From positions 1 to 64,000 of the forward strand of contig JAKQIY010000068.1 of the NCBI GenBank assembly GCA_029561455.1: a DNA stretch of 64,000 nt, given 5' to 3'. Shown here in pieces: positions 1-64,000 of this stretch. This stretch comes from a bacterium. GTDB taxonomy: Bacteria > Zhuqueibacterota > Zhuqueibacteria > Residuimicrobiales > Krinioviventaceae. Each line of letters opens with the position of its first letter. The first letter of the stretch is position 1. Made by a program: the position numbers and the translations under genes. The notes below the pieces were generated by a model. It saw only the letters and a program-made list of their open reading frames with translations, did no database searches and was not told the DNA's origin.

Positions 1-55
1 GGTTGCCTCCTTTATTATGGTCCGCTAACTATAATAATTAGGCAACCTTTTTTTA
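1..55 (+). terminator. Rho-independent terminator
   Basis: Eight-base arms GGTTGCCT (1-8) and AGGCAACC (40-47) form a hairpin with a 31-nt loop, followed by a run of seven T and more T-rich sequence. It would end transcription of a + strand gene lying before the window. The long loop makes it less than ideal. Confidence 0.6.
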
Positions 56-117
56 TTTTTACAAGCTTTTTTTTCTTATTATGATTATTATTTTTCTATA
101 CTTATACTATCTCCCTT

Positions 118-297
118 TTAAAATTTTCGGGGGTAGCCTGCTAAAAAACGATTATTGGTTACCTTGCCTATCAGGTAACGCATTTTTTCGCCAGCTATTG
201 CCTGCATACCATCCGACATCTGTTTCATGCCAATCAGAAACAGACCCAACCCCCCCAAAACTTTAATTACTATTTGACTTATCAGATCAAATCCCAC
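118..297 (-). pseudogene. Truncated Na/Pi cotransporter N-terminus (remnant)
   Basis: Read on the minus strand from GTG at 297, with an AGGAG ribosome site a few bases upstream, this gives 59 codons ending at TAA (118-120). The peptide contains GGLGLFLIGMKQMSDGMQ, then AGEKMRYLIGKVTNNRFLAG. This matches the opening transmembrane helix and conserved start of the Na/phosphate cotransporter (NptA/PhoU-associated, Na_Pi_cotrans) family. The full family runs to several hundred residues and continues after NRFLAG into the QSSSATT region. Here the reading turns to YPRKF and stops, and I find no continuation in the remaining 117 bases. It is most simply a deletion remnant. A programmed short peptide is possible but less likely. 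Confidence 0.6.
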
Positions 298-309
298 TTG
301 TTCTCCTGT

Positions 310-658
310 TTTTCTTTATCTTTTCCATTGTGGTAATTGCTCTGCTTTCTATCTATATAGGGGATTTTTGATAGTTTTTGTTTTCAGTTCTCATTATTGA
401 TTAATACTGTTTTTTTTGATTTTTAAATTTTGACGACCGATGAGAAAAGTACAACATTTTTGCCTTAATGACAATAATAATTTCCGGGCGTCTCATTTTT
501 CCGATCTTTTGTTTTGGTTACCGAATGATTGTAGATAATATATTGGATGTTGTTTTCTAAAAAATTTACCTGGCGCATCGGTAATGAATATTATTATTTA
601 TCAGTAAGCCGGATATTTTCGATAACCAAAGACCACTTCAAGTAATGAATAGAGTGCA
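310..658. other. Intergenic AT-rich region, no gene seen
   Basis: About 350 bases between the Na/Pi remnant and the end of the acyl-CoA synthetase gene. I see no open frame with a recognisable product, RNA gene or repeat. A short inverted repeat (TAATGAAT at 644-651, ATTCATTA at 661-668) spans the synthetase stop codon and could form a weak hairpin at the 3' end of that transcript, but it has no T tract. Confidence 0.5.
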
Positions 659-2326
659 TTATTCATTACCGTCCTGGCTATCATTCTTTCGAATTTGCAC
701 CCGGCGGATTTTACCACTGATAGTTTTTGGTAACGCATCGACAAATTCGATTATACGCGGATATTTATATGGAGCTGTAGTATGCTTCACATGTTCCTGT
801 AGTTCATGGATCATATCCTCGCCAGGGGTGTAATTTTTAGTTAAAATAATCGTCGCTTTTACAACCTGGCCGCGTACCGGGTCCGGGGCGGCTGTTACCG
901 CGCATTCTAGTACTGCCGGGTGTTCAAGCAAAATGCTTTCTACTTCGAAAGGCCCAATTCTGTAACCGGAGCTCTTGATCACATCGTCGGCGCGGCCAAC
1001 GAACCAGTAATAGCCGTCTTCATCGCGCCAGGCGTTATCTCCGGTGTAGTAGATATTGTTATCCCAGCAATGTTTGGTCAATTCGGCGTCACGATAATAG
1101 CCCTGAAACATTCCGGCCGGTGTACGTTTCCCGGTACGGATAACAATTTGTCCTTCTTCACCAACCGGGCAGGACTCGCCGTTTTCATCAAGTAAATCTA
1201 TATCATATCCCGGTGAGGGTTTGCCCATTGAACCGGGTCTGGGTTCCATCCATGGGAAGTTTCCAATTGCCACAGTCATTTCCGTTTGCCCGTAACCCTC
1301 CATTAATTTAATACCGGTAGCTTTTAACCATTGATGGTATACTTCGGGATTCAGGGGTTCACCGGCGATAACACAATATTGTAAATGCTGAAAATTATAA
1401 CTGCTCAAGTCTTCTTTAATAAAGAACCGAAAAATAGTAGGCGGGGCGCAAAATGTAGTAATTTTATATTTTTCGATTACCCGCAACATTTGTTTGGCAT
1501 TAAATTTTTCATAATCATAAACAAATACGGCGCTGCCTCCCAGCCATTGGCCATAAATTTTACCCCACACTGCTTTTGCCCAGCCCGTATCGGCCACTGT
1601 TAAATGCAGACCGTTATTACGGACATTTTGCCAGTAGGATGCGGTAATTATGTGCCCTAGCGGATAAACATGGTTATGCATGACCATTTTCGGCATTCCG
1701 GTGGTGCCGGAAGTAAAATAAATCAACAGGGGATCATCATTACAGGTTGCTTGTTCGCCTGTGGGCCGTTCAAAAGTATCAGGAGCATTAACAAATTCCT
1801 GGTTAAAATCAATCCATCCTTCACGGCTGCCACCGACAATCATTTTATTTTGCAGGGAGGGAGAACCGGTCATGGCGGCATCGACGCTTTTCAGTAAAAG
1901 TTCATCATTCACGGTGACAATGAGTTTAATATCCGCTGCATTGTTGCGGTAGATGATATCTTTGGTAGTCAACAGGTGGGTAGCCGGAATACTCACTGCA
2001 CCGATTTTGTGCAGCGCCAGAAAGCAAAACCAAAATTCAAAGCGGCGCTTTAACATCAGCATAACCGGGTCGCCTTTACGGATCCCAATTTTTTTAAATA
2101 TATGGACAGCCTTGTTGCTGCCGGCAACGAGTTGTTGAAATGTAAAAGTCGCTTCATTGCCATTTTCATCACACCATACCAGGGCAATCTTTTGCGGTTC
2201 TTTTTTAGCTATTTCATCTACCACATCAAAGGCAAAATTAAAATTAGTTGGAACATTGATGTGCAAATTCTTATAAAAATCCTCATACGAATCGAATTTT
2301 TGCCGGGTCAAATATTTTTCGAGCAT
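659..2326 (-). CDS. Medium-chain acyl-CoA synthetase (AMP-forming)
   Basis: Predicted to activate a medium-chain, aromatic or branched carboxylic acid to its acyl-CoA with ATP, via an acyl-adenylate, in the cytoplasm. The 555-residue length is normal for the ANL superfamily. Visible motifs are the P-loop YFTSGTTGMPK (203-213), the YGQTEMT aromatic-Glu motif (about 345), the YTGDNAW and GRADDVIKSSGYRIGP hinge region (about 445-475), and the C-terminal PKTISGKIRR with the catalytic lysine. The overall pattern is ACSM/MACS-like rather than acetyl-CoA synthetase. It lies 16 bases downstream of the XRE-cupin regulator on the same strand, so the two probably form one transcript. The exact acid cannot be told from sequence. 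Confidence 0.9.
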   Translation of the reverse strand: MLEKYLTRQKFDSYEDFYKNLHINVPTNFNFAFDVVDEIAKKEPQKIALVWCDENGNEATFTFQQLVAGSNKAVHIFKKIGIRKGDPVMLMLKRRFEFWFCFLALHKIGAVSIPATHLLTTKDIIYRNNAADIKLIVTVNDELLLKSVDAAMTGSPSLQNKMIVGGSREGWIDFNQEFVNAPDTFERPTGEQATCNDDPLLIYFTSGTTGMPKMVMHNHVYPLGHIITASYWQNVRNNGLHLTVADTGWAKAVWGKIYGQWLGGSAVFVYDYEKFNAKQMLRVIEKYKITTFCAPPTIFRFFIKEDLSSYNFQHLQYCVIAGEPLNPEVYHQWLKATGIKLMEGYGQTEMTVAIGNFPWMEPRPGSMGKPSPGYDIDLLDENGESCPVGEEGQIVIRTGKRTPAGMFQGYYRDAELTKHCWDNNIYYTGDNAWRDEDGYYWFVGRADDVIKSSGYRIGPFEVESILLEHPAVLECAVTAAPDPVRGQVVKATIILTKNYTPGEDMIHELQEHVKHTTAPYKYPRIIEFVDALPKTISGKIRRVQIRKNDSQDGNE

Positions 2327-2342
2327 TTTAGTCCCTCTGTTG

Positions 2343-2891
2343 TCAAGTCAATATCACAAGTAATTTAGCAGGTTTATTATCCAGCGCTTTGAGGCTGTGT
2401 TGATAATTGGAATCAAATATCAGGGAATCACCTTCGGTTAATACCAGTTCATGCCCGTTAATTGTAACCTGCAGTTTTCCCTCCAGTACATAATGGAATT
2501 CCTGACCGTCGTGAGAATTTTGTTCCGGCTCGGTTTTGGACGGATCTACACAAACCCAGAAAGGTTCAATTTTTTTGTTTTGAAAATGAAAGCCAAGGCT
2601 TTGGTATGCATACGGTTTTTTTCGTTCCACCGGTACACCGTTACCTTTACGTACCAGTGAATAAACATGCAGGTGCGGATTTTGACCGGTTAACAACGTT
2701 GTCAGTTCCACACCAAAATGATGTGATACTTTGAGCAGAAAACCTGCAGGAATATCAACATCACCGGACTCAAAAGCCAGATACTCATCTGGTGAGACTT
2801 CCAGTTTTTTTGCTAGACTGGCTGCCGAAAGCCCCGAAATTTCGCGCAGGTCCAGAATGCGCAGTGCTATTTGCCGGGTTTGTTCTGACAT
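2343..2891 (-). CDS. XRE-family regulator with C-terminal cupin domain
   Basis: A 182-residue DNA-binding regulator. Residues about 8-60 form a helix-turn-helix of the HTH_3 type (SGLSAASLAKKLEVSPDEYLAFE). Residues about 105-180 form a cupin barrel with the typical HYVLEGKLQVTINGHELVL and DSLIFDSNYQHSL strands, likely sensing a small ligand. This two-domain design is common in repressors of acid, amino-acid or polyamine pathways. It lies directly upstream of the acyl-CoA synthetase gene, so autoregulation of that pair, with the acid or its CoA ester as ligand, is a reasonable inference. No clear operator was recognised in the 142-base upstream gap. Confidence 0.9.
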   Translation of the reverse strand: MSEQTRQIALRILDLREISGLSAASLAKKLEVSPDEYLAFESGDVDIPAGFLLKVSHHFGVELTTLLTGQNPHLHVYSLVRKGNGVPVERKKPYAYQSLGFHFQNKKIEPFWVCVDPSKTEPEQNSHDGQEFHYVLEGKLQVTINGHELVLTEGDSLIFDSNYQHSLKALDNKPAKLLVILT

Positions 2892-3033
2892 TAGTATTCT
2901 CCTTTGATTTTTATGGACATCAGCAATATGTTTAACGCAAGTAAAGTTCTTGGCCGATGATTTTTTCCTGCTGGCGCTATAATTTCTCGATCTGATTGAT
3001 CAAAATTTAAATTTATCAAGTAATCACGCCAAT

Positions 3034-3879
3034 TCAACCTTTAGCGCCTGAACCATTGGCACATAACATTTCCACAACGCCGGTTTGGTTTTTCAAACCC
3101 CAGGACATGCGCCAACAGGGGGTTTGTTCCTGAAATACGTTATTATTGCGAAAATAGCTTACAGCCGGTTGATTAATTTCAAGAACGCCAATTCGCAGGA
3201 TGTGATCGCCGGTGTAAGCGGCAAGACCCGAAATGAGTAGTTCCGGGTTAATGGAGCGGTCGATGATTACACAAGGACCGACTGTAATTATGTTTTGGCC
3301 CGGCCGGGCCATGATATAGCCGGTTATGGTATTATTGTGTTCACTAACCAGGCAATAATGCGGGTATAATGTGAATAGACGCTTTAAAAAGAAACTACGG
3401 TCATCGCCAAACGCCCGCCTGTCTAATGCAACTATTGATTTTATATCCTCGGATACGGCCGGACGTACATTGCTGTTTGAGCGGGCGACTGGTTTACCAA
3501 TAAAACGCAGTGACAGACAGTTTTTGTTAAAGCCATATTTTTCATAAAGAGGTACTGCCGGTAAATCACCATCCAGGTATACAACTCTGATATGATAATT
3601 GGATAAATAATTCAAAGCATGTTTAAATAAAGCGCTGCCAATTCCCTGGCCGCGCATGGATAGTATAACGATCAATTCGCCAATAAAACCGGTGTTCTGA
3701 TAGCGGGTGGCAATACATATTCCAGCCGCCTGGTCATTCACTTCGGCAATAAAACATCCTGCGGGATCATATTCAAGATAACTGCGAAAAACTTCAGGTG
3801 ATGAGCTTACCCAGTTTTCAACTTGTGTACAATAAAGGGCAAAATCGACATCATCACCACGCATTAACCGGATTTTCAT
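3034..3879 (-). CDS. GNAT-family N-acetyltransferase, two-domain
   Basis: A 281-residue cytoplasmic acetyltransferase with two GNAT-like halves. The first (about 1-130) carries the acetyl-CoA loop in VILSMRGQGIGSALFKHAL. The second (about 140-275) resembles the C-terminal Acetyltransf_18 domain found in YitH-like proteins, for example ALDRRAFGDDRSFFLKRLF and GYIMARPGQNIITVGP. The substrate is unknown. It is transcribed in the same direction as the XRE-cupin gene but separated by 142 bases, so linkage is uncertain. The family call is firm, the role is not. Confidence 0.85.
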   Translation of the reverse strand: MKIRLMRGDDVDFALYCTQVENWVSSSPEVFRSYLEYDPAGCFIAEVNDQAAGICIATRYQNTGFIGELIVILSMRGQGIGSALFKHALNYLSNYHIRVVYLDGDLPAVPLYEKYGFNKNCLSLRFIGKPVARSNSNVRPAVSEDIKSIVALDRRAFGDDRSFFLKRLFTLYPHYCLVSEHNNTITGYIMARPGQNIITVGPCVIIDRSINPELLISGLAAYTGDHILRIGVLEINQPAVSYFRNNNVFQEQTPCWRMSWGLKNQTGVVEMLCANGSGAKG

Positions 3880-3970
3880 TTGTATATACCTGCAGTTAAT
3901 ATCAGTTTTAAAATATAAAACATTATTTTTTCATAAAAAATATAATTTTAATTGTACTGCATTTTTCCTC

Positions 3971-4009
3971 AATTACATTTTTGTGATTATTACTTACAAG
4001 AATGTAATT
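3971..4009. promoter_or_regulatory. Inverted repeat, possible operator
   Basis: Perfect nine-base arms AATTACATT (3971-3979) and AATGTAATT (4001-4009) separated by 21 bases in a divergent intergenic region. This could be a paired operator or an RNA hairpin. No regulator can be assigned. Confidence 0.35.
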
Positions 4010-4012
4010 TTT

Positions 4013-4026
4013 TTGATCTGAATCAC
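4013..4026. promoter_or_regulatory. FNR/CRP-like box
   Basis: TTGATCTGAATCAC matches the FNR consensus TTGAT-N4-ATCAA at nine of ten fixed positions. It lies 134 bases upstream of the acetyltransferase start and 230 bases upstream of the lipoprotein start. Chance occurrence in AT-rich DNA is possible. Confidence 0.3.
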
Positions 4027-4255
4027 TTGTTTTTTAAGAAATATTTTTGTATATTAATTTGTGTGTGTTTTATTAATAGTCGTGTGTTCGGGAGGTTGTT
4101 GTGCGGATATATGCTATTTGTTTGTGGGCGAGATGTGATTTATATTCCCTCCGCAAGTTTTCGGGAAATGAAAGAAGGATTCTTTGTTTCCATTGGCCCG
4201 ACCCTCTTTACACCCATTCATTTTTTCCAAAACTTAATCATTGTTGGAGGCAAGC

Positions 4256-5347
4256 ATGAAATCGGCAAAATTTTCATGGTTAATGGGATTTGTGTTAATC
4301 ACTATCCTGGCGCTGTTTGTAGCATGTGAATTTAAAACCCCTGTTGAGACTCCTGCCGTACAAAAAATCGAGTCAAATTCTGCACCGGAGACTTTTGTTT
4401 TTACAAAAGGAACGACAATCTACAAAGCTGAATTGTGGATTTCCGTATTTGCACCGCCGGTTGATGGTTTATGCGGTAAACAAGTTGGTGTTTTTAAGGT
4501 GTTAAAAGCATGGAATGAATCGACCACCTGGAATCAATTCTATAGCACCTCACCTCAATACAATACTACAGCACTAGCCACCTTTACCCCAACCGCAGTT
4601 GGTTATCAAACAATTGATGTTACCGGCCTGGTACAATCGTGGATTAATGGCGATACCAATTTTGGTGTTTTACTGAAACAGGTTGTTCCGTATAATATTT
4701 CATCACGAACAAACCGTGAATTATATGAGAGCACCGAAAACGTTGCCAATCATCCCTTCCTGCGCATTTACACAACCGCATCAAGCTATGTTCAGGAAGA
4801 AGCCCTGCTCGATACTGAAATATTACAATGGCGCCCTGATTATAGCTATGGTAACCTCAATGAACTTGCAACCGGATTTCAAAATGTCAATGGGACGATT
4901 TTTGAAAAACAAAGTCTGTTGATTTTTGATTTTACTCTTGAAGAAGGCGATGGCGGTTGCACGTTAACTCCCGGTTACTGGAAGACCCATTCCCAGCAGG
5001 GCCCGGCTCCCTATGATGACACCTGGCAATTGCTTGGGCCATTGCAGGAAAAAGAGATATTTTTCCTGAGCAATCAAACCTATTTAGATGTATTGAACAC
5101 CAGCCCCAAAGGCAATGTATATTATATTTTGGCGCATGCTTATATTGCTGCCCAGTTAAATTTCCTCAACGGCGCTAATCCAACTGCCGCTCAATCAGCT
5201 TTTACTGCGGCTACTGCTTTATTCAAGAGCTACACGCCTGCTGCTGCCGCTGCTTTGAAAGGCGCTGCAAAAACACAATGGACCAATTTGGCCACATTGT
5301 TAGATAATTACAACAATGGTTACACTGGCCCCGGTCATTGCGAATAA
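4256..5347 (+). CDS. Lipoprotein with DNRLRE domain and GYWKTH domain
   Basis: A 363-residue exported protein. I chose ATG at 4256 because GGAGG (4246-4250) stands five bases before it; an in-frame TTG at 4241 would place that site inside the gene. The N-terminus is a lipoprotein signal with Cys24 (ALFVAC). Residues about 45-230 resemble a DNRLRE/CBM96 beta-sandwich (TIYKAELWISVF, VTGLVQSWINGDTNFGVLL). Residues about 237-363 carry the motif LTPGYWKTH, known from secreted proteins of many environmental bacteria and of unknown function. It is probably anchored at the cell surface or in the periplasm. A strong terminator follows, so it is monocistronic. The function is not known. Confidence 0.8.
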   Translation: MKSAKFSWLMGFVLITILALFVACEFKTPVETPAVQKIESNSAPETFVFTKGTTIYKAELWISVFAPPVDGLCGKQVGVFKVLKAWNESTTWNQFYSTSPQYNTTALATFTPTAVGYQTIDVTGLVQSWINGDTNFGVLLKQVVPYNISSRTNRELYESTENVANHPFLRIYTTASSYVQEEALLDTEILQWRPDYSYGNLNELATGFQNVNGTIFEKQSLLIFDFTLEEGDGGCTLTPGYWKTHSQQGPAPYDDTWQLLGPLQEKEIFFLSNQTYLDVLNTSPKGNVYYILAHAYIAAQLNFLNGANPTAAQSAFTAATALFKSYTPAAAAALKGAAKTQWTNLATLLDNYNNGYTGPGHCE

Positions 5348-5366
5348 TAATATTTTTCTAGAATAT

Positions 5367-5405
5367 TAAAGGCGAAACGGTTTTTTAGTTTCGCCTTTTT
5401 TATTA
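5367..5405 (+). terminator. Rho-independent terminator
   Basis: Stem AAAGGCGAAAC / GTTTCGCCTTT (arms 5368-5378 and 5388-5398) followed by T residues, 20 bases after the lipoprotein stop codon. The complementary strand also has an A/T flank, so it may work in both directions. Confidence 0.85.
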
Positions 5406-5510
5406 TATAGTGTATGTAACCCGGAATTAATAATTATCTGGTGTTTTTAATTTTTTTTCTTGTTAAATTAATAACTACAAAATTCAATAAAGAGACGAAC
5501 AAGAAAATTT

Positions 5511-7451
5511 ATGCTGCAAATCCGCAATCTGGTTTATTCAATAGGGGAACGCAAATTGATCAATGGCGCGAGTTGTGTTATCAACCCGGCCAAACGCGCG
5601 GCCCTGATTGGTCCCAATGGTACAGGTAAAACAACATTATTGCGCATCCTGAATGGAGAAATCCGGCCGGAAGCAGGGGATATCATCAAACCTAAGGATT
5701 ATATTATCGGTTATCTGCCGCAGGAAGAAATTGCCGTTGGACGGGGCTCTATTCTGGAAATTGCATTACAAGGTAAAAATGAAGTTATTGATCTGGAAAC
5801 CAGAATTCACGAACTCAGGCAGCGTTTAAGTAATAATGAAGGAGATCATGACGAGCTATTAAAGCAACTCGGTAATTATGAACACCGCTATGAAGCGCTG
5901 GATGGTTATCGTCTTGAAAGCTCCGTTAAAGCGATCTTGTCCGGGTTGGGCTTTTCCGAAACCGATTTTCATCGTCCCTTGTCGGATTTTAGCGGCGGCT
6001 GGCGTATGCGGGTTTATTTAACGAGATTATTGATTCAAAAACCGGATCTGTTACTGCTTGACGAACCGACCAATCACCTCGATTTACCATCACTTGAGTG
6101 GCTTGAACAGTACCTGGTCAGCTTCCCCGGCAGCATAATCATAGTTTCGCATGACCGATATTTTATTGACCGGCTGGCCCAGGAAATTTTTGAACTGGAA
6201 TGGGGCAGACTGGTGCATTACCCCGGTAATTATCACTTTTATGAAAAGCGTAAAGAAGAAAATCTTGAATTGCTCCTGAAAAAGCAGGAACAAATTCGCG
6301 ATGAACGCGAACGCCAGGAAAAGTTCATCAACCGCTTTCGTTACAAAGCAACTAAAGCGACTCAGGTTCAAAGTCGCATCAAACAACTGGAAAAACTGGA
6401 AGAAATAGAATTACCGCCCCCGCCCAAACAGATTTCCTTTAATATCTATGTCGAGCAGACCAGTTATAAAGATGTACTGGAAATACGCAATATGTCGTTC
6501 CGTTATACCGATAACTGGGTTTTACAGCATATAAATTTAAATTTATACCGTGGAGAAAAAATTGCCCTGGTTGGCGTTAATGGCGCCGGTAAAACTACCC
6601 TAACCCGGTTGATAGTGGGGCAGTTATCTCCCCAGGAAGGAATCGTCCAGGTTGGGCAGCGTAGTGTTATTGGTTATTATGCCCAACACCAGGTAGATAC
6701 ATTAAACCTGGATTCTACCGTTTACGATGAGGTATCGTCTACAGTAGCGCCGGGACTGATTCCTAGGGTGCGGGATATATTAGGTATTTTTCAATTTAGC
6801 GGCGACGATGTTTTTAAAAGAATCCGGGTTCTTTCCGGCGGAGAAAAAGCCCGCGTGTCGCTGGCAAAAATTTTATTATCGCCGGTCAATTTCCTGATCA
6901 TGGATGAACCAACCAACCATCTTGATATTTCTTCCAAAGAAGCCCTGGAAAAAGCGTTACAAAGTTATAACGGCACTCTGATCTTGATTTCTCATGACCG
7001 CTATTTTCTTGATAAACTGGTATCCCGTGTTGTGGAAATCAAAGACAAACAGTTTTTTGAATATGCCGGCAATTATACTCATTACCTGGAACGACGCGAC
7101 CAGCAACAGCTTGCCATCAAAAAAACGGACATACCAACTTTAACAGGCAAGAAATCTAAAGAAGAAAAGCGCTTACAGGCGGAAGCACGTCAGGCGATCA
7201 GTAAACAACGTAACCAGATGGAAAAGGAGATAGGCGCCCTTGAAAGCCGGATCGGGCAATTGGAAAACCGTATTGCAGAAATTGAAACTCTGATGGCCGA
7301 CCCTGAATTATATAAAAACGAAGAAAAAGCCGTCGCTATCCCCAAAGAATATGCTGCCGCAAAAAAACAATTAGAAGCAGACTTGCAAAGTTGGGAAGCG
7401 ATACATTTACAACTTGATCAGTTATTATCTTCTCTTGAAAGTTCTTCTTAA
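5511..7451 (+). CDS. ABC-F family ATPase
   Basis: A 646-residue soluble protein with two ABC ATPase domains and no membrane segment, which defines the ABC-F class acting on ribosomes. The first domain has Walker A GPNGTGKTT (about 37-45), signature FSGGW and LLLLDEPTNHLD. The second has GVNGAGKTT (about 361-369), signature LSGGEKARVSLAK and FLIMDEPTNHLD. A charged inter-domain linker (about 240-310) and a C-terminal coiled coil (about 545-645) resemble the Uup/YdiF/EttA subfamilies. Likely roles are translation-factor activity or relief of stalled ribosomes. Antibiotic resistance cannot be inferred. The ribosome site before ATG 5511 is weak. It stands alone between terminator-bounded lipoprotein genes. 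Confidence 0.93.
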   Translation: MLQIRNLVYSIGERKLINGASCVINPAKRAALIGPNGTGKTTLLRILNGEIRPEAGDIIKPKDYIIGYLPQEEIAVGRGSILEIALQGKNEVIDLETRIHELRQRLSNNEGDHDELLKQLGNYEHRYEALDGYRLESSVKAILSGLGFSETDFHRPLSDFSGGWRMRVYLTRLLIQKPDLLLLDEPTNHLDLPSLEWLEQYLVSFPGSIIIVSHDRYFIDRLAQEIFELEWGRLVHYPGNYHFYEKRKEENLELLLKKQEQIRDERERQEKFINRFRYKATKATQVQSRIKQLEKLEEIELPPPPKQISFNIYVEQTSYKDVLEIRNMSFRYTDNWVLQHINLNLYRGEKIALVGVNGAGKTTLTRLIVGQLSPQEGIVQVGQRSVIGYYAQHQVDTLNLDSTVYDEVSSTVAPGLIPRVRDILGIFQFSGDDVFKRIRVLSGGEKARVSLAKILLSPVNFLIMDEPTNHLDISSKEALEKALQSYNGTLILISHDRYFLDKLVSRVVEIKDKQFFEYAGNYTHYLERRDQQQLAIKKTDIPTLTGKKSKEEKRLQAEARQAISKQRNQMEKEIGALESRIGQLENRIAEIETLMADPELYKNEEKAVAIPKEYAAAKKQLEADLQSWEAIHLQLDQLLSSLESSS

Positions 7452-7622
7452 ATTAATGAGAAATCTATATCCACTTATTGTTCGGTAGCTTAACTTCTTG
7501 TTTATTGAAATTTAACCGTTGCTTTTTATTTTTTTTTTTTGTAAAATGGAACAATATTTTAATTTTTAGAGTTAAATTTTTAATATGTTAATTACTTTAT
7601 TGTGGGACTAATGAGGTCGACT

Positions 7623-8738
7623 ATGAAAATTCATTCCATTCTTTTAATGTTTGCAATTATTACAATTGCATTCTTTTCCGGTTGCAGTGATGATAAAGAA
7701 AATAAAAAAATTACTCCACCATCAAATAATAACGATACCCCTACAATGCGGGTTGATACATCTGCGATCTCATTGATTGGAGCGCCGGAAACGGTTCGTT
7801 TTTTGATAAGAAAAGAAGGATTTGAACAATTGGACTGGAATATTACCAGTAAACCCGATTGGGTATCATTATCCAAAACCAACGGTTCTGTTGAATTCTG
7901 GCCAGATACTGTTTTTATCAGTGCTATTTATGAAGGATTAGGTTATGGTACTTATAACGGCAATATAGTTATTACTTCCAATGGCGGCACTGCCAACATT
8001 AGAGTATCTTTAACCAATTACCCGCCGCAATTATTGCTTGCCAAAACTCTGCTCCTTTTCAATCGTGATTTCTATGAAGAATCATTTCCAATTCAAAATA
8101 ATGGTGGGAATCTGTTATACTGGCAGATCGTCAATCACCCCTCATGGATTTCTGTTTCCGATTCAAGTGGTAAATCCAGCAATGCTCGTCCGGGAGAAGT
8201 GACGATTCGGGTTAAATTACGTGAGATTCCCTATGGAGACTATGAAGATACAATGTATATTACCTCCAATGCCGGCAATTCCGAAGTTGTAATTTCCTTA
8301 TCTTATTATCGGGTTGTTGAAATATATCCGGGAATTGGCGGTGCAAAAATTGAATTAGAAGAGTGTTATGATAACATTAAAAAGTTGTATGGCACTTATG
8401 AATCATCTTCTTATGTGGAATTAAATGACGGCAGATTAAAGCATACTATATACTATAATTCCCGTGGTTTCGAATTTGATTTCGTCACTAACAATGTGGT
8501 TCTGTTCGGAACCGGCGATAATGTCTATATGCGTTTTTCATGGCCTTATGATGGTTTAACCGAAAAGAATATTGGCCTTGACAGTCCCTGGAATGATGTC
8601 CAAACTGCGTATGGTGAGCCGGATTCAATTGATACTGCCAAGCGGTTGTGGATTTATAATGAAGGTATTGGCTTTGAATATAATACTGCAAAGACCCAAA
8701 TCAAGAAAATTCATATTTTCCCGCCAATTGAAAACTAG
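7623..8738 (+). CDS. Lipoprotein with BACON-like repeats
   Basis: A 371-residue exported protein. I start at ATG 7623, preceded by GAGG; an in-frame ATG at 7602 adds seven residues before the signal. The signal peptide ends at a clear lipobox, FFSGC (Cys21). Two similar beta-sandwich units follow: one with DWNITSKPDWVSLS (about 68-81), the second with YWQIVNHPSWISVSDSSG (about 165-182). These are the conserved core of BACON domains, which often bind carbohydrate or mucin in Bacteroidetes-like bacteria. The last 130 residues form a separate domain I do not recognise. A hairpin terminator follows. The function is unknown beyond probable surface binding. Confidence 0.75.
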   Translation: MKIHSILLMFAIITIAFFSGCSDDKENKKITPPSNNNDTPTMRVDTSAISLIGAPETVRFLIRKEGFEQLDWNITSKPDWVSLSKTNGSVEFWPDTVFISAIYEGLGYGTYNGNIVITSNGGTANIRVSLTNYPPQLLLAKTLLLFNRDFYEESFPIQNNGGNLLYWQIVNHPSWISVSDSSGKSSNARPGEVTIRVKLREIPYGDYEDTMYITSNAGNSEVVISLSYYRVVEIYPGIGGAKIELEECYDNIKKLYGTYESSSYVELNDGRLKHTIYYNSRGFEFDFVTNNVVLFGTGDNVYMRFSWPYDGLTEKNIGLDSPWNDVQTAYGEPDSIDTAKRLWIYNEGIGFEYNTAKTQIKKIHIFPPIEN

Positions 8739-8761
8739 TACCTGATAGTACAATAAATAAT

Positions 8762-8797
8762 AAAAGGCGCATTACAAGAAAAGTAATGCGCCTTTTT
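8762..8797. terminator. Bidirectional terminator
   Basis: Arms AAAAGGCGCATTAC (8762-8775) and GTAATGCGCCTTTT (8783-8796) form a 14-bp stem with a seven-base loop and T runs on both strands. It separates the convergent lipoprotein (+) and oxidoreductase (-) genes. Confidence 0.9.
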
Positions 8798-8817
8798 CAT
8801 AATAACTATTTTTAATT

Positions 8818-10221
8818 TTATTTATTTTGTAAAGCTATTTCAAGGGCGGTTGTTGTCGTATAGTATTTGGCCAGCATATTGGGCGCTTCCCAATCCGGCA
8901 TTTTCCCATCCATCAGGTATTGCAAAAATTTTTCCGTTACCTGACCAAAGTGTGCTTCATGGCCGGTGCGGTATGTTTTAGGTATAACAACATGCCAGCT
9001 TGAACCGGATTTTTCCAATCCTATTCCCGGATATTTAGCCTGCAAGCCGGGAAATTCAGTTTCCAAAGCAACTGCAAGATTATTTATATTGCCCGCAGGT
9101 GATGCTTCAATATAGAGTTCCGGAACATAATTTTGCTCTTTGCCCTGGCGAATCGTAACATTTGCTTGTGAGCCACGCATAATTGAATAATGCGTATCAC
9201 CGGCCCCTTCAGGAGCCTGAAAATTCCACAAAACCGAAACCCGCGCATGGATATTTTTTATTTTGTAATTAATTTCACCATTGGCATAGATCTGTAAATT
9301 ACCGCCATTATCAACATATTTTTGCAAATAATCGGGGTAGGAGGGCAGTTGTGTTGCGGTAGAGAACTGCGCCGGGGTCATTATCGTCGGCCAGCGTTTT
9401 GCACCAACCAGTTCAATATCTGTTTTATAGTTGATGATCTGTTCCGGAAAACATTCCCATTGTATCAAATCGACCAGGTGCGTCGTTACATCAACAATGC
9501 CTTCGCCCTGCTGGGTTACATCCATAAACCAGGCCGGGCGTTTTAAAGGATTGCCGGAAACATATTTAAAAAAGTGATGTACGCTTTCTTTGGTTACAGC
9601 CGGTTCTTCCGGTGTACCGGTTTGCAATGTGCCAAATATAGCCGGAATTTGCATTAGTTCGCGCTGCAAGATCGTGGTTATTTCGAAACGTTCAGTCATA
9701 ATATCGTATAACAGGGTGTGATTTGAATCTGCCGTTGCCATAACTTTTAACAATTTTTCCAGGTCGTCTTTATTTATGCATAAAGGTTTGTCGGCAAGGA
9801 CATTTATACCTGCTGCAATTGCCGTTTTTACATAGTCCATCTTTTTACGATTATTCCCGGCGGTAACAAGAACGTTACCCGGTTTTTCGGCCAGCATTTT
9901 TTCCAGGTAATCATTTCCTTTATATACGCGGAGATCCCAGGCAGTTGGATTTTCACTGCGGGTATTATAATCATTGATGCGGGACAAATAATCCTCAACT
10001 TCCGGGCCATCCGGTGCGTATACATACACAACCGGGGAAATCTGTTCATACATAGTTTTTTGTACCAGGGCGGCATGAAAGTGCCCAGGATCGAGGTTGA
10101 TTATTTTCACTTCAGCTTTTGCGCAGGTAAACTTCATTTCAGTGTCCTTTTGATTTGTGCAGGAAAAAAGTGTTATTACAATAATAACAGACATGAAAAT
10201 GAAATTTAATTTTATTTTCAT
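8818..10221 (-). CDS. Exported Gfo/Idh/MocA-family oxidoreductase (lipoprotein)
   Basis: A 467-residue protein whose N-terminus is a lipoprotein signal (TLFSC, Cys21) followed by a Rossmann-type nucleotide-binding domain. AGINVLADKPLCI corresponds to the family's conserved EKP-like motif. The C-terminal half resembles the putative oxidoreductase C-terminal domain (Oxidoreduct_C) seen in secreted relatives. Cytoplasmic family members oxidise or reduce sugars and inositols with NAD(P). Outside the cytoplasm, a tightly bound cofactor would be needed if it is active. The canonical GxGxxG at the start of the Rossmann fold is replaced by LDPGHFHAAL, so cofactor use is uncertain. The gene is convergent with the BACON lipoprotein gene. 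Confidence 0.8.
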   Translation of the reverse strand: MKIKLNFIFMSVIIVITLFSCTNQKDTEMKFTCAKAEVKIINLDPGHFHAALVQKTMYEQISPVVYVYAPDGPEVEDYLSRINDYNTRSENPTAWDLRVYKGNDYLEKMLAEKPGNVLVTAGNNRKKMDYVKTAIAAGINVLADKPLCINKDDLEKLLKVMATADSNHTLLYDIMTERFEITTILQRELMQIPAIFGTLQTGTPEEPAVTKESVHHFFKYVSGNPLKRPAWFMDVTQQGEGIVDVTTHLVDLIQWECFPEQIINYKTDIELVGAKRWPTIMTPAQFSTATQLPSYPDYLQKYVDNGGNLQIYANGEINYKIKNIHARVSVLWNFQAPEGAGDTHYSIMRGSQANVTIRQGKEQNYVPELYIEASPAGNINNLAVALETEFPGLQAKYPGIGLEKSGSSWHVVIPKTYRTGHEAHFGQVTEKFLQYLMDGKMPDWEAPNMLAKYYTTTTALEIALQNK

Positions 10222-10276
10222 AGCAACTCCAGAATAATGATGAGGGTTTAACGAAGTATCTGAGAGAGATACAATT

Positions 10277-10663
10277 TCATTCTCTTTTGGGGTTATCAGC
10301 TAATAGTTCTTCAACCGCCTTGAGCAATTTTTTTCTTTCAAAAGGCTTGGTAAAACTTTTAACCGCCCCCAGTTTTTTGGACATTGTTAAATAATCTGTG
10401 GGACTAATCCTGCCGCCTCCGGATATCGAAATGATTTTAACATTCGGGAATTCATTGCGTAGTTCAATAATCGTCTCAATACCCTCTTTTTCCGGCATGA
10501 TAATATCTGTTATTACCAAATCTGTTGGATTTTGGCGAAACAATTTTAAACCCTGATTTCCATCTCCTGCGGTAATGACCTGGTATCCTTCTAATTCAAG
10601 CATTTGTTTGAGTATTTCCCGCACTTCTTCTTCGTCATCTATTACCAGGATTCGGGCTGCCAT
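10277..10663 (-). CDS. Single-domain response regulator (CheY-like)
   Basis: A 128-residue receiver domain with no output domain. The acidic pocket is DDEEE (9-13), the phospho-acceptor is Asp53 in VITDIIMP, and the conserved lysine is in SFTKPF near residue 106. It probably accepts or relays phosphate for a kinase encoded elsewhere. It is divergent from the sigma-54 activator across a 337-base region and could be a diffusible partner of the kinases further downstream. The direct partner cannot be deduced. Confidence 0.9.
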   Translation of the reverse strand: MAARILVIDDEEEVREILKQMLELEGYQVITAGDGNQGLKLFRQNPTDLVITDIIMPEKEGIETIIELRNEFPNVKIISISGGGRISPTDYLTMSKKLGAVKSFTKPFERKKLLKAVEELLADNPKRE

Positions 10664-11000
10664 GTTCTGTTTCTCCTTTCCCCGTTTCTGTCAACGTTTT
10701 CATTTTATTACATTAAAGTTTATTCCAAATGATTAGCCCTCGTGCCGGCAATAAACTTTATATATAGCTGTTTACAATAAAGTAACCAGAACCATTTATC
10801 GGAAAAATTCTTTATTAATAAAATTTTATTTGAATTATTATAATTAATTGTAGTGCGAATGTCAAGTTAAATCAGAAAATATTTTATAATTTTCTCTTCA
10901 ACATATTTTCTTTATCATAAATTCATTTCTTTATTTAGTTTGATAAATTTTGTAAATTATATTTACATTTTTTACCAAATAACAAACCCGAACAAAACTG
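10664..11000. other. Divergent intergenic region with palindrome
   Basis: 337 very AT-rich bases between the minus-strand receiver and the plus-strand sigma-54 activator. No gene is seen. The only clear structure is the palindrome at 10951-10967, listed separately. Confidence 0.6.
10951..10967. promoter_or_regulatory. Palindrome, candidate operator
   Basis: A perfect inverted repeat TGTAAAT-TAT-ATTTACA, 34 bases before the start codon of the sigma-54 activator. The size and symmetry suit a dimeric regulator, possibly autoregulation. No family can be assigned from sequence alone. Confidence 0.4.
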
Positions 11001-12347
11001 ATGTCTTCACACATAAATATTTTACTTTTGGATGATAACCACGAATTTGCCGGCGCCTGTTGTTTATTATTACAACAAGCCGGTTATCATGTCGATTTGG
11101 CAACGACAGTTGAAGAAGGATTAAAACTGGGGTCTAGTCGGACATACCAGGTTGCTCTTGTTGATTACCGCTTGCCAGGTATGAATGGTATTGAAGTTAT
11201 GCGCCGGCTTAAAAAAGAAAATCCTCTACTTGAAGTTATAATCATTACCGGACATGCGACTCTGGAAATGGCTGTTGAAGCCGGACGCGGTGGCGCATTT
11301 GATTATATTTCCAAACCGTTTGAACCCGATAAACTTCTTGGTCTGGTAACTCAACTGGCGCAAAAATTCCGGGGCGCCGGTGAACAATCCGGCGGCGCTT
11401 TTGATTTTGTTTTTGATGGCGCGCCTGTGCGCATTATTGGCGCCAGTTCGGTTATGCAGCAAATTTTTTCTTTAATCGACAAGATTGCCCCGACGGAAAG
11501 TACCGTACTGATTTTAGGTGAAAGCGGCACCGGTAAGGAGTTAGTTGCCAAGGCTATACATGCTAAAAGTCTGCGTGCTGATAAACCTTTTTTCGCTATG
11601 GATTGCGGCTCGCTTGTTGAATCGTTGTTTGAAAGTGAATTATTCGGACATGCAAAAGGGTCATTCACCGGCGCTTATGTTACCAAACATGGTGCTTTTG
11701 AACTGGCCAATAACGGCACTTTCTTTTTCGATGAAATTGGCAACATTTCTTTAAATGTTCAGGCAAAAATTTTACGGACGATTCAGGAAAAGGAATTTCG
11801 CCGCGTCGGAGATACAACCACCATTAAAGTCGATGTGCGCATGATTGCCGCCACCAACCTGGATTTAATGCAGGCAGTCGGAGACGGCACTTTTCGTGAA
11901 GATCTCTATTACCGAATTAGTGTTATCCCTTTAAAGTTACCAGCATTGCGTGACCGTCGCGACGATATTCCGCTGCTGGTGGATTATTTTATAAAAAAAC
12001 ATAATTACCGTCGTCGCGGCCGCGATATTCAATCAATCTCCCCTGATGCTCTCGATATGCTGACACAATATAACTGGCCGGGTAACATTCGCGAACTGGA
12101 AAATGTAATTGAACGGGCAATAGTAATTGAAGAATCCCTTGATATAAGTTCTGCCAGTTTACCTATTCATATTCAACGCGGTAGTGAAGATACACATCGG
12201 GAAGCGCTGTCACTTGCCGATGTGGAGCGTAATCATATCAGTAAAATATTAAAAATGACCGATCGGAATATTACCCACGCTGCACGTTTACTGGATATTG
12301 ATCGCAAAACCCTGTACGATAAAATCCGTCGATACAATTTGTCCTGA
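11001..12347 (+). CDS. Sigma-54-dependent response regulator (NtrC/AtoC family)
   Basis: A 448-residue transcription activator. A receiver domain (1-120; acidic pair D11-D12, Asp55, Lys105) precedes an AAA+ domain with Walker A GESGTGKE (173-180), the sigma-54 contact loop GSFTGA (220-225) and Walker B FFFDEIG (241-247). A Fis-type helix-turn-helix ends the protein (NITHAARLLDIDRKTLYDKI). When phosphorylated it should drive promoters read by sigma-54 RNA polymerase. Its position heading a run of receiver, kinase and hydrogenase genes suggests it controls hydrogenase or redox genes, though I found no convincing -24/-12 promoter in front of them. Confidence 0.93.
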   Translation: MSSHINILLLDDNHEFAGACCLLLQQAGYHVDLATTVEEGLKLGSSRTYQVALVDYRLPGMNGIEVMRRLKKENPLLEVIIITGHATLEMAVEAGRGGAFDYISKPFEPDKLLGLVTQLAQKFRGAGEQSGGAFDFVFDGAPVRIIGASSVMQQIFSLIDKIAPTESTVLILGESGTGKELVAKAIHAKSLRADKPFFAMDCGSLVESLFESELFGHAKGSFTGAYVTKHGAFELANNGTFFFDEIGNISLNVQAKILRTIQEKEFRRVGDTTTIKVDVRMIAATNLDLMQAVGDGTFREDLYYRISVIPLKLPALRDRRDDIPLLVDYFIKKHNYRRRGRDIQSISPDALDMLTQYNWPGNIRELENVIERAIVIEESLDISSASLPIHIQRGSEDTHREALSLADVERNHISKILKMTDRNITHAARLLDIDRKTLYDKIRRYNLS

Positions 12348-12367
12348 GTGTGGAGAAATTCCACACT
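12347..12367 (+). terminator. Hairpin after the sigma-54 activator
   Basis: Arms AGTGTGGA and TCCACACT form an eight-bp stem with a five-base loop right at the stop codon. The following TTATCTCTCTC is a poor T tract, so it may be a weak terminator or an RNA-stability hairpin. Confidence 0.4.
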
Positions 12368-12536
12368 TATCTCTCTCAAATTTGCTAGCCTGGTTTCACT
12401 TGGGCGGTATTTTTTAATTCTCTTCAATATTATCAATCATTTAGCATCTGTAATTTAAATGTATTGATTTTAATTTGTGGCATTGATTTTGATTGCAAAC
12501 AGATGAAAAGAACTGTTCATTCTTGTATGAATTACT

Positions 12537-12908
12537 ATGTATTGCCTGTTTATTGTAACGCCACAAAATGTCTCAAATTCTGAACTGGAACAATTTCTGC
12601 ATGTTAACCATGTAGATTGCGAAATTGTCTATGATCCTTTTACCGGAATTCAGCGGGTTCAGGAACAGCATTTTGATCTGATCATTCTTGACGCCGAAGC
12701 CTGTACCGCCGGTATTGACAGGGCCATCCGGCTATTAAAGGGTTGTGATCCTTACACCCGGATTATTGTCAAAACCAATATCAATACCCGCGATCTGGAA
12801 AGTTCAGTGCGCAAAGAGCAGGTTTTTTATTATCATGTAAATTCGCTTGGTTTGAATGATTTACAAATTGCAGTAAAATCGGCTTTACAATTATCCGGTA
12901 CCTTGTAA
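12537..12908 (+). CDS. Degenerate receiver-like protein
   Basis: A 123-residue protein with the alternating pattern of a receiver domain but missing key parts. Asp52 is kept in LIILDAEA, but the N-terminal acidic pair is absent (FIVTPQ) and the usual lysine-proline near the end is replaced by HVNS. It is therefore probably a pseudo-receiver that binds partners without normal phosphotransfer. The ribosome site is weak. It is followed after 47 bases by a normal receiver gene and heads the hydrogenase-signalling gene run. The family call is moderate and the function unknown. Confidence 0.65.
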   Translation: MYCLFIVTPQNVSNSELEQFLHVNHVDCEIVYDPFTGIQRVQEQHFDLIILDAEACTAGIDRAIRLLKGCDPYTRIIVKTNINTRDLESSVRKEQVFYYHVNSLGLNDLQIAVKSALQLSGTL

Positions 12909-12955
12909 GTAATTGTATAGTAGTATAATTTTCTCTTGACACGACAGGAGAGCGT

Positions 12956-13351
12956 ATGAGTACAGAAATAAAAATTTTGCTGGCTGACGATGATCCCGAT
13001 TTCATCGAAATCAATCGTACAATTCTGGAAGCCAAAGGTTACGATGTTGAAGAAGCGTATACATCCTCGGAGGCAATAACTAAAGTGCGCGCCGGGAACT
13101 ATGATCTGTTGATTCTGGATTTGATGATGGAAGAAAAAGACGCCGGGTTTACTGTGGCTTATGCCATCCGTGAAGATGAACGGTTAAAAGAATTGCCGAT
13201 CCTGATGCTGACATCCGCCCAGGAAAAAACCGGTTTTACTTTTAAACTTTCCAAAGACCAGGAATGGATGAAAGTAGATGATTTTGCAGCTAAACCGCTG
13301 CGACCGGCTGAACTTGTGGAACGAGTTGAAAAGCTGTTAAAGAAAAGGTGA
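12956..13351 (+). CDS. Response regulator with extended C-terminal loop
   Basis: A 131-residue receiver domain with acidic residues DDD (11-13), phospho-acceptor Asp55 (LLILDLMM) and a KP motif in FAAKPLRP. Between strands 4 and 5 it carries an insert (GFTFKLSKDQEWMKVDDF) absent from ordinary CheY. The proteins at 21096 and 21508 share the same insert, which marks a subfamily I associate with [FeFe]-hydrogenase gene clusters. A strong ribosome site (CAGGAG) precedes the ATG. It ends seven bases before the REC-PAS-kinase gene, its likely partner. Confidence 0.9.
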   Translation: MSTEIKILLADDDPDFIEINRTILEAKGYDVEEAYTSSEAITKVRAGNYDLLILDLMMEEKDAGFTVAYAIREDERLKELPILMLTSAQEKTGFTFKLSKDQEWMKVDDFAAKPLRPAELVERVEKLLKKR

Positions 13352-13358
13352 TATCATT

Positions 13359-14858
13359 ATGCAGGCTCAGGATGTAAAAATTCTTATTGTTGACGATGAT
13401 GAAATCAGCCGAATCGGATGCGAACGCATTCTGGAAGTGTCCGATTACAAGGTTGACCTGGCTGAAAACGGCCTGGATGGCCTGGAAAAAATCAAATCTT
13501 CCGATTATGATCTGGTTGTTACCGACCTGATGATGCCGAAAATGGGAGGGATGGAATTTTTGCAGGAAATCCGCAAAGTCGATGAAAAGATAGTCCCCAT
13601 TGTCATTACCGGGTATGCTACTATTGAAAATGCGGTCGATGCGGTAAAAATGGGCGCCTACGATTACCTGGCTAAACCGTTTACTCCTGATGAATTCCGC
13701 ACCAAAGTGGAACGCGCGTTGGAAAAGCGCCGTTTGCTGCTGGAAACCGAACAGCTCCGCCAGGAACGCGATAAAAATATGCTGGAACACAGCATTGAAA
13801 AATCCCGAACTCTTACTATTGTAAATTGTATGAGTGAAGGTGTTATTGCAACAAATACTGCAGGGCAAATATTACTGATGAATCCTGCCGCTGTTAAAAT
13901 GTTGCGTTTAAAGCATCACAATGTGATCGGCAAAAAAGTGACCGGATTATTAAGCAATACCGATCTGGAAGAGAAAATATCCGCCGCTCTGAAAAAGGTT
14001 ACCTCCTGTGAAATTCTGGAACGGTTTGAAGTTACCACCGGCGAAGGCCGTGTCCTGCAGCCGAACATCACCCCAATTATTAACGAAAAGGGCGAATGTA
14101 TCGGTACTGTGGCTGTTTTGATTGATGTTACCGAGGAAAAGAAAATTGAAAAAATGAAAGCAGATTTTCTCAACCTGGTATCGCACGAGTTGAAAGCGCC
14201 ATTGGGCGCAATAGAGGGTTATTTAAATATCATTCTGGATGGTGTTACCGCCGGTCAGCCGGAAAAAGAAAAAAGTTTTATTTCAAAATCTCGTGACCGG
14301 GCCCATGAACTGTTAGACCTGGTTAATGATCTGCTCGATTTGACCCGCGCTGAGAGAAAGATCTCCGCCAAAGTCATGTCTCCGGTTGATGTAAATACCG
14401 TTTTAATGGATACTTTTGAGTTTTACAAGAATGAGGCAAAAACCAAGTCAATTAATTATACCATCGACTTGACGGCTGCATTGCCTAAAATACGAGGCAA
14501 CCGTGAAGAACTGTCGCGTCTGTTTGCCAACCTGGTTAGTAACGCCATAAAATATACACCGGCAAAAGGACAGGTGCTGATAACGACAGAAAGTAATGAG
14601 AAACAAATTTATATTGCCATCAAAGATACCGGCATTGGTATGTCCAAAGAAGATGCCGCCAAAGTATTTGATGAATTCTACCGGGCTGGTAACGCCGTTG
14701 CCAAAAAAATCTCCGGTACCGGGCTGGGTTTGGCAATAGCTAAAAAAATTGTAGAAGAACATAATGGTTATATAGAAGTCGAAAGTGAACTGGAAAAAGG
14801 ATCGACATTTACGGTCATTTTACCGGTGATTATCGATAGTACAAAAAAAAATAATTAA
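13359..14858 (+). CDS. REC-PAS-histidine kinase
   Basis: A 499-residue soluble sensor kinase with reversed hybrid order. A receiver domain (1-125; Asp56, Lys106), a helical connector, a PAS domain (about 148-260; VNCMSEGVIATNTAGQILLMN), HisKA with phospho-acceptor His276 (LVSHELKAPLGAI), and a HATPase domain with DTGIGM and GTGLGLAI boxes. There is no membrane segment, so it senses a cytoplasmic signal. It sits 20 bases before the first hydrogenase gene and is a paralogue of the kinase at 21903, with His and Asp at the same residue numbers. It is likely part of the hydrogenase control circuit. Confidence 0.93.
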   Translation: MQAQDVKILIVDDDEISRIGCERILEVSDYKVDLAENGLDGLEKIKSSDYDLVVTDLMMPKMGGMEFLQEIRKVDEKIVPIVITGYATIENAVDAVKMGAYDYLAKPFTPDEFRTKVERALEKRRLLLETEQLRQERDKNMLEHSIEKSRTLTIVNCMSEGVIATNTAGQILLMNPAAVKMLRLKHHNVIGKKVTGLLSNTDLEEKISAALKKVTSCEILERFEVTTGEGRVLQPNITPIINEKGECIGTVAVLIDVTEEKKIEKMKADFLNLVSHELKAPLGAIEGYLNIILDGVTAGQPEKEKSFISKSRDRAHELLDLVNDLLDLTRAERKISAKVMSPVDVNTVLMDTFEFYKNEAKTKSINYTIDLTAALPKIRGNREELSRLFANLVSNAIKYTPAKGQVLITTESNEKQIYIAIKDTGIGMSKEDAAKVFDEFYRAGNAVAKKISGTGLGLAIAKKIVEEHNGYIEVESELEKGSTFTVILPVIIDSTKKNN

Positions 14859-14877
14859 CTGCTAAAGAGAGGTTTTA

Positions 14878-15342
14878 ATGAGTACCGCTAGTGTTTATGA
14901 AAAATATCCTGCTCAAGATCCATCCGTTTTAATTCCCATGCTGCAGGATATTCAGGAAATATTAGGCTACTTGCCGGAAGATGAAATGCACAAAGTAGCT
15001 AATTTTACCCGTCTTCCCGTCAGCCGAATATATGGAGTAGCGACCTTTTATAATCAATTTCGCCTGCAACCCCTGGGCCAACATGTTATTCGCGTTTGCC
15101 GTGGCACCGCTTGCCATGTCAAAGGTTCGCTGGATATTTTAACAACGTTGGAAAATGAGTTGAAAATCAAAGCTGGTGAAACGACCAAAGATTTACTGTT
15201 TACCCTGGAAACTGTCGCCTGTATAGGCGCCTGCAGTATAGCGCCCGTTATCTCCATTGATAATGAATATTATGGACATTTAACTGTAAAAAAGGTACAA
15301 AAGATACTTGCATCATTTAAAAATGACCAAACAGAGGAATAA
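14878..15342 (+). CDS. Hydrogenase NuoE-like [2Fe-2S] subunit (HndA/HydC type)
   Basis: A 154-residue thioredoxin-fold [2Fe-2S] protein. Four ligands are visible as C74-x4-C79 (CRGTAC) and C115-x3-C119 (CIGAC), with the family motif IYGVATFYNQF. It corresponds to NuoE of complex I and HndA/HydC of trimeric or tetrameric [FeFe]-hydrogenases. It passes electrons between the NuoF-like flavoprotein and the rest of the complex. Its stop codon directly abuts the ATG of the NuoF-like gene, showing tight co-expression with the next two genes. Confidence 0.93.
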   Translation: MSTASVYEKYPAQDPSVLIPMLQDIQEILGYLPEDEMHKVANFTRLPVSRIYGVATFYNQFRLQPLGQHVIRVCRGTACHVKGSLDILTTLENELKIKAGETTKDLLFTLETVACIGACSIAPVISIDNEYYGHLTVKKVQKILASFKNDQTEE

Positions 15343-17337
15343 ATGGCAGATATGAATACATATAAAAGTTTATTTACAGAATTATGGAATGATTCAGAGT
15401 ACCCTGTTATGTCTCTGATCGAAAGTCTGGAAGGCGTTGCCGGGAATGAACTTGCCGCCTCCAAGATAAAAACTGTTGAAAAAATGCGCGATCAATTATT
15501 ATTAAAAACCCACGAGCATCCGGTTATATTTATTGGTATGGGCACCTGCGGCCTGGCCAATGGCGCGCAAAAAGTACATGATGCTTTTGTTACTATATTA
15601 AAAGAAAAAAATATTAAAGCACAACTGATCTCAACCGGTTGTGTTGGTTATTGCGCTAAAGAAGTGATCGTCGATGTGAAATTGCCGGGCAAACCCCGCA
15701 TCACTTATTGCGAAGTTAAACCCGAAGATGTGCCTGTGATCGTCGAAACAACTATTGAACAGGGTCAGATTGTTAGCGATAAAGTATTAGCGGTTTATGA
15801 AGAAAACGGCTGGCAAAATGTTCCCCGCATCGACAAGATTCCATTTTTCATCAAGCAGAAAAAAGTTGTCCTGGAAAATTGCGGTGTAATTGACCCGGAA
15901 AGTATCGATCAATATATATCCAAAGGCGGGTACCGGGCGGTCGTCAAAGCTTTAACGAAAATGACGCCGCAAGATGTTGTTAAAGAAGTGCTGGCGTCTG
16001 GCTTGCGCGGACGCGGCGGTGGCGGTTTCCCATCCGCCAAGAAATGGGAACTGGCGGCCCTTGAAAAAGCCGACAAGAAATACCTGGTATGTAACGCCGA
16101 TGAAGGCGATCCGGGCGCATTTATGGATCGCGCTGTATTGGAAAGCGATCCGCACCGGGTTGTGGAAGGTATGATTATAGCCGCTTACGCCATGGGCGCC
16201 AGCGAAGGTTATATCTACTGCCGCGCTGAATACCCGTTGGCGATCAAACGGTTGGAAAAAACCATCCATGACGCCAAAGAATATGGATTGCTGGGAAAAA
16301 ATATTCTTGGCAGTAGTTTTTCTTTTTCGCTAAAAATTAAAAAAGGCGCGGGCGCTTTTGTTTGCGGCGAAGAAACCGCCCTGTTGAACTCTATTGAAGG
16401 CAAACGCGGTATGCCCCGGCCCAGACCGCCATTCCCCTCTACTGCCGGCTTGTTCGGCAAACCGACTGTGATCAATAATGTTGAAACCTTTGCCAATGTC
16501 CCGGCCATTATGCGCAACGGTGCCGCCTGGTATTCGGCTATCGGCACGGAAAAGTCCAAAGGAACCAAAATTTTCGCCTTGTCCGGCAATGTTTGTAATG
16601 TGGGTCTTGTGGAAGTACCGATGGGCGTTACCCTGCGAGAGATTATTTTTGATATTGGCGGCGGCATCCCGGACAATAAAAAATTTAAAGCTGTGCAAAT
16701 CGGCGGTCCTTCGGGCGGCGCGCTACCGGATTCGGTAATCGATACTCAAATCGATTATGAATCTCTGAAAAGCATTGGCGCCATGATGGGCTCCGGCGGC
16801 CTGGTGGTTATGGATGATTCGACCTGTATGGTCAGCCTGGCCAAATATTTTATGACCTTTATTCAATCCGAATCCTGTGGCAAATGTATTCCCTGCCGCG
16901 AAGGAACGAAACGCTTGCTTGAAATATTGACCCGGTTGTCCACCAGTCACCGCACAGAAAAATCGCAGGATGAATCGTTACTGCGTTTCCAGGGTATGGT
17001 GTATATGGAACGACTGGCGGATGTGATTAAAAATACTTCGTTGTGCGGACTGGGACAGTCGGCCGCCAACCCGGTATTGAGCACACTGCGGTATTTCCGT
17101 GATGAATACGAAGCGCACTTGTATGACCGTAAATGTCCGGCCGGCGCCTGCCGCGAATTGTTGACCTATCATATCGATACGGACAAATGTACGGGCTGTA
17201 CGGTCTGCGCCAGAAAATGTCCGGAAAGCGCTATTTTAGGTGAACGTAAAAAAGCACATTATATAATTGAAGAAAAATGTATTCGCTGTGACCAGTGCAG
17301 GGCGAACTGTAAATTTGATGCAATTTATGTTGAATAA
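15343..17337 (+). CDS. Hydrogenase NuoF-like flavoprotein subunit (HndC/HydB type) with C-terminal ferredoxin
   Basis: A 664-residue subunit that should bind FMN and NAD(P)H and split or join electrons in an electron-bifurcating hydrogenase. Domains: an N-terminal thioredoxin-like [2Fe-2S] domain (about 60-150; C69, C100, C104), the FMN/NAD region (GLRGRGGGGFPSAKKWE, CNADEGDPGAF, GAGAFVCGEETAL), an SLBB region, a [4Fe-4S] motif SCGKCIPCREG, and a C-terminal 2[4Fe-4S] ferredoxin (CTGCTVCARKCP, CIRCDQCRANC). The second copy at 26048 lacks the ferredoxin tail and has a cysteine-free N-terminal domain, so the two complexes are wired differently. Confidence 0.94.
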   Translation: MADMNTYKSLFTELWNDSEYPVMSLIESLEGVAGNELAASKIKTVEKMRDQLLLKTHEHPVIFIGMGTCGLANGAQKVHDAFVTILKEKNIKAQLISTGCVGYCAKEVIVDVKLPGKPRITYCEVKPEDVPVIVETTIEQGQIVSDKVLAVYEENGWQNVPRIDKIPFFIKQKKVVLENCGVIDPESIDQYISKGGYRAVVKALTKMTPQDVVKEVLASGLRGRGGGGFPSAKKWELAALEKADKKYLVCNADEGDPGAFMDRAVLESDPHRVVEGMIIAAYAMGASEGYIYCRAEYPLAIKRLEKTIHDAKEYGLLGKNILGSSFSFSLKIKKGAGAFVCGEETALLNSIEGKRGMPRPRPPFPSTAGLFGKPTVINNVETFANVPAIMRNGAAWYSAIGTEKSKGTKIFALSGNVCNVGLVEVPMGVTLREIIFDIGGGIPDNKKFKAVQIGGPSGGALPDSVIDTQIDYESLKSIGAMMGSGGLVVMDDSTCMVSLAKYFMTFIQSESCGKCIPCREGTKRLLEILTRLSTSHRTEKSQDESLLRFQGMVYMERLADVIKNTSLCGLGQSAANPVLSTLRYFRDEYEAHLYDRKCPAGACRELLTYHIDTDKCTGCTVCARKCPESAILGERKKAHYIIEEKCIRCDQCRANCKFDAIYVE

Positions 17338-17352
17338 TAATCTGAGGATGAT

Positions 17353-19065
17353 ATGCGAATTACTATAAATGATAAAGAATGTTGGGCCAACCCTGGTGAA
17401 ACCATTTTAGCGGTCGCTGAAAGGGAAGGCTTGAAAATACCAACCCTGTGTTACCTGAAAGGATTATCTCCGACCGGTTCCTGCCGCATTTGCGTAGTGG
17501 AAGTAGAAAGTCAGCGCAGCCTGGTGCCTTCCTGTGCTTTTCCTGTTTTTGAAGGAATGAAAGTAAAAACCAATTCCCCGCAGGTTCGCCGCGCCCGGAA
17601 AACAATTATTGAATTATTGCTCGCCAACCACCCGCAAGAGTGTTTGCAATGTGTGCGTAACGGCAATTGCGAACTGCAATCGCTGGCGGCTGAATATGGT
17701 GTCCGCAGCTTGCGTTACAAAGGCGAACGCCGCACGCAAAAACTGGATGTCGCCAGTCCGTCCATTGAGCGCGACCCGGAAAAGTGTATTCTGTGCGGAC
17801 GCTGTGTGCGTATCTGCCATGAAGTGCAAAGCGTCGGCGCCATTGATATTGCCCAGCGCGGTTTTAAGAGCACCGTTACACCGGCATTTTATAACAGCTT
17901 AAACACCGTCCCATGTGTATTCTGCGGTCAGTGTATCGTTAATTGTCCGGTAGGCGCTTTAAAAGAAAAAAGCCATGAAAAAATTGTATGGGATGCAATT
18001 AACCATCCTGAAAAACATGTTGTCGTGCAGGTTGCCCCGGCGGTGCGTGTTGCCCTGGGTGAGGAATTCGGTATGGAACCAGGGTCTGTAGTAACCGGTA
18101 AAATTGTCACCGCATTACGCCGTCTTGGTTTTAATACGGTTTTTGATACTGATTTTAGCGCCGATTTAACCATTATGGAAGAAGCTACGGAATTGCTGGA
18201 TCGGCTGAATAACGGCGGTAAATTGCCCATGTTAACTTCGTGCAGCCCCGGCTGGATCAAATATATCGAGCATTTTTACCCGGAACAGTTAAGTAATCTG
18301 TCCTCCTGTAAATCGCCTCATGAAATGCAGGGCGCTTTGATCAAATCATTCTATGCTGAAAAAATGAAGATCGATCCTTCTAAAATATTTGTGGTCTCCA
18401 TTATGCCATGTACAGCGAAAAAATACGAAGCACAGCGACCGGAACTGGGTGAAGATTACCAGGATGTCGACGCGGTGCTAACCACCCGTGAACTGGCGCG
18501 GATGATTAAAAACGCCGGTATTGATTTTACCAAATTGCCGGATGACTATTTTGACGACCCGCTGGGTGAATCCACCGGCGCCGGCGTTATTTTTGGCAGC
18601 AGCGGCGGCGTTATGGAAGCAGCCCTGCGTACCGCTTATTTTACGTTGACCGGCAAGGAAATGGATAATATCGATTTTCGTCCCATTCGCGGTCTTGAAG
18701 GAGTCAAAGAGGCAGATGTGCCGGTCAAAGGAATTGTTCTCAAAGTTGCTGCTGTGAACAGTTTAAAAAATATCAATTATTTCCTTGACCAAATTAAAGC
18801 CGGAACCTCGCCGTATCACTTTATTGAAGTGATGGCTTGCCCCGGTGGTTGCATCAATGGCGGCGGTCAGCCGTTACCATCAAATCCGGCTAAAACTGAA
18901 AAAAGAATGCAGGCAATTTATAAAATTGACCGGGAATTGCCCAAACGCTGCTCACACCAAAACGAATCGGTGCAAAAGTTATATAAGGAATTTCTCGGCC
19001 ATCCAAATAGTCATAAAGCACATGAATTATTGCATACACATTATGTACGTCGTGATGTAGAGTAA
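17353..19065 (+). CDS. [FeFe]-hydrogenase catalytic subunit, HndD/HydA type (copy 1)
   Basis: A 570-residue catalytic subunit making or consuming H2 at an H-cluster. Domains: plant-type [2Fe-2S] (C33, C44, C47, C61), His-Cys3 [4Fe-4S] (H93, C97, C100, C106), 2[4Fe-4S] (C145, C148, C151, C155 and C188, C191, C194, C198), then the H-domain with L1 TSCSPGW (295-301), L2 MPCTAKKYE (351-359) and L3 MACPGGC (494-500). The C-terminal small-subunit domain ends in YKEFLGH and HELLHTHY. L1 has Ser where monomeric enzymes have the second of two adjacent Cys; the copy at 27717 has the same. It forms an operon with the NuoE and NuoF genes upstream. No maturases (HydE, F, G) are in the window. Confidence 0.95.
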   Translation: MRITINDKECWANPGETILAVAEREGLKIPTLCYLKGLSPTGSCRICVVEVESQRSLVPSCAFPVFEGMKVKTNSPQVRRARKTIIELLLANHPQECLQCVRNGNCELQSLAAEYGVRSLRYKGERRTQKLDVASPSIERDPEKCILCGRCVRICHEVQSVGAIDIAQRGFKSTVTPAFYNSLNTVPCVFCGQCIVNCPVGALKEKSHEKIVWDAINHPEKHVVVQVAPAVRVALGEEFGMEPGSVVTGKIVTALRRLGFNTVFDTDFSADLTIMEEATELLDRLNNGGKLPMLTSCSPGWIKYIEHFYPEQLSNLSSCKSPHEMQGALIKSFYAEKMKIDPSKIFVVSIMPCTAKKYEAQRPELGEDYQDVDAVLTTRELARMIKNAGIDFTKLPDDYFDDPLGESTGAGVIFGSSGGVMEAALRTAYFTLTGKEMDNIDFRPIRGLEGVKEADVPVKGIVLKVAAVNSLKNINYFLDQIKAGTSPYHFIEVMACPGGCINGGGQPLPSNPAKTEKRMQAIYKIDRELPKRCSHQNESVQKLYKEFLGHPNSHKAHELLHTHYVRRDVE

Positions 19066-19070
19066 ATAAT

Positions 19071-21083
19071 ATGCCGGTTGTCTGGACAATAGAGGAAAAA
19101 TGCAAACGCTGTTATTCGTGCATACGTGAGTGCCCGGCCAAAGCGATTAAAGTAGAAAATGGCCAGGCCAAAGTGATCGAAGAACGGTGTCTGGCTTGCG
19201 GGCATTGTGTAAACGTATGCTCGCAAAAAGCCAAAGCAGTGCTGAATGGTGTTGATAACACCCTGCGTTTTTTAAAGCAGGGTGAAACCATTGCCATGTT
19301 GGCGCCCTCATTTCCGGCGGCATACCCAAAAATTGAAATGGGCAAATTGATCGGCGCCCTGCGTGAAAGCGGTTTTTCCCGGGTTGTTGAAGTGGCTTTT
19401 GGCGCGGATTTGATCAACCGCGCCTATTTGAAAATGGTCAATGACAAGAACAATTCCGGTAACCGGCCGTTTATCACCAGTTCTTGTCCCGCTATTTGCT
19501 CTTTAATAGAGAAATATTTTCCAGAACTGATTGGCGACCTGGCGCCTATTGTTTCACCAATGGTGGCAATGGGCCGGGTTGTAAAAAAAATGTATGGCGA
19601 CAATGTAAAGGTGGTTTTTATCGGCCCATGCACAGCCAAAAAAACCGAAATAATGGACCCTGAAGTACGCGATTCTACCGATGAAGTGCTGACATTTCAG
19701 GAATTGACGGAATTATGGGATATTTTACATATTGATCCGCAGACAGCCAGGTGGAGCGATTTTGATCCGCCAATAGCCTATCTCGGCAGTATCTATCCCA
19801 TTTCCGGCGGTTTTTTACGCAGCGCCGGCCTGCCCCTGGATATTATGAATAAAGAAGTCATCTTAACTGAGGGTAAAGAGCACATTCTGCGCTTGTTCGA
19901 ATGTCTGAAAAATCAGGAAATTCGCGCCAGTATGGTCGATGTGTTGTTTTGCGAAGGCTGCATTAACGGCCCCTTGATTGATAAAACAGTAAATTACTTT
20001 ACCCGCAAGCAAAAAATTGTTCAATATACGGCGGCGCACCGACAGTCCACTAACTATATGGAATGGAAAAGCGCCCTGGAACAATTCAAAGATGTTAAGG
20101 TATTCCGTGAATTTACAGCCAAACCGCTGACCCCCTTAATGCCAACAGAAAAGCAAGTTCGGCTCATCCTGGAAAAGATTGAAAAATTTGCCTCCAGTGA
20201 TGAACTGAATTGCCGGGCCTGTGGCTATGATACCTGCCGGGAATATGCCGCAGCGGTGTTCCAGGGTTTGGCCGAAGATGATATGTGCCTGCCTTATTTA
20301 ATTGAAAAGCAGCAGCGCATGCAGCAGGAACTGAAAAATTCCCTTGCCAAACTGGCGGAAGCCCAGGAACAACTCATTCAACATGAGAAACTGGCTTCAA
20401 TCGGACAACTAGCTGCCGGTGTAGCCCACGAAGTTAATAACCCGTTGGGTTCGATTATGCTGTATGCGCACCTGGTGTTGCAGCGCATGGAAGAAAGCGA
20501 CTCACGCTCCAGCGATATAAAATTCATTATGGAAGAAGCTAAACGCTGCCAGAAAATAGTTTCAGGATTATTGAATTTCTCGCGTCAGGGCAAATTGCGT
20601 TTGAAACAGCACAATATTAGAAATATTATCAATAAAATGATAACAGCCCTTAAAGAGCAAAAACTTTTCCAGAATGTGGAAATTTTTGTTAATATCGCCG
20701 ATTCGGTTCCCGAAATTTCTATGGATGGCGATCAAATGTACCAGGTGTTTTTGAACCTGGCTCTCAACGCGGCAGAAGCAATGCCCAATGGCGGATCGTT
20801 AACCATCACCGCCAGGCCAGATTTTGAGACCAATCGGGTCGTTATTGAATTTATGGATAATGGAGTTGGCATTCCCAAAGAGAACCTGAGTAAAATGTTT
20901 ACGCCATTTTTTACCACCAAGCAAATAGGCAAGGGAACCGGTCTCGGTTTACCAATTGCCTATGGTATTTTAAAGATGCACAAAGGCAATATTCAGGTGA
21001 AAAGTAATGTCGGGCTTGGTTCGGTATTTATTATTGATTTGCCTATGGTAACCGAAACCGTGCAATCATTTGTTGGACAATAA
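19071..21083 (+). CDS. [FeFe]-hydrogenase-like sensor fused to histidine kinase
   Basis: A 670-residue soluble fusion. A 2[4Fe-4S] ferredoxin (C11-C21, C40-C50) precedes a hydrogenase H-domain (about 70-350) with L1 TSSCP (136-140), L2 GPCTAKK (185-191) and L3 FCEGCINGP (293-301). Next is a small Fe-S domain (C381, C384, C389, C406), a coiled coil (about 408-440), HisKA with His453 (GVAHEVNNPLGSI) and HATPase (DNGVGIP, GTGLGLPI). L1 has lost the cysteine that relays protons in catalytic enzymes and L2 its Met, as expected for a sensory (HydS-like) rather than catalytic site. It probably reports H2 or ferredoxin redox state to the receivers at 21096 and 21508. It lies five bases after hydA. 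Confidence 0.92.
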   Translation: MPVVWTIEEKCKRCYSCIRECPAKAIKVENGQAKVIEERCLACGHCVNVCSQKAKAVLNGVDNTLRFLKQGETIAMLAPSFPAAYPKIEMGKLIGALRESGFSRVVEVAFGADLINRAYLKMVNDKNNSGNRPFITSSCPAICSLIEKYFPELIGDLAPIVSPMVAMGRVVKKMYGDNVKVVFIGPCTAKKTEIMDPEVRDSTDEVLTFQELTELWDILHIDPQTARWSDFDPPIAYLGSIYPISGGFLRSAGLPLDIMNKEVILTEGKEHILRLFECLKNQEIRASMVDVLFCEGCINGPLIDKTVNYFTRKQKIVQYTAAHRQSTNYMEWKSALEQFKDVKVFREFTAKPLTPLMPTEKQVRLILEKIEKFASSDELNCRACGYDTCREYAAAVFQGLAEDDMCLPYLIEKQQRMQQELKNSLAKLAEAQEQLIQHEKLASIGQLAAGVAHEVNNPLGSIMLYAHLVLQRMEESDSRSSDIKFIMEEAKRCQKIVSGLLNFSRQGKLRLKQHNIRNIINKMITALKEQKLFQNVEIFVNIADSVPEISMDGDQMYQVFLNLALNAAEAMPNGGSLTITARPDFETNRVVIEFMDNGVGIPKENLSKMFTPFFTTKQIGKGTGLGLPIAYGILKMHKGNIQVKSNVGLGSVFIIDLPMVTETVQSFVGQ

Positions 21084-21095
21084 AACAGAGGCCAA

Positions 21096-21491
21096 ATGAG
21101 TTACAAAATACTGATAATTGACGATGATGTCGACCTGGTCGAAATGAACCGTGCTTTTTTTACCTCCAAAGGATTCACCGTTTGTTATGCCTATAATGGC
21201 GAAGACGGCCTTAAGGCATTACGTCGCGAAAAACCGGATCTAGTTATTCTGGATGTAATGATGACCGAAGTGGGCGAAGGTTTTGAAGTCGCCCGGCAGA
21301 TCAGGGCTGATGAGCAGGTCAAAAACACACCGATCATTATGCTCACCAGCGTCAACCAGGAACACGGCTTTAACCTGACAATTGGTCCGGATGATACCTG
21401 GAACCCGGTTGATTGCTTTCTGGAAAAACCGGCGTCACACACACAATTACTCGGTAAAGTTGAAGAAATTTTACAGTCATTAAAAAGATAA
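21096..21491 (+). CDS. Response regulator with extended loop (copy 2)
   Basis: A 131-residue receiver domain only. Acidic residues DDD (9-11), Asp53 (LVILDVMM), and EKP near the end. It carries the same insert before the KP motif as the proteins at 12956 and 21508 (GFNLTIGPDDTWNPVDCF). It starts 12 bases after the hydrogenase-sensor kinase gene, so that kinase is the most likely phosphate donor. No output domain; it probably acts by protein contact or in a relay. Confidence 0.9.
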   Translation: MSYKILIIDDDVDLVEMNRAFFTSKGFTVCYAYNGEDGLKALRREKPDLVILDVMMTEVGEGFEVARQIRADEQVKNTPIIMLTSVNQEHGFNLTIGPDDTWNPVDCFLEKPASHTQLLGKVEEILQSLKR

Positions 21492-21507
21492 AATAAGGAA
21501 ACAAACA

Positions 21508-21906
21508 ATGGATAAAAAGATTTTAATGGTAGATGATGATACGGACTTGATTAATATCTATAAACCGGTATTGGAAAAAGCAGGTTATAACATCCGTACC
21601 GCATATAACAGTGTTGATGGCTATGAAGCTTATAAAGAATTTTTACCGGATGTCGTTTTTGTCGACCTTTCTATGGAGCATTTTGATTCCGGCTTTGTAT
21701 TGTGCCACCGCATTAAAAAATTGCCGGAGAGCAAGAATTCCCGAATTATTATTATGACCTCTGCCGGGCATGAAACCGGTATCCGGTTCTCTACTGAAAC
21801 TTCGGAAGAAACCAACTGGATCAAAGCGGACGATTACCTGGAAAAACCGGTATCTCCGCGCGATCTGTTACAATATATCAGTGAAAAAGTATTCAAGAAC
21901 AAGTGA
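21508..21906 (+). CDS. Response regulator with extended loop (copy 3)
   Basis: A 132-residue receiver domain with DDD (9-11), Asp53 (VVFVDLSM) and EKP. It shares the long loop before EKP (GIRFSTETSEETNWIKADDY) with two other receivers in the cluster. Its TGA stop overlaps the GTG start of the next kinase gene, which implies translational coupling and a matched supply of kinase and receiver. Confidence 0.9.
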   Translation: MDKKILMVDDDTDLINIYKPVLEKAGYNIRTAYNSVDGYEAYKEFLPDVVFVDLSMEHFDSGFVLCHRIKKLPESKNSRIIIMTSAGHETGIRFSTETSEETNWIKADDYLEKPVSPRDLLQYISEKVFKNK

Positions 21907-23390
21907 TAATTGAAAAGGGTAAAATACTTGTAGTCGATGATGAACTGGGAATGCGCGAGGGAATCCGGCGCATTCTCGAAATGCAGGGCCACGAAGTAGA
22001 TACCGCCGATTGCGGTCATAAAGGCATAGAAAAAGGTATTTCCGCCGAATATGACCTGTATTTCATCGATCTGAAAATGCCGGACCTTGAAGGCACCCAG
22101 GTGCTGCGGGAAATCAAGCTGGTTTATCCCGAAGCCATTTGTGTCATCGTCACGGCGTATGCTTCCATTGATACGGCGGTGGAAACCACCCGCATGGGCG
22201 CTTACCAGTATATACCCAAACCTTTTGAACCGGAAGAATTACAGATCCTGGTGCACCGCGCCCTGGAACGGCGCTGGTACATACTGGAAGCGCGGCGGCT
22301 GCGCGAGGAACAGGAGCGACGGCTGCTCGAAGTCGCTCACGAGCAGTCGCGTATGCGCACGATCATTAACGCCCTGGATGATGGTATTCTGGTCATTAAC
22401 CAGGAAGGGCAGGTGGTCTTATTCAACCCCGGTTTTTTGAAATTGTTAAATATTACCACAGAAATCGCGATTGGCGATAATGTTCTGGATATAATACCTG
22501 CCCAGTTAAGCAATCAGATCAAAGAGATATTTGCCAATCGTAACCAGGTACAGGCGATTATCCAGGAAATTGTTATTCATCCACCCGCCAAACTGGTGAT
22601 CATGGCCAACACTACCCCAATATTAGGCCGTAAAGGGGAACTATTAGGGGTAGTTTCGGTGTTACGCGATATTTCGGAACTGAAGAAAATTGATATCATG
22701 CGCTCACAGTTTGTGGATATGGCTGCCCATGAACTCAAATCGCCATTGACCGCCGTACAGGGTTATCTTGAACTGGTGGTTGATAAAACCCTCGGCGAAG
22801 AGCCGGAATTATATGAAGGTTATTTAAAACGTTCACTGGAACGAACTAAGTCTCTTGTCAATCTTATTAATGATCTGTTAAATGTTACCCGCCTCGAAGC
22901 CGGCAAAGTCCGCCGGGAAATTCAATTGCAAAATATTAAAGAGTTGATCGATGACCGTATTGACTTTTTGAAAAACGACATCAAGCAACAAAACCTGCAG
23001 GTATTACTTGATGTTGATAGCGACATGTACGTCGATGCCGACCGTGAAGATATGTTGCGTCTGTTCAACCAGGTCATAGCTAATGCAATAAAATATAACA
23101 AGCCGGATGGCACAATAACCATTACCGGCCATAAAAACCGTAATTATGTAAAAGTGGATATAGCCGACACCGGTATCGGCTTGCGTGAAGAAGACCGGCA
23201 ACGACTGTTTGAAGATTTTTTCCGGGCAAAAAATGAACATACCCGTAATATAACCGGAACCGGATTGGGCTTGACCATTGTTAAAAAGATCGTCGATGCC
23301 TATTCCGGAAAAATTGAAGTAAATAGTAAATATGAACACGGCACCACTTTTTCAATTTTTTTGCCAATAACCAAGTCGCAATTAAGTTAA
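21903..23390 (+). CDS. REC-PAS-histidine kinase (second paralogue)
   Basis: A 495-residue soluble kinase with the same order as the one at 13359: receiver (Asp56; YIPKPFEP), connector helix, PAS (about 150-258; INALDDGILVINQEGQVVLFN), HisKA His276 (MAAHELKSPLTAV) and HATPase (DTGIGL, GTGLGLTI). The start is GTG at 21903, overlapping the preceding stop by four bases. Duplicate kinases on either side of the first hydrogenase operon suggest a duplicated control module, or two signals that converge. Confidence 0.92.
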   Translation: MIIEKGKILVVDDELGMREGIRRILEMQGHEVDTADCGHKGIEKGISAEYDLYFIDLKMPDLEGTQVLREIKLVYPEAICVIVTAYASIDTAVETTRMGAYQYIPKPFEPEELQILVHRALERRWYILEARRLREEQERRLLEVAHEQSRMRTIINALDDGILVINQEGQVVLFNPGFLKLLNITTEIAIGDNVLDIIPAQLSNQIKEIFANRNQVQAIIQEIVIHPPAKLVIMANTTPILGRKGELLGVVSVLRDISELKKIDIMRSQFVDMAAHELKSPLTAVQGYLELVVDKTLGEEPELYEGYLKRSLERTKSLVNLINDLLNVTRLEAGKVRREIQLQNIKELIDDRIDFLKNDIKQQNLQVLLDVDSDMYVDADREDMLRLFNQVIANAIKYNKPDGTITITGHKNRNYVKVDIADTGIGLREEDRQRLFEDFFRAKNEHTRNITGTGLGLTIVKKIVDAYSGKIEVNSKYEHGTTFSIFLPITKSQLS

Positions 23391-23426
23391 ATTTACCCTG
23401 AATGTTTTTCTATCAAGGGAGTTAAC

Positions 23427-23768
23427 ATGGAATTACAGGAAATTGTCAATAAACTTGAGTTACAAGTATTAAGCGGTGAAAAGAATCTCGGCAAGGATGT
23501 CAGCAAAGGTTATTTGTCGGATATTTTAAGTGACGCCATGGCCAATGCAGTTAAAGGCTCCCTGTGGATCACCAACCAGACCCATGAAAATGTAATTGCC
23601 ATTGTCTTTTTTAAATCTCTTGCCGGCGTCATCCTCCCCGATAACCTGGAGCCGGAACAAACCGCGCTGCAAAAAGCCAAAGAAAAAAATATCCCGGTAT
23701 TTCGTTCCGGCCGCTCTGCGTTCGACATTGCAGGGCAATTGTATGATCTCGGGATACGGGGGAGATAG
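23427..23768 (+). CDS. DRTGG-domain protein
   Basis: A 113-residue single-domain protein resembling the DRTGG domain seen in phosphotransacetylases and near HPr-kinase-like proteins (LQVLSGEKNLGKDVSKGYLSD, AGVILPDNLEPEQTALQKA, KNIPVFRSGRSAFDIAG). Stand-alone copies are found beside PHP and orphan HATPase genes in hydrogenase clusters of anaerobes. It may bind a nucleotide or small ligand, but the role is unknown. A good ribosome site (AAGGGAG) precedes the ATG. It ends four bases before the PHP gene. Confidence 0.85.
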   Translation: MELQEIVNKLELQVLSGEKNLGKDVSKGYLSDILSDAMANAVKGSLWITNQTHENVIAIVFFKSLAGVILPDNLEPEQTALQKAKEKNIPVFRSGRSAFDIAGQLYDLGIRGR

Positions 23769-23772
23769 GTGA

Positions 23773-24537
23773 ATGCTGACCTGGTACAAGGCAGATTTAC
23801 ATATTCATACTGTTTTATCGCCATGCGCTGATTTGAGTATGGGACCGGTTAATATTGTGAATACAGCAATTAAAAATAACCTTGATATTATTGCAATCAC
23901 GGATCATAATTCCGCAGAAAATGTGCAGACAGTAATGCAAGTTGCCCAAAATACCCCGTTAAACGTAATTCCCGGCATGGAAGTTTATACGCGGGAAGAT
24001 GCCCATATGATATGCCTCTTTGAAAACCTGGAGACGGTATTACAATTTCAGGATTTTGTCTATCAGCATCTGCAACCCGGAATTTACGATGCATCCATGA
24101 TGGGCCCGCAATATGTATGCGACCAGCATGAAAATGTGATCGCTGAAAACGACCGGTTCCTTACCTTACCAACCAATGCCTCGGTAGAAGCGGTTGCTGC
24201 ACGGGTCAACGATCTTGGCGGTATTATTTACCCGGCGCATATCGACAGAAAATCAAACAGTCTGTTGCGATCGCTAGGTTTTATACCCGATAATCTGTTC
24301 ATACACGCTGTAGAAATCTCGCAGCCCTTTGACCAGGCGCGGGAACGTTTGCGGTTTTTAAACAATACACCTTATACTATAATTACCGCTTCCGATTCAC
24401 ATGATATTGATATGTTGGGTTCCAAGACGACATTTTTTTACCTGGAACAACCGACATTTGGAGAAATTAAAAAAGCTATCGAAAAGCAGGATGGCCGATA
24501 TACAGCTTTACAACAAGCGGAGCAATCTGAAAATTAA
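23773..24537 (+). CDS. PHP-domain metal-dependent phosphoesterase
   Basis: A 254-residue PHP-fold protein. The metal-binding signature is ADLHIHTVLSPCAD (H10, H12), ITDHNSAENV, GMEVYTRED, a YPAHIDRK histidine and ITASDSHDID near the end. The family includes RNase AM-like and histidinol-phosphatase-like enzymes. Here it is one of a recurrent trio with DRTGG and HATPase proteins next to hydrogenase genes, so a signalling or nucleotide-processing role is possible. The substrate cannot be named. The stop and the next start share one base (TAATG). Confidence 0.88.
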   Translation: MLTWYKADLHIHTVLSPCADLSMGPVNIVNTAIKNNLDIIAITDHNSAENVQTVMQVAQNTPLNVIPGMEVYTREDAHMICLFENLETVLQFQDFVYQHLQPGIYDASMMGPQYVCDQHENVIAENDRFLTLPTNASVEAVAARVNDLGGIIYPAHIDRKSNSLLRSLGFIPDNLFIHAVEISQPFDQARERLRFLNNTPYTIITASDSHDIDMLGSKTTFFYLEQPTFGEIKKAIEKQDGRYTALQQAEQSEN

Positions 24538-25085
24538 TGCGGGAACTGTCATTAAATATTCTGGATATTGTGACCAATTCCATAGAGGCGCAAGCCACAC
24601 GGGTGATTCTTGCCATCGAGGAACTGAGCAGCGATAATATCTTTCGCATTCGTATTCGTGATAATGGCCGTGGTATGAGCGAAGAAATGACCCGGAAAGT
24701 GCTCGATCCATTCGTTACATCGCGAACTACCCGCTCCGTAGGTATGGGACTGCCCATGCTGAATCAACAGGCGATGATGTCGGGCGGTAGTGTAACGATC
24801 AAATCTACATTGGGAGTCGGAACCCTGGTGACTGCTGAATTTAAAAACAATAATCTCAACCGGGCGCCGTTAGGCAATATTGCCGATACGGTGGTAAACC
24901 TGGTTATCGGCAGCCTCGATGTACATTTTTATTACATTCACAAAACCAACCAGGGACGATTCTGTTTTGATTCGTACTGGATGCTGGGCCGCGCCGCGGA
25001 ACAGGATTGTTCATTATACGATCTGGTAGTGCCGGCAAAAGAAACCATCCGAAAAAATTTACTATCAATTCATTCACGGGGGTAA
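24537..25085 (+). CDS. Orphan HATPase (anti-sigma/kinase-like ATP-binding protein)
   Basis: A 182-residue protein with a GHKL ATPase domain and no phospho-acceptor histidine domain. The N box is DIVTNSIEAQA (Asn14), the G1 box DNGRGMS and the G2 region SVGMGLPML. The C-terminal 60 residues (HFYYIHKTNQGRFCFDSYW) are a separate unit I do not recognise. It could phosphorylate a partner protein, as anti-sigma kinases do, or bind nucleotide as a switch. It overlaps the PHP gene by one base and precedes the second hydrogenase operon by 78 bases. Confidence 0.85.
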   Translation: MRELSLNILDIVTNSIEAQATRVILAIEELSSDNIFRIRIRDNGRGMSEEMTRKVLDPFVTSRTTRSVGMGLPMLNQQAMMSGGSVTIKSTLGVGTLVTAEFKNNNLNRAPLGNIADTVVNLVIGSLDVHFYYIHKTNQGRFCFDSYWMLGRAAEQDCSLYDLVVPAKETIRKNLLSIHSRG

Positions 25086-25163
25086 TATATTATATAAAGG
25101 CAGTTTTGATTGATCTATAAATAAAGTACCATAAATAAATCACAGTAACAGGAGGTTGTACCA

Positions 25164-25526
25164 GTGAAAACATTAGCAGATCTCCGCGCCATTAAGGAGA
25201 AAGCAAAAGCGGAAATGGCAACACGCGAAAAAAACGCCCGGTTCCGTATTACCGTTGCTATGGGAACATGTGGTATTGCGGCCGGCGCCCGTGATACCAT
25301 GTCTGCCATTATTGATGAATTGAATAAACGCAATATCCAGGATGCGATTGTTACCCAAACCGGCTGTCTTGGTTATTGCGATCAGGAACCGTTGATCCAG
25401 ATAGCGCAAGCCGATAAGCAAACCATCAGCTATGGCAAAGTATCGCCCGAAGTCGCCCGCAAAATTATTGCGGAACATATTGTCAATGGTAAAGTAGTAG
25501 CCGATTATGTATTCAATTTAAGCTAG
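25164..25526 (+). CDS. Stand-alone [2Fe-2S] thioredoxin-like ferredoxin (HndB type)
   Basis: A 120-residue protein with the [2Fe-2S] thioredoxin-like fold (MGTCGIAAGA, TQTGCLGYCDQE) and cysteines at about 34, 72 and 76. It matches HndB of tetrameric NADP-linked hydrogenases and the N-terminal domain of the NuoF-like subunit at 15343. Preceded by AGGAGG. Because the NuoF-like subunit of this second set has a cysteine-free version of the same domain, this separate protein probably supplies the missing cluster. Confidence 0.9.
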   Translation: MKTLADLRAIKEKAKAEMATREKNARFRITVAMGTCGIAAGARDTMSAIIDELNKRNIQDAIVTQTGCLGYCDQEPLIQIAQADKQTISYGKVSPEVARKIIAEHIVNGKVVADYVFNLS

Positions 25527-25578
25527 TTTGCAATTACATTACATCAGTACATTGGGAAAACTATTACGGAGGTTGAGA

Positions 25579-26055
25579 ATGCAAGATTTGAAGAAAGTGG
25601 ATGAAATTGTCAAAAATTACAGCATGACAAAAACTCCGCTTATTTATATTTTAAAAGATGTTCAGAAAGAATACGGGTTTCTTTCCGAAACATTATTAAC
25701 TCGCGTCGCCAAAATGACTAATATACCGCTCAGCGAGATCTATGGCGTAGCTACTTTTTACAGCCTTTTCACTACTGAAGCCAAAGGGAAATATATTGTA
25801 CGTTGCTGCAATAATGCTCCCTGCCATGTTAAAGGCTCCAAAGCAGTCCTTGATAAAATTAAAGAGTACCTGGGTTTGGAAATGAATGAAACCACCCCGG
25901 ACGGATTGTTCACCCTGGAATTTACCAGTTGCCTCGGTCTGTGTGCCGTCGCCCCGGTCATGATGATCAATGATGAGGTATATGGTAACCTGACCCCTGA
26001 AAAAGCCGTGTCAATTTTAAAGGATTATAAAATGAAAGGACTGGCAAATGCATAG
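25579..26055 (+). CDS. Hydrogenase NuoE-like [2Fe-2S] subunit (copy 2)
   Basis: A 158-residue HndA/HydC-type electron-transfer subunit. I choose ATG 25579, with GGAGG (25568-25572) just before it; the frame stays open upstream to 25528 but without a ribosome site. The [2Fe-2S] ligands are C77-x4-C82 (CNNAPC) and C118-x3-C122 (CLGLC). The motif IYGVATFYSLF is shared with the first copy. It overlaps the following NuoF-like gene by eight bases. Confidence 0.93.
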   Translation: MQDLKKVDEIVKNYSMTKTPLIYILKDVQKEYGFLSETLLTRVAKMTNIPLSEIYGVATFYSLFTTEAKGKYIVRCCNNAPCHVKGSKAVLDKIKEYLGLEMNETTPDGLFTLEFTSCLGLCAVAPVMMINDEVYGNLTPEKAVSILKDYKMKGLANA

Positions 26056-27640
26056 AACACATATACTTATTGCTATGGATGCACATACAATTGCCCAGGG
26101 CGCCCGTTCGGTTAAAGAAGCTTTACAACGGGAACTGGCCCTGGCAGCCCTTGCCGATGAAGTGCGGGTTGTTGAAACCGGCAGTCTCGGTATTTATAAC
26201 AAGGGTGTTGTACTGGTGATTTTCCCGGATGCTGTTTATTATACCGGCGTGCAAGTGCAGGATGTATCGGAAATCATATCCGAACATTTGATCAAAGGCC
26301 GCGTGGTAGAACGCTTACAATATACCGATGTACCCGGAGCGGAAAAAGTGGCTGGTCAAGCTCCCCGCGCCGGCAAACAGGTGCGTGTGGTTCTGAAAAA
26401 CGCCGGTATCATCGATCCCGATAACATTGAGGAATACATAGCTCACGATGGTTATGAAGCTCTTGGTAAAGCCTTAACCGCTATGAAACCCCAGGATGTA
26501 ATCGCTGAAGTCAAGCAATCCGGCTTGCAGGGACGCGGCGGCGCTTTTTTCCCAACCGCTTTAAAGTGGGAATTTGCCGCTCGTGAAACCAGCAAGGAAA
26601 AATATATAATCTGTAACGCCGATGAAGGCGAACCCGGTACTTTCAAAGACCGTTTGATCCTTGAAGGCGACCCACATGCAATTATTGAAGGTATGACCCT
26701 GACCGGATATGCTGTTGGCGCCGATAAAGGCTTTATTTATATTCGCGGCGAATATCGCATGTCCATCAACCGTATGCAAAAAGCGATCGAGCAGGCGCGG
26801 GCGCATGGTTTACTCGGCAAGAACCTGTTCGGCAGCAATTTTTCATTCGACCTGGAAATACGCGAAGGCGCCGGCGCTTATATTTGCGGCGAAGAGACCG
26901 CTTTGATCGAATCTATAGAAGGCAAACGCGGCGAACCCAGAGACAAACCGCCGTTCCCGCCAACCGAAGGTTTGTGGGGTAAACCAACCATAGTCAATAA
27001 TGTTGAAACCCTGGCAAATATTCCGCAGATCATTTTAAAAGGCGCGGCCTGGTATAAATCGCTGGGTACCGAAAAAAGCCCGGGCACCAAAGTATTTACC
27101 ATGGTCGGCAATATTAATAATCCCGGTTTGATCGAAGTACCAATGGGCATAACCCTGCGGGAAATCGTCTATGAAATCGGGCAGGGAATTCCCGGCGGCA
27201 AAGGTTTCCAACTGGCGCAAATGGGCGGTACAACAGGCGGAATATTGACCGCTGAACATCTCGACCTGCCGATGTCTGTCGAATGCCTGCGCGAAATTGG
27301 CGCCGGTCTCGGTTCGGGCGCACTGTTGGTTGTCGATGATACCCAGAACGTAGTGGATCTGGTCATGAACTTTGTCGAATTCTTTAACCATGAATCTTGC
27401 GGTAAATGCACACTGTGCCGCGAAGGAACGGGTCGTCTTTTGGAATTGCTGGAAAAACTGACCGATGGTAAAGGCACGGTACAAGATGTTGCACTTATTG
27501 AAGAACTCGCCAAAATAATGATGAAAGGCGCATTCTGTGGTCTTGGCCAGGCTGCCCCGGTTCCGATTCTCGGCTGTTTGAAATATTTCCGCGCCGAGTT
27601 TGAAAAACTTGCTAAAACTGCCGGCTCGGCCGCTGCATAA
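26048..27640 (+). CDS. Hydrogenase NuoF-like flavoprotein subunit (copy 2), degenerate N-terminal domain
   Basis: A 530-residue HndC/HydB-type subunit with the full FMN/NAD(P) core (LQGRGGAFFPTALKWEFA, CNADEGEPGTF, GAGAYICGEETAL, KPTIVNNVETLAN) and the [4Fe-4S] motif SCGKCTLCREG. Two differences from copy 1 stand out. The N-terminal thioredoxin-like domain (1-100) has no cysteine at all: AMDAHTIAQGA replaces the usual GTCG loop and TGSLGIYNKG replaces TGCxGxC. The C-terminal 2[4Fe-4S] ferredoxin is missing. Together with the stand-alone HndB-like protein this indicates a four-subunit complex of Hnd type. Electron route and cofactor (NAD or NADP) are not settled by sequence. Confidence 0.93.
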   Translation: MHRTHILIAMDAHTIAQGARSVKEALQRELALAALADEVRVVETGSLGIYNKGVVLVIFPDAVYYTGVQVQDVSEIISEHLIKGRVVERLQYTDVPGAEKVAGQAPRAGKQVRVVLKNAGIIDPDNIEEYIAHDGYEALGKALTAMKPQDVIAEVKQSGLQGRGGAFFPTALKWEFAARETSKEKYIICNADEGEPGTFKDRLILEGDPHAIIEGMTLTGYAVGADKGFIYIRGEYRMSINRMQKAIEQARAHGLLGKNLFGSNFSFDLEIREGAGAYICGEETALIESIEGKRGEPRDKPPFPPTEGLWGKPTIVNNVETLANIPQIILKGAAWYKSLGTEKSPGTKVFTMVGNINNPGLIEVPMGITLREIVYEIGQGIPGGKGFQLAQMGGTTGGILTAEHLDLPMSVECLREIGAGLGSGALLVVDDTQNVVDLVMNFVEFFNHESCGKCTLCREGTGRLLELLEKLTDGKGTVQDVALIEELAKIMMKGAFCGLGQAAPVPILGCLKYFRAEFEKLAKTAGSAAA

Positions 27641-27716
27641 TACAGGTCAGGCAAGTTTCACAGCTCAATACTATTTAACTGTACATTAGACTAAATTGGT
27701 TTTATGGAGGTAGGAA

Positions 27717-29456
27717 GTGGAAAATATCACCTTGACAATAGACGGCAAATCCGTTACCGTGCCCAAAGGCACTACTATTCTGGATGCCGCTGAAAAAATA
27801 AATATCAAAATACCCCGGTTGTGTTATCACCCCGATTTACCACCGGTTTCGGCCTGCCGGTTGTGCGTAGTTGAAATTGAAGGCGATCGCCTGTTACGCA
27901 CGTCCTGTTCATGGAAGTGCCAGGAAGGGATGAAAGTTAATACACGTTCGGCGTTTGTACGCGAATCGCGGAAAATGGCGCTGGAATTATTACTATCCCG
28001 CCATCCGATGAAATGTACGGAATGTGTGCGTAATAATTTCTGTGAATTACAGAGCGTTGCCGAGCAATTGGGCACTCGCGAAATCCGGTTCGACTACAAG
28101 GAACGTAAAGGCGAACTCGATACATCCAGCGCCGCAATCGTCCGCGATCCTTCGAAATGTATTCTGTGCCGGCGCTGTATCCAAACCTGCGAACTGGTGC
28201 AGAGCGTTAGCGCAATCGGTTTGGAAGGGCGTGGTTATGAAGTGTGGGTCGATACCCCGTTTGGTAAAGGGATTGGCGATGTGGCCTGTGTATCTTGCGG
28301 CCAGTGTATAGATCGCTGTCCGGTTGGCGCCCTGTATGAAAATGATCATACTGCGCGCGTCTGGAAAGCTCTGGACGATCCGACCAAACACGTCATTGTG
28401 CAAACCGCCCCGGCGGTTCGCGCCTCAATCGGTGAAATGTTCGGAATGCCGGCCGGTTCGCTGGTAACCGACAAATTAGTTGCCGGTTTGCGCATGCTGG
28501 GCTTTGAAAAAGTTTTCGATACCGATTTTACCGCCGATTTGACTATTATTGAAGAAGGCACCGAATTACTGAGCCGCATCAATAAGGGCGGCACTTTACC
28601 GTTGCTCACATCCTGCAGTCCGGGCTGGATCAATTTTATAGAACATTTCTACCCGGAATTGCTGCCGCATGTGTCTTCCTGTAAATCACCCCAGCAAATG
28701 TTTGGCGCGCTGGCCAAAACCTATTATGCGCAAAAGAACGGCATCGATCCCAAAGACATTTACTGTGTTTCAATCATGCCATGTACGGCGAAAAAATATG
28801 AAGCCGGACGCCCGGAAATGAACGATAGCGGATTCCAGGATGTAGATGCGGTTCTCACCACCCGCGAAGCCGCAGTAATGATGAAACAGGTTGGTATTAA
28901 TTTGCCGGACTTGACGGAAGAACCCTATGATGATCCGCTGGGCATTTCCACCGGCGCGGCGGTTATTTTTGGCAATACCGGCGGTGTTATGGAAGCCGCG
29001 TTGCGTACAGTATATGAACTCGTTACCAAAAAACCGCTCGATGATATTGAAATCAAAGCCGTACGCGGTTTGGAAGGTATCAAGGAAGCGGAGATTGATC
29101 TTAACGGTTTGAAGGTAAAAGCGGCTGTATCCAACGGTTTGGCTAATGCCCGCAAACTGTTGGATAAAATTGCTGCCGGTGAAGCTCATTATCATTTTGT
29201 GGAAATCATGGCTTGTCCCGGTGGTTGTATCGGCGGCGGTGGTCAACCAATTCCGACCTCGCAGGATATTCGTAAGAAACGCGCCGAAGCGATTTATCTT
29301 GAAGACCGCGGTATGAAAATCCGCAAATCGCACGAGAATCCAGCTGTACAAATGTTGTACAAGGAATTCCTCGGCGAACCGAATGGTCATAAAGCGCATG
29401 AACTGCTGCATACTCATTATATCAAAAAAACCGTTTATAAGGATGCTGAAGCTTAA
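27717..29456 (+). CDS. [FeFe]-hydrogenase catalytic subunit, HndD/HydA type (copy 2)
   Basis: A 579-residue catalytic subunit starting at GTG 27717 after GGAGGT. Cluster ligands: [2Fe-2S] C36, C47, C50, C64; H96, C100, C103, C109; C148, C151, C154, C158; C191, C194, C197, C201. H-cluster motifs: L1 TSCSPGW (298-304), L2 MPCTAKKYE (354-362), L3 MACPGGC (498-504). The C-terminal small-subunit domain ends YKEFLGEPNGHKAHELLHTHY. It is closely similar to copy 1 over its length, so the two are probably paralogues from an old duplication or from two transfers. A strong terminator follows. Confidence 0.95.
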   Translation: MENITLTIDGKSVTVPKGTTILDAAEKINIKIPRLCYHPDLPPVSACRLCVVEIEGDRLLRTSCSWKCQEGMKVNTRSAFVRESRKMALELLLSRHPMKCTECVRNNFCELQSVAEQLGTREIRFDYKERKGELDTSSAAIVRDPSKCILCRRCIQTCELVQSVSAIGLEGRGYEVWVDTPFGKGIGDVACVSCGQCIDRCPVGALYENDHTARVWKALDDPTKHVIVQTAPAVRASIGEMFGMPAGSLVTDKLVAGLRMLGFEKVFDTDFTADLTIIEEGTELLSRINKGGTLPLLTSCSPGWINFIEHFYPELLPHVSSCKSPQQMFGALAKTYYAQKNGIDPKDIYCVSIMPCTAKKYEAGRPEMNDSGFQDVDAVLTTREAAVMMKQVGINLPDLTEEPYDDPLGISTGAAVIFGNTGGVMEAALRTVYELVTKKPLDDIEIKAVRGLEGIKEAEIDLNGLKVKAAVSNGLANARKLLDKIAAGEAHYHFVEIMACPGGCIGGGGQPIPTSQDIRKKRAEAIYLEDRGMKIRKSHENPAVQMLYKEFLGEPNGHKAHELLHTHYIKKTVYKDAEA

Positions 29457-29473
29457 GCGTTCAAATTAAATCG

Positions 29474-29508
29474 AAAAAGGGAAAAGTGAACCACTTTTCC
29501 CTTTTTTC
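29474..29508 (+). terminator. Rho-independent terminator
   Basis: A hairpin with arms around AAAAGGGAAAAGTG and CACTTTTCCCTTTT with a three-base loop and T tract, starting 18 bases after the second hydrogenase catalytic gene. It closes the hydrogenase-signalling region. Confidence 0.9.
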
Positions 29509-29694
29509 TTGTTTGTAAGTTTTCCGTTTTTTATATTCATATTCTGGCATATTGCTAAAGGTTCTTATGTTTTAATGGTAATTATAATTTTTGTTTTAAT
29601 TGTAATGCTCTAGTAAAAGTTTATTCAGACTTGATAAATCCGGAAAAGGCGTTCAATCAATTATTGTAACTTTATCAGGAGACTAACGTTACAA

Positions 29695-30762
29695 ATGAAA
29701 GAAGACCCACTGATTCTGGTAATAAATCCGGGCTCTACCTCTACAAAGGTGGCTTTGTTTGCCGGGCGTAATAAAACTACTCAGGAAAACATTGTCCATC
29801 CCAAGGAAGAGTTGGCAAGTTTTAATTCTTTGTGGAACCAGTTTGATTACCGCATTGCTGCCATAGAACATTTTTTATCACGGACCAAAATCCAGGGCAC
29901 CCTGGACGCAGTAGTCGGCAGAGGCGGAATATTGAAAACACTTAAAAGAGGCACATACCTGGTTAATGAGGATATGATCAAGGACGCCCGGCTTGGTCCG
30001 CGCGGCATGCATGTCTCCAATCTGGGTTGTGCACTGGCCCAGGTGATTGCGCGAAAATTCCATTGCAATGCCTATACTGTCGATCCTGTGTCGGTCGATG
30101 AATTTGAACCTATTGCGCGTTTTTCCGGCCACCCTTTAATGGAACGGCGTTCTTTATCCCATTCTCTGAATTTACGGGCTGCCGCTTTCTGGGCGGCTGA
30201 AAAACTGGGCATTAATGCCAATCAAAATAACTTTATTGTTGCCCATCTTGGCAGTGGTATCTCTATAGCACCGGTGCATAATGGACGGGTTATAGATGTA
30301 AATGATGCTTCAAGCGCCGGTCCATTTTCACCGGAACGTACCGGTTCTTTGCCCCTGATCCCGTTTATTGAGCTGTGTTTTTCCGGTAAACACAATAAAG
30401 AACAGATAATTGAAATGGTCATGAGCAGCGGCGGGATAATGGCATACCTGGGAACAAATGACGTAGCCAAGGTTGAAGATATGATCAATGCCGGCGACGA
30501 GTATGCCCTGAATGTGTTTTTGGCCATGACCTACCAGATAGCCAAGGAAATCGGCGCCATGGCTACAGTCGTTAACGGGGATGTTAAAGCAATTGTGTTA
30601 ACAGGTGGTCTGGCAAATTCGAACCGCCTTGTAACAGAAATAACCGGCAGGATTATGTTCATCGCCCCGGTGTTTGTTTTTCCGGGAGAAATGGAAATGG
30701 AAGCTATGGCCGAAGGCGTGTTGCGTGTTTTGTTTGACCAGGAAACTGTAAAGCAATACTAG
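29695..30762 (+). CDS. buk: Butyrate kinase (copy 1)
   Basis: A 355-residue acetokinase-family enzyme that makes ATP from butyryl-phosphate (or a related acyl-phosphate) and ADP. The start VINPGSTSTKVALF is the phosphate-binding signature; GRGGILKTLKRGTYLVN, VDPVSVDEFEP, AHLGSGISIAPVHNGRVIDVND and LTGGLANS are family motifs. Related branched-chain acyl kinases cannot be excluded. It is not next to a phosphate butyryltransferase, unlike the second copy at 44682, and follows the hydrogenase region after a terminator. AGGAG lies about 14 bases upstream. Confidence 0.92.
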   Translation: MKEDPLILVINPGSTSTKVALFAGRNKTTQENIVHPKEELASFNSLWNQFDYRIAAIEHFLSRTKIQGTLDAVVGRGGILKTLKRGTYLVNEDMIKDARLGPRGMHVSNLGCALAQVIARKFHCNAYTVDPVSVDEFEPIARFSGHPLMERRSLSHSLNLRAAAFWAAEKLGINANQNNFIVAHLGSGISIAPVHNGRVIDVNDASSAGPFSPERTGSLPLIPFIELCFSGKHNKEQIIEMVMSSGGIMAYLGTNDVAKVEDMINAGDEYALNVFLAMTYQIAKEIGAMATVVNGDVKAIVLTGGLANSNRLVTEITGRIMFIAPVFVFPGEMEMEAMAEGVLRVLFDQETVKQY

Positions 30763-30790
30763 TAATTATTATTAGAAAATAGTATAATTC

Positions 30791-31543
30791 ATGCATTCAC
30801 TTTTATTTAAAAAATATTTATTTTTTCTTTTGTTGCTGCCGGCTTTGCTGACAGCCATATTTTTTATTATACTTCCTTTGGCTAACAAAGTACATGACTA
30901 TGTTACGTTATATCGTCAAGCTCTGGTAGAACCGTTTCCTGCTATCAGGTTAATGGACGGCAAGCTGGAATTTGTCGACCCGGTACCGGTCAATATTACC
31001 ATTGGCGACGCCGTGCAGATCATTTGTGATACCTTACCGGATACGGTGAATTTCTCCAATACTGTACAAAATTCGATCCTGATCTCGGAATATTTTATTA
31101 TGATCAAATCACACGATAATAAAGTGGAAAAAATTGATCTTACTAAAATGAATATTAATGATGAACCTGTTTATGTCGATCCATACCAGGTGAGTCATTT
31201 TATTGATAATCGGGCAAAAACTATTATACGATTTGTCATTATCATGTTGTTTATTATTTTTTATCTGTTCCTGCTTATATTAACGACCGTTGGCGCCGGT
31301 ATTGGCGTAATGGTCGATGCTTTCAGCCAGAGTAAAATCAGTTTTCTGCCTTTGTTAAATATTTCCGGTATTGTTGTCACGTTCTATACAATGATTACCA
31401 GTTTATTCTATTATTTGCATATTTTTGTTTTAAGCAATTATCCATACATTATCGGGTTAATGTTTTTAACAACCGGCATTGTTGTATATTTTATGGAACG
31501 ATCTGCGGTTGTATTATCGCCCGATCAGGAAAAGCGATACTGA
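30791..31543 (+). CDS. Membrane protein resembling DUF1189
   Basis: A 250-residue protein with one N-terminal membrane helix (about 7-30), an extracytoplasmic part of about 100 residues (about 35-140), then three C-terminal helices (about 142-168, 185-212, 214-232). This layout and the opening PALLTAIFFIILPLANKVHDYV resemble DUF1189 proteins. The function is unknown. It starts 28 bases after butyrate kinase and precedes the MCE/Mla transporter genes by 78 bases, so it could be co-transcribed with either. Confidence 0.65.
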   Translation: MHSLLFKKYLFFLLLLPALLTAIFFIILPLANKVHDYVTLYRQALVEPFPAIRLMDGKLEFVDPVPVNITIGDAVQIICDTLPDTVNFSNTVQNSILISEYFIMIKSHDNKVEKIDLTKMNINDEPVYVDPYQVSHFIDNRAKTIIRFVIIMLFIIFYLFLLILTTVGAGIGVMVDAFSQSKISFLPLLNISGIVVTFYTMITSLFYYLHIFVLSNYPYIIGLMFLTTGIVVYFMERSAVVLSPDQEKRY

Positions 31544-31621
31544 ACTAAATATTAAAAATTGTTTTAATTTTAAGAACCGTAAATTTATTAATTCAATAAG
31601 AAACTGTTATTACAAAAAGAC

Positions 31622-32410
31622 ATGATCAAATCGGTTTTTCAAAAACAGTACAACTTTATTGTTAATTTCCTCATTAACCTGCACGGACTTGTCGAATTAT
31701 TTGGCCGCATTCTGGTGTCGATGTTTACCCGGCCATCCTATATGCGCGATACTCTCGATCAAATGTACGCTGTTGGAGTACGCTCGCTCATTATTATTTT
31801 AATGACCGCCGGATTTACCGGCATGGTTTTATCGCTCCAGTCCGGGTACGAAATGGCAATTTATGGCGCTAAAATGTATGTTGGTACATTGGTCAGTGTG
31901 TCGCTGGTGCGTGAACTTGGGCCGGTTCTGGTTTCGCTGGTCGTTGCCGGCCGGGTAGGAGCCGGAATTACTGCCGAACTGGGTTCGATGAATGTAACGG
32001 AACAAATTGACGCCATGCGCGCCCTGGGAACCAATCCCATTAAAAAATTGGCGGCAACACGATTCAAAGCGCTTGTCATTATGTTACCCTTGCTTACTAT
32101 TATTGGCGATATTACCGGTATCCTCGGTGGATTAGTAATTGCTACTACGTCCCTGGGCATAAGTTCATCCTTTTACTGGACAACCGTGACCCGGGCAATT
32201 ACCTTTAATGATATTTTTACCGGCACAATCAAACCGGTCATATTTGCCATGATCATTGTAACCGTAAGCTGTTTTATGGGTTTTAAAGCCAGCGGCGGCA
32301 CTAGAGGCGTAGGCGAAGCAACCACACAATCTGTTGTGGTTTCTTCCATCCTCATTTTTATTTTTGATTTTTTTATCACTAAACTATTATTATCAATTAC
32401 CTGGTTATAA
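31622..32410 (+). CDS. mlaE: MlaE-family ABC transporter permease
   Basis: A 262-residue inner-membrane permease with five or so helices and the hallmark region REMGP-like RELGPVLVSLVVAGRVGAGITAELG followed by MNVTEQIDAMRALGTNP. It forms the membrane part of a Mla-type phospholipid transporter with the ATPase and MCE protein encoded next. MlaB and MlaC partners are absent from the window, as in many non-enterobacterial systems. The three genes are tightly spaced. Confidence 0.93.
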   Translation: MIKSVFQKQYNFIVNFLINLHGLVELFGRILVSMFTRPSYMRDTLDQMYAVGVRSLIIILMTAGFTGMVLSLQSGYEMAIYGAKMYVGTLVSVSLVRELGPVLVSLVVAGRVGAGITAELGSMNVTEQIDAMRALGTNPIKKLAATRFKALVIMLPLLTIIGDITGILGGLVIATTSLGISSSFYWTTVTRAITFNDIFTGTIKPVIFAMIIVTVSCFMGFKASGGTRGVGEATTQSVVVSSILIFIFDFFITKLLLSITWL

Positions 32411-32433
32411 TATTGAATTCTGTTACAGAAAAT

Positions 32434-33159
32434 ATGATCGAATTTATCGATGTCTATAAATCTTTTGATAATAAAAAGGTTCTACAAGGCTTTAATTTAT
32501 CCATAAAGAAAGGGGAAACCCTGGTCATCCTGGGACGGAGCGGGTGCGGCAAAAGCGTTATGCTGAAAATTTTGCTGGGATTAATGCAGCCCGATTCCGG
32601 CCGGGTTTTTGTCGAAGGAACTGAAATTACCAATTTAACCGAAGCGAATCTGTTCAGCATACGTCAAAAAATCGGTATGCTATTTCAGGGTTCGGCTTTG
32701 TTCGATTCCCTGACTGTTGGGGAAAATGTTGCTTTTGCTTTAAAAGAGCATACCCGTAAATCGTGGGCGGAGATCGATGAGATCGTGCGTCGCAATCTTG
32801 AATTTGTTGAACTAAAAAACACCGAACTGTTAATGCCCTCCGATTTATCCGGGGGAATGCGTAAAAGGGCAGCGCTGGCGCGGGCTATGGCGAGCCAGCC
32901 GCAAATTATGCTTTACGATGAACCGACTACCGGATTGGACCCGATAACGGCTACGACAATAAATGCCCTTATCCGTAAAACCCAGCGACAGTTTGGCGTT
33001 ACCTCGATCGTTGTGACTCACGAACTTGATAGTGGTTTTAGTGTAGCGGATAGAGTGGGGGTAATTAATGATGGTGTGATCATCGAAATTGGCAGCATTG
33101 CTGAAATTAAAAAAAGCCAAAATGAATTTGTGCAACGTTTTATAGCAGGTCCTAAATGA
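32434..33159 (+). CDS. mlaF: MlaF-type ABC transporter ATPase
   Basis: A 241-residue ABC ATPase powering lipid transport with the MlaE-like permease. Walker A is GRSGCGKS, the signature is LSGGMRKRAALARAMA, and Walker B is IMLYDEPTTGLDP. I begin at ATG 32434 (MIEFIDVYKSF), the usual family start; an in-frame TTG at 32413 would add seven residues. Neither has a strong ribosome site. The stop overlaps the MCE gene start by four bases (ATGA). Confidence 0.93.
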   Translation: MIEFIDVYKSFDNKKVLQGFNLSIKKGETLVILGRSGCGKSVMLKILLGLMQPDSGRVFVEGTEITNLTEANLFSIRQKIGMLFQGSALFDSLTVGENVAFALKEHTRKSWAEIDEIVRRNLEFVELKNTELLMPSDLSGGMRKRAALARAMASQPQIMLYDEPTTGLDPITATTINALIRKTQRQFGVTSIVVTHELDSGFSVADRVGVINDGVIIEIGSIAEIKKSQNEFVQRFIAGPK

Positions 33160-34124
33160 AAACAAGACAGGAAGCTGAAAGAAACCACGAAATCAAAGTG
33201 GGTTTAACGATACTTATCGGTATCATAATACTGGTTTTTGCCATATTATCCGTTGGGGAACAACAGGGAATTTTAAGCGACCGGTATAAATTACGCGTAC
33301 TCATGTCACGGGTGAATGGTTTGCAAACCGGCGCTCCAGTGCGACTGGCGGGAGTTCGGGTTGGTTCGGTGATCGGCGTTCAGTTTGCCGGCGATCTGGA
33401 TGATCAGAAAATCGAAGTAACCCTGGAAATCGATAAAAAAGTGCAGCAACGCATTCGCGAGGATTCCGAGGCCCATATCGGCACACTCGGTTTGCTTGGC
33501 GATAAGTTTATCGGCCTGACGATGGGCTCGCTCGACCGACCCATGCTGAACAATAATGAACTCTTGAAAAGCTCCGATCCCATCGACCTGGAAAAATTGA
33601 TGGATGAAGGGGTGGAAGTGGTGGAAAGTTTAAAAAAAGCATCGGTTGAAATTACCGAGATATCTGAAAAGATCAACCGCGGTAAAGGCTCCATCGCTTT
33701 ATTGTTAAACGATCCCCGCTTTTACATGGATTTGGACCGCTTGTTACGCCTGGTGGAGTTGCTTGGTAAAAAGATCAATGACGGTCAGGGTACGTTGAAT
33801 ATGTTGCTCAGTGATTCCGTATTTACCCGCAACCTGGCTCTATCCGTGGAAAATATTCAGGTTGTTTCCGATAGTTTACGTACCGGTCAGGGTTCGGCCA
33901 GCCGCCTGGTTATGGATCCCAAACTATATAATGATCTTTCTATTGCAATTAACAGGGTGAACAGGGTAATTGATAAAGTCGATAAAGGTGAAGGCAGCCT
34001 GGGTCAGTCGATCAATGACAAAGCATTATACGAGGATATGGTTCGGGTCACTATGGAATTGGACAGCCTGGTAAAAGATATTCGTAAAAACCCGCAGCGG
34101 TATTTAAAAGTGGAAATTTTCTAA
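33156..34124 (+). CDS. mlaD: MCE-family substrate-binding protein (MlaD-like)
   Basis: A 322-residue protein anchored by one N-terminal helix (about 15-35) with an MCE domain (about 40-120) containing VNGLQTGAPVRLAGVRVGSVIGV. A long helical tail follows with repeated GxGSxxxLxxDxxxY segments (GKGSIALLLNDPRFY, GQGSASRLVMDPKLY, GEGSLGQSINDKALY). These repeats are typical of MCE proteins in this type of operon. It forms the periplasmic part of the lipid transporter, probably as a hexameric ring. Confidence 0.92.
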   Translation: MKTRQEAERNHEIKVGLTILIGIIILVFAILSVGEQQGILSDRYKLRVLMSRVNGLQTGAPVRLAGVRVGSVIGVQFAGDLDDQKIEVTLEIDKKVQQRIREDSEAHIGTLGLLGDKFIGLTMGSLDRPMLNNNELLKSSDPIDLEKLMDEGVEVVESLKKASVEITEISEKINRGKGSIALLLNDPRFYMDLDRLLRLVELLGKKINDGQGTLNMLLSDSVFTRNLALSVENIQVVSDSLRTGQGSASRLVMDPKLYNDLSIAINRVNRVIDKVDKGEGSLGQSINDKALYEDMVRVTMELDSLVKDIRKNPQRYLKVEIF

Positions 34125-34127
34125 AAA

Positions 34128-34589
34128 ATGGATGAAACAATAGTACATAATCCAGAAAACAATAACAGCGAATGTGAACGATTGGATAAATGGCTCAATT
34201 TTGCCTGTATTTTTAAAACCCGTTCCCAGGCGACAAAAGCCTGCGATGAACGAAAGGTCAAAGTAAACAATGAAGTAGCCAAACCGGCTAAAATGATCAA
34301 AGCTGGCGATATTGTTACAATTAAACATAAGGATGGACGGTATATAAATTTTACCGTTTCCGCCCTGACTCATAAAAATGTTTCTGCAAAGGATGCGCGA
34401 AATTTATATATTAAGGAGGAACCTGAACTTTCCGAAGAAGCGCGTGAACTTTTAACATTATATTATAAATCAGTCAAACGGTTAAAACCCAGATATAAAG
34501 GACGTCCGACCAAAAAAGAACGGCGCAAAATGGAAAATATCAAATCCGGCAGCATATTAAGCGATTATGATAATCCAGAAGATGATTAA
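34128..34589 (+). CDS. S4-domain RNA-binding protein (Hsp15-like)
   Basis: A 153-residue protein with an S4 RNA-binding domain (about 18-75; RLDKWLNFACIFKTRSQATKACDERKVKVNN) and a basic C-terminal tail. Hsp15 proteins bind free 50S subunits carrying nascent chains and help recycle them. It starts three bases after the MCE stop and precedes a methyltransferase by 20 bases, so it may be transcribed with them. Confidence 0.88.
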   Translation: MDETIVHNPENNNSECERLDKWLNFACIFKTRSQATKACDERKVKVNNEVAKPAKMIKAGDIVTIKHKDGRYINFTVSALTHKNVSAKDARNLYIKEEPELSEEARELLTLYYKSVKRLKPRYKGRPTKKERRKMENIKSGSILSDYDNPEDD

Positions 34590-34609
34590 ACCGTACCGGA
34601 ATAATTGAT

Positions 34610-35404
34610 ATGTTTGATTTTCATTGTGATAAAAAAGAATATTTTGAAATTCAGTATAAAACTGCCTGCGATTCGATAGTGCCGCTGGTATCACAATATT
34701 TACAGATAACTGAGCATACACGGGTACTGGAAATCGGTTCTGCCGAAGCGGGGGTGTTGAAAGCATTTACCGAAAGAGGTTGTCATTGCACCGGTATCGA
34801 GTTAAGCCCCGGCAGGGTAGAACTGGCCTGTAAATTTATGCAGCAGGAATTGGCTGAGGGTCGTGTGCAGTTTCTATCAAAAAATATTTATGATGTAATT
34901 GTGGAAAAAGATATTGGTTTTAAATTTGATTTGATTATATTAAAAGACGTAATTGAGCATATTCATGAACAGGAAAAATTTATACCCTATATGATGCGCT
35001 TTTTAAATCCAAACGGATTAATATTTATTGGTTTTCCACCCTGGACTATGCCTTATGGCGGTCATCAGCAAATGTGCGCCAATAAATTTCTATCCCGGCT
35101 GCCTTATTTTCACCTGCTGCCGGTTAGTATTTATCGTCGTATCATACAATTCGGAAAGGAAAAACCGAACAAGATTGAAATGTTACTCGAAGTTAAACAA
35201 ACCGGAATAACTATCAATCGTTTTGAAAAAATTATAAGTAACAATCGTTTGAAGATAATTAACCGTATTTTATATATTATACCACCGGTTTACCGGTATA
35301 AATTCAAACTAAAACCAAGGAGGTTATGCGCACTATTCACTAAAATCCCGATTTTCCGGGATTTTTGCACCATGTCTGCATATTACGTAATCCAAAAAGA
35401 ATGA
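34610..35404 (+). CDS. Class I SAM-dependent methyltransferase
   Basis: A 264-residue protein with the SAM-binding motif VLEIGSAEAGVLKAFTERG (about 40-58), acidic ribose-binding GIELSP and motif LIILKDVIEHIHEQ (about 108-121). The pattern is that of Methyltransf_11/23-like small-molecule or lipid methyltransferases. The substrate is unknown. It is the last gene of the run begun by the MCE operon; the next gene has its own strong ribosome site. Confidence 0.85.
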   Translation: MFDFHCDKKEYFEIQYKTACDSIVPLVSQYLQITEHTRVLEIGSAEAGVLKAFTERGCHCTGIELSPGRVELACKFMQQELAEGRVQFLSKNIYDVIVEKDIGFKFDLIILKDVIEHIHEQEKFIPYMMRFLNPNGLIFIGFPPWTMPYGGHQQMCANKFLSRLPYFHLLPVSIYRRIIQFGKEKPNKIEMLLEVKQTGITINRFEKIISNNRLKIINRILYIIPPVYRYKFKLKPRRLCALFTKIPIFRDFCTMSAYYVIQKE

Positions 35405-35434
35405 TTCGACTCTAATGAAGCTATGGAGGTTGCC

Positions 35435-36694
35435 ATGTCAAAAGCCGGAGTTTTTGCAATGGCTCTTGAACAACTCGAATCTGCCGCAAAACGACTAAAA
35501 ATAAGCGACAGTACCTTGCGAGTATTAAGTCACCCGGAACGGGAACTTACAGTTTCCTGTCCTGTGGTAATGGATGATGGACGTATAGAAGTATTTACCG
35601 GGCATAGGGTACAGCACTCCAACGCCCGTGGTCCATGCAAGGGTGGAATCAGGTTCCATCAAAGCGTTACGCTTGATGAAGTTAAAGCCCTGGCCATGTG
35701 GATGACCTGGAAATGTGCAGTTGTCAATATTCCCTATGGCGGCGGCAAAGGCGGCGTACAGGTCGATGTGACCAAGTTGAGTAAAGAAGAAATTCGCCGG
35801 TTAACCCGTCGTTATACGGTCTCAATCATGCCGATCATAGGACCGCATAAAGATATTCCGGCGCCGGACGTTGGTACCAACGCTGAAACAATGGGCTGGA
35901 TTATGGATACGGTCAGTATGTTTCAGGGTTCAACGGTTTTAGACATTGTAACCGGCAAATCCATAGATTTGGGTGGCTCGCTCGGTCGTCGTGAAGCTAC
36001 CGGTCGCGGTGTAATGTTCAATACTCTTGAACTTTTAAAACGTCTGGATATGCAACCCTGCCGTACCAAAGTCGCAGTACAAGGCTTTGGTAATGTTGGT
36101 TCGGTAAGCGCCGATTTACTGCACCGTCAAGGATGCAGAATTTTAGCGGTAAGTGATGTTACCGGCGCTTATTATCATCCTGACGGATTACCGATCCCTG
36201 ATATGATTGAATATTGTAAAACCACCCGGCATAATGTTCTGGACGGTTTTTCAGCTCCGGGTGTAAGCAAGATCGACATGAATGATATATTTGGCCTGGA
36301 CGTAGATGTGTTTGTACCGGCTGCATTGGAAAAACAAATAACCATCGATAATGTGGACAAAATCAAAGCCCGTGCGATTATTGAGGGCGCTAATGGTCCC
36401 ACCTCTCCTGATGCGGAACGGGTGCTGTTAAAAAAAGGCAAATATGTCGTTCCCGATATTCTTGCTAATAGCGGAGGTGTGGTTGTGTCCTATTTTGAAT
36501 GGGTACAAAGTATTCAATCCTTCTTCTGGGATGAAGAAGAGGTAAATAAAAATTTACAGAATGTAATTGTGCGGAGTTTTGAAGCGGTTTGGAAAGTTGC
36601 ACAAGAGGAAAAGACCGATTTACGCAATGCCGCCATGATGATCGCCGTCAAGCGTGTAGCTCAGGCAGTTGAAGAAAGAGGTATTTTCCCATGA
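35435..36694 (+). CDS. gdhA: Glutamate dehydrogenase (Glu/Leu/Phe/Val dehydrogenase family)
   Basis: A 419-residue NAD(P)-dependent enzyme interconverting glutamate and 2-oxoglutarate plus ammonia. ATG 35435 is preceded by GGAGGT at four bases. Motifs are RVQHSNARGPCKGGIRFH and MTWKCAVVNIPYGGGKGGV (catalytic Lys), PAPDVGTNAETMGWIMD, the Rossmann VQGFGNVGSVSADLL, and EGANGPTSPDAE. Cofactor preference is not clear. In a fermenting cell it could run in the oxidative direction, feeding reducing power to the hydrogenases. Confidence 0.95.
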   Translation: MSKAGVFAMALEQLESAAKRLKISDSTLRVLSHPERELTVSCPVVMDDGRIEVFTGHRVQHSNARGPCKGGIRFHQSVTLDEVKALAMWMTWKCAVVNIPYGGGKGGVQVDVTKLSKEEIRRLTRRYTVSIMPIIGPHKDIPAPDVGTNAETMGWIMDTVSMFQGSTVLDIVTGKSIDLGGSLGRREATGRGVMFNTLELLKRLDMQPCRTKVAVQGFGNVGSVSADLLHRQGCRILAVSDVTGAYYHPDGLPIPDMIEYCKTTRHNVLDGFSAPGVSKIDMNDIFGLDVDVFVPAALEKQITIDNVDKIKARAIIEGANGPTSPDAERVLLKKGKYVVPDILANSGGVVVSYFEWVQSIQSFFWDEEEVNKNLQNVIVRSFEAVWKVAQEEKTDLRNAAMMIAVKRVAQAVEERGIFP

Positions 36695-36756
36695 GATGGT
36701 AATTGTTTAATGACTGTGGTCATTTTAATTTTTTATTGTTTACAGAGGAGATAATA

Positions 36757-38094
36757 ATGTCCATTGAAGTAACTATCGGTAAAAGAGAGTTTTTCCCCGG
36801 AATTGGAAAGATCAAATATGAAGGCCCGGATTCTAAAAATCCCCTGGCTTTTAAATATTATGATGAAAACAAGATTGTTGCCGGAAAAACCATGAAAGAT
36901 CATTTCCGCTTTGCTATTGCCTATTGGCATACGTTCTGCGGTAAAGGTGGCGATCCGTTTGGCGACGACACCCAGGATTTTCCCTGGGATGAAAGCAGCA
37001 ATAAAATGCAGGCCGCCAAAGACAAACTGGATGCAGCATTTGAATTCATCAGCAAGCTGGGCGTGCCGTTTTATTGTTTCCATGACCGCGATGTTGCCCC
37101 GGAAGAAGATTCCGTTATCAACCTGGAAAAGAACCTGAAAGAAATGGTTGCCCTGGCTAAAAAGAAACAACAGGAATCTGGCATTCAATTGTTGTGGGGT
37201 ACGGCGAATGTATTCGGCAATCCCCGCTATATGAATGGTGCAGCTACAAACCCGGATTTCCAGGTATTGACCCATGCTGCCGCGCAGGTTAAAGGTGCAC
37301 TTGAAGCCACGGTGGAACTGGGTGGATCAAATTATGTATTCTGGGGTGGGCGGGAAGGTTATTTCTCTCTGCTCAATACCGATATGAAACGTGAAATCGA
37401 CCACCTGGCCATGTTCCTGACCAAAGCGCGCGATTATGGCCGCAAGATCGGATTCAAAGGTACATATCTTATTGAACCCAAGCCAATGGAACCCACCAAA
37501 CATCAATATGATTTTGATGTTTCTACGGTTATCGGGTTCCTGCGTCACTATGGCCTGGATAAAGATTTCAAACTCAATATTGAAAATAACCACGCTACTC
37601 TTGCCGGTCATACCTTTGCGCATGAAATTCAGGTCGCTGCCGACGCCGGGCTGCTTGGCAGTCTCGATGTCAATCAGGGCGATCCTTATAATGGTTGGGA
37701 TACCGATGAATTCCTGCACAATCTCTATGATGCGGTTGAGACCATGATGGTTCTGTTACCGGCTGGTGGTTTGGGTAAAGGAGGTATGAATTTCGATGCG
37801 AAAACCCGTCGTTGTTCAACCGATCTGGATGATATATTCATAGCTCATATCAGTTCTATGGATACTATTGCCCGCGCACTCATTATTGCCGACCGGATTT
37901 TACGTGAATCCGATTTACCCAAGATGAAAAAGCAACGTTATGCAAGTTATGACGGTGGTGACGGCGCCAAATTTGAAAAAGGTCAGCTTGAACTCGATCA
38001 ACTTGCCGAAATTGCTAAAAAATCCGGTGAACCGGCAAAAATCAGTGGCAAACAAGAGTTATACGAAAGTATTATTAATCAATATCTTCGTTAA
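36757..38094 (+). CDS. xylA: Xylose isomerase
   Basis: A 445-residue sugar isomerase converting xylose to xylulose (and glucose to fructose). I start at ATG 36757 after GAGGAG, giving the usual N-terminus with [12 protein letters not shown]. Catalytic and metal-binding regions are [54 protein letters not shown] and [16 protein letters not shown]. Length and motifs match the longer class II enzymes of Thermotoga and anaerobes. No xylulokinase or xylose transporter is nearby. Confidence 0.96.
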
Positions 38095-38105
38095 GTAAAA
38101 CATAT

Positions 38106-38135
38106 CCGCCCGGTTTCGCAAGGGACCGGGCGGTT
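38106..38135 (+). terminator. GC-rich hairpin after xylA
   Basis: Nine-base arms CCGCCCGGT (38106-38114) and ACCGGGCGG (38125-38133) 12 bases after the stop. The following sequence TTCGCAC lacks a T tract, so it may slow exonucleases or terminate weakly. Confidence 0.5.
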
Positions 38136-38232
38136 CGCACTCTAGTCGCTGGTCTTGATTAGCGCTCCCGACAGAATGGAATTTGCAGATAATATACTTT
38201 TGTTTCATTTATGTAAATCCATGGAGTGAGAG

Positions 38233-38874
38233 ATGGTAAAATATTGGTTGTTGCCGGTTTTTTATCTTCTCCTGGCGGTGCAGCAGGGAATATCCCAAAA
38301 TGATACGGTGAATGGTGTAACGGCATTTGTTGAATCCGATTCGGGTAAGGACAGGATCAAGATAGAAAATCTGCACCTTGAATTTAAATATGGGGGCTAT
38401 GGTGTTTATGTCATTTCCGATTATCCTGTTTTAACCCGGATTCCGCTGGAAAACGGGGAAAATGTAGACTTGAACAGCATTATTTCCGCCAGTTTCAAAG
38501 GCAAACGGGTGGAATGGAAAAAATATATCGAGCGGGAAAACCGGAATAAATATGAAAATGTCGATGATCTCGGTTTTTATCATTGGGATGAACTGGAGGT
38601 AGAGTGTGTTATCAAGGACAAGCAGGAAAAAATCATCCGGTCGCGCATCAAACATCCTGTTTTAGCTGATATCTTTCTGACCGGAACTACGAACCGGGGC
38701 GATTTCCGGTTACAGCTTGACCTTGAAAACGGGAAAATTGTGCATGTAATTTTTGTGCCTGACTTTGTAATGCAATGTATGAAAAATTCCACCCACGTTT
38801 TTCCCAATGCGGAATGGATTTTTTGTCCATACTGTGGTGGAAAGTTAAAAAAAATTGTTACAGTAAAACACTAA
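38233..38874 (+). CDS. Exported protein of unknown function with C-terminal zinc-ribbon-like motif
   Basis: A 213-residue protein with a signal peptide (hydrophobic about 5-20, likely cut after GISQ). No family was recognised for the body, which is beta-rich and highly charged. At the end, CPYCGGKLK together with an upstream cysteine near residue 180 (VMQCMKN) gives a zinc-ribbon look (CxxC plus a possible third ligand). Zinc ribbons are usually cytoplasmic, so the signal peptide makes this unusual. A ribosome site (GGAGTGAGAG) precedes the ATG. It ends 63 bases before the DUF4416 gene. Confidence 0.7.
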   Translation: MVKYWLLPVFYLLLAVQQGISQNDTVNGVTAFVESDSGKDRIKIENLHLEFKYGGYGVYVISDYPVLTRIPLENGENVDLNSIISASFKGKRVEWKKYIERENRNKYENVDDLGFYHWDELEVECVIKDKQEKIIRSRIKHPVLADIFLTGTTNRGDFRLQLDLENGKIVHVIFVPDFVMQCMKNSTHVFPNAEWIFCPYCGGKLKKIVTVKH

Positions 38875-38937
38875 TGGTTCCTGCTTATCCGGTTGATCGC
38901 GCAGGTTGCAGTTGATTATATAAACCGATTTCCAATT

Positions 38938-39471
38938 ATGGGCGATGTAAAGTTAGCACATAAAGTATTATTGATTACGGCTTTATGCTATAATAACGAG
39001 GCCGATATGCAAAAAGCGCTGCAGCAAATGACCTTGCATTATGGCCCGGTAAAATCGGCCAGCAGTCCATTTCCATTTCATCATACCCACTATTACCAGG
39101 ATGAAATGGGCGATCATTTGTTTAAATATTATTGTTCGTTTGAGAATTTAATCGACCCGATGAATATTGTCGATATAAAGCTGACCAGTAATGAAATTGA
39201 AAAAATGCTCAGCAACGGCGACAAAAGAAATGTCAACCTCGATCCCGGTTATATTGAAGTGCCAAAATTGGTTCTGGCAACCACCAAAAATTATGGACAC
39301 CGTATTTACCTGGGCAAAGGTATTTACGGTGATGTGCAACTCGTTTGGCGGCAAGGCAGCTTTCAGGCTAACCCCTGGACGTATCCGGATTATTTGGAAC
39401 CTGAAAATTTACGTTTTTTTATAAATGAAAGAAATAACTACTTTCAACAACTACAAAAGGGAGTTCACTAA
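38938..39471 (+). CDS. DUF4416 family protein
   Basis: A 177-residue conserved protein of unknown function, matching DUF4416 (KVLLITALCYN, FPFHHTHYYQDEMGD, FYCSF-like KYYCSFENLIDP, LDPGYIEVPKLVLATTKN, RIYLGKGIYGDVQL). The frame opens at TTG 38893, but ATG 38938 gives the family's usual N-terminus. Neither has a strong ribosome site. The TAA stop is followed directly by the TTG start of purM, so the two are coupled. Confidence 0.85.
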   Translation: MGDVKLAHKVLLITALCYNNEADMQKALQQMTLHYGPVKSASSPFPFHHTHYYQDEMGDHLFKYYCSFENLIDPMNIVDIKLTSNEIEKMLSNGDKRNVNLDPGYIEVPKLVLATTKNYGHRIYLGKGIYGDVQLVWRQGSFQANPWTYPDYLEPENLRFFINERNNYFQQLQKGVH

Positions 39472-40479
39472 TTGTCTATCAGTTACAAGGATTCTGGAGT
39501 TAACCTGGAAGCCGCAGAAGCTTCCAAGAAAAAAATTGCCGCACTGGCAAAATCCACATTTAATGAAAATGTGGTCAAAGAAATTGGTCTGTTTTCCGGT
39601 TTTTTCAAACTGGATTTAAAAAAGTATAATGATCCGATCATTGTGTCCAGCGTCGATGGCGTCGGCACCAAGCTGAAAATTGCCTTTGCTATGGATATTC
39701 ATGATACAATCGGCCAGGACCTGGTGAACCATTGTGTTAACGACATTATGGTTTCAGGCGCCGATCCGTTATTTTTTCTGGATTATATCGGAACTGTTGC
39801 GTTAAAGCCCGATCACGCCGCCCTGATCGTTAAAGGTATGGCTGAGGCCTGCAAGCAGAACGAGTGCGCTCTTATTGGTGGTGAAACTGCCGAAATGCCC
39901 GGTTTTTATTCCCCAGGCGAGTATGATCTGGCCGGCACGATCATCGGCGCTCTTAACCGGTGTGATATTATTGACGGCAGTTCTATCGCCGCCGGCGACC
40001 AGCTTATCGGTATTCCATCCAACGGGCTGCATACCAATGGCTATTCCCTGGCGCGCAAGATTCTACTCGATGTGAAAAAGGTGGATTTGTGGAAAAAGGT
40101 CGATGAACTGGGAATGTCGTGGGGACATAGCCTGTTAAGGGTACATAAAAGTTATCTGCCGGTAATCAAACTTGTGCGACGCTTGCCGGGTTTGGCCGGC
40201 ATCAGCCATATTACGGGCGGTGGCATTGAAGGCAACACCTGCCGACTGCTGCGCCCCGGCTTGAAATTGCAAATCGACTGGTCCGCCTGGCAAATGCCGC
40301 CGGAATTTCAACTGCTCCAAAAATTTGGTCAGGTTATCGATTCGGAGATGCGGCGGACGTTCAACCTCGGCATCGGCCTGGTTTTTGTCGTTAAGCCCGA
40401 TTATTTTAATACTATTTTCAGCAAACTGACAACTGCCGGTGAACAACCGGTTCATATAGGACAGGTACTAGCGGATTAA
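39472..40479 (+). CDS. purM: Phosphoribosylformylglycinamidine cyclo-ligase
   Basis: A 335-residue purine biosynthesis enzyme forming aminoimidazole ribonucleotide from FGAM with ATP. It starts at TTG 39472, after an AAAAGGGAG ribosome site and directly after the preceding stop. Family motifs are SVDGVGTKLKIA, GQDLVNHCVNDIMVSGADPLFFLDYIG, GGETAEMPGFY, SNGLHTNGYSLAR and HITGGGIEGN. No other pur genes are in the window. Confidence 0.95.
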   Translation: MSISYKDSGVNLEAAEASKKKIAALAKSTFNENVVKEIGLFSGFFKLDLKKYNDPIIVSSVDGVGTKLKIAFAMDIHDTIGQDLVNHCVNDIMVSGADPLFFLDYIGTVALKPDHAALIVKGMAEACKQNECALIGGETAEMPGFYSPGEYDLAGTIIGALNRCDIIDGSSIAAGDQLIGIPSNGLHTNGYSLARKILLDVKKVDLWKKVDELGMSWGHSLLRVHKSYLPVIKLVRRLPGLAGISHITGGGIEGNTCRLLRPGLKLQIDWSAWQMPPEFQLLQKFGQVIDSEMRRTFNLGIGLVFVVKPDYFNTIFSKLTTAGEQPVHIGQVLAD

Positions 40480-40480
40480 T

Positions 40481-41506
40481 ATGCTAACATCCAAACCAAC
40501 TAACATAACCGTATTAGGCGCAGGGAGTTGGGGAATCGCCCTTGCCAATCATTGCGCCGGTCTTGGGCATCAGGTAACGCTCTGGGAATTTGACGCCCAG
40601 GTAGCACAATTGTTGCACACAACCCGTATGCGCGAACAGGTTTTAAAAAATATCAGAATTGATGATTCAATTATCATTACCAGTTCTCTTGCACAGGCTT
40701 TAACCGCTGCCGATTTGATTTTATTTGTCATTCCTTCCCATGTGGCGCGGGGTGTTATGCAGGAAATGGCAAAAATTGGCTGCCGTAAAGAGAGTGTTTG
40801 TGTAAGTTGCACAAAGGGCATTGAAAATGTCAGCCACATGCGCATTTCGGAAATATTTAACCAGCAAGTGCCGCAATTTTCAATCGAGCGGTTTGCAGTG
40901 CTCTCCGGTCCTAGCCATGCCGAAGAGGTAAGCCGGCAAATACCGACAGCTGTGGTTGTGGCTTCACAAAAACCGGATACAGCTCTGTTTGTGCAGGAAG
41001 TAATGAATAGTATCAATTTCCGCATTTATACCAGCACAGATATAATTGGCGTTGAATTGGGCGGCGCGTTAAAGAACGTAATCGCGATTGCCGCCGGAAT
41101 TTGCGACGGCGCCGGTTTTGGCGATAATACCAAAGCTGCATTGCAACCTCGTGGTTTAGCTGAAATTATCCGCCTGGGCCGCAAATTAGGCGCCGACCCG
41201 CATACCTTTGCCGGGCTCTCCGGTATGGGCGATTTGATCGTAACCTGTATGAGTCATCACAGTCGCAATCGTTACCTGGGTGAACAAATCGGCCAGGGAC
41301 GCACACTGGATGAGGTTATGAAAAGTATGGTTATGGTTGCGGAAGGTGTTCGCACTTGCAAATCTGCGGTTGCCCTTTCGGAGAAATATGATGTTGAAAT
41401 GCCAATCTGCCGACAAGTTTATGATGTTTTATTTGCCAATAAGGAACCTAAAACAGCGTTGCGAGATTTAATGAATCGTGATGTAAAACCCGAAGTGTGG
41501 TATTAA
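40481..41506 (+). CDS. gpsA: Glycerol-3-phosphate dehydrogenase [NAD(P)+]
   Basis: A 341-residue enzyme reducing dihydroxyacetone phosphate to sn-glycerol-3-phosphate for phospholipid synthesis. The Rossmann motif is VLGAGSWGIALA; the catalytic lysine lies in GVELGGALKNVIAIAAGICDG. Further motifs are CTKGIE, LSGPSHAEEV and MVAEGVRT. It begins one base after purM ends. Confidence 0.95.
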   Translation: MLTSKPTNITVLGAGSWGIALANHCAGLGHQVTLWEFDAQVAQLLHTTRMREQVLKNIRIDDSIIITSSLAQALTAADLILFVIPSHVARGVMQEMAKIGCRKESVCVSCTKGIENVSHMRISEIFNQQVPQFSIERFAVLSGPSHAEEVSRQIPTAVVVASQKPDTALFVQEVMNSINFRIYTSTDIIGVELGGALKNVIAIAAGICDGAGFGDNTKAALQPRGLAEIIRLGRKLGADPHTFAGLSGMGDLIVTCMSHHSRNRYLGEQIGQGRTLDEVMKSMVMVAEGVRTCKSAVALSEKYDVEMPICRQVYDVLFANKEPKTALRDLMNRDVKPEVWY

Positions 41507-41548
41507 GTAATGTACTATGATATTTAGCCGCCAGAATGGAGGAATAGT

Positions 41549-42385
41549 ATGTTTAAAAATATTATGCTTGCTGTGGACGGCTCTGTTTATACGGAGTATG
41601 TGTTATCTTTAGGCGCAACAATTGCGCGGGCATTTCGCAGCCATATTCATGTGCTGACAGTTGCCGATATTCGAGTTTTTGAATGGGCCACAGCTATCGG
41701 AGCCGACGGCTTTGTGCCAATCGCACCATCCAGCATGTATCAAAAAGAATCGATCAGGTTAATGGAAGAAAAATGCAGCAAGGTGCTGGAAAAATGCGCG
41801 CAAATATTGAAAAAGGAAAATCTGGATTTCGAGTTGGAAAAACAGGTCGCTGCTCCTGTCGATGCTATAGTCGAGCGTTCACAAATAGCCGATTTATTAA
41901 TCATGGGAAAATGTGGTGAATTTTCCCGCTGGGATAAGAAAAAACTGGGAGCGACAGTAGAAGCAGTCAGCCGGGCCGGGCGAAAACCGATAATTGTCGC
42001 TGATAAATTTAATGCACCCATCACGAATATACTGTTCGGTTATGATGGCAGCCCGAATGCCAACCAAGTTATGCAGTATGTCGGTCATTTGGCGGAAAAT
42101 TGTCATGCGGCGGTTACAGTTTTATGTGTTTCCGATGAACCGGAACTAGCGGAGCAATATATCAGAAATGCTGAAAAGTATTTAAAGAACTTTAAAATTA
42201 ATTTAAACTCACTGATACTACCGGGATCTCCCGATAAGGAAATTATTAAATACGCTCAAGCCAATGATTTACATTTTATTGCGATCGGGGCTTATGGACA
42301 TTCACGTATGCATGAGGTTATTCTAGGCAGCAGTACTGAAAATATTTTACGATTTGCGCCGTGTCATGTCATGTTGGCAAAATAA
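41549..42385 (+). CDS. Universal stress protein with two UspA domains
   Basis: A 278-residue protein made of two UspA-type folds. The first opens [21 protein letters not shown], the second [22 protein letters not shown] and ends with the ATP-binding-type loop [24 protein letters not shown]. The first domain's loop ([20 protein letters not shown]) is less standard. A role in stress survival is assumed from the family. A GGAGG-like site precedes the ATG. asnS begins 38 bases after it. Confidence 0.9.
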
Positions 42386-42423
42386 CTCTACAAATAGATG
42401 ATACTAGAAAGGAATCGGAACTA

Positions 42424-43719
42424 ATGGCAGCAAAAGCTTTTATATCGGAACTGAAAAATTACATTGGACAAGAAGTTACAATATCCGGCTGGTTATATAA
42501 CAAGACCGGCAAGGGGAAATTATTATTTTTAATGGTACGCGACGGCTCCGGCATTGTCCAGGCCGTTCTGTTTAAAAATGATGTTAGTGAAGAGGTTTTT
42601 GAAAAATGTCAACACCTTACCATGGAGAGTTCACTGCATATCACCGGTTTGGTGGCCGAGGATAAACGCGCCAAAGGCGGCTGTGAAATTCAGGCCAAAG
42701 CTATTCAAATTGTTCATATTGCTGATGAATATCCTATAACCCCCAAAGAACATGGCACCGATTTCCTGATGGATAACCGGCATTTATGGCTGCGTTCTTC
42801 CAAGCAACATGCCATACTCAAAATACGCCACGAAATCATCAAAGCTTGCCGCGATTATTTTGACGGGCTTAATTTCACACTGCTGGATGCCCCGATCTTT
42901 ACTCCTGCGGCCTGCGAAGGCACTACCAATCTGTTTGAAGTCAATTATTTTGATGAAAAAGCCTATCTCACCCAGAGTGGGCAATTATATATGGAACCGG
43001 GCGCTATGGCTTTCGGCAAGGTTTATTGCTTTGGGCCCACGTTTCGCGCCGAGAAATCCAAAACCCGCCGGCATTTGACAGAATTCTGGATGGTAGAGCC
43101 GGAAGTCGCTTTTTGTGACCTGAACCAGGATATGGACCTGGCCGAAGGTTTGATCATGTTCATTCTTAACCGGGTTCTGGAGAACCGACGCGATGAATTT
43201 CAGATCATTGAACGGGATATTACCCCCCTGGAAAAAGTTAAAAAGCCGTTTCCGCGTATAGACTATGATGAGGCCGCCAAAATTCTTAAAGAGGCCGGTT
43301 CGGAATTCGTGTATGGCGATGACCTGGGCGGCGGCGATGAAACGATTATTTCTGAAAAATACGACAGCCCGGTTATGGTTACCCATTACCCTGCGAACGT
43401 CAAAGCATTTTATATGAAGAATGATCCGCAGCGTCCTGATCGTGTGTTATGTGTAGATATGCTCGCTCCCGAAGGATATGGCGAGATCATCGGCGGCGGT
43501 CAGCGCGAGGATGATTATGAAACCCTGGTTAAAAAAATTGAGTATCACAAACTGCCGATGGATGCATTCAAATGGTACCTGGATGTTCGCAAATACGGTA
43601 GTGTGCCGCATGCCGGTTTTGGTATGGGAATTGAACGCACGGTAGCCTGGATTTGTGGCCGCAGCCATGTCCGTGAAACAATTCCCTATCCGCGTATGCT
43701 GTACCGGTTATATCCATAA
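42424..43719 (+). CDS. asnS: Asparaginyl-tRNA synthetase
   Basis: A 431-residue class II aminoacyl-tRNA synthetase charging tRNA-Asn. I start at ATG 42424; the open frame extends to 42361 inside the stress-protein gene. The N-terminal OB domain (about 10-105; [26 protein letters not shown]) is followed by class II motif 2 ([21 protein letters not shown]) and motif 3 ([15 protein letters not shown]). The short catalytic domain resembles the compact AsnRS type found in archaea and some bacteria. Confidence 0.93.
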
Positions 43720-43758
43720 TTCCTGATAATCGTAATTTCGCAAGCCGGCGGTGACTTT

Positions 43759-44028
43759 ATGATTTGTGCGCATATTCAGGTTAGCGGTGTGGTGCAGGGG
43801 GTGGGTTTCCGTTATTTTGCATTACGTGAAGCAAACGCGCTGGGTATAAAAGGCTATGTGCGCAACCAGGTAGACGGATCGGTCGAAAGTGTGGCTGAAG
43901 GCGACAAAGCGCTGGTTGAGGCATATATCCGGGCATTGCAGCGCGGCCCGGCTTTTTCCCAGGTTACCGATATTAATGTGAGTTGGAGCAAGTATGAAAA
44001 AAAATACAATTCATTCACAATCAGATGA
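43759..44028 (+). CDS. acyP: Acylphosphatase
   Basis: An 89-residue enzyme hydrolysing acyl-phosphates. The catalytic arginine is in VSGVVQGVGFRYF and the catalytic asparagine in GIKGYVRNQVDGSVE, both standard for the family. It sits just before apt and about 650 bases before a butyrate kinase, which also handles acyl-phosphates; whether this matters is unknown. Confidence 0.93.
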   Translation: MICAHIQVSGVVQGVGFRYFALREANALGIKGYVRNQVDGSVESVAEGDKALVEAYIRALQRGPAFSQVTDINVSWSKYEKKYNSFTIR

Positions 44029-44046
44029 AATGAGGAACTGCAAACA

Positions 44047-44568
44047 ATGGATTTGAAGAAAATAATCCGCCAGGTACCGGATTTCCCCAAAAAAGGGATT
44101 AACTTTATAGATATAACAACTTTAATCAACGACGGCCCGGCGCTGCGTGAAGCGGTCAAGCAAATGAAAGACCATTACAGAGATACAGCTATTGATGTCA
44201 TTGTTGGTATCGAATCGCGCGGTTTTATTTTTGGCGCAATATTGGCGCACGAATTAGGTTTAGGTTTTGTACCAGTACGCAAACCGGGTAAATTGCCGGC
44301 CGCAACTATACGCGAATCTTTCGCCCTTGAGTATGGGCAGGATGCAATTGAAATCCACCTCGATGCTCTGAAAAAAGGTCAAAGGGTGCTTATTGTCGAT
44401 GATCTGTTAGCCACCGGCGGAACAGTTCAGGCTGCCGCGCATTTGGTAGAGCGACTGGACGCTATAGTTGTCGGCTGTTGTTTTTTGGTTGAACTGGATT
44501 TCTTGGGCGCCCGAAAAAAACTGGCCGGCTATCGTATCGAATCTCTGGTGCATTATAGTGAGGAGTAA
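44047..44568 (+). CDS. apt: Adenine phosphoribosyltransferase
   Basis: A 173-residue purine-salvage enzyme making AMP from adenine and PRPP. Motifs are PDFPKKGINFIDITTLINDG, VGIESRGFIFGA, VPVRKPGKLP and the PRPP loop VLIVDDLLATGGT. It is 18 bases downstream of acyP in what is likely one transcript. Confidence 0.95.
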   Translation: MDLKKIIRQVPDFPKKGINFIDITTLINDGPALREAVKQMKDHYRDTAIDVIVGIESRGFIFGAILAHELGLGFVPVRKPGKLPAATIRESFALEYGQDAIEIHLDALKKGQRVLIVDDLLATGGTVQAAAHLVERLDAIVVGCCFLVELDFLGARKKLAGYRIESLVHYSEE

Positions 44569-44681
44569 TTTATTTTGCTTTAATTGTTAACTTGCTTTTT
44601 TTCCGCATTTTTGTTAAAGTTTATCAGGCCTGCAACTGAAATTTCTATACTGACGCACTGGTGCACTTTACAGGAGGCTGG

Positions 44682-45782
44682 ATGTTTAAAATATTTGTGA
44701 TTAACCCCGGTTCCACCTCAACCAAGCTGGCGCTTTATAATGATACTCGCTGCGCTTTCGATACTAATATTCATCATCCCGGTAATGAATTAGCCCCTTT
44801 TCCCGATATTATCAGTCAGTATGATTATCGTCGGCAGGTAATCGAATCTGTTTTGCGTAAAGAAAATATACCGGTGCAGGATATCGATGCGTTTGTTGGT
44901 CGCGGCGGTTTACTCAAACCAATACCGGCCGGTACTTATGCAGTCGATCAGAAGATGCTCGATGATCTGCGGCAGGGAGTGCAGGGTCAACATGCCTCAA
45001 ATCTCGGTGGATTACTCGCTTTTGAACTCGCCAGAATAAATAATCGTCCGGCTTTTATTGTCGATCCGGTGGTAGTCGATGAATTGAATGAGTTCGCCCG
45101 TCTTGCCGGTCATCCGGATTTTTGCCGGCGCAGTATTTTTCATGCCCTTAATCACAAAGCTGTCGGACGCAAAGCTGCCACTCTTTTAGCCCGCAAATAC
45201 AGTGAACTTAATTTGATCATAGCGCATTTGGGTGGGGGAATTTCCATTGCGGCTCATGAGCACGGTCGTGTTACCGATGTGAATAATGCTCTGGATGGGG
45301 AAGGCCCTTATTCTCCCGAACGGGCCGGAACCCTGCCAGCCGGCGATCTGGTGCGTTTATGTTTTTCCGGAAAATATACCAGGGAACAGGTTCTTAAAAT
45401 GATCACCGGCCGGGGCGGTTTTGTCGCCTGGCTGGGAACAAACAACCTTGTGGATGTTATGCAGCGCATTGAAGAAAAAAATGATATTCAGGCCCAGGTG
45501 ATTTTAAACGGCATGATCTACCAGGTTGTTAAAGAAATTGGCGCAATGTGTGCAGTATTAAAGGGTCAAGTAGATGCCATAGTATTAACGGGAGGGATAG
45601 CGAACAATTCCTATATTACAGATCAAATAACCGACCGGGTTTCTTTTATCGCCCCGGTGTTGTTAATTCCCGGTGAAGAAGAAATGGAGGCCCTGGCATT
45701 TGGCGCCTACCGGGTATTGAGCGGTGATGAAGCGGCAAAAAACTATGCAAATGAGGCTAAAGTATATGATAACAAGCTTTGA
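44682..45782 (+). CDS. buk: Butyrate kinase (copy 2)
   Basis: A 366-residue acetokinase-family kinase. ATG 44682 follows AGGAGG; the frame also opens at 44661. Motifs are FVINPGSTSTKLALY, GRGGLLKPIPAGTYAVD, VDPVVVDELNEFARL, AHLGGGISIAAHEHGRVTDVNNAL and LTGGIANN. It is followed by, and overlaps by 17 bases, the phosphate butyryltransferase gene, giving the classic pathway from butyryl-CoA to butyrate plus ATP, here with the kinase gene first. Confidence 0.93.
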   Translation: MFKIFVINPGSTSTKLALYNDTRCAFDTNIHHPGNELAPFPDIISQYDYRRQVIESVLRKENIPVQDIDAFVGRGGLLKPIPAGTYAVDQKMLDDLRQGVQGQHASNLGGLLAFELARINNRPAFIVDPVVVDELNEFARLAGHPDFCRRSIFHALNHKAVGRKAATLLARKYSELNLIIAHLGGGISIAAHEHGRVTDVNNALDGEGPYSPERAGTLPAGDLVRLCFSGKYTREQVLKMITGRGGFVAWLGTNNLVDVMQRIEEKNDIQAQVILNGMIYQVVKEIGAMCAVLKGQVDAIVLTGGIANNSYITDQITDRVSFIAPVLLIPGEEEMEALAFGAYRVLSGDEAAKNYANEAKVYDNKL

Positions 45783-46698
45783 TGAAATATTACAAGTAGT
45801 AAAAACTCGCCCGAAAAAGACAATTGCGGTAGCGATGGCAGATGAGGTTGAAGTACTGGCTGCGGTGTCGCAAGCCAATAAAGAGGGATTAGCCGATGCT
45901 GTTTTGGTAGGAGATAAGACAAGCATTATCCGCTTGAGCGAACAACATGAAATCGATATCAGCAAGTTCGATATTGTTCAGGCTGATAATGAAAACCAAT
46001 CGGTAGTACGTTCCATTCAGCTTGTTGATGAACGCCTGGCCGATACGTTGATGAAAGGGCGCTGTTCCTCGGCTTCCATGCTTAAAGCCGTACTCGACAA
46101 ACAGCATGATGTCCGCACCGGCAAATTATTATCTCATTGCGCGGTTATGCAAATTCCAACCTATCATAAATTACTCATAATGTCCGATGGTGGAATCAAT
46201 ATCGCGCCGGATCTGGACGTCAAAGTCGGCATCATAGATAATGCGGTGAACTGTGCCCGTATGCTGGGAATTGAAAAACCCAAAGTCGCCCTGATTTCAG
46301 CCCTGGAAAAGGTTAACTACAAAGCAATGCAATGTACAATAGACGCCGCTGTTATTTCAAAGATGTCGCAGCGTGGACAAATTGCCAATGCCATAATTGA
46401 CGGCCCGCTGGCGGTAGATAATGCTGTAAGTAAAAAAGCCTGTGAAATAAAGGGAATCGACAGCCCGGTTGGGGGTGATGCGGACATACTAATTATGCCC
46501 ATGATCGAAGCTGGTAATGTGTTTTACAAAGCATTGTCCTGTTTTACAGAAACTAAATTCGCGGGTATTGTTTTAGGCGCGCGTGTTCCAATTGTTTTCA
46601 CTTCGCGCTCAGACAGTGAAGAAACCAAATATTTGTCCATTGCGTTAGGGATTATTTTAAGTGAACGGACAGAAGGACCGGAGCGTTCCGGGCATTGA
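45766..46698 (+). CDS. ptb: Phosphate butyryltransferase
   Basis: A 310-residue phosphotransacylase converting butyryl-CoA and phosphate to butyryl-phosphate. I use ATG 45766, which overlaps the kinase gene; earlier in-frame ATGs at 45724 and 45727 lie deeper inside it. Motifs are IAVAMADEVEVLAAVSQA, LMKGRCSSASMLKAVLD, SHCAVMQIPTYHKLLIMSDGGINIAPD, and GARVPIVFTSRSDSEETKYLSIALG. Substrates could include branched acyl-CoAs. Confidence 0.93.
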   Translation: MITSFDEILQVVKTRPKKTIAVAMADEVEVLAAVSQANKEGLADAVLVGDKTSIIRLSEQHEIDISKFDIVQADNENQSVVRSIQLVDERLADTLMKGRCSSASMLKAVLDKQHDVRTGKLLSHCAVMQIPTYHKLLIMSDGGINIAPDLDVKVGIIDNAVNCARMLGIEKPKVALISALEKVNYKAMQCTIDAAVISKMSQRGQIANAIIDGPLAVDNAVSKKACEIKGIDSPVGGDADILIMPMIEAGNVFYKALSCFTETKFAGIVLGARVPIVFTSRSDSEETKYLSIALGIILSERTEGPERSGH

Positions 46699-46826
46699 GG
46701 TAGCTTCGTACATATACAGATTTTTATAGTTAAACCCATCGGTAAAGAGCACATGCAGGAACACGGCTTAATGCCGGATGATGGTTACTACTCATAACTA
46801 TTACGGTTTACCAGCGAGGTGCAGGA

Positions 46827-47984
46827 GTGCAGGTTTTACAACTTGATTCGCGATTAAAAACTAGTTTCAGGTATTCTTTATATTTATTTGCGGCCGCTAT
46901 GCCGTTTTCGATTTTTATTACACAGGTAGCTATAGGTGTTTTGTTATTGTGCTGGCTGGGCCGGATCTTTATTACAAAGCAACTTCGCTTTCAAAAAACG
47001 GGACTTGAATATGCCTTCTTGGCATATTTGATTGCCGAACTAATCGCCTTGGTCTTTTCCACTAATTTCGGGCAGTCGGTGATTTATTTAAAGCGCTTCC
47101 TGCTTATCCCGATAGTCTATTCCCTTGCTTCTGGGATCGATAATGAAAAAGATTTAAAAACTGCGATTTATATATTTATAATTTCCACCGGTCTGTATTC
47201 ACTGTCTGGTATTATTTCATATATTATCAACCCGAATGTTCGGGTTCGTCATATCCAGAATTCCATGACCGAGGGTGGAATAACCATGCTTGGAGCTCTG
47301 GCAGCTTTTACAGTGGCGTGGTTTACTAAAAAAATATTTTGGAAAATTATTTTTTTAAGCAGTACAATTATTAGCATCATTTGCCTGGTATTGACTGCGA
47401 CCCGGGGATCCTGGCTTGGATTTTTTGTGGGTATTTTTATTATTTTGTTTTACCTCAATAAAAAAATATTACTTATGATCCCTGTCATGATCGTTGCTTT
47501 TTATTTTTTACTGCCGGCAAATTTTAAAACCCGGGTGGAAAATATCTTTAATCCGAATTACCGCACCAATCAATACCGGTTGTACTGGTGGTCGGTTGGT
47601 TTAAAGATATTCAAAGATCATCCACTGGTCGGCATCGGCGATGTCAGTACTGGGGATATGTATGATAAATATAAAGATCCGGGGGACAAAGAAAGGATCG
47701 GTCATTTTCACAATAATTTTGTACATATTGCTGTAACACTGGGCGGTATCGGTTTGGCTGCTTTTTTATATATGACGATTGCAATTTTTTACCGGTTGTG
47801 GAAAATTGATAAAAAAACCAATTACGGCTGGGCGCTCGCCGCTTTGGCCATGTTTGTGGCATTTCATATTAACGGTTTATTTGAATGGAATTTTGGCGAT
47901 CAGGAGATCATAACCATGATCTGGTTCTCTCTTGGTTTGGCTTTAGTAATAAAACCTGCTCAATATGTGAAAACGGCTGAATAA
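46827..47984 (+). CDS. O-antigen ligase/polymerase family membrane protein
   Basis: A 385-residue protein with about ten membrane helices. The Wzy_C signature is seen in TATRGSWLGFFVGIFIILFY and the large loop DHPLVGIGDVSTGDMYDKY followed by HFHNNFVHIAVTLGGIG. Such proteins ligate O-antigen to lipid A or polymerise glycans in the inner membrane. It starts at GTG 46827. It stands alone, with no glycosyltransferase genes nearby, so the glycan is unknown. Confidence 0.85.
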   Translation: MQVLQLDSRLKTSFRYSLYLFAAAMPFSIFITQVAIGVLLLCWLGRIFITKQLRFQKTGLEYAFLAYLIAELIALVFSTNFGQSVIYLKRFLLIPIVYSLASGIDNEKDLKTAIYIFIISTGLYSLSGIISYIINPNVRVRHIQNSMTEGGITMLGALAAFTVAWFTKKIFWKIIFLSSTIISIICLVLTATRGSWLGFFVGIFIILFYLNKKILLMIPVMIVAFYFLLPANFKTRVENIFNPNYRTNQYRLYWWSVGLKIFKDHPLVGIGDVSTGDMYDKYKDPGDKERIGHFHNNFVHIAVTLGGIGLAAFLYMTIAIFYRLWKIDKKTNYGWALAALAMFVAFHINGLFEWNFGDQEIITMIWFSLGLALVIKPAQYVKTAE

Positions 47985-48288
47985 ACAAGTCCCGATTGCC
48001 CGTCATCATACTGATAACAAAACACTGTCGTTAATAATTTGGTTCACGTTGCAGTTTTTATGAATTTTTTTAACAAATAATTGTTATAATTTTAATATAT
48101 ATTTATACGCGCCCTATTTCACATGCGGTATATTTGGGAAATTATCAAAGTGAATAATATATCAACTCATTTCAACCTGAAGCTGTTTGCGTTATGATAA
48201 ATTTAATTGACCGCTTTATTTATTTTGACATCGATAGTATAAATATCTGAATTTTTTCTACAGTTCATTTTATAACCGGGATTTTAAT
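47985..48288. other. Intergenic AT-rich region, no gene seen
   Basis: 304 bases before the large secreted protein. No reading frame, RNA gene or strong palindrome is apparent. It probably carries the promoter for the following gene, but no clear -35/-10 pair was recognised. Confidence 0.5.
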
Positions 48289-51219
48289 ATGAAAAAAAGA
48301 TATATTCTGTTTTTTATTCTCGCTTTAATTCTGTTAATGAAAAACATGCCGCTTACTGCCGGTGAAATTATTGTGTGGGAAGATAAAACGCCATTTGCTA
48401 AAACAATTACTGAGGATGGCGTGCAAAAAGACTCAATGATCACCCTTGCGCCAATTTATAACTCGAGTGGTAATAATGTCAACCTGGATAATTTTACCCT
48501 GGGTGGTTATGATTGGGAATGGCCGTATAGCAGCATTGCCTTGGGCGCGGTAGAAGATATCGATGTGCGCAGCCTGGATGGACAGGATTTGTATCTGATC
48601 ACCGATCCACAGCGCAGTGTAACTCCTGGAGTGACCGGTAAAGTCTTTGTTTACAACCCGGCTGAAAAAAGAATAACCTGGGAATATACCGGCAGCCAAC
48701 TGGTACAGCCGGTTGATTCGTACGAGTTTTTTGAAAACGGCCAGTACCGCATTCTGGTTACCGATCGTGGGAATAATAAAGTTTTGCAGATAGGCCGCGA
48801 AACCCAGTCTATTGATTGGGAATATGGAAAAGCGGACGGATCGGAGGGAAGCGGACCCAACGAACTGTCGATTCCTGCCGATGCGGTAAAAATTGACGGC
48901 GCCGCTGAAGTACTTATCGCTGACCGTGGCAATAACCGGGTCATCATTGTCGATAAAGCCGGCAAAACCCCGGTCTGGCAATTTGGTTCGCCATCTCTCA
49001 AATCACCGGTTGATGTGGAATATATAACAGAAAGCGCCAGTGTGCTTATCACCGATTATGCCGATAACCGGGTATTGTTGGTGTCCCGCGCCACAACTGC
49101 AATCACCTGGCAATATCCCGATCCTTCGTTGGCCGGCGACCCGGTGTATGGTTTAAGCAGCCCCGTTGACGCCGATTACCTGGAAAACGGCCACATTCTG
49201 ATCGCCGATGCCGGTCATAACCGCATCATCGAAGTCGATCCGGCCGATAGTGAGTTTTTCTGGGAGTTAAAATTGACTGTTAACGGTCTGCGCGATATCG
49301 ATCAGATTGGTTCACAATCCACCGATAAAGACAAGTTACTGGTGGTAAAACTGAATGATGAATCCGGCAAGGCGCTGCCGGCGCGTATTGGCTTTCAGAG
49401 CGGCTGGCGCGAGTCGGATGTATTTGTTATCGAACGCGATGTCAATTTCGATTCCCTGTATTGGGATGCTGAAATTAATTCAGGTTCAACTACTTCACTG
49501 GAATTACAATTCCGCTCCGAAAGCGACGAAACCCGCCTGAAGCGAGCGGCGTGGCGCGGCCCGACTGGCGATACTCTGTCTACCTATACGGTTTCCGGCG
49601 CTAAATTACCGGCTATCCATTCGGGGCACCGGGTTTACCAGTACCGCGCTTTTCTTAAAACCGACAGTCCCAAAGACACCCCGGTACTGAAAAAGGTAAC
49701 GGTAAATTATTATTATTACAACACCAATAACTCAATTACACCCAAGCCTTACTTTTGGGCCTCATCAATCGGCGTTGCCAAAGCGGATTCCATGATCCCG
49801 AAATGGAAAGAATTTCATTACGAGTTAAAATTGCCTCAGGACCCTCTTAAGAGAAGTTCCGTGCAATTACTTTTTCGTTTTATCGAAAATAAAAGTCCCT
49901 ACCGCACCTTGTACGAATTTACCGCTTCGACCGAGGAAAGTAAAAACGTTTTAAACCTGGAAAATATCCCGGCACTGTGGGAAGCAACTTCGATCAACCT
50001 GAACGGATTCCCGAGCACCCTCAACTCTTCCGTTACCCCGGCCTTGATTAGCTGGCGGGTTGTATATGAAAAAATATTGTCGACAGCTTCGTCGATTCGT
50101 TTTGTTAATAGCGTCGGTGCGACCGCCAATGCCTACCTGGCAACAACCCCAGGCAATCAGCAGGAAGGCGAGGTCATGGATAATGTGAATATTATTTTGG
50201 ATGACAGTAACCTGGAAATGACGCGCACATATTATGATCTCCCGGTTAAATCTCTCAAATCGCATGATGATGAAACGATTACCCTTAATTTAAAACAAAA
50301 TTATTTCCAGAATAATATCGGAATGCCGATTGTCATATCCGCTAGCATCACCCCCGGCAATGATACACTAGAGGTTGCCGACCGGGATACGCTGATTATA
50401 AAATATATTGATACCAGCGATAGTACCGATGTCGCAAGCGATTCGATACTGGTTGTTCAGGCTACAACCGGCATTCTGACCCTGGAAAATGCCGCCGGCG
50501 CTGTTTTGAAAGAAGTTTTATATGGTCAGTCTGTGTTTGTGCATATCACCGGGGAACAGGATAAAAATCTTGATCCGGTCAAACAGGACTCTTTACAAGT
50601 GGTGCTGGACAATACCGCGCTGGATCGGGAAGAGGTAATGCTATATGAAATTGCCGCTAGCGGCTCTGTTTATAACAGCGGGAATTTTATCACCCGAGTC
50701 GGCATTCCGGTAACTGATAATAAAAACGGCGTTACCCAGGATGACGGCATCCTACAAAGCTCTGCCGACGGCAGTATACGCGCAACGTATACGGATAATG
50801 TGATCCTGACCAAATCTGTGCAGGTACCGGCTAACCCGGTTGTCAATATCGACCTGGGAGGCGAGCCTTATATTGTCGAAGTTGCTCCGAATCCTTATAA
50901 TGAGCGTACGGCAAGCCGGTTCAGTATGCGGGTCGCTTCGGCGACCGGTTCGCTGGTTGTGCGCTGGCTGGAAATTTATAATATTGCCGGTGAACTGGTT
51001 CGGAAAATTGACGGTAATGAATTGATGTTCGATACAGGCTCAACTGTGCCGGTCGAGCGTTATGGTGTGGTGGAAAACTGGTGGGATTTGACCAATGATG
51101 CCGGGCAAAAAGTAGCCAGTGGCACCTATTGGCTCAAGTTGTATGCGAATTTAACCCAGGAAGATACCAATCAAACCGTACAGATTGCCATTTTTCGCAA
51201 GTTTATAGTTATTCGTTAA
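48289..51219 (+). CDS. Large secreted beta-propeller protein with FlgD-like tail
   Basis: A 976-residue exported protein with a signal peptide (1-24). Residues about 80-330 hold at least four NHL/PQQ-like propeller repeats of the form ILVTDRGNNKVLQI, VLIADRGNNRVIIVD, VLITDYADNRVLLV, ILIADAGHNRIIEVD. The middle contains beta-sandwich units. The C-terminus (about 860-976; VEVAPNPYNERTASRF, EIYNIAGELVRKI, WWDLTNDAGQKVASGTYWLKL) is a FlgD-type Ig-like domain, which in this type of bacterium often serves as a sorting or attachment tail. It is probably at the cell surface and lies 55 bases before the PorV-OmpA-AMIN gene, so the two may work together. Confidence 0.8.
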   Translation: MKKRYILFFILALILLMKNMPLTAGEIIVWEDKTPFAKTITEDGVQKDSMITLAPIYNSSGNNVNLDNFTLGGYDWEWPYSSIALGAVEDIDVRSLDGQDLYLITDPQRSVTPGVTGKVFVYNPAEKRITWEYTGSQLVQPVDSYEFFENGQYRILVTDRGNNKVLQIGRETQSIDWEYGKADGSEGSGPNELSIPADAVKIDGAAEVLIADRGNNRVIIVDKAGKTPVWQFGSPSLKSPVDVEYITESASVLITDYADNRVLLVSRATTAITWQYPDPSLAGDPVYGLSSPVDADYLENGHILIADAGHNRIIEVDPADSEFFWELKLTVNGLRDIDQIGSQSTDKDKLLVVKLNDESGKALPARIGFQSGWRESDVFVIERDVNFDSLYWDAEINSGSTTSLELQFRSESDETRLKRAAWRGPTGDTLSTYTVSGAKLPAIHSGHRVYQYRAFLKTDSPKDTPVLKKVTVNYYYYNTNNSITPKPYFWASSIGVAKADSMIPKWKEFHYELKLPQDPLKRSSVQLLFRFIENKSPYRTLYEFTASTEESKNVLNLENIPALWEATSINLNGFPSTLNSSVTPALISWRVVYEKILSTASSIRFVNSVGATANAYLATTPGNQQEGEVMDNVNIILDDSNLEMTRTYYDLPVKSLKSHDDETITLNLKQNYFQNNIGMPIVISASITPGNDTLEVADRDTLIIKYIDTSDSTDVASDSILVVQATTGILTLENAAGAVLKEVLYGQSVFVHITGEQDKNLDPVKQDSLQVVLDNTALDREEVMLYEIAASGSVYNSGNFITRVGIPVTDNKNGVTQDDGILQSSADGSIRATYTDNVILTKSVQVPANPVVNIDLGGEPYIVEVAPNPYNERTASRFSMRVASATGSLVVRWLEIYNIAGELVRKIDGNELMFDTGSTVPVERYGVVENWWDLTNDAGQKVASGTYWLKLYANLTQEDTNQTVQIAIFRKFIVIR

Positions 51220-51274
51220 TTCAGGATATTGCGGTTTCTTTTTCAATACCGGTGTTTATTTTAGTGGAGCAAAA

Positions 51275-53119
51275 ATGAATAAAGCGTTATACCTGCAAAT
51301 ACAATCAAAAAGAGTTTTCATGCTGTCGAAGGTATTCTGGCTGACCTGCTATGCGGTTTTTTTATCCCTGTTAACCGGAATGACCTATCCGGCAAGCAAT
51401 AATGGAATCGGCTATAGCGGCGCGCCGTTTTTACGGGTCAGCTCTTCGGCCCGCCAGGTGGCTATGGGGGAAGCGTTTTCAGCAATCGCCGATGATATTA
51501 ACCTGATGCGTTATAATGTCGGTGGTTTGGGACAAATCAACACCGAAATGCTGGCCGTTAATTTTCATAACTGGATCGATGATACCCAGCAGGGCTCATT
51601 TGCATTAGCTTTTCCCAATAAATATGGAGTAATGGGGATTGATTTTACTTATTTTGATGAAGGTAAAATTGAAGAATTGAGTGAAAATTTCAATAAAACC
51701 GGCGGCACCACGACTAGTGACGATATCTTGCTGAATGTCGGCTTTGGCACCCGTCTCGGCTACCGGGATTATGTTGTAAATGTCGGCGCCAGTTTCAAGT
51801 TCTTGCAGCAAACTTTGGCCGGACAACGCAGCAATGCGTTTGCTTTCGATGTCGGCGCCCGTTTTCCTCTCAAATATATGATTTTAGGCGCAACTATACA
51901 AAATATCGGCATTAATAAAACCAAATTTCAAGATCTGTCATCGCCTTTACCAACCACCTTCCGGTTTGGCGGCGCCACCAGTTTTGGTCGTACCGAGACC
52001 TTGCTGTTGAACGTGGCCGGTGATGTCGGCTGGACTGTAAAAGAAAATTTGCGATATTACCTGGGCGGAGAACTGATGATCAGTGAATTGCTGTCGTTAC
52101 GAACCGGTTACCAGTTCCATCATGTCGCCGCCAGCCCTTTTTCAGCGGGTTTCGGCCTGAACATCCCTATGGCGTGGCTGGCTCGTTCGCAAACCCGGTT
52201 CGATTATGCCTATTCACCCCTCGATGCTTTTGATACGGATATTCATCGCTTCTCAATGCTGTTCGTTTTCGGCGCCGCTAAAGAAAATGTTGATTACAGC
52301 CGGTTATTGCAGGATGAACTTGATGCGGCCAGAAAATCACGCCTTGCTTTGCAGCAACTCGAAGACGAAATGGCGCGCCGTTTAGCCAGGGCCAAACAGA
52401 TCGCCGCCGAAAGCCAGGGTAAAATCGAAGTAGAGCAGAAAGGTAAAAATAAAGTACTGGTCAGTATGCGCATTAATTTTGATTTTGATAAATCGGATAT
52501 TCGCCAGGCCGATTTTAATACCGTTAACCAGGTTGGCGATATTTTACGTACTTATCCCGAAGCCAAGGTATTCGTCTCCGGGCATACGGACAGCATTGGC
52601 ACGGACTGGTATAATATACGCTTGTCGCAACGGCGCATCGAAAGTGTTATCACTTATTTGAAACTGCAAAAGAATTTCCCCGATGATGTTTTTTATATGC
52701 CTATCGGGTATGGCGAATTGCGACCGGTTGCGGATAACGGCAGCGAAGCAGGCCGTTCCCGTAACCGCAGAGTCGAATTTATGCTATTTACTTTTTCTAC
52801 AACACCTGAATTACCGGAAGGCTCTGCATTAAAAACTGTTCGGGCCGTTGATGATGAAACAATACATATCGTCTGCAACGGCAAGGTTGACTTTAAAGTC
52901 AAAACCTTAACCGAACCGGATCGGCTTATCATCGATATTCCGGATATTTACATGCTATCCGATGTTAAGGAAATTGTTCTGAATCGCGGACCCTTTATCC
53001 GCGCCCGGTTGGGCTTTCATCGCGACGGGCCGTTTACGCGGGTCGTATTCGATCTGAACCGGCCCATCAAGCCGGACGTGGAAACCACCGAAAACCTGGT
53101 GATTGTACGGGCAAAATAA
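51275..53119 (+). CDS. PorV-like outer-membrane barrel fused to OmpA and AMIN domains
   Basis: A 614-residue envelope protein. After a signal sequence (about 15-40), residues about 45-335 resemble PorV/PorQ (UPF0164) barrels (APFLRVSSSARQVAMGEAFSAIADD, NPxG-like NVGGLGQI). A coiled-coil linker (about 345-390) leads to an OmpA peptidoglycan-binding domain (about 393-505; INFDFDKSDIR, GHTDSIGTDWYNIRLSQRR, GRSRNRRVEF). The end (522-614) is an AMIN domain (TEPDRLIIDIPDI, FTRVVFDLNRP). PorV proteins serve type IX secretion; OmpA and AMIN bind the cell wall. I infer a wall-anchored barrel for surface protein export or assembly. The next hairpin is at 53162. Confidence 0.82.
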   Translation: MNKALYLQIQSKRVFMLSKVFWLTCYAVFLSLLTGMTYPASNNGIGYSGAPFLRVSSSARQVAMGEAFSAIADDINLMRYNVGGLGQINTEMLAVNFHNWIDDTQQGSFALAFPNKYGVMGIDFTYFDEGKIEELSENFNKTGGTTTSDDILLNVGFGTRLGYRDYVVNVGASFKFLQQTLAGQRSNAFAFDVGARFPLKYMILGATIQNIGINKTKFQDLSSPLPTTFRFGGATSFGRTETLLLNVAGDVGWTVKENLRYYLGGELMISELLSLRTGYQFHHVAASPFSAGFGLNIPMAWLARSQTRFDYAYSPLDAFDTDIHRFSMLFVFGAAKENVDYSRLLQDELDAARKSRLALQQLEDEMARRLARAKQIAAESQGKIEVEQKGKNKVLVSMRINFDFDKSDIRQADFNTVNQVGDILRTYPEAKVFVSGHTDSIGTDWYNIRLSQRRIESVITYLKLQKNFPDDVFYMPIGYGELRPVADNGSEAGRSRNRRVEFMLFTFSTTPELPEGSALKTVRAVDDETIHIVCNGKVDFKVKTLTEPDRLIIDIPDIYMLSDVKEIVLNRGPFIRARLGFHRDGPFTRVVFDLNRPIKPDVETTENLVIVRAK

Positions 53120-53161
53120 ATTGTTTTAGCGGTTGATTCAGTTTAGAATGATGATCGTTGC

Positions 53162-53192
53162 CGGGCGGAAGCAATTCCGCCCGAATTTGTTT
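53162..53192 (+). terminator. Hairpin terminator
   Basis: Arms CGGGCGGAA (53162-53170) and TTCCGCCCG (53175-53183) closed by a GCAA tetraloop, followed by AATTTGTTT. It probably ends the transcript of the PorV-OmpA-AMIN gene. Confidence 0.7.
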
Positions 53193-53321
53193 CCAAAAGT
53201 ATCACTTTATAAAATAGCACCTTTAATTTTTGCATTCTGAAAAAGCGAACATAAATCATTACTTGCATTTTTCCGGTTTTATTCTTAATATAAATTCATA
53301 AAAAATTTCTGGAATTACATA

Positions 53322-54347
53322 ATGTTGAACAATGATCACGATAGAAAGAAAGTAATGCGTTTTTCAATCTTGACAATTTTAGCCTTTTTAGGCATTATGC
53401 TGGGCTGCCACCAGTCTTCCAACGCTGTGGACAATGCCGCAACCGCCAGTTTTACTTTTTTTTATACCAATGATATTATGGGTTACGTGACCCCCTGTGG
53501 GTGACGAACGGCACGCTATGGCGGGTTGGCCCGGAGGGCTACCTTTATCAACGATCATATCGACAGCACCGATTTTGCTATGTTTATCGATGCCGGTGGT
53601 TTTGCCCGCGGCGGCGGCGATATAGGTAAACTGTACACCAATTACCTGTTGCGCGGCATGGCTGATCTGGGCTATACTGTTTTTAATTTATCGTACCGTG
53701 ATTTTATTACCGGCGGTAATATTTTAAAGGACTTGAGTAATAAACATAATGTCGAATTTATTGCTTCCAATACCTTCTATAAAGATAACGGCAAACCCTT
53801 TACCGAACCTTACCTGGTAAAGACCATAAAACCACACAGTTCCGGCAAATCCCTGCCGGTTGATAAAATCCGGGTTGGTATTGTCGGTATGTGCGATGAA
53901 TACGGTTTGTTGTTTTCCAAACAAATAAAGGAACCGATGCTGGAAGCAAAGCCGCCGCTTGACTTTGCGGAAAAACTCATTGCCCAGGTACGTAAAAAGG
54001 CGGATATTGTTGTATTATTATATAATGGTAACTATGCCAAATTAAAACCGATCCTGGAAACTGTTAAAGGCATCGATGTAACGATCATGGGCGGCCAGTA
54101 TTATATGGTAACCCCGAATGACCATTTTGAATCGATCATTGTTTCCACCCCCAGTATGGGCAAGTATGGCGGTCTGTTGACGCTGCAATTGGATAATAAA
54201 AAGAAAATCGTCTCACACCGAAATGAAAACATTCCTTTAAAGGAAGATATGCAGGACGACCCGGCCATGCTCAAACTGATTAAAGAGTTTGAAGAGGCGG
54301 AGAAGAAATTACAAGATGAAACGATATACAGTTCTTCATCACACTGA
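53322..54347 (+). CDS. Putative selenoprotein: UshA/5'-nucleotidase-like lipoprotein with in-frame TGA (Sec)
   Basis: A 341-codon gene with one in-frame TGA (53502-53504, codon 61). Before it comes a lipoprotein signal (MLGC; ATG 53322 or, perhaps more likely, ATG 53355) and FYTNDIMGYVTPCG. After it, in the same frame, the text resumes RTARYGGLARRATFIND and runs 281 more codons. From memory, related UshA-like metallophosphoesterase lipoproteins read PCGC-x5-GGLARRAT here, so the TGA falls on the second cysteine. A SECIS-like hairpin starts 19 nt later (listed separately). I read TGA as selenocysteine in a CGU motif. Metal ligands usual in this fold look lost (DIM for DxH, DAGG for DAGD), so a redox role is more likely than phosphatase action. 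Alternatives are a nonsense mutation or a base-calling error. Confidence 0.75.
53524..53543 (+). promoter_or_regulatory. SECIS-like hairpin
   Basis: Downstream of the in-frame TGA the RNA can fold as outer stem GGU/ACC, a bulged U, inner stem GGCCC/GGGCU (one G-U pair) and apical loop GGA. Bulged U and GG in the loop are the features of the E. coli fdhF SECIS, whose core has the same outer stem GGU-U...ACC. The loop lies about 28 nt after the TGA, within the usual bacterial range. It overlaps codons for GLARRAT and uses a CGG-AGG Arg pair that is uncommon nearby. Confidence 0.65.
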
Positions 54348-54352
54348 AATTT

Positions 54353-54387
54353 AAAACGCTATGCTCCTGAACATAGCGTTTTTTTTA
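54353..54387 (+). terminator. Rho-independent terminator
   Basis: Arms AACGCTATG (54355-54363) and CATAGCGTT (54372-54380), eight-base loop, then a run of T. It closes the putative selenoprotein transcript just after its stop. Confidence 0.9.
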
Positions 54388-54418
54388 ACCACAAATTTTT
54401 TATGGTGATTTAATTTAC

Positions 54419-56845
54419 ATGTCCGGTCGATATATCTCGGGAAAAACCGATTCTTCCTTGTACAAGATACAGCTTTCCGGAGCAAAAGCGACACGACTCG
54501 CTATTTTACAAACGCAGGGTTTCCCGGTACCGGATTTTTTTGTAATTAATACCAATGCATTTAAAAAATATGCGGCAAAAACCGACGCTCATTCCCGCCG
54601 GCAATTGTTAAGGCTTGTCAGGCATGGAATTGCAAAGTATTTTGGTTCCGATGAAATTACTTATAACCTGGCGGTGCGTTCATCGGCGCCGTTCGAAGAT
54701 CACGCCGCTTTTTCCCTTGCCGGTCAATTTAAATCATTTCTTAATATTTATGATCCCGATTCCCTGGTTGAAGCCCTCATTGATTGCTGGGATTCGATGC
54801 GGTCCGGTCATGTTCAGGCCTATTTGCGGCAATTCAATTTTTCGCAGAAAAGGTCTGCTATGGGTGTTATTGTGCAAAAAATGTTACAACCAGATTATGC
54901 CGGAGTTTTATTCACTCGACACCCGGTTACCGGTGATGAAAAGATCATCCTTATCGAAATTGTTCGCGGGGTTGGTGAATCACTGGTCTCCGGAGCCAAC
55001 GAACCGGTGCGTCTCCTAGTCGAACGCGATGAACCGCTAAATATAAAAATTTACGGCAGGGAAGAGGAAACCCTTTTTTTAAAGGAAAATTCTGCATTTA
55101 CCCCATTTATTCACAACCTGGTAAAAAAATCGCTGGCAATAGAAAAATTATTCGGTGCGCCCCAGGATATTGAATGGGCATGCGAAAAAGATCATCTCTG
55201 GTTCCTGCAAACCCGACCGATAACACACACCGTCAGCCGTGAACGCACCAAAGTCGATACCGACGGTAATATCTGGACCGATTATTTTTTTGCCGAACGG
55301 TTTACCGAACCATTATCGCCGCTGGGTTGGTCAATTTTGCGCAAGTGGGTTGTTAAAAATGCTTTTCGAGAACCATTATTTTTCCTGGGCTATGCCCGTT
55401 TAGCCCGGCAAAAAGAACTTGCAAAATTAATTGACGGTTATCCATTTACCCGTATTACCGTTTTTCAGCAGCTTTATGCTCCCATTCCGCTGCGGTTTAT
55501 TTCCCATGACAAGCAAACCTCATTATTATTGCAAAACCGCTCCAGTAAATGGTTATGGGAACTGATCAAGATCACTCCGTCAATCGTACGACTGGTGCTC
55601 CTTAAAGACTTTAACTGGCTGCCTAAAGTGAATATCAGGCAGTGGAAGAAATTCGTTCGTTTTAATAAACTATCACTTGAAGGTTTAACTGTTCGTCTTG
55701 AAGCTGATTGTGATCCGTTAGACGTTTTTAAACAGTCCGAGGAGTTGACTAATACTTTTTTGGCGTTGCATCGCTGGAGTATTACATTTGCCGATATCTT
55801 TTATGTGATTTTACAGAAATTTCTCTATCTGCTAAAACCCACCGCCGATTGCGATAAACTGCTCTCGGATTTGGTATCGGGACTGGAAAATGACACTGTA
55901 AAAGCAAATCGTGAACTGTTAAACAGCGACCATACCGATACGGCAATACACAATTTTTTGCAGAAATATGGTCATCGCTCCGAAAGCCTCGATATTTATC
56001 ATCCCTGCTGGGCGGATGATCCGGCGATGATTAAAACCCTGGCCGGAAGGATTTATAACGCCAACAAAGCCGAATCCGCGCGCCGGGAATTTATTGAACG
56101 GGTAAACATCCGCCGTAATGCTGAAAACACTTGTAATTGTAAAATATCCCGTTTGCTGCCCGGTTATCGTTTCATGATTGGCTATTTATTTCATATCATT
56201 CTCTATTATACCCAGGGCTTTACCCTGTTACGCGAAAACCAGCGCAGTGAATGGCATCGAATTCTTGCCGTTATGCGGCATTCTGCACTTTTGTATGGTA
56301 AACAACTTGAACACAACGGCATTCTTCAAGCTGCCGACGATGTTTTTTTTCTTACCCGCCGGGAATTATTTACAATTAACAAATACCAAGCCGGTATTCA
56401 ACCATTGGTACAACAACGGCGGCAACAACGTGACCGGCATCTGATCCGTGATAATATTCAGCAATTAGCCGGCAATGTTCGTGAAGAGAGCGGATTGCTT
56501 GGTTCCGGGCGCCTTGAAGGTTTTGGCGTCAGCAAGGGTATTATTCGCGGCCGGGCGCATGTGGCCCGTTCATTCCGTGAAGCGGGCCAGGCTAGCAGTG
56601 ATGAAATATTGGTAGCTCATTCCGCCGATCCTGCCTGGTCGCCTATTTTCAGCATGATCTCCGGCATGGTTCTGGAAACCGGCGGTATTTTATCTCATGC
56701 TTCAATCGTGGCGCGCGAATTCGGTTTACCCACTGTTACCGGTGTTGCCCGTGCCACCGATGTTATTCAAACCGGCGATTGGCTGGAAATTAACGGCGAG
56801 ACCGGTATAGTACAAATCCTGACTCATGAATCCGGTAAAAGTTAA
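54419..56845 (+). CDS. PEP-synthase/rifampin-phosphotransferase-like protein
   Basis: An 808-residue phosphotransferase-type protein. The N-terminal ATP-grasp (PPDK_N) domain has GAKATRLAILQTQGFPVPDFF, AVRSSAPFEDHAAFSLAGQF, MLQPDYAGVLFTRHPVTGD and EWACEKDHLWFLQTRPI. A middle region of about 400 residues with FTEPLSPLGWSILRKWV is as in Rph-type proteins. The C-terminal swivelling domain carries the phospho-histidine in GGILSHASIVAREFGLP (His760). The order ATP-grasp, middle, His domain matches rifampin phosphotransferase more than PpsA, which has a PEP-binding barrel at the end. The substrate is unknown and antibiotic resistance is not implied. Its end abuts or overlaps the helicase gene. Confidence 0.82.
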   Translation: MSGRYISGKTDSSLYKIQLSGAKATRLAILQTQGFPVPDFFVINTNAFKKYAAKTDAHSRRQLLRLVRHGIAKYFGSDEITYNLAVRSSAPFEDHAAFSLAGQFKSFLNIYDPDSLVEALIDCWDSMRSGHVQAYLRQFNFSQKRSAMGVIVQKMLQPDYAGVLFTRHPVTGDEKIILIEIVRGVGESLVSGANEPVRLLVERDEPLNIKIYGREEETLFLKENSAFTPFIHNLVKKSLAIEKLFGAPQDIEWACEKDHLWFLQTRPITHTVSRERTKVDTDGNIWTDYFFAERFTEPLSPLGWSILRKWVVKNAFREPLFFLGYARLARQKELAKLIDGYPFTRITVFQQLYAPIPLRFISHDKQTSLLLQNRSSKWLWELIKITPSIVRLVLLKDFNWLPKVNIRQWKKFVRFNKLSLEGLTVRLEADCDPLDVFKQSEELTNTFLALHRWSITFADIFYVILQKFLYLLKPTADCDKLLSDLVSGLENDTVKANRELLNSDHTDTAIHNFLQKYGHRSESLDIYHPCWADDPAMIKTLAGRIYNANKAESARREFIERVNIRRNAENTCNCKISRLLPGYRFMIGYLFHIILYYTQGFTLLRENQRSEWHRILAVMRHSALLYGKQLEHNGILQAADDVFFLTRRELFTINKYQAGIQPLVQQRRQQRDRHLIRDNIQQLAGNVREESGLLGSGRLEGFGVSKGIIRGRAHVARSFREAGQASSDEILVAHSADPAWSPIFSMISGMVLETGGILSHASIVAREFGLPTVTGVARATDVIQTGDWLEINGETGIVQILTHESGKS

Positions 56846-56858
56846 AATTGGCGGCTTT

Positions 56859-59171
56859 ATGACCATTGACCAGATCATCGATACCTTAAAACGCGACGAA
56901 CAGTTTAACACCAACACTACCCACTGGAAGCATATCCCGGCGCGGGAGCCAAGTTACGCCGCATTTCCGGCTAATCTCGACGCCCGCATTATAACCGCTT
57001 TGCAGCAACGCGGAATCAAGCAGCTTTACACGCACCAGGCGGCGGCTATAGAATCGGCCATCGAACGAAAAAATACTGTTATAGTTACACCCACCGCATC
57101 CGGGAAAACATTATGTTATAATATTCCGGTTTTAAATGCGGTTCTTAAAACCCGCCAGGCCCGCGCTCTCTACCTGTTTCCAACCAAAGCCCTGGCGCAG
57201 GATCAGGTTACTGAATTGCACCGGCTGGTCGAGTTGTTAGCCGGACAAATTGATTTTGATATCAAAAGCTATACTTTTGACGGCGATACCCCGGCGACTG
57301 CCCGCAAAGCAATTAAAAGCTCCGGGCACATTGTCGTTACCAATCCCGATATGCTGCACACCGGCATCATGCCGCATCATACCACCTGGGTCAAGTTGTT
57401 TGAAAACCTGGAATATATTGTCATCGATGAAATTCACCATTACCGCGGCGTATTCGGCAGCCATTTGGGTAATGTTATTCGCCGTCTGAAACGAATTTGT
57501 AAATTCTACAACAGTCACCCGGTTTTTATCTGTTGCTCCGCAACCATTGCCAATCCGCTGGAACTGACCGAACGGCTCACCGGCGAAAAAATGTGTCTGG
57601 TAGATAATAACGGCGCGCCGCAGGGGGAAAAATATTTCATCCTCTACAATCCGCCGGTGGTTAATCGTGAACTGGGCATTCGCCGATCTTGTATTAAAGA
57701 GACTGAAAGGATCGCTTTCCGTTTTATTCAGCATCTGGTGCAGACCATTGTTTTTGTTCGCACCCGCATGAATGTGGAAATTCTGCTGACCTATTTAAAA
57801 GATGCAATGCGTAACAATAAAAAATCACCCAGCCTGATCCGCGGATATCGGGGCGGTTACTTACCGCTTCAACGCCGGGAGATCGAAAAAGGGTTGCGTG
57901 ACGGCTCCATCACCGGAGTGGTCAGCACCAATGCCCTGGAATTGGGCATCGATATTGGCCAGTTGCAGGTATGCGTTATGGCCGGGTATCCCGGCACAAT
58001 TGCCAGCACCTGGCAACAGGCAGGGCGTTCCGGCCGGCGCGCCGGTTCTTCGCTGGCGATCCTGGTAGCGTCTTCATCGCCGTTAGATCAATACATGGTC
58101 AACCATCCCGATTATCTGTTCTCCAAATCTCCGGAATCAGGCATTGTCGACCCCGATAACCTGATTATTTTATTAAGTCATATCAAATGCGCGGCGTTTG
58201 AATTACCCTTTACCAGCGATGAAAAATTTGGCAGCCGCTTTGACAATAGCGGCGGTTTGGACAGCACCCGTGAAATTCTGGAATTCCTTGCCGAAGAGCA
58301 TATATTGCATGAAGCTGACGGCAAATGGCACTGGATGGCGGAAACCTATCCCGCTGAGGCAATCAGCCTGCGCAGCGCCGCCGAAGAAAATGTGGTGATC
58401 ATTGATAAAACTCATCCCGATGAAAAAGTGATCGGCGAGATTGACCTGTTTGCCGCGCCGTTAATGGTGCATGATGAGGCGATCTATATTCACGAAGGCC
58501 AGCAATACCATGTCGATAAACTGGACTGGGAGCGACGCAAGGCGTATGTTCACGAAGTTGAGGTAGATCATTATACCGACGCCCAACTGAAATCCGATTT
58601 AAAGGTGATCGAGATCATTGAAGAAAACCAGCGGGAAACCTGCACTATCGGCTATGGTGATGTAGTTGTTACCAACCTGGCGACCATGTATAAAAAGATC
58701 AAATTCAACACCCATGAAAATATCGGCTGGGCCAAGATCAACCTGCCGGAACTTGAACTGCATACCATGGCGTTTTGGTATTCTTTTCCTGAACATGTAG
58801 CCGAACTGCTGGGCATCGACGGTCAGCAGCTTGGCGACGGAATTAAAGCCGTTTCCAACGTTTTCAGCCGGGTTGTGCCTTTGTTCGTAATGGGCGATAT
58901 GCGGGATTTTGCCTCCATGCCGATGGTGCGCGCCCCGTTATGGCAAAAACCCACCGTGTTTGTGTGGGATCAATACCCAGGCGGGGTTGGCTTTAGCAAA
59001 AAACTGTTTCATATCTATGCCGCAGCCGCCCGCGCCGCTATCGGCCTGATCTCCGGCTGTGGTTGTCAAAACGGCTGCCCTTCATGTGTAGGGCCGGTAT
59101 TGGAAGTCGGCGAGCATGGCAAAGCGACCGCCATGTTACTGCTGGATTATATGATAAAAAATGCGGAATGA
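56859..59171 (+). CDS. mrfA: MrfA/YprA-like DEAD/DEAH helicase (DUF1998)
   Basis: A 770-residue superfamily 2 helicase. Motif I is TPTASGKTLCYN, motif II IDEIHHYRG, followed by CSATIANP, a helicase C domain (TNALELGIDIGQL, QQAGRSGRRAGS), and a C-terminal DUF1998 zinc site CGCQNGCPSCVGP. MrfA of Bacillus subtilis (YprA) repairs mitomycin-C damage together with the exonuclease MrfB. I chose ATG 56859; ATG 56826 would add 11 residues and overlap the preceding gene by 20 bases. The next gene is MrfB-like, which supports the assignment. Confidence 0.9.
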   Translation: MTIDQIIDTLKRDEQFNTNTTHWKHIPAREPSYAAFPANLDARIITALQQRGIKQLYTHQAAAIESAIERKNTVIVTPTASGKTLCYNIPVLNAVLKTRQARALYLFPTKALAQDQVTELHRLVELLAGQIDFDIKSYTFDGDTPATARKAIKSSGHIVVTNPDMLHTGIMPHHTTWVKLFENLEYIVIDEIHHYRGVFGSHLGNVIRRLKRICKFYNSHPVFICCSATIANPLELTERLTGEKMCLVDNNGAPQGEKYFILYNPPVVNRELGIRRSCIKETERIAFRFIQHLVQTIVFVRTRMNVEILLTYLKDAMRNNKKSPSLIRGYRGGYLPLQRREIEKGLRDGSITGVVSTNALELGIDIGQLQVCVMAGYPGTIASTWQQAGRSGRRAGSSLAILVASSSPLDQYMVNHPDYLFSKSPESGIVDPDNLIILLSHIKCAAFELPFTSDEKFGSRFDNSGGLDSTREILEFLAEEHILHEADGKWHWMAETYPAEAISLRSAAEENVVIIDKTHPDEKVIGEIDLFAAPLMVHDEAIYIHEGQQYHVDKLDWERRKAYVHEVEVDHYTDAQLKSDLKVIEIIEENQRETCTIGYGDVVVTNLATMYKKIKFNTHENIGWAKINLPELELHTMAFWYSFPEHVAELLGIDGQQLGDGIKAVSNVFSRVVPLFVMGDMRDFASMPMVRAPLWQKPTVFVWDQYPGGVGFSKKLFHIYAAAARAAIGLISGCGCQNGCPSCVGPVLEVGEHGKATAMLLLDYMIKNAE

Positions 59172-59193
59172 AAACGGCTGCCGGTTGGATTAA

Positions 59194-60447
59194 ATGATTT
59201 CAGTAAAGGAAAAACTACGGGGACTTGTACCTGCTTCAGGTCTCAAACCGGAACCGGTATTAAATAAAGAAACAAGTATTTCCCTGATGGTACCCGGTCT
59301 AGATGCTCAGGTTGTTACCAATAACTCCGGCTCATTCCTGCTGCGTGAAAAACGGTTTCCGGTCGATTTTAACCATGGCGGCTTGTTAAAGGAATTTCTC
59401 ACCCTGCAGGGAACCGATTTTATCTATGCCGGAAAAAACCCGCAACTGGCGGTAATTCAACCCGAACAGGTTCTGTTTATCGATACGGAAACTACCGGGC
59501 TGGCCGGCGGCGCCGGAACCTATGCTTTCCTGGTCGGGATAGGATTTTTTGAAAACGGGGAATTTATCGTACAACAATTTTTTATGCGCGATTATAGCGA
59601 TGAACCGGCGCTGCTGGAAGCATTAAACCATCTGTTGACCGGACGGGCGGCTTTGTTGAGTTATAATGGTAAAGCCTATGATATTCCGCTGCTTAAAACC
59701 CGTTGTATCATGAATCGCAATACCTTGTACTGGGATGATTTTTTACACCTCGATTTGCTGCATGCCGCACGGCGTTTATGGCGCAAAACTCTTCCGGCTT
59801 GTTCGTTACAAAATATTGAACAAAGCATTTTGGGCTTTCGCCGCCAGGGTGATATCCCCGGCGCAGAAATACCCTACATGTATTTTGCCTATCTCCGTTC
59901 CCGCGATATTAAACCGCTGCTGCCGGTATTCCGACATAATGTTATGGATATCCTGTCCATGGTATCTATAACCGTAAAGGTCTGCCGGGCTTTTTCGGAA
60001 TGGGAAAAATTACAATATGAGCATTATGATCTGTTTGCCATTGTAAAAACTTTTGAGGAATTGGGTCGGCATGAGTTGGCTTCGCAAGCCTGCTCGGCAT
60101 TTATTGGATTTGAAGCCCACCCCGATCTGATACAATTTATGTTGAAAAATGCCATGTTGATGAAAAAAATGCAGCGTTTTGAAGAAGCCGAGACGCTCTG
60201 GCAGCAGGTGATCGACCGCGCTGCCTGGTTTGTTCCCGAACCATGGGAAGAACTCGCTAAATATTATGAACACCGCCGGCGCGACTATGCTATGGCGCTG
60301 GATATTGTGGAACGGGCGGAAAAACGTCTGGAAATTTCCCTTGAATTACATGGGAATAATGACCCTGCCGTCTATGAAGCATTTGTCTGCCGTAAACAAC
60401 GTTTACTGAAAAAGCAGAACCGGTTTTTATCAGGAGACCAACCATGA
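59194..60447 (+). CDS. mrfB: MrfB/YprB-like DEDD-family exonuclease
   Basis: A 417-residue protein with an RNase H-like DEDD exonuclease domain (about 85-265). It opens FIDTETTGLAGGAGTYAFLVGIG (first Asp and Glu) and continues LLSYNGKAYDIPLLKTRC (second Asp) and FRHNVMDILSMV (HxxxD). The C-terminal 140 residues form TPR-like helices. In Bacillus, MrfB acts with MrfA in mitomycin repair. It sits 22 bases after the helicase gene and overlaps the next gene by four bases (ATGA). Confidence 0.87.
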   Translation: MISVKEKLRGLVPASGLKPEPVLNKETSISLMVPGLDAQVVTNNSGSFLLREKRFPVDFNHGGLLKEFLTLQGTDFIYAGKNPQLAVIQPEQVLFIDTETTGLAGGAGTYAFLVGIGFFENGEFIVQQFFMRDYSDEPALLEALNHLLTGRAALLSYNGKAYDIPLLKTRCIMNRNTLYWDDFLHLDLLHAARRLWRKTLPACSLQNIEQSILGFRRQGDIPGAEIPYMYFAYLRSRDIKPLLPVFRHNVMDILSMVSITVKVCRAFSEWEKLQYEHYDLFAIVKTFEELGRHELASQACSAFIGFEAHPDLIQFMLKNAMLMKKMQRFEEAETLWQQVIDRAAWFVPEPWEELAKYYEHRRRDYAMALDIVERAEKRLEISLELHGNNDPAVYEAFVCRKQRLLKKQNRFLSGDQP

Positions 60448-61622
60448 CCAAACGTTTGTATTATGCCGATGTCTATGCCCAGGAATTTGATGCCCGGATT
60501 GTCAATAACATCAAGATCGACGGTAAACCTGCAATAGAATTGAACATGACCCTGTTTTATCCTACTTCCGGGGGACAAATGCATGATACGGGAACGTTAG
60601 GCGAAGCTTCTGTTATTGACGTTATTATTAAAGATGATGCAATCTGGCATATTCTGGATCGACCCGTTAACGGCGAGCAAGTTCATGGCGTGCTCAATTG
60701 GGAGCGGCGTTTTGATTTTATGCAGCAGCATACGGCGTTTCACATTCTGGCCGGTAGTTTTCGCAACCGGCTTGGGGTGGATACGCTTTCATCACATCTT
60801 GGCGAAGACAATTCGACCATCGATGTGAACAGCGAGCGGATCGATGAGCTGCAATTGCAGGATGTGGAAACTTTTGCCAATCAAGTGATTTGGGAAAACC
60901 GTCCGGTGCGTGCATTTTGGGCTGGCAAGTTTGACCTCGACAATCCTTTATTGCGTAAAAAGCCCGATGACTGCCATGAAAAAATCCGCCTGGTGGAAAT
61001 TGAGAACCTCGATCTCGATCCCTGTGGCGGCACGCATGTTACTACAACCGGACAGGTGGGATTTGTAAAAATTACCGGCAGTGAAAAGATACGGGGGTAT
61101 ACCCGTTATACCTTTATTGCCGGCAACCGCGCCTGGAGCGATCTGCAAAAACGCTATTCGGTTATAACCACATTGGGACAATTACTAACCACGGGCGTAG
61201 AAGGATTACCGGCTGCGGTTGAAAAACTCGTTCAGGAAAATAAAAAACTTGCCAAAGCATTACAAAATTTTGAAAAAGAGGCGGAAGAACAGATGATCTT
61301 GGAACTGGCACAACAGACAGCCGGCAATTTACTGGTGAGAAAATGTTACAACGATAAAACTCCAGAAACGCTGCGCCGGGTTGCCGGGGCGGTGATCAAA
61401 CAATCACCGGGCATATTTTTACTAGGCTCTACCGGGGAGACCCCTTGCGTAGTGTTTGCCACTACCCGGCCGGACCTCGATCTGCGTCCCATACTCAAGC
61501 AAATTCTGCCACTTATTGAAGGACGAGGCGGCGGCTCGGCGTCATTTGTGCAGGGGGGAGGAACAAATTCGGCCGGTATAAGCGCAGCGCTGGAAACGGC
61601 CGCGGAATTACTAAGTGATTAG
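60444..61622 (+). CDS. alaX: Alanyl-tRNA editing protein (AlaX-like)
   Basis: A 392-residue free-standing homologue of the AlaRS editing part, hydrolysing mischarged Ser- or Gly-tRNA-Ala. The zinc site is HTAFH (H96, H100) and CGGTH (C194, H198); LFYPTSGGQMHDTG is the family start. A C-terminal DHHA1 domain has GRGGGSASFVQGGG. The aminoacylation domain of AlaRS is absent. Overlap with mrfB implies co-translation. Confidence 0.92.
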   Translation: MTKRLYYADVYAQEFDARIVNNIKIDGKPAIELNMTLFYPTSGGQMHDTGTLGEASVIDVIIKDDAIWHILDRPVNGEQVHGVLNWERRFDFMQQHTAFHILAGSFRNRLGVDTLSSHLGEDNSTIDVNSERIDELQLQDVETFANQVIWENRPVRAFWAGKFDLDNPLLRKKPDDCHEKIRLVEIENLDLDPCGGTHVTTTGQVGFVKITGSEKIRGYTRYTFIAGNRAWSDLQKRYSVITTLGQLLTTGVEGLPAAVEKLVQENKKLAKALQNFEKEAEEQMILELAQQTAGNLLVRKCYNDKTPETLRRVAGAVIKQSPGIFLLGSTGETPCVVFATTRPDLDLRPILKQILPLIEGRGGGSASFVQGGGTNSAGISAALETAAELLSD

Positions 61623-61716
61623 TCACATGGAACATACAAAAAAAAATTTAGATGGGGGAGTTACGGTAATACCAGTCACCGGGTTAAATGCTTTTCTCTA
61701 CAATTTCACTACAATA

Positions 61717-61737
61717 TCATTGCAAGTAAAGCAATGA
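61717..61737 (+). terminator. Weak hairpin downstream of alaX
   Basis: Seven-base arms TCATTGC and GCAATGA with a seven-base loop, followed by A-rich rather than T-rich sequence. It is the only hairpin seen in the 296-base gap before cotH and may not terminate. Confidence 0.25.
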
Positions 61738-61918
61738 GAAAAAATATTTTAAACTTTTTTCCCATTTCTACGTAATAAAAATATGTCGCTGATATTGATA
61801 CCTTTACAGGTCTTACTCTGCCCGAAATATTTTTTCCAGTTCTGTTGATTTTTAAAACAGTAGTTTTTACTGTTCTTCATTAGCAATACATCCTATTTAC
61901 CTTTTGAAAGGAACGGTT

Positions 61919-63640
61919 ATGATTTCCTTAAACTACCGAAAACGTCTGCTTTTGTTACAGGTTATTGGCTGGGCATTTTTTCTAATCGCCGCCAATGCTT
62001 ATACTTTTCCGCCGGCAGAGGCGCCGAGTTCAAGTCAGCCTGATTTTTTACTTGTTAATGCGGAACAGTTTTCTTCCAATTTACCCATAATTGTTATTGA
62101 TACATACGGACAAACAATTGTCGATCCCTATCGTATAGAAGCCGATATGGGAATTATTTATAACGGTCCTGGTAACCGGAACTATTTAACCGATCCATAC
62201 AATGATTATAACGGCCAAATAGGTATTGAACTGCGTGGTTCTACAGCGCTCCAGTTCCCCAAACAGCCATATCGTTTGGAAACCCATGATTCACTTGGTC
62301 AGGATATCAATGTTTCGTTGCTCGGTATGCCCATTGATAATGACTGGGTTTTGCATAATCCCTACAGTGACAAAACATTTATTCGTAATGTTCTGGCCTA
62401 TAAAATTGCCAACGATCTGGGTCAATATGCCAGTCGTTCACGATTGTGTGAACTGTTTTTGAACGGTCAGTATGAGGGTGTTTACGTATTGCTGGAAAAG
62501 ATCAAACGAGATAAAAATCGCGTCAATATTGCTGATCTTGATTCTACCGATCTTGATGGTGATAAAGTAACCGGCGGTTATATCCTGAAAATTGACAAAA
62601 CCGAAGGCGAGCAACTTGGCGGCTGGCGTTCCGCCAATAATGTTAATTATCAATACCATTACCCGGCACCTGACGAAATTATGCCGCAACAGGAGCAGTA
62701 TATCCAGAATTATATGTCTCGTTTTGAACAGCTTGTACTCAGTCCCGGTTACGCCGATCCTGATACAGGTTATACGAGCATGGTCGATTTGAACAGTTTT
62801 GTCGATTTTTTCCTGGTCAATGAAATATCCCGTAATATCGATGGTTACCGGCTGAGTTCATTTATGTATAAAAACCGCGATGATAAAGATGGCCGGTTAA
62901 AAATGGGGCCGGTTTGGGATTTTAATTTGGCTTTTGGCAATGCTAATTATTATTATGGCTGGGGAACCCAGGGATGGAATTTGCAGTTGCTGATTGATAA
63001 TACACAGGGAGATTTTGAAGTTCCCTTCTGGTGGGGAATAATAGCTAATGACGCAGCCTTTCAAAACCTGCTTGCCCAACGCTGGGTTGAATTGCGCGCC
63101 AACGAGTTAAAAACTGAAACTTTACTGGAATTTATTGATGCCATGGCCGATACCCTGGCCGAAGCGCAGGTGCGTAATTATAAACGTTGGCCTGAGGCGT
63201 TGGGTAATTATGTATGGCCAAATTTCATGTGCGGTTACTATTATGAAGAGGAAATAGAGTTCCTGAAGGAGTGGTTAACCGAACGTCTTCGCTGGATGGA
63301 TTCCATGATTATTCTGCCGGAATTGAAAAGCGATATTGAACTAAACTCAACAATTGTGCCTGTCGCTTTTAGCCTGGCGCAAAATTATCCCAATCCATTT
63401 AATTCACAAACCGTGATCGAGTTTTCACTTGATAAATCATCCTTTACCAGCATTGAAATTTTCAATTTACTGGGTCAGAAAGTGAAAACCCTGGTACAAA
63501 GCTCTCTAGCTGCCGGCAAGCACCGGATCGTTTGGAATGGAATCAATGATTCCGGCAAAGCGATAACCGCCGGAATATATACATATCGTATTCATTCCGA
63601 TAGTGGTGTTCTCTATAAAAAGATGGTATTTGTTGAATAA
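61919..63640 (+). CDS. Secreted CotH-kinase-family protein with C-terminal sorting tail
   Basis: A 573-residue exported protein. ATG 61919 follows AAGGA at six bases; a TTG at 61904 is in frame. After a signal peptide (to about 28) comes a CotH domain (about 50-450) with the motifs LFLNGQYEGVYVLLEKI and GPVWDFNLAFGNANYY. The last 85 residues are the tail VAFSLAQNYPNPFNS, IEIFNLLGQKV, GIYTYRI, typical of type IX-like or FlgD-like sorting domains in FCB-group bacteria. CotH phosphorylates spore-coat proteins in Bacillus; in secreted relatives the target is unknown. Confidence 0.88.
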   Translation: MISLNYRKRLLLLQVIGWAFFLIAANAYTFPPAEAPSSSQPDFLLVNAEQFSSNLPIIVIDTYGQTIVDPYRIEADMGIIYNGPGNRNYLTDPYNDYNGQIGIELRGSTALQFPKQPYRLETHDSLGQDINVSLLGMPIDNDWVLHNPYSDKTFIRNVLAYKIANDLGQYASRSRLCELFLNGQYEGVYVLLEKIKRDKNRVNIADLDSTDLDGDKVTGGYILKIDKTEGEQLGGWRSANNVNYQYHYPAPDEIMPQQEQYIQNYMSRFEQLVLSPGYADPDTGYTSMVDLNSFVDFFLVNEISRNIDGYRLSSFMYKNRDDKDGRLKMGPVWDFNLAFGNANYYYGWGTQGWNLQLLIDNTQGDFEVPFWWGIIANDAAFQNLLAQRWVELRANELKTETLLEFIDAMADTLAEAQVRNYKRWPEALGNYVWPNFMCGYYYEEEIEFLKEWLTERLRWMDSMIILPELKSDIELNSTIVPVAFSLAQNYPNPFNSQTVIEFSLDKSSFTSIEIFNLLGQKVKTLVQSSLAAGKHRIVWNGINDSGKAITAGIYTYRIHSDSGVLYKKMVFVE

Positions 63641-63701
63641 TGTCTGTTGTATTTGTTACTGATAAATTAATGCTCTCGCTATTATCAAACAGGAGTATTT
63701 T

Positions 63702-64000
63702 ATGAACAAGAGATTATACACATTAATAATATATGTATTACTGGGTTTTACGATCAGCGCCGGCGCTCAGCACTGGGAATGGCAGAATCCAGATCCACGT
63801 GGTTCGACATATCTGTATGTGCACCCTTTCAGTTCAACCCATGTTATCAGTGTTGATATAAGCGGTTCTGTGATCCAAACCCTAAACGGGGGAGATGATT
63901 GGCAACCCGGGCAAGATAATTATGATCAGCATAGTGGGTTTACCAGCTTTTATTTTATCAATCCCGATACTGGTTGGGCTACCGGTTATTATTATAAACC
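63702..64000 (+). CDS. Secreted protein, N-terminal part (runs off the window)
   Basis: An open frame starts at ATG 63702 after AGGAG and stays open to the window edge (99 codons seen). It has a signal peptide (LLGFTISAGA) followed by HWEWQNPDPRGSTYLYV and later FYFINPDTGWATGYY. These resemble the repeats of secreted YCF48/BNR-type beta-propellers common in FCB-group bacteria. The rest of the gene lies beyond the window, so domain content is incomplete. Confidence 0.75.
   Translation, partial: MNKRLYTLIIYVLLGFTISAGAQHWEWQNPDPRGSTYLYVHPFSSTHVISVDISGSVIQTLNGGDDWQPGQDNYDQHSGFTSFYFINPDTGWATGYYYK

Follow-up and report, generated by a model that had tools for sequence, protein, structure and literature searches.

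The window, by which we mean the whole stretch of 64,000 nucleotides that was analysed (contig JAKQIY010000068.1 of assembly GCA_029561455.1), carries on its forward strand a gene for an UshA-like protein with a candidate selenocysteine (Table 1). The frame from 53322 to 54347 is open apart from a single stop, a TGA, as the earlier note on this DNA had stated and as is seen both in the sequence and in its translation. The proline preceding the Cys-Gly-Sec motif makes it Pro-Cys-Gly-Sec, or PCGU with the selenocysteine last. The earlier note let the gene begin at 53322; the ATG at 53355 is the better start, because the relatives start there and because a lipoprotein-like signal opens there and ends at Cys18. 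Residues 15-18 read MLGC, which by eye resembles a lipobox and has similar counterparts in close family members; other members lack the lipobox and have, again by eye, ordinary-looking signal peptides instead. The protein is probably exported and lipid-anchored.

Table 1. Features of the UshA-like selenoprotein locus in the window
Feature	Position	Strand	Description	Basis
NHL / FlgD-Ig-like protein	48289..51219	+	976 aa, conserved upstream neighbour	Pfam, weak domain matches; 13 loci
OmpA + AMIN domain protein	51275..53119	+	614 aa, conserved upstream neighbour	Pfam; adjacent in 13 loci
Alternative upstream ATG of the UshA-like selenoprotein gene	53322	+		
UshA-like selenoprotein gene (predicted)	53355..54347	+	330 aa, putative Sec at residue 50	translation, start by relatives
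Signal peptide with lipobox-like end (putative)	53355..53408	+	...GIMLG/C, Cys18	by eye; ILLA/C, LLFG/C, LLIG/C in family members
Cys-Gly-Sec motif	53496..53504	+	TGT GGG TGA	columns invariant in 32 relatives
UGA, predicted selenocysteine codon	53502..53504	+		TGA in 55 copies, TGC in one; Sec genes in genome
SECIS hairpin (predicted)	53524..53543	+		fold; covariation at two third-codon positions
Pyruvate phosphate dikinase-like / PEP-utilising protein	54419..56845	+	conserved downstream neighbour	Pfam; 8 loci

Across the order to which the organism belongs, and with some gaps, the genes follow one another in a conserved succession: NHL/FlgD-Ig-like protein, OmpA-AMIN protein, then the selenoprotein, a PEP-utilising protein and a helicase. 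The two upstream neighbours look like envelope proteins.

The protein matches the NCBIfam model NF041198 (UshA_like_PCGU) with 135.3 bits (E 2.4e-39) over model positions 6-311. Its N-terminal domain is homologous to that of the model and the PCGU motif is common to both, but the protein has 330 amino acids against 519 model positions, and its score lies under the cut-off of 275. The C-terminal domain of the model (about positions 340-519) is absent, the frame ending after residue 330. Among 82 genomes from the phylum, no more than five have a match that attains the NF041198 cut-off. A second model, NF049981 (UshA-like family 2), is matched weakly, with 29 bits over residues 45-84 around the motif; this is under its cut-off of 140, and its listed motif is CxxU whereas that of the window protein is CxU.

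In a profile comparison with solved structures, 5'-nucleotidases, UshA and SoxB were matched, and an AlphaFold model of the protein (pLDDT 88) superimposed on UshA with Z 30 and an rmsd of 3.5 over 286 aligned residues, on CD73 with Z 29 and on SoxB with Z 27. The protein is thus predicted to keep the calcineurin-like metallophosphoesterase domain fold of UshA, CD73 and SoxB. Of the earlier description as an UshA-like lipoprotein, the UshA fold is supported by these comparisons, and a putative lipobox by eye.

The superfamily likeness is one of fold and profile; it does not extend to the catalytic site. With canonical UshA-type paralogues of about 520 amino acids from related genomes as ligand references, the window protein has NDIM in place of NDFH, DAGG in place of DAGD, SYRDF in place of GNHEF, YNGN in place of SHMG and MGGQY in place of GGHSH. 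From the di-metal ligand set (D-x-H, GD, GNHE, H, GHxH) it retains the first Asp only, and, unlike UshA, CD73 and SoxB, it lacks the catalytic His and the C-terminal domain and has Cys-Gly-Sec. The His of motif I is retained in one of 32 relatives, the Asn and His of motif III in none, and the catalytic His is replaced by Arg or Lys in 29. The motif I and motif III His are missing from longer members as well, among them some that score over the NF041198 cut-off. The same paralogues, which have no stops, had been considered as cysteine controls and were set aside: alignment succeeded for four, and these proved to be ordinary UshA-type enzymes that have every ligand and lack a CGC motif.

Since almost all metal ligands are lost in the window protein, and the motif I His and the motif III Asn and His in nearly all relatives, the canonical di-metal phosphatase mechanism is unlikely. 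It might still be argued that the protein is a metal-dependent phosphoesterase or a SoxB-like hydrolase, in which Cys-Gly-Sec only tunes or guards the site. The fold match to UshA, CD73 and SoxB speaks for such a hydrolase, as does the retention in some relatives of the motif II Asp, the motif IV His and the motif V His, some members of other families keeping two or three metal ligands. Against this, the window protein is left with a single ligand and nearly all relatives carry Arg or Lys at the catalytic position, and we consider a surviving hydrolase improbable. A selenoprotein that has lost its phosphatase site is the reading we hold with high confidence.

That the UGA would be read as selenocysteine is supported by comparison with relatives, most of the named ones being metagenome-assembled genomes of candidate division KSB1. 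A scan of genome contigs with the single protein as query gave no match; the scan for relatives used the alignment A2, the alignment A1 being too diverse as a query. In a set of 99 related genomes, almost every one of the closer homologues is interrupted by exactly one stop, a TGA. Scattered stops, which the earlier note had named as evidence against its proposal, were not seen. In a motif search over the retrieved KSB1 loci, 55 distinct copies were found to carry TGA at this codon, and a single copy has TGC instead. The earlier note had expected TGA in the relatives of the organism and Cys in most homologues; the first expectation was borne out and the second was not, nearly all copies in the phylum having TGA. 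Protein identity drops from 60% to about 25% while the frame stays intact on either side of the codon, in agreement with the earlier view that the two parts belong to one family and one frame. The motif is nearly invariant in the family; in an alignment of 32 sequences, with Sec counted as Cys, residues Cys48, Gly49, 50, Gly56-Gly57 and Arg60-Arg61 are invariant.

The TGC copy sits in a genome of the same class (G031) that is 96% complete. In this genome no SelA (best match 24 bits) and no SelB above the cut-off was found, a tRNA-Leu is the top match for tRNA-Sec, and the sequence after the codon no longer forms the hairpin described below. G031 can be read as a natural control: it shows one Sec-to-Cys switch, and neither Sec genes nor the hairpin could be detected in it. 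Four TGA-bearing genomes have no selA in their assemblies (G007, G035, G039 and G057); G007 and G057 are also without selB, G035 and G039 have SelB, and all four have a tRNA-Sec, so that assembly gaps are the likely cause.

The genome from which the window comes, that of an uncultured bacterium of the KSB1 phylum (5.85 Mb, 98.8% complete), has all four genes, selA, selB, selC and selD, the absence of which the earlier note had regarded as fatal. SelA was matched with 571 bits, SelB with 345 bits and SelD with 379 bits (locus L018, C50:115239-116165), and a tRNA-Sec with the anticodon UCA was found with 63 bits at C29:10364-10455 (L001). The SelD gene, too, carries a single in-frame TGA, which falls within the motif CAGU, and it is predicted to encode a selenoprotein; Rfam found only tRNAs on its locus. 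A tRNA-Sec gene was also detected in six of eight relatives tested (L152-L157). In a published survey of KSB1, selA, selB and selD were reported and no selC (PMC9012183). The statement that KSB1 genomes lack selC is not borne out, since selC is present in this genome and in its relatives.

On another contig of the same genome there are two near-identical tRNA-Sec-like RNAs with the anticodon UCA, both on the minus strand (C67:20481-20578 and C67:23758-23855; L002 and L004). They score 53.7 and 48.0 bits to RF01852, have no encoded CCA and were detected by ARAGORN in intron mode only. They might decode UGA, either as allo-tRNA or in the manner of selC*.

Downstream of the UGA the RNA can fold exactly as the earlier note had drawn it, into an outer stem GGU (53524-53526) with ACC (53541-53543), a bulged U (53527), an inner stem GGCCC (53528-53532) with GGGCU (53536-53540) and a loop GGA (53533-53535). 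The loop, which carries a G at its apex, starts 28 nt past the UGA; in bacterial SECIS elements this distance is 16-37 nt, the range used by bSECISearch. The SECIS of E. coli fdhF has GU in its loop. The close resemblance to this element that had been claimed holds in part only: relatives do not conserve the bulged U, and the loop, GGA or GGC, has no GU. Taken alone, the window hairpin folds no better than shuffled sequences (RNAfold, z 0.27 for 50 nt and z -1.04 for 28 nt); a SECIS argument from the single sequence is therefore weak, and it is the comparative evidence that carries the case.

In the 41 distinct copies with this main hairpin, one stem pair joins the third position of an Ala codon to that of the second Arg codon; it is U-A in 32, C-G in eight and U-G in one, with no mismatch (Fisher p 9e-8, the relatedness of the copies not being corrected for). 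Both the U-A and the C-G form occur within each of five families (f1, f2, f6, f7 and f8), and the double change therefore probably arose several times. Over the whole stem 89% of the cells are paired, against 26-44% when the stem is slid. The first Arg codon of the hairpin is CGG in 40 of the 41 copies, as compared with 15% of the Arg codons elsewhere in these genes, and AGG makes up 3.1% of the Arg codons in the window; the earlier note had described the CGG-AGG pair as uncommon nearby.

In 12 copies belonging to two families (f9 and f11; L076, L125-L135) a different hairpin lies nearer to the UGA; the protein motif that it overlaps is unchanged and reads GGLA(R/K)R. Most of these copies have the apical loop GGUCU; L128 and L129 have a GGCG-GUAU-CGCC stem in its place. 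The SECIS appears to have moved along the mRNA towards the UGA in these two families.

Insertion of selenocysteine is well supported because the TGA is conserved, the Sec genes are present, the hairpin covaries and the TGC copy sits in a genome without detected Sec genes; we are nearly certain that the UGA is read in this way. Decoding as Cys or Ser by another tRNA with a UCA anticodon has to be considered in view of the two additional tRNA-Sec-like genes of this genome and of the selC* tRNA-Cys with UCA anticodons described elsewhere (PMC7609411). A canonical tRNA-Sec stands beside SelA, SelB and SelD in the same genome, covariation maintains a SECIS hairpin and the codon is TGC just where Sec genes were not detected, all of which make such decoding very improbable. 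A sequencing error, a pseudogene or a true stop that ends a short peptide, for which it can be said that the TGA splits the gene, is ruled out for practical purposes by the conservation of this one codon, with no other stop in frame, in 55 copies from independent genomes.

From these findings the following mechanism can be proposed. The ribosome would decode the UGA via tRNA-Sec and SelB, steered by the downstream hairpin, and the resulting selenoprotein would be exported and probably lipid-anchored. It would keep the metallophosphoesterase fold, the metal ligands (almost all), the catalytic His and the C-terminal domain being gone, and the invariant Cys-Gly-Sec beside the invariant Gly-Gly and Arg-Arg may constitute a new active or binding site. 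Cys48 and Sec50 could form a reversible selenenylsulfide, which would be suited to an exported thiol/selenol oxidoreductase or to a peroxide-reducing function. Alternatively, the site might bind a soft metal or a chalcogen ligand. A redox role is our first choice, held at somewhat less than even confidence, with soft-metal or chalcogen binding ranked next; as no thioredoxin-like partner gene lies adjacent to the selenoprotein gene, it is the motif that speaks for it. Given the lost ligands, the nearly invariant motif and the envelope-type neighbours, we would expect a lipid-anchored, exported protein with a redox or selenolate function and not a nucleotidase. The full picture, in which a protein of the phosphoesterase fold was rebuilt as an envelope selenolate protein for redox, soft-metal or chalcogen chemistry, with Sec in nearly all KSB1 holders and with the SECIS moved in f9 and f11, is put forward only tentatively.

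The earlier note was not aware of any selenoprotein described for this family, and the novelty that it implied does not hold. UshA-like (COG0737) selenoproteins with a CxU motif have been known since the ocean survey of 2008 (PMC2398784), they are listed in reviews of 2022 and 2026 (PMC9312934, PMC13188914), and NCBIfam holds the two models for them that were mentioned above. By its sequence the window protein can be placed as a divergent, shortened, single-domain relative of these described proteins. What is added here is the single-domain branch under the model cut-off, the near-fixed Sec across the phylum and the matched control in which Sec was lost, and also the relocated SECIS and the loss of the metal site. 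No function of UshA-like selenoproteins was found in the survey and the reviews that list them (PMC2398784, PMC9312934, PMC13188914). Their name hints at a nucleotidase; the ligand alignment makes an ordinary metallophosphatase unlikely and so redirects functional tests. The KSB1 genomes offer a clean evolutionary case, with Sec kept almost everywhere and a single switch from Sec to Cys, and the selC finding corrects the published note on this group (PMC9012183). One further copy, which shares 51% identity with the KSB1 gene, is found in a sequence labelled Actinomycetota (L141, JAACEJ010000392.1); the label is probably wrong, because the copy sits in the family of the window protein.
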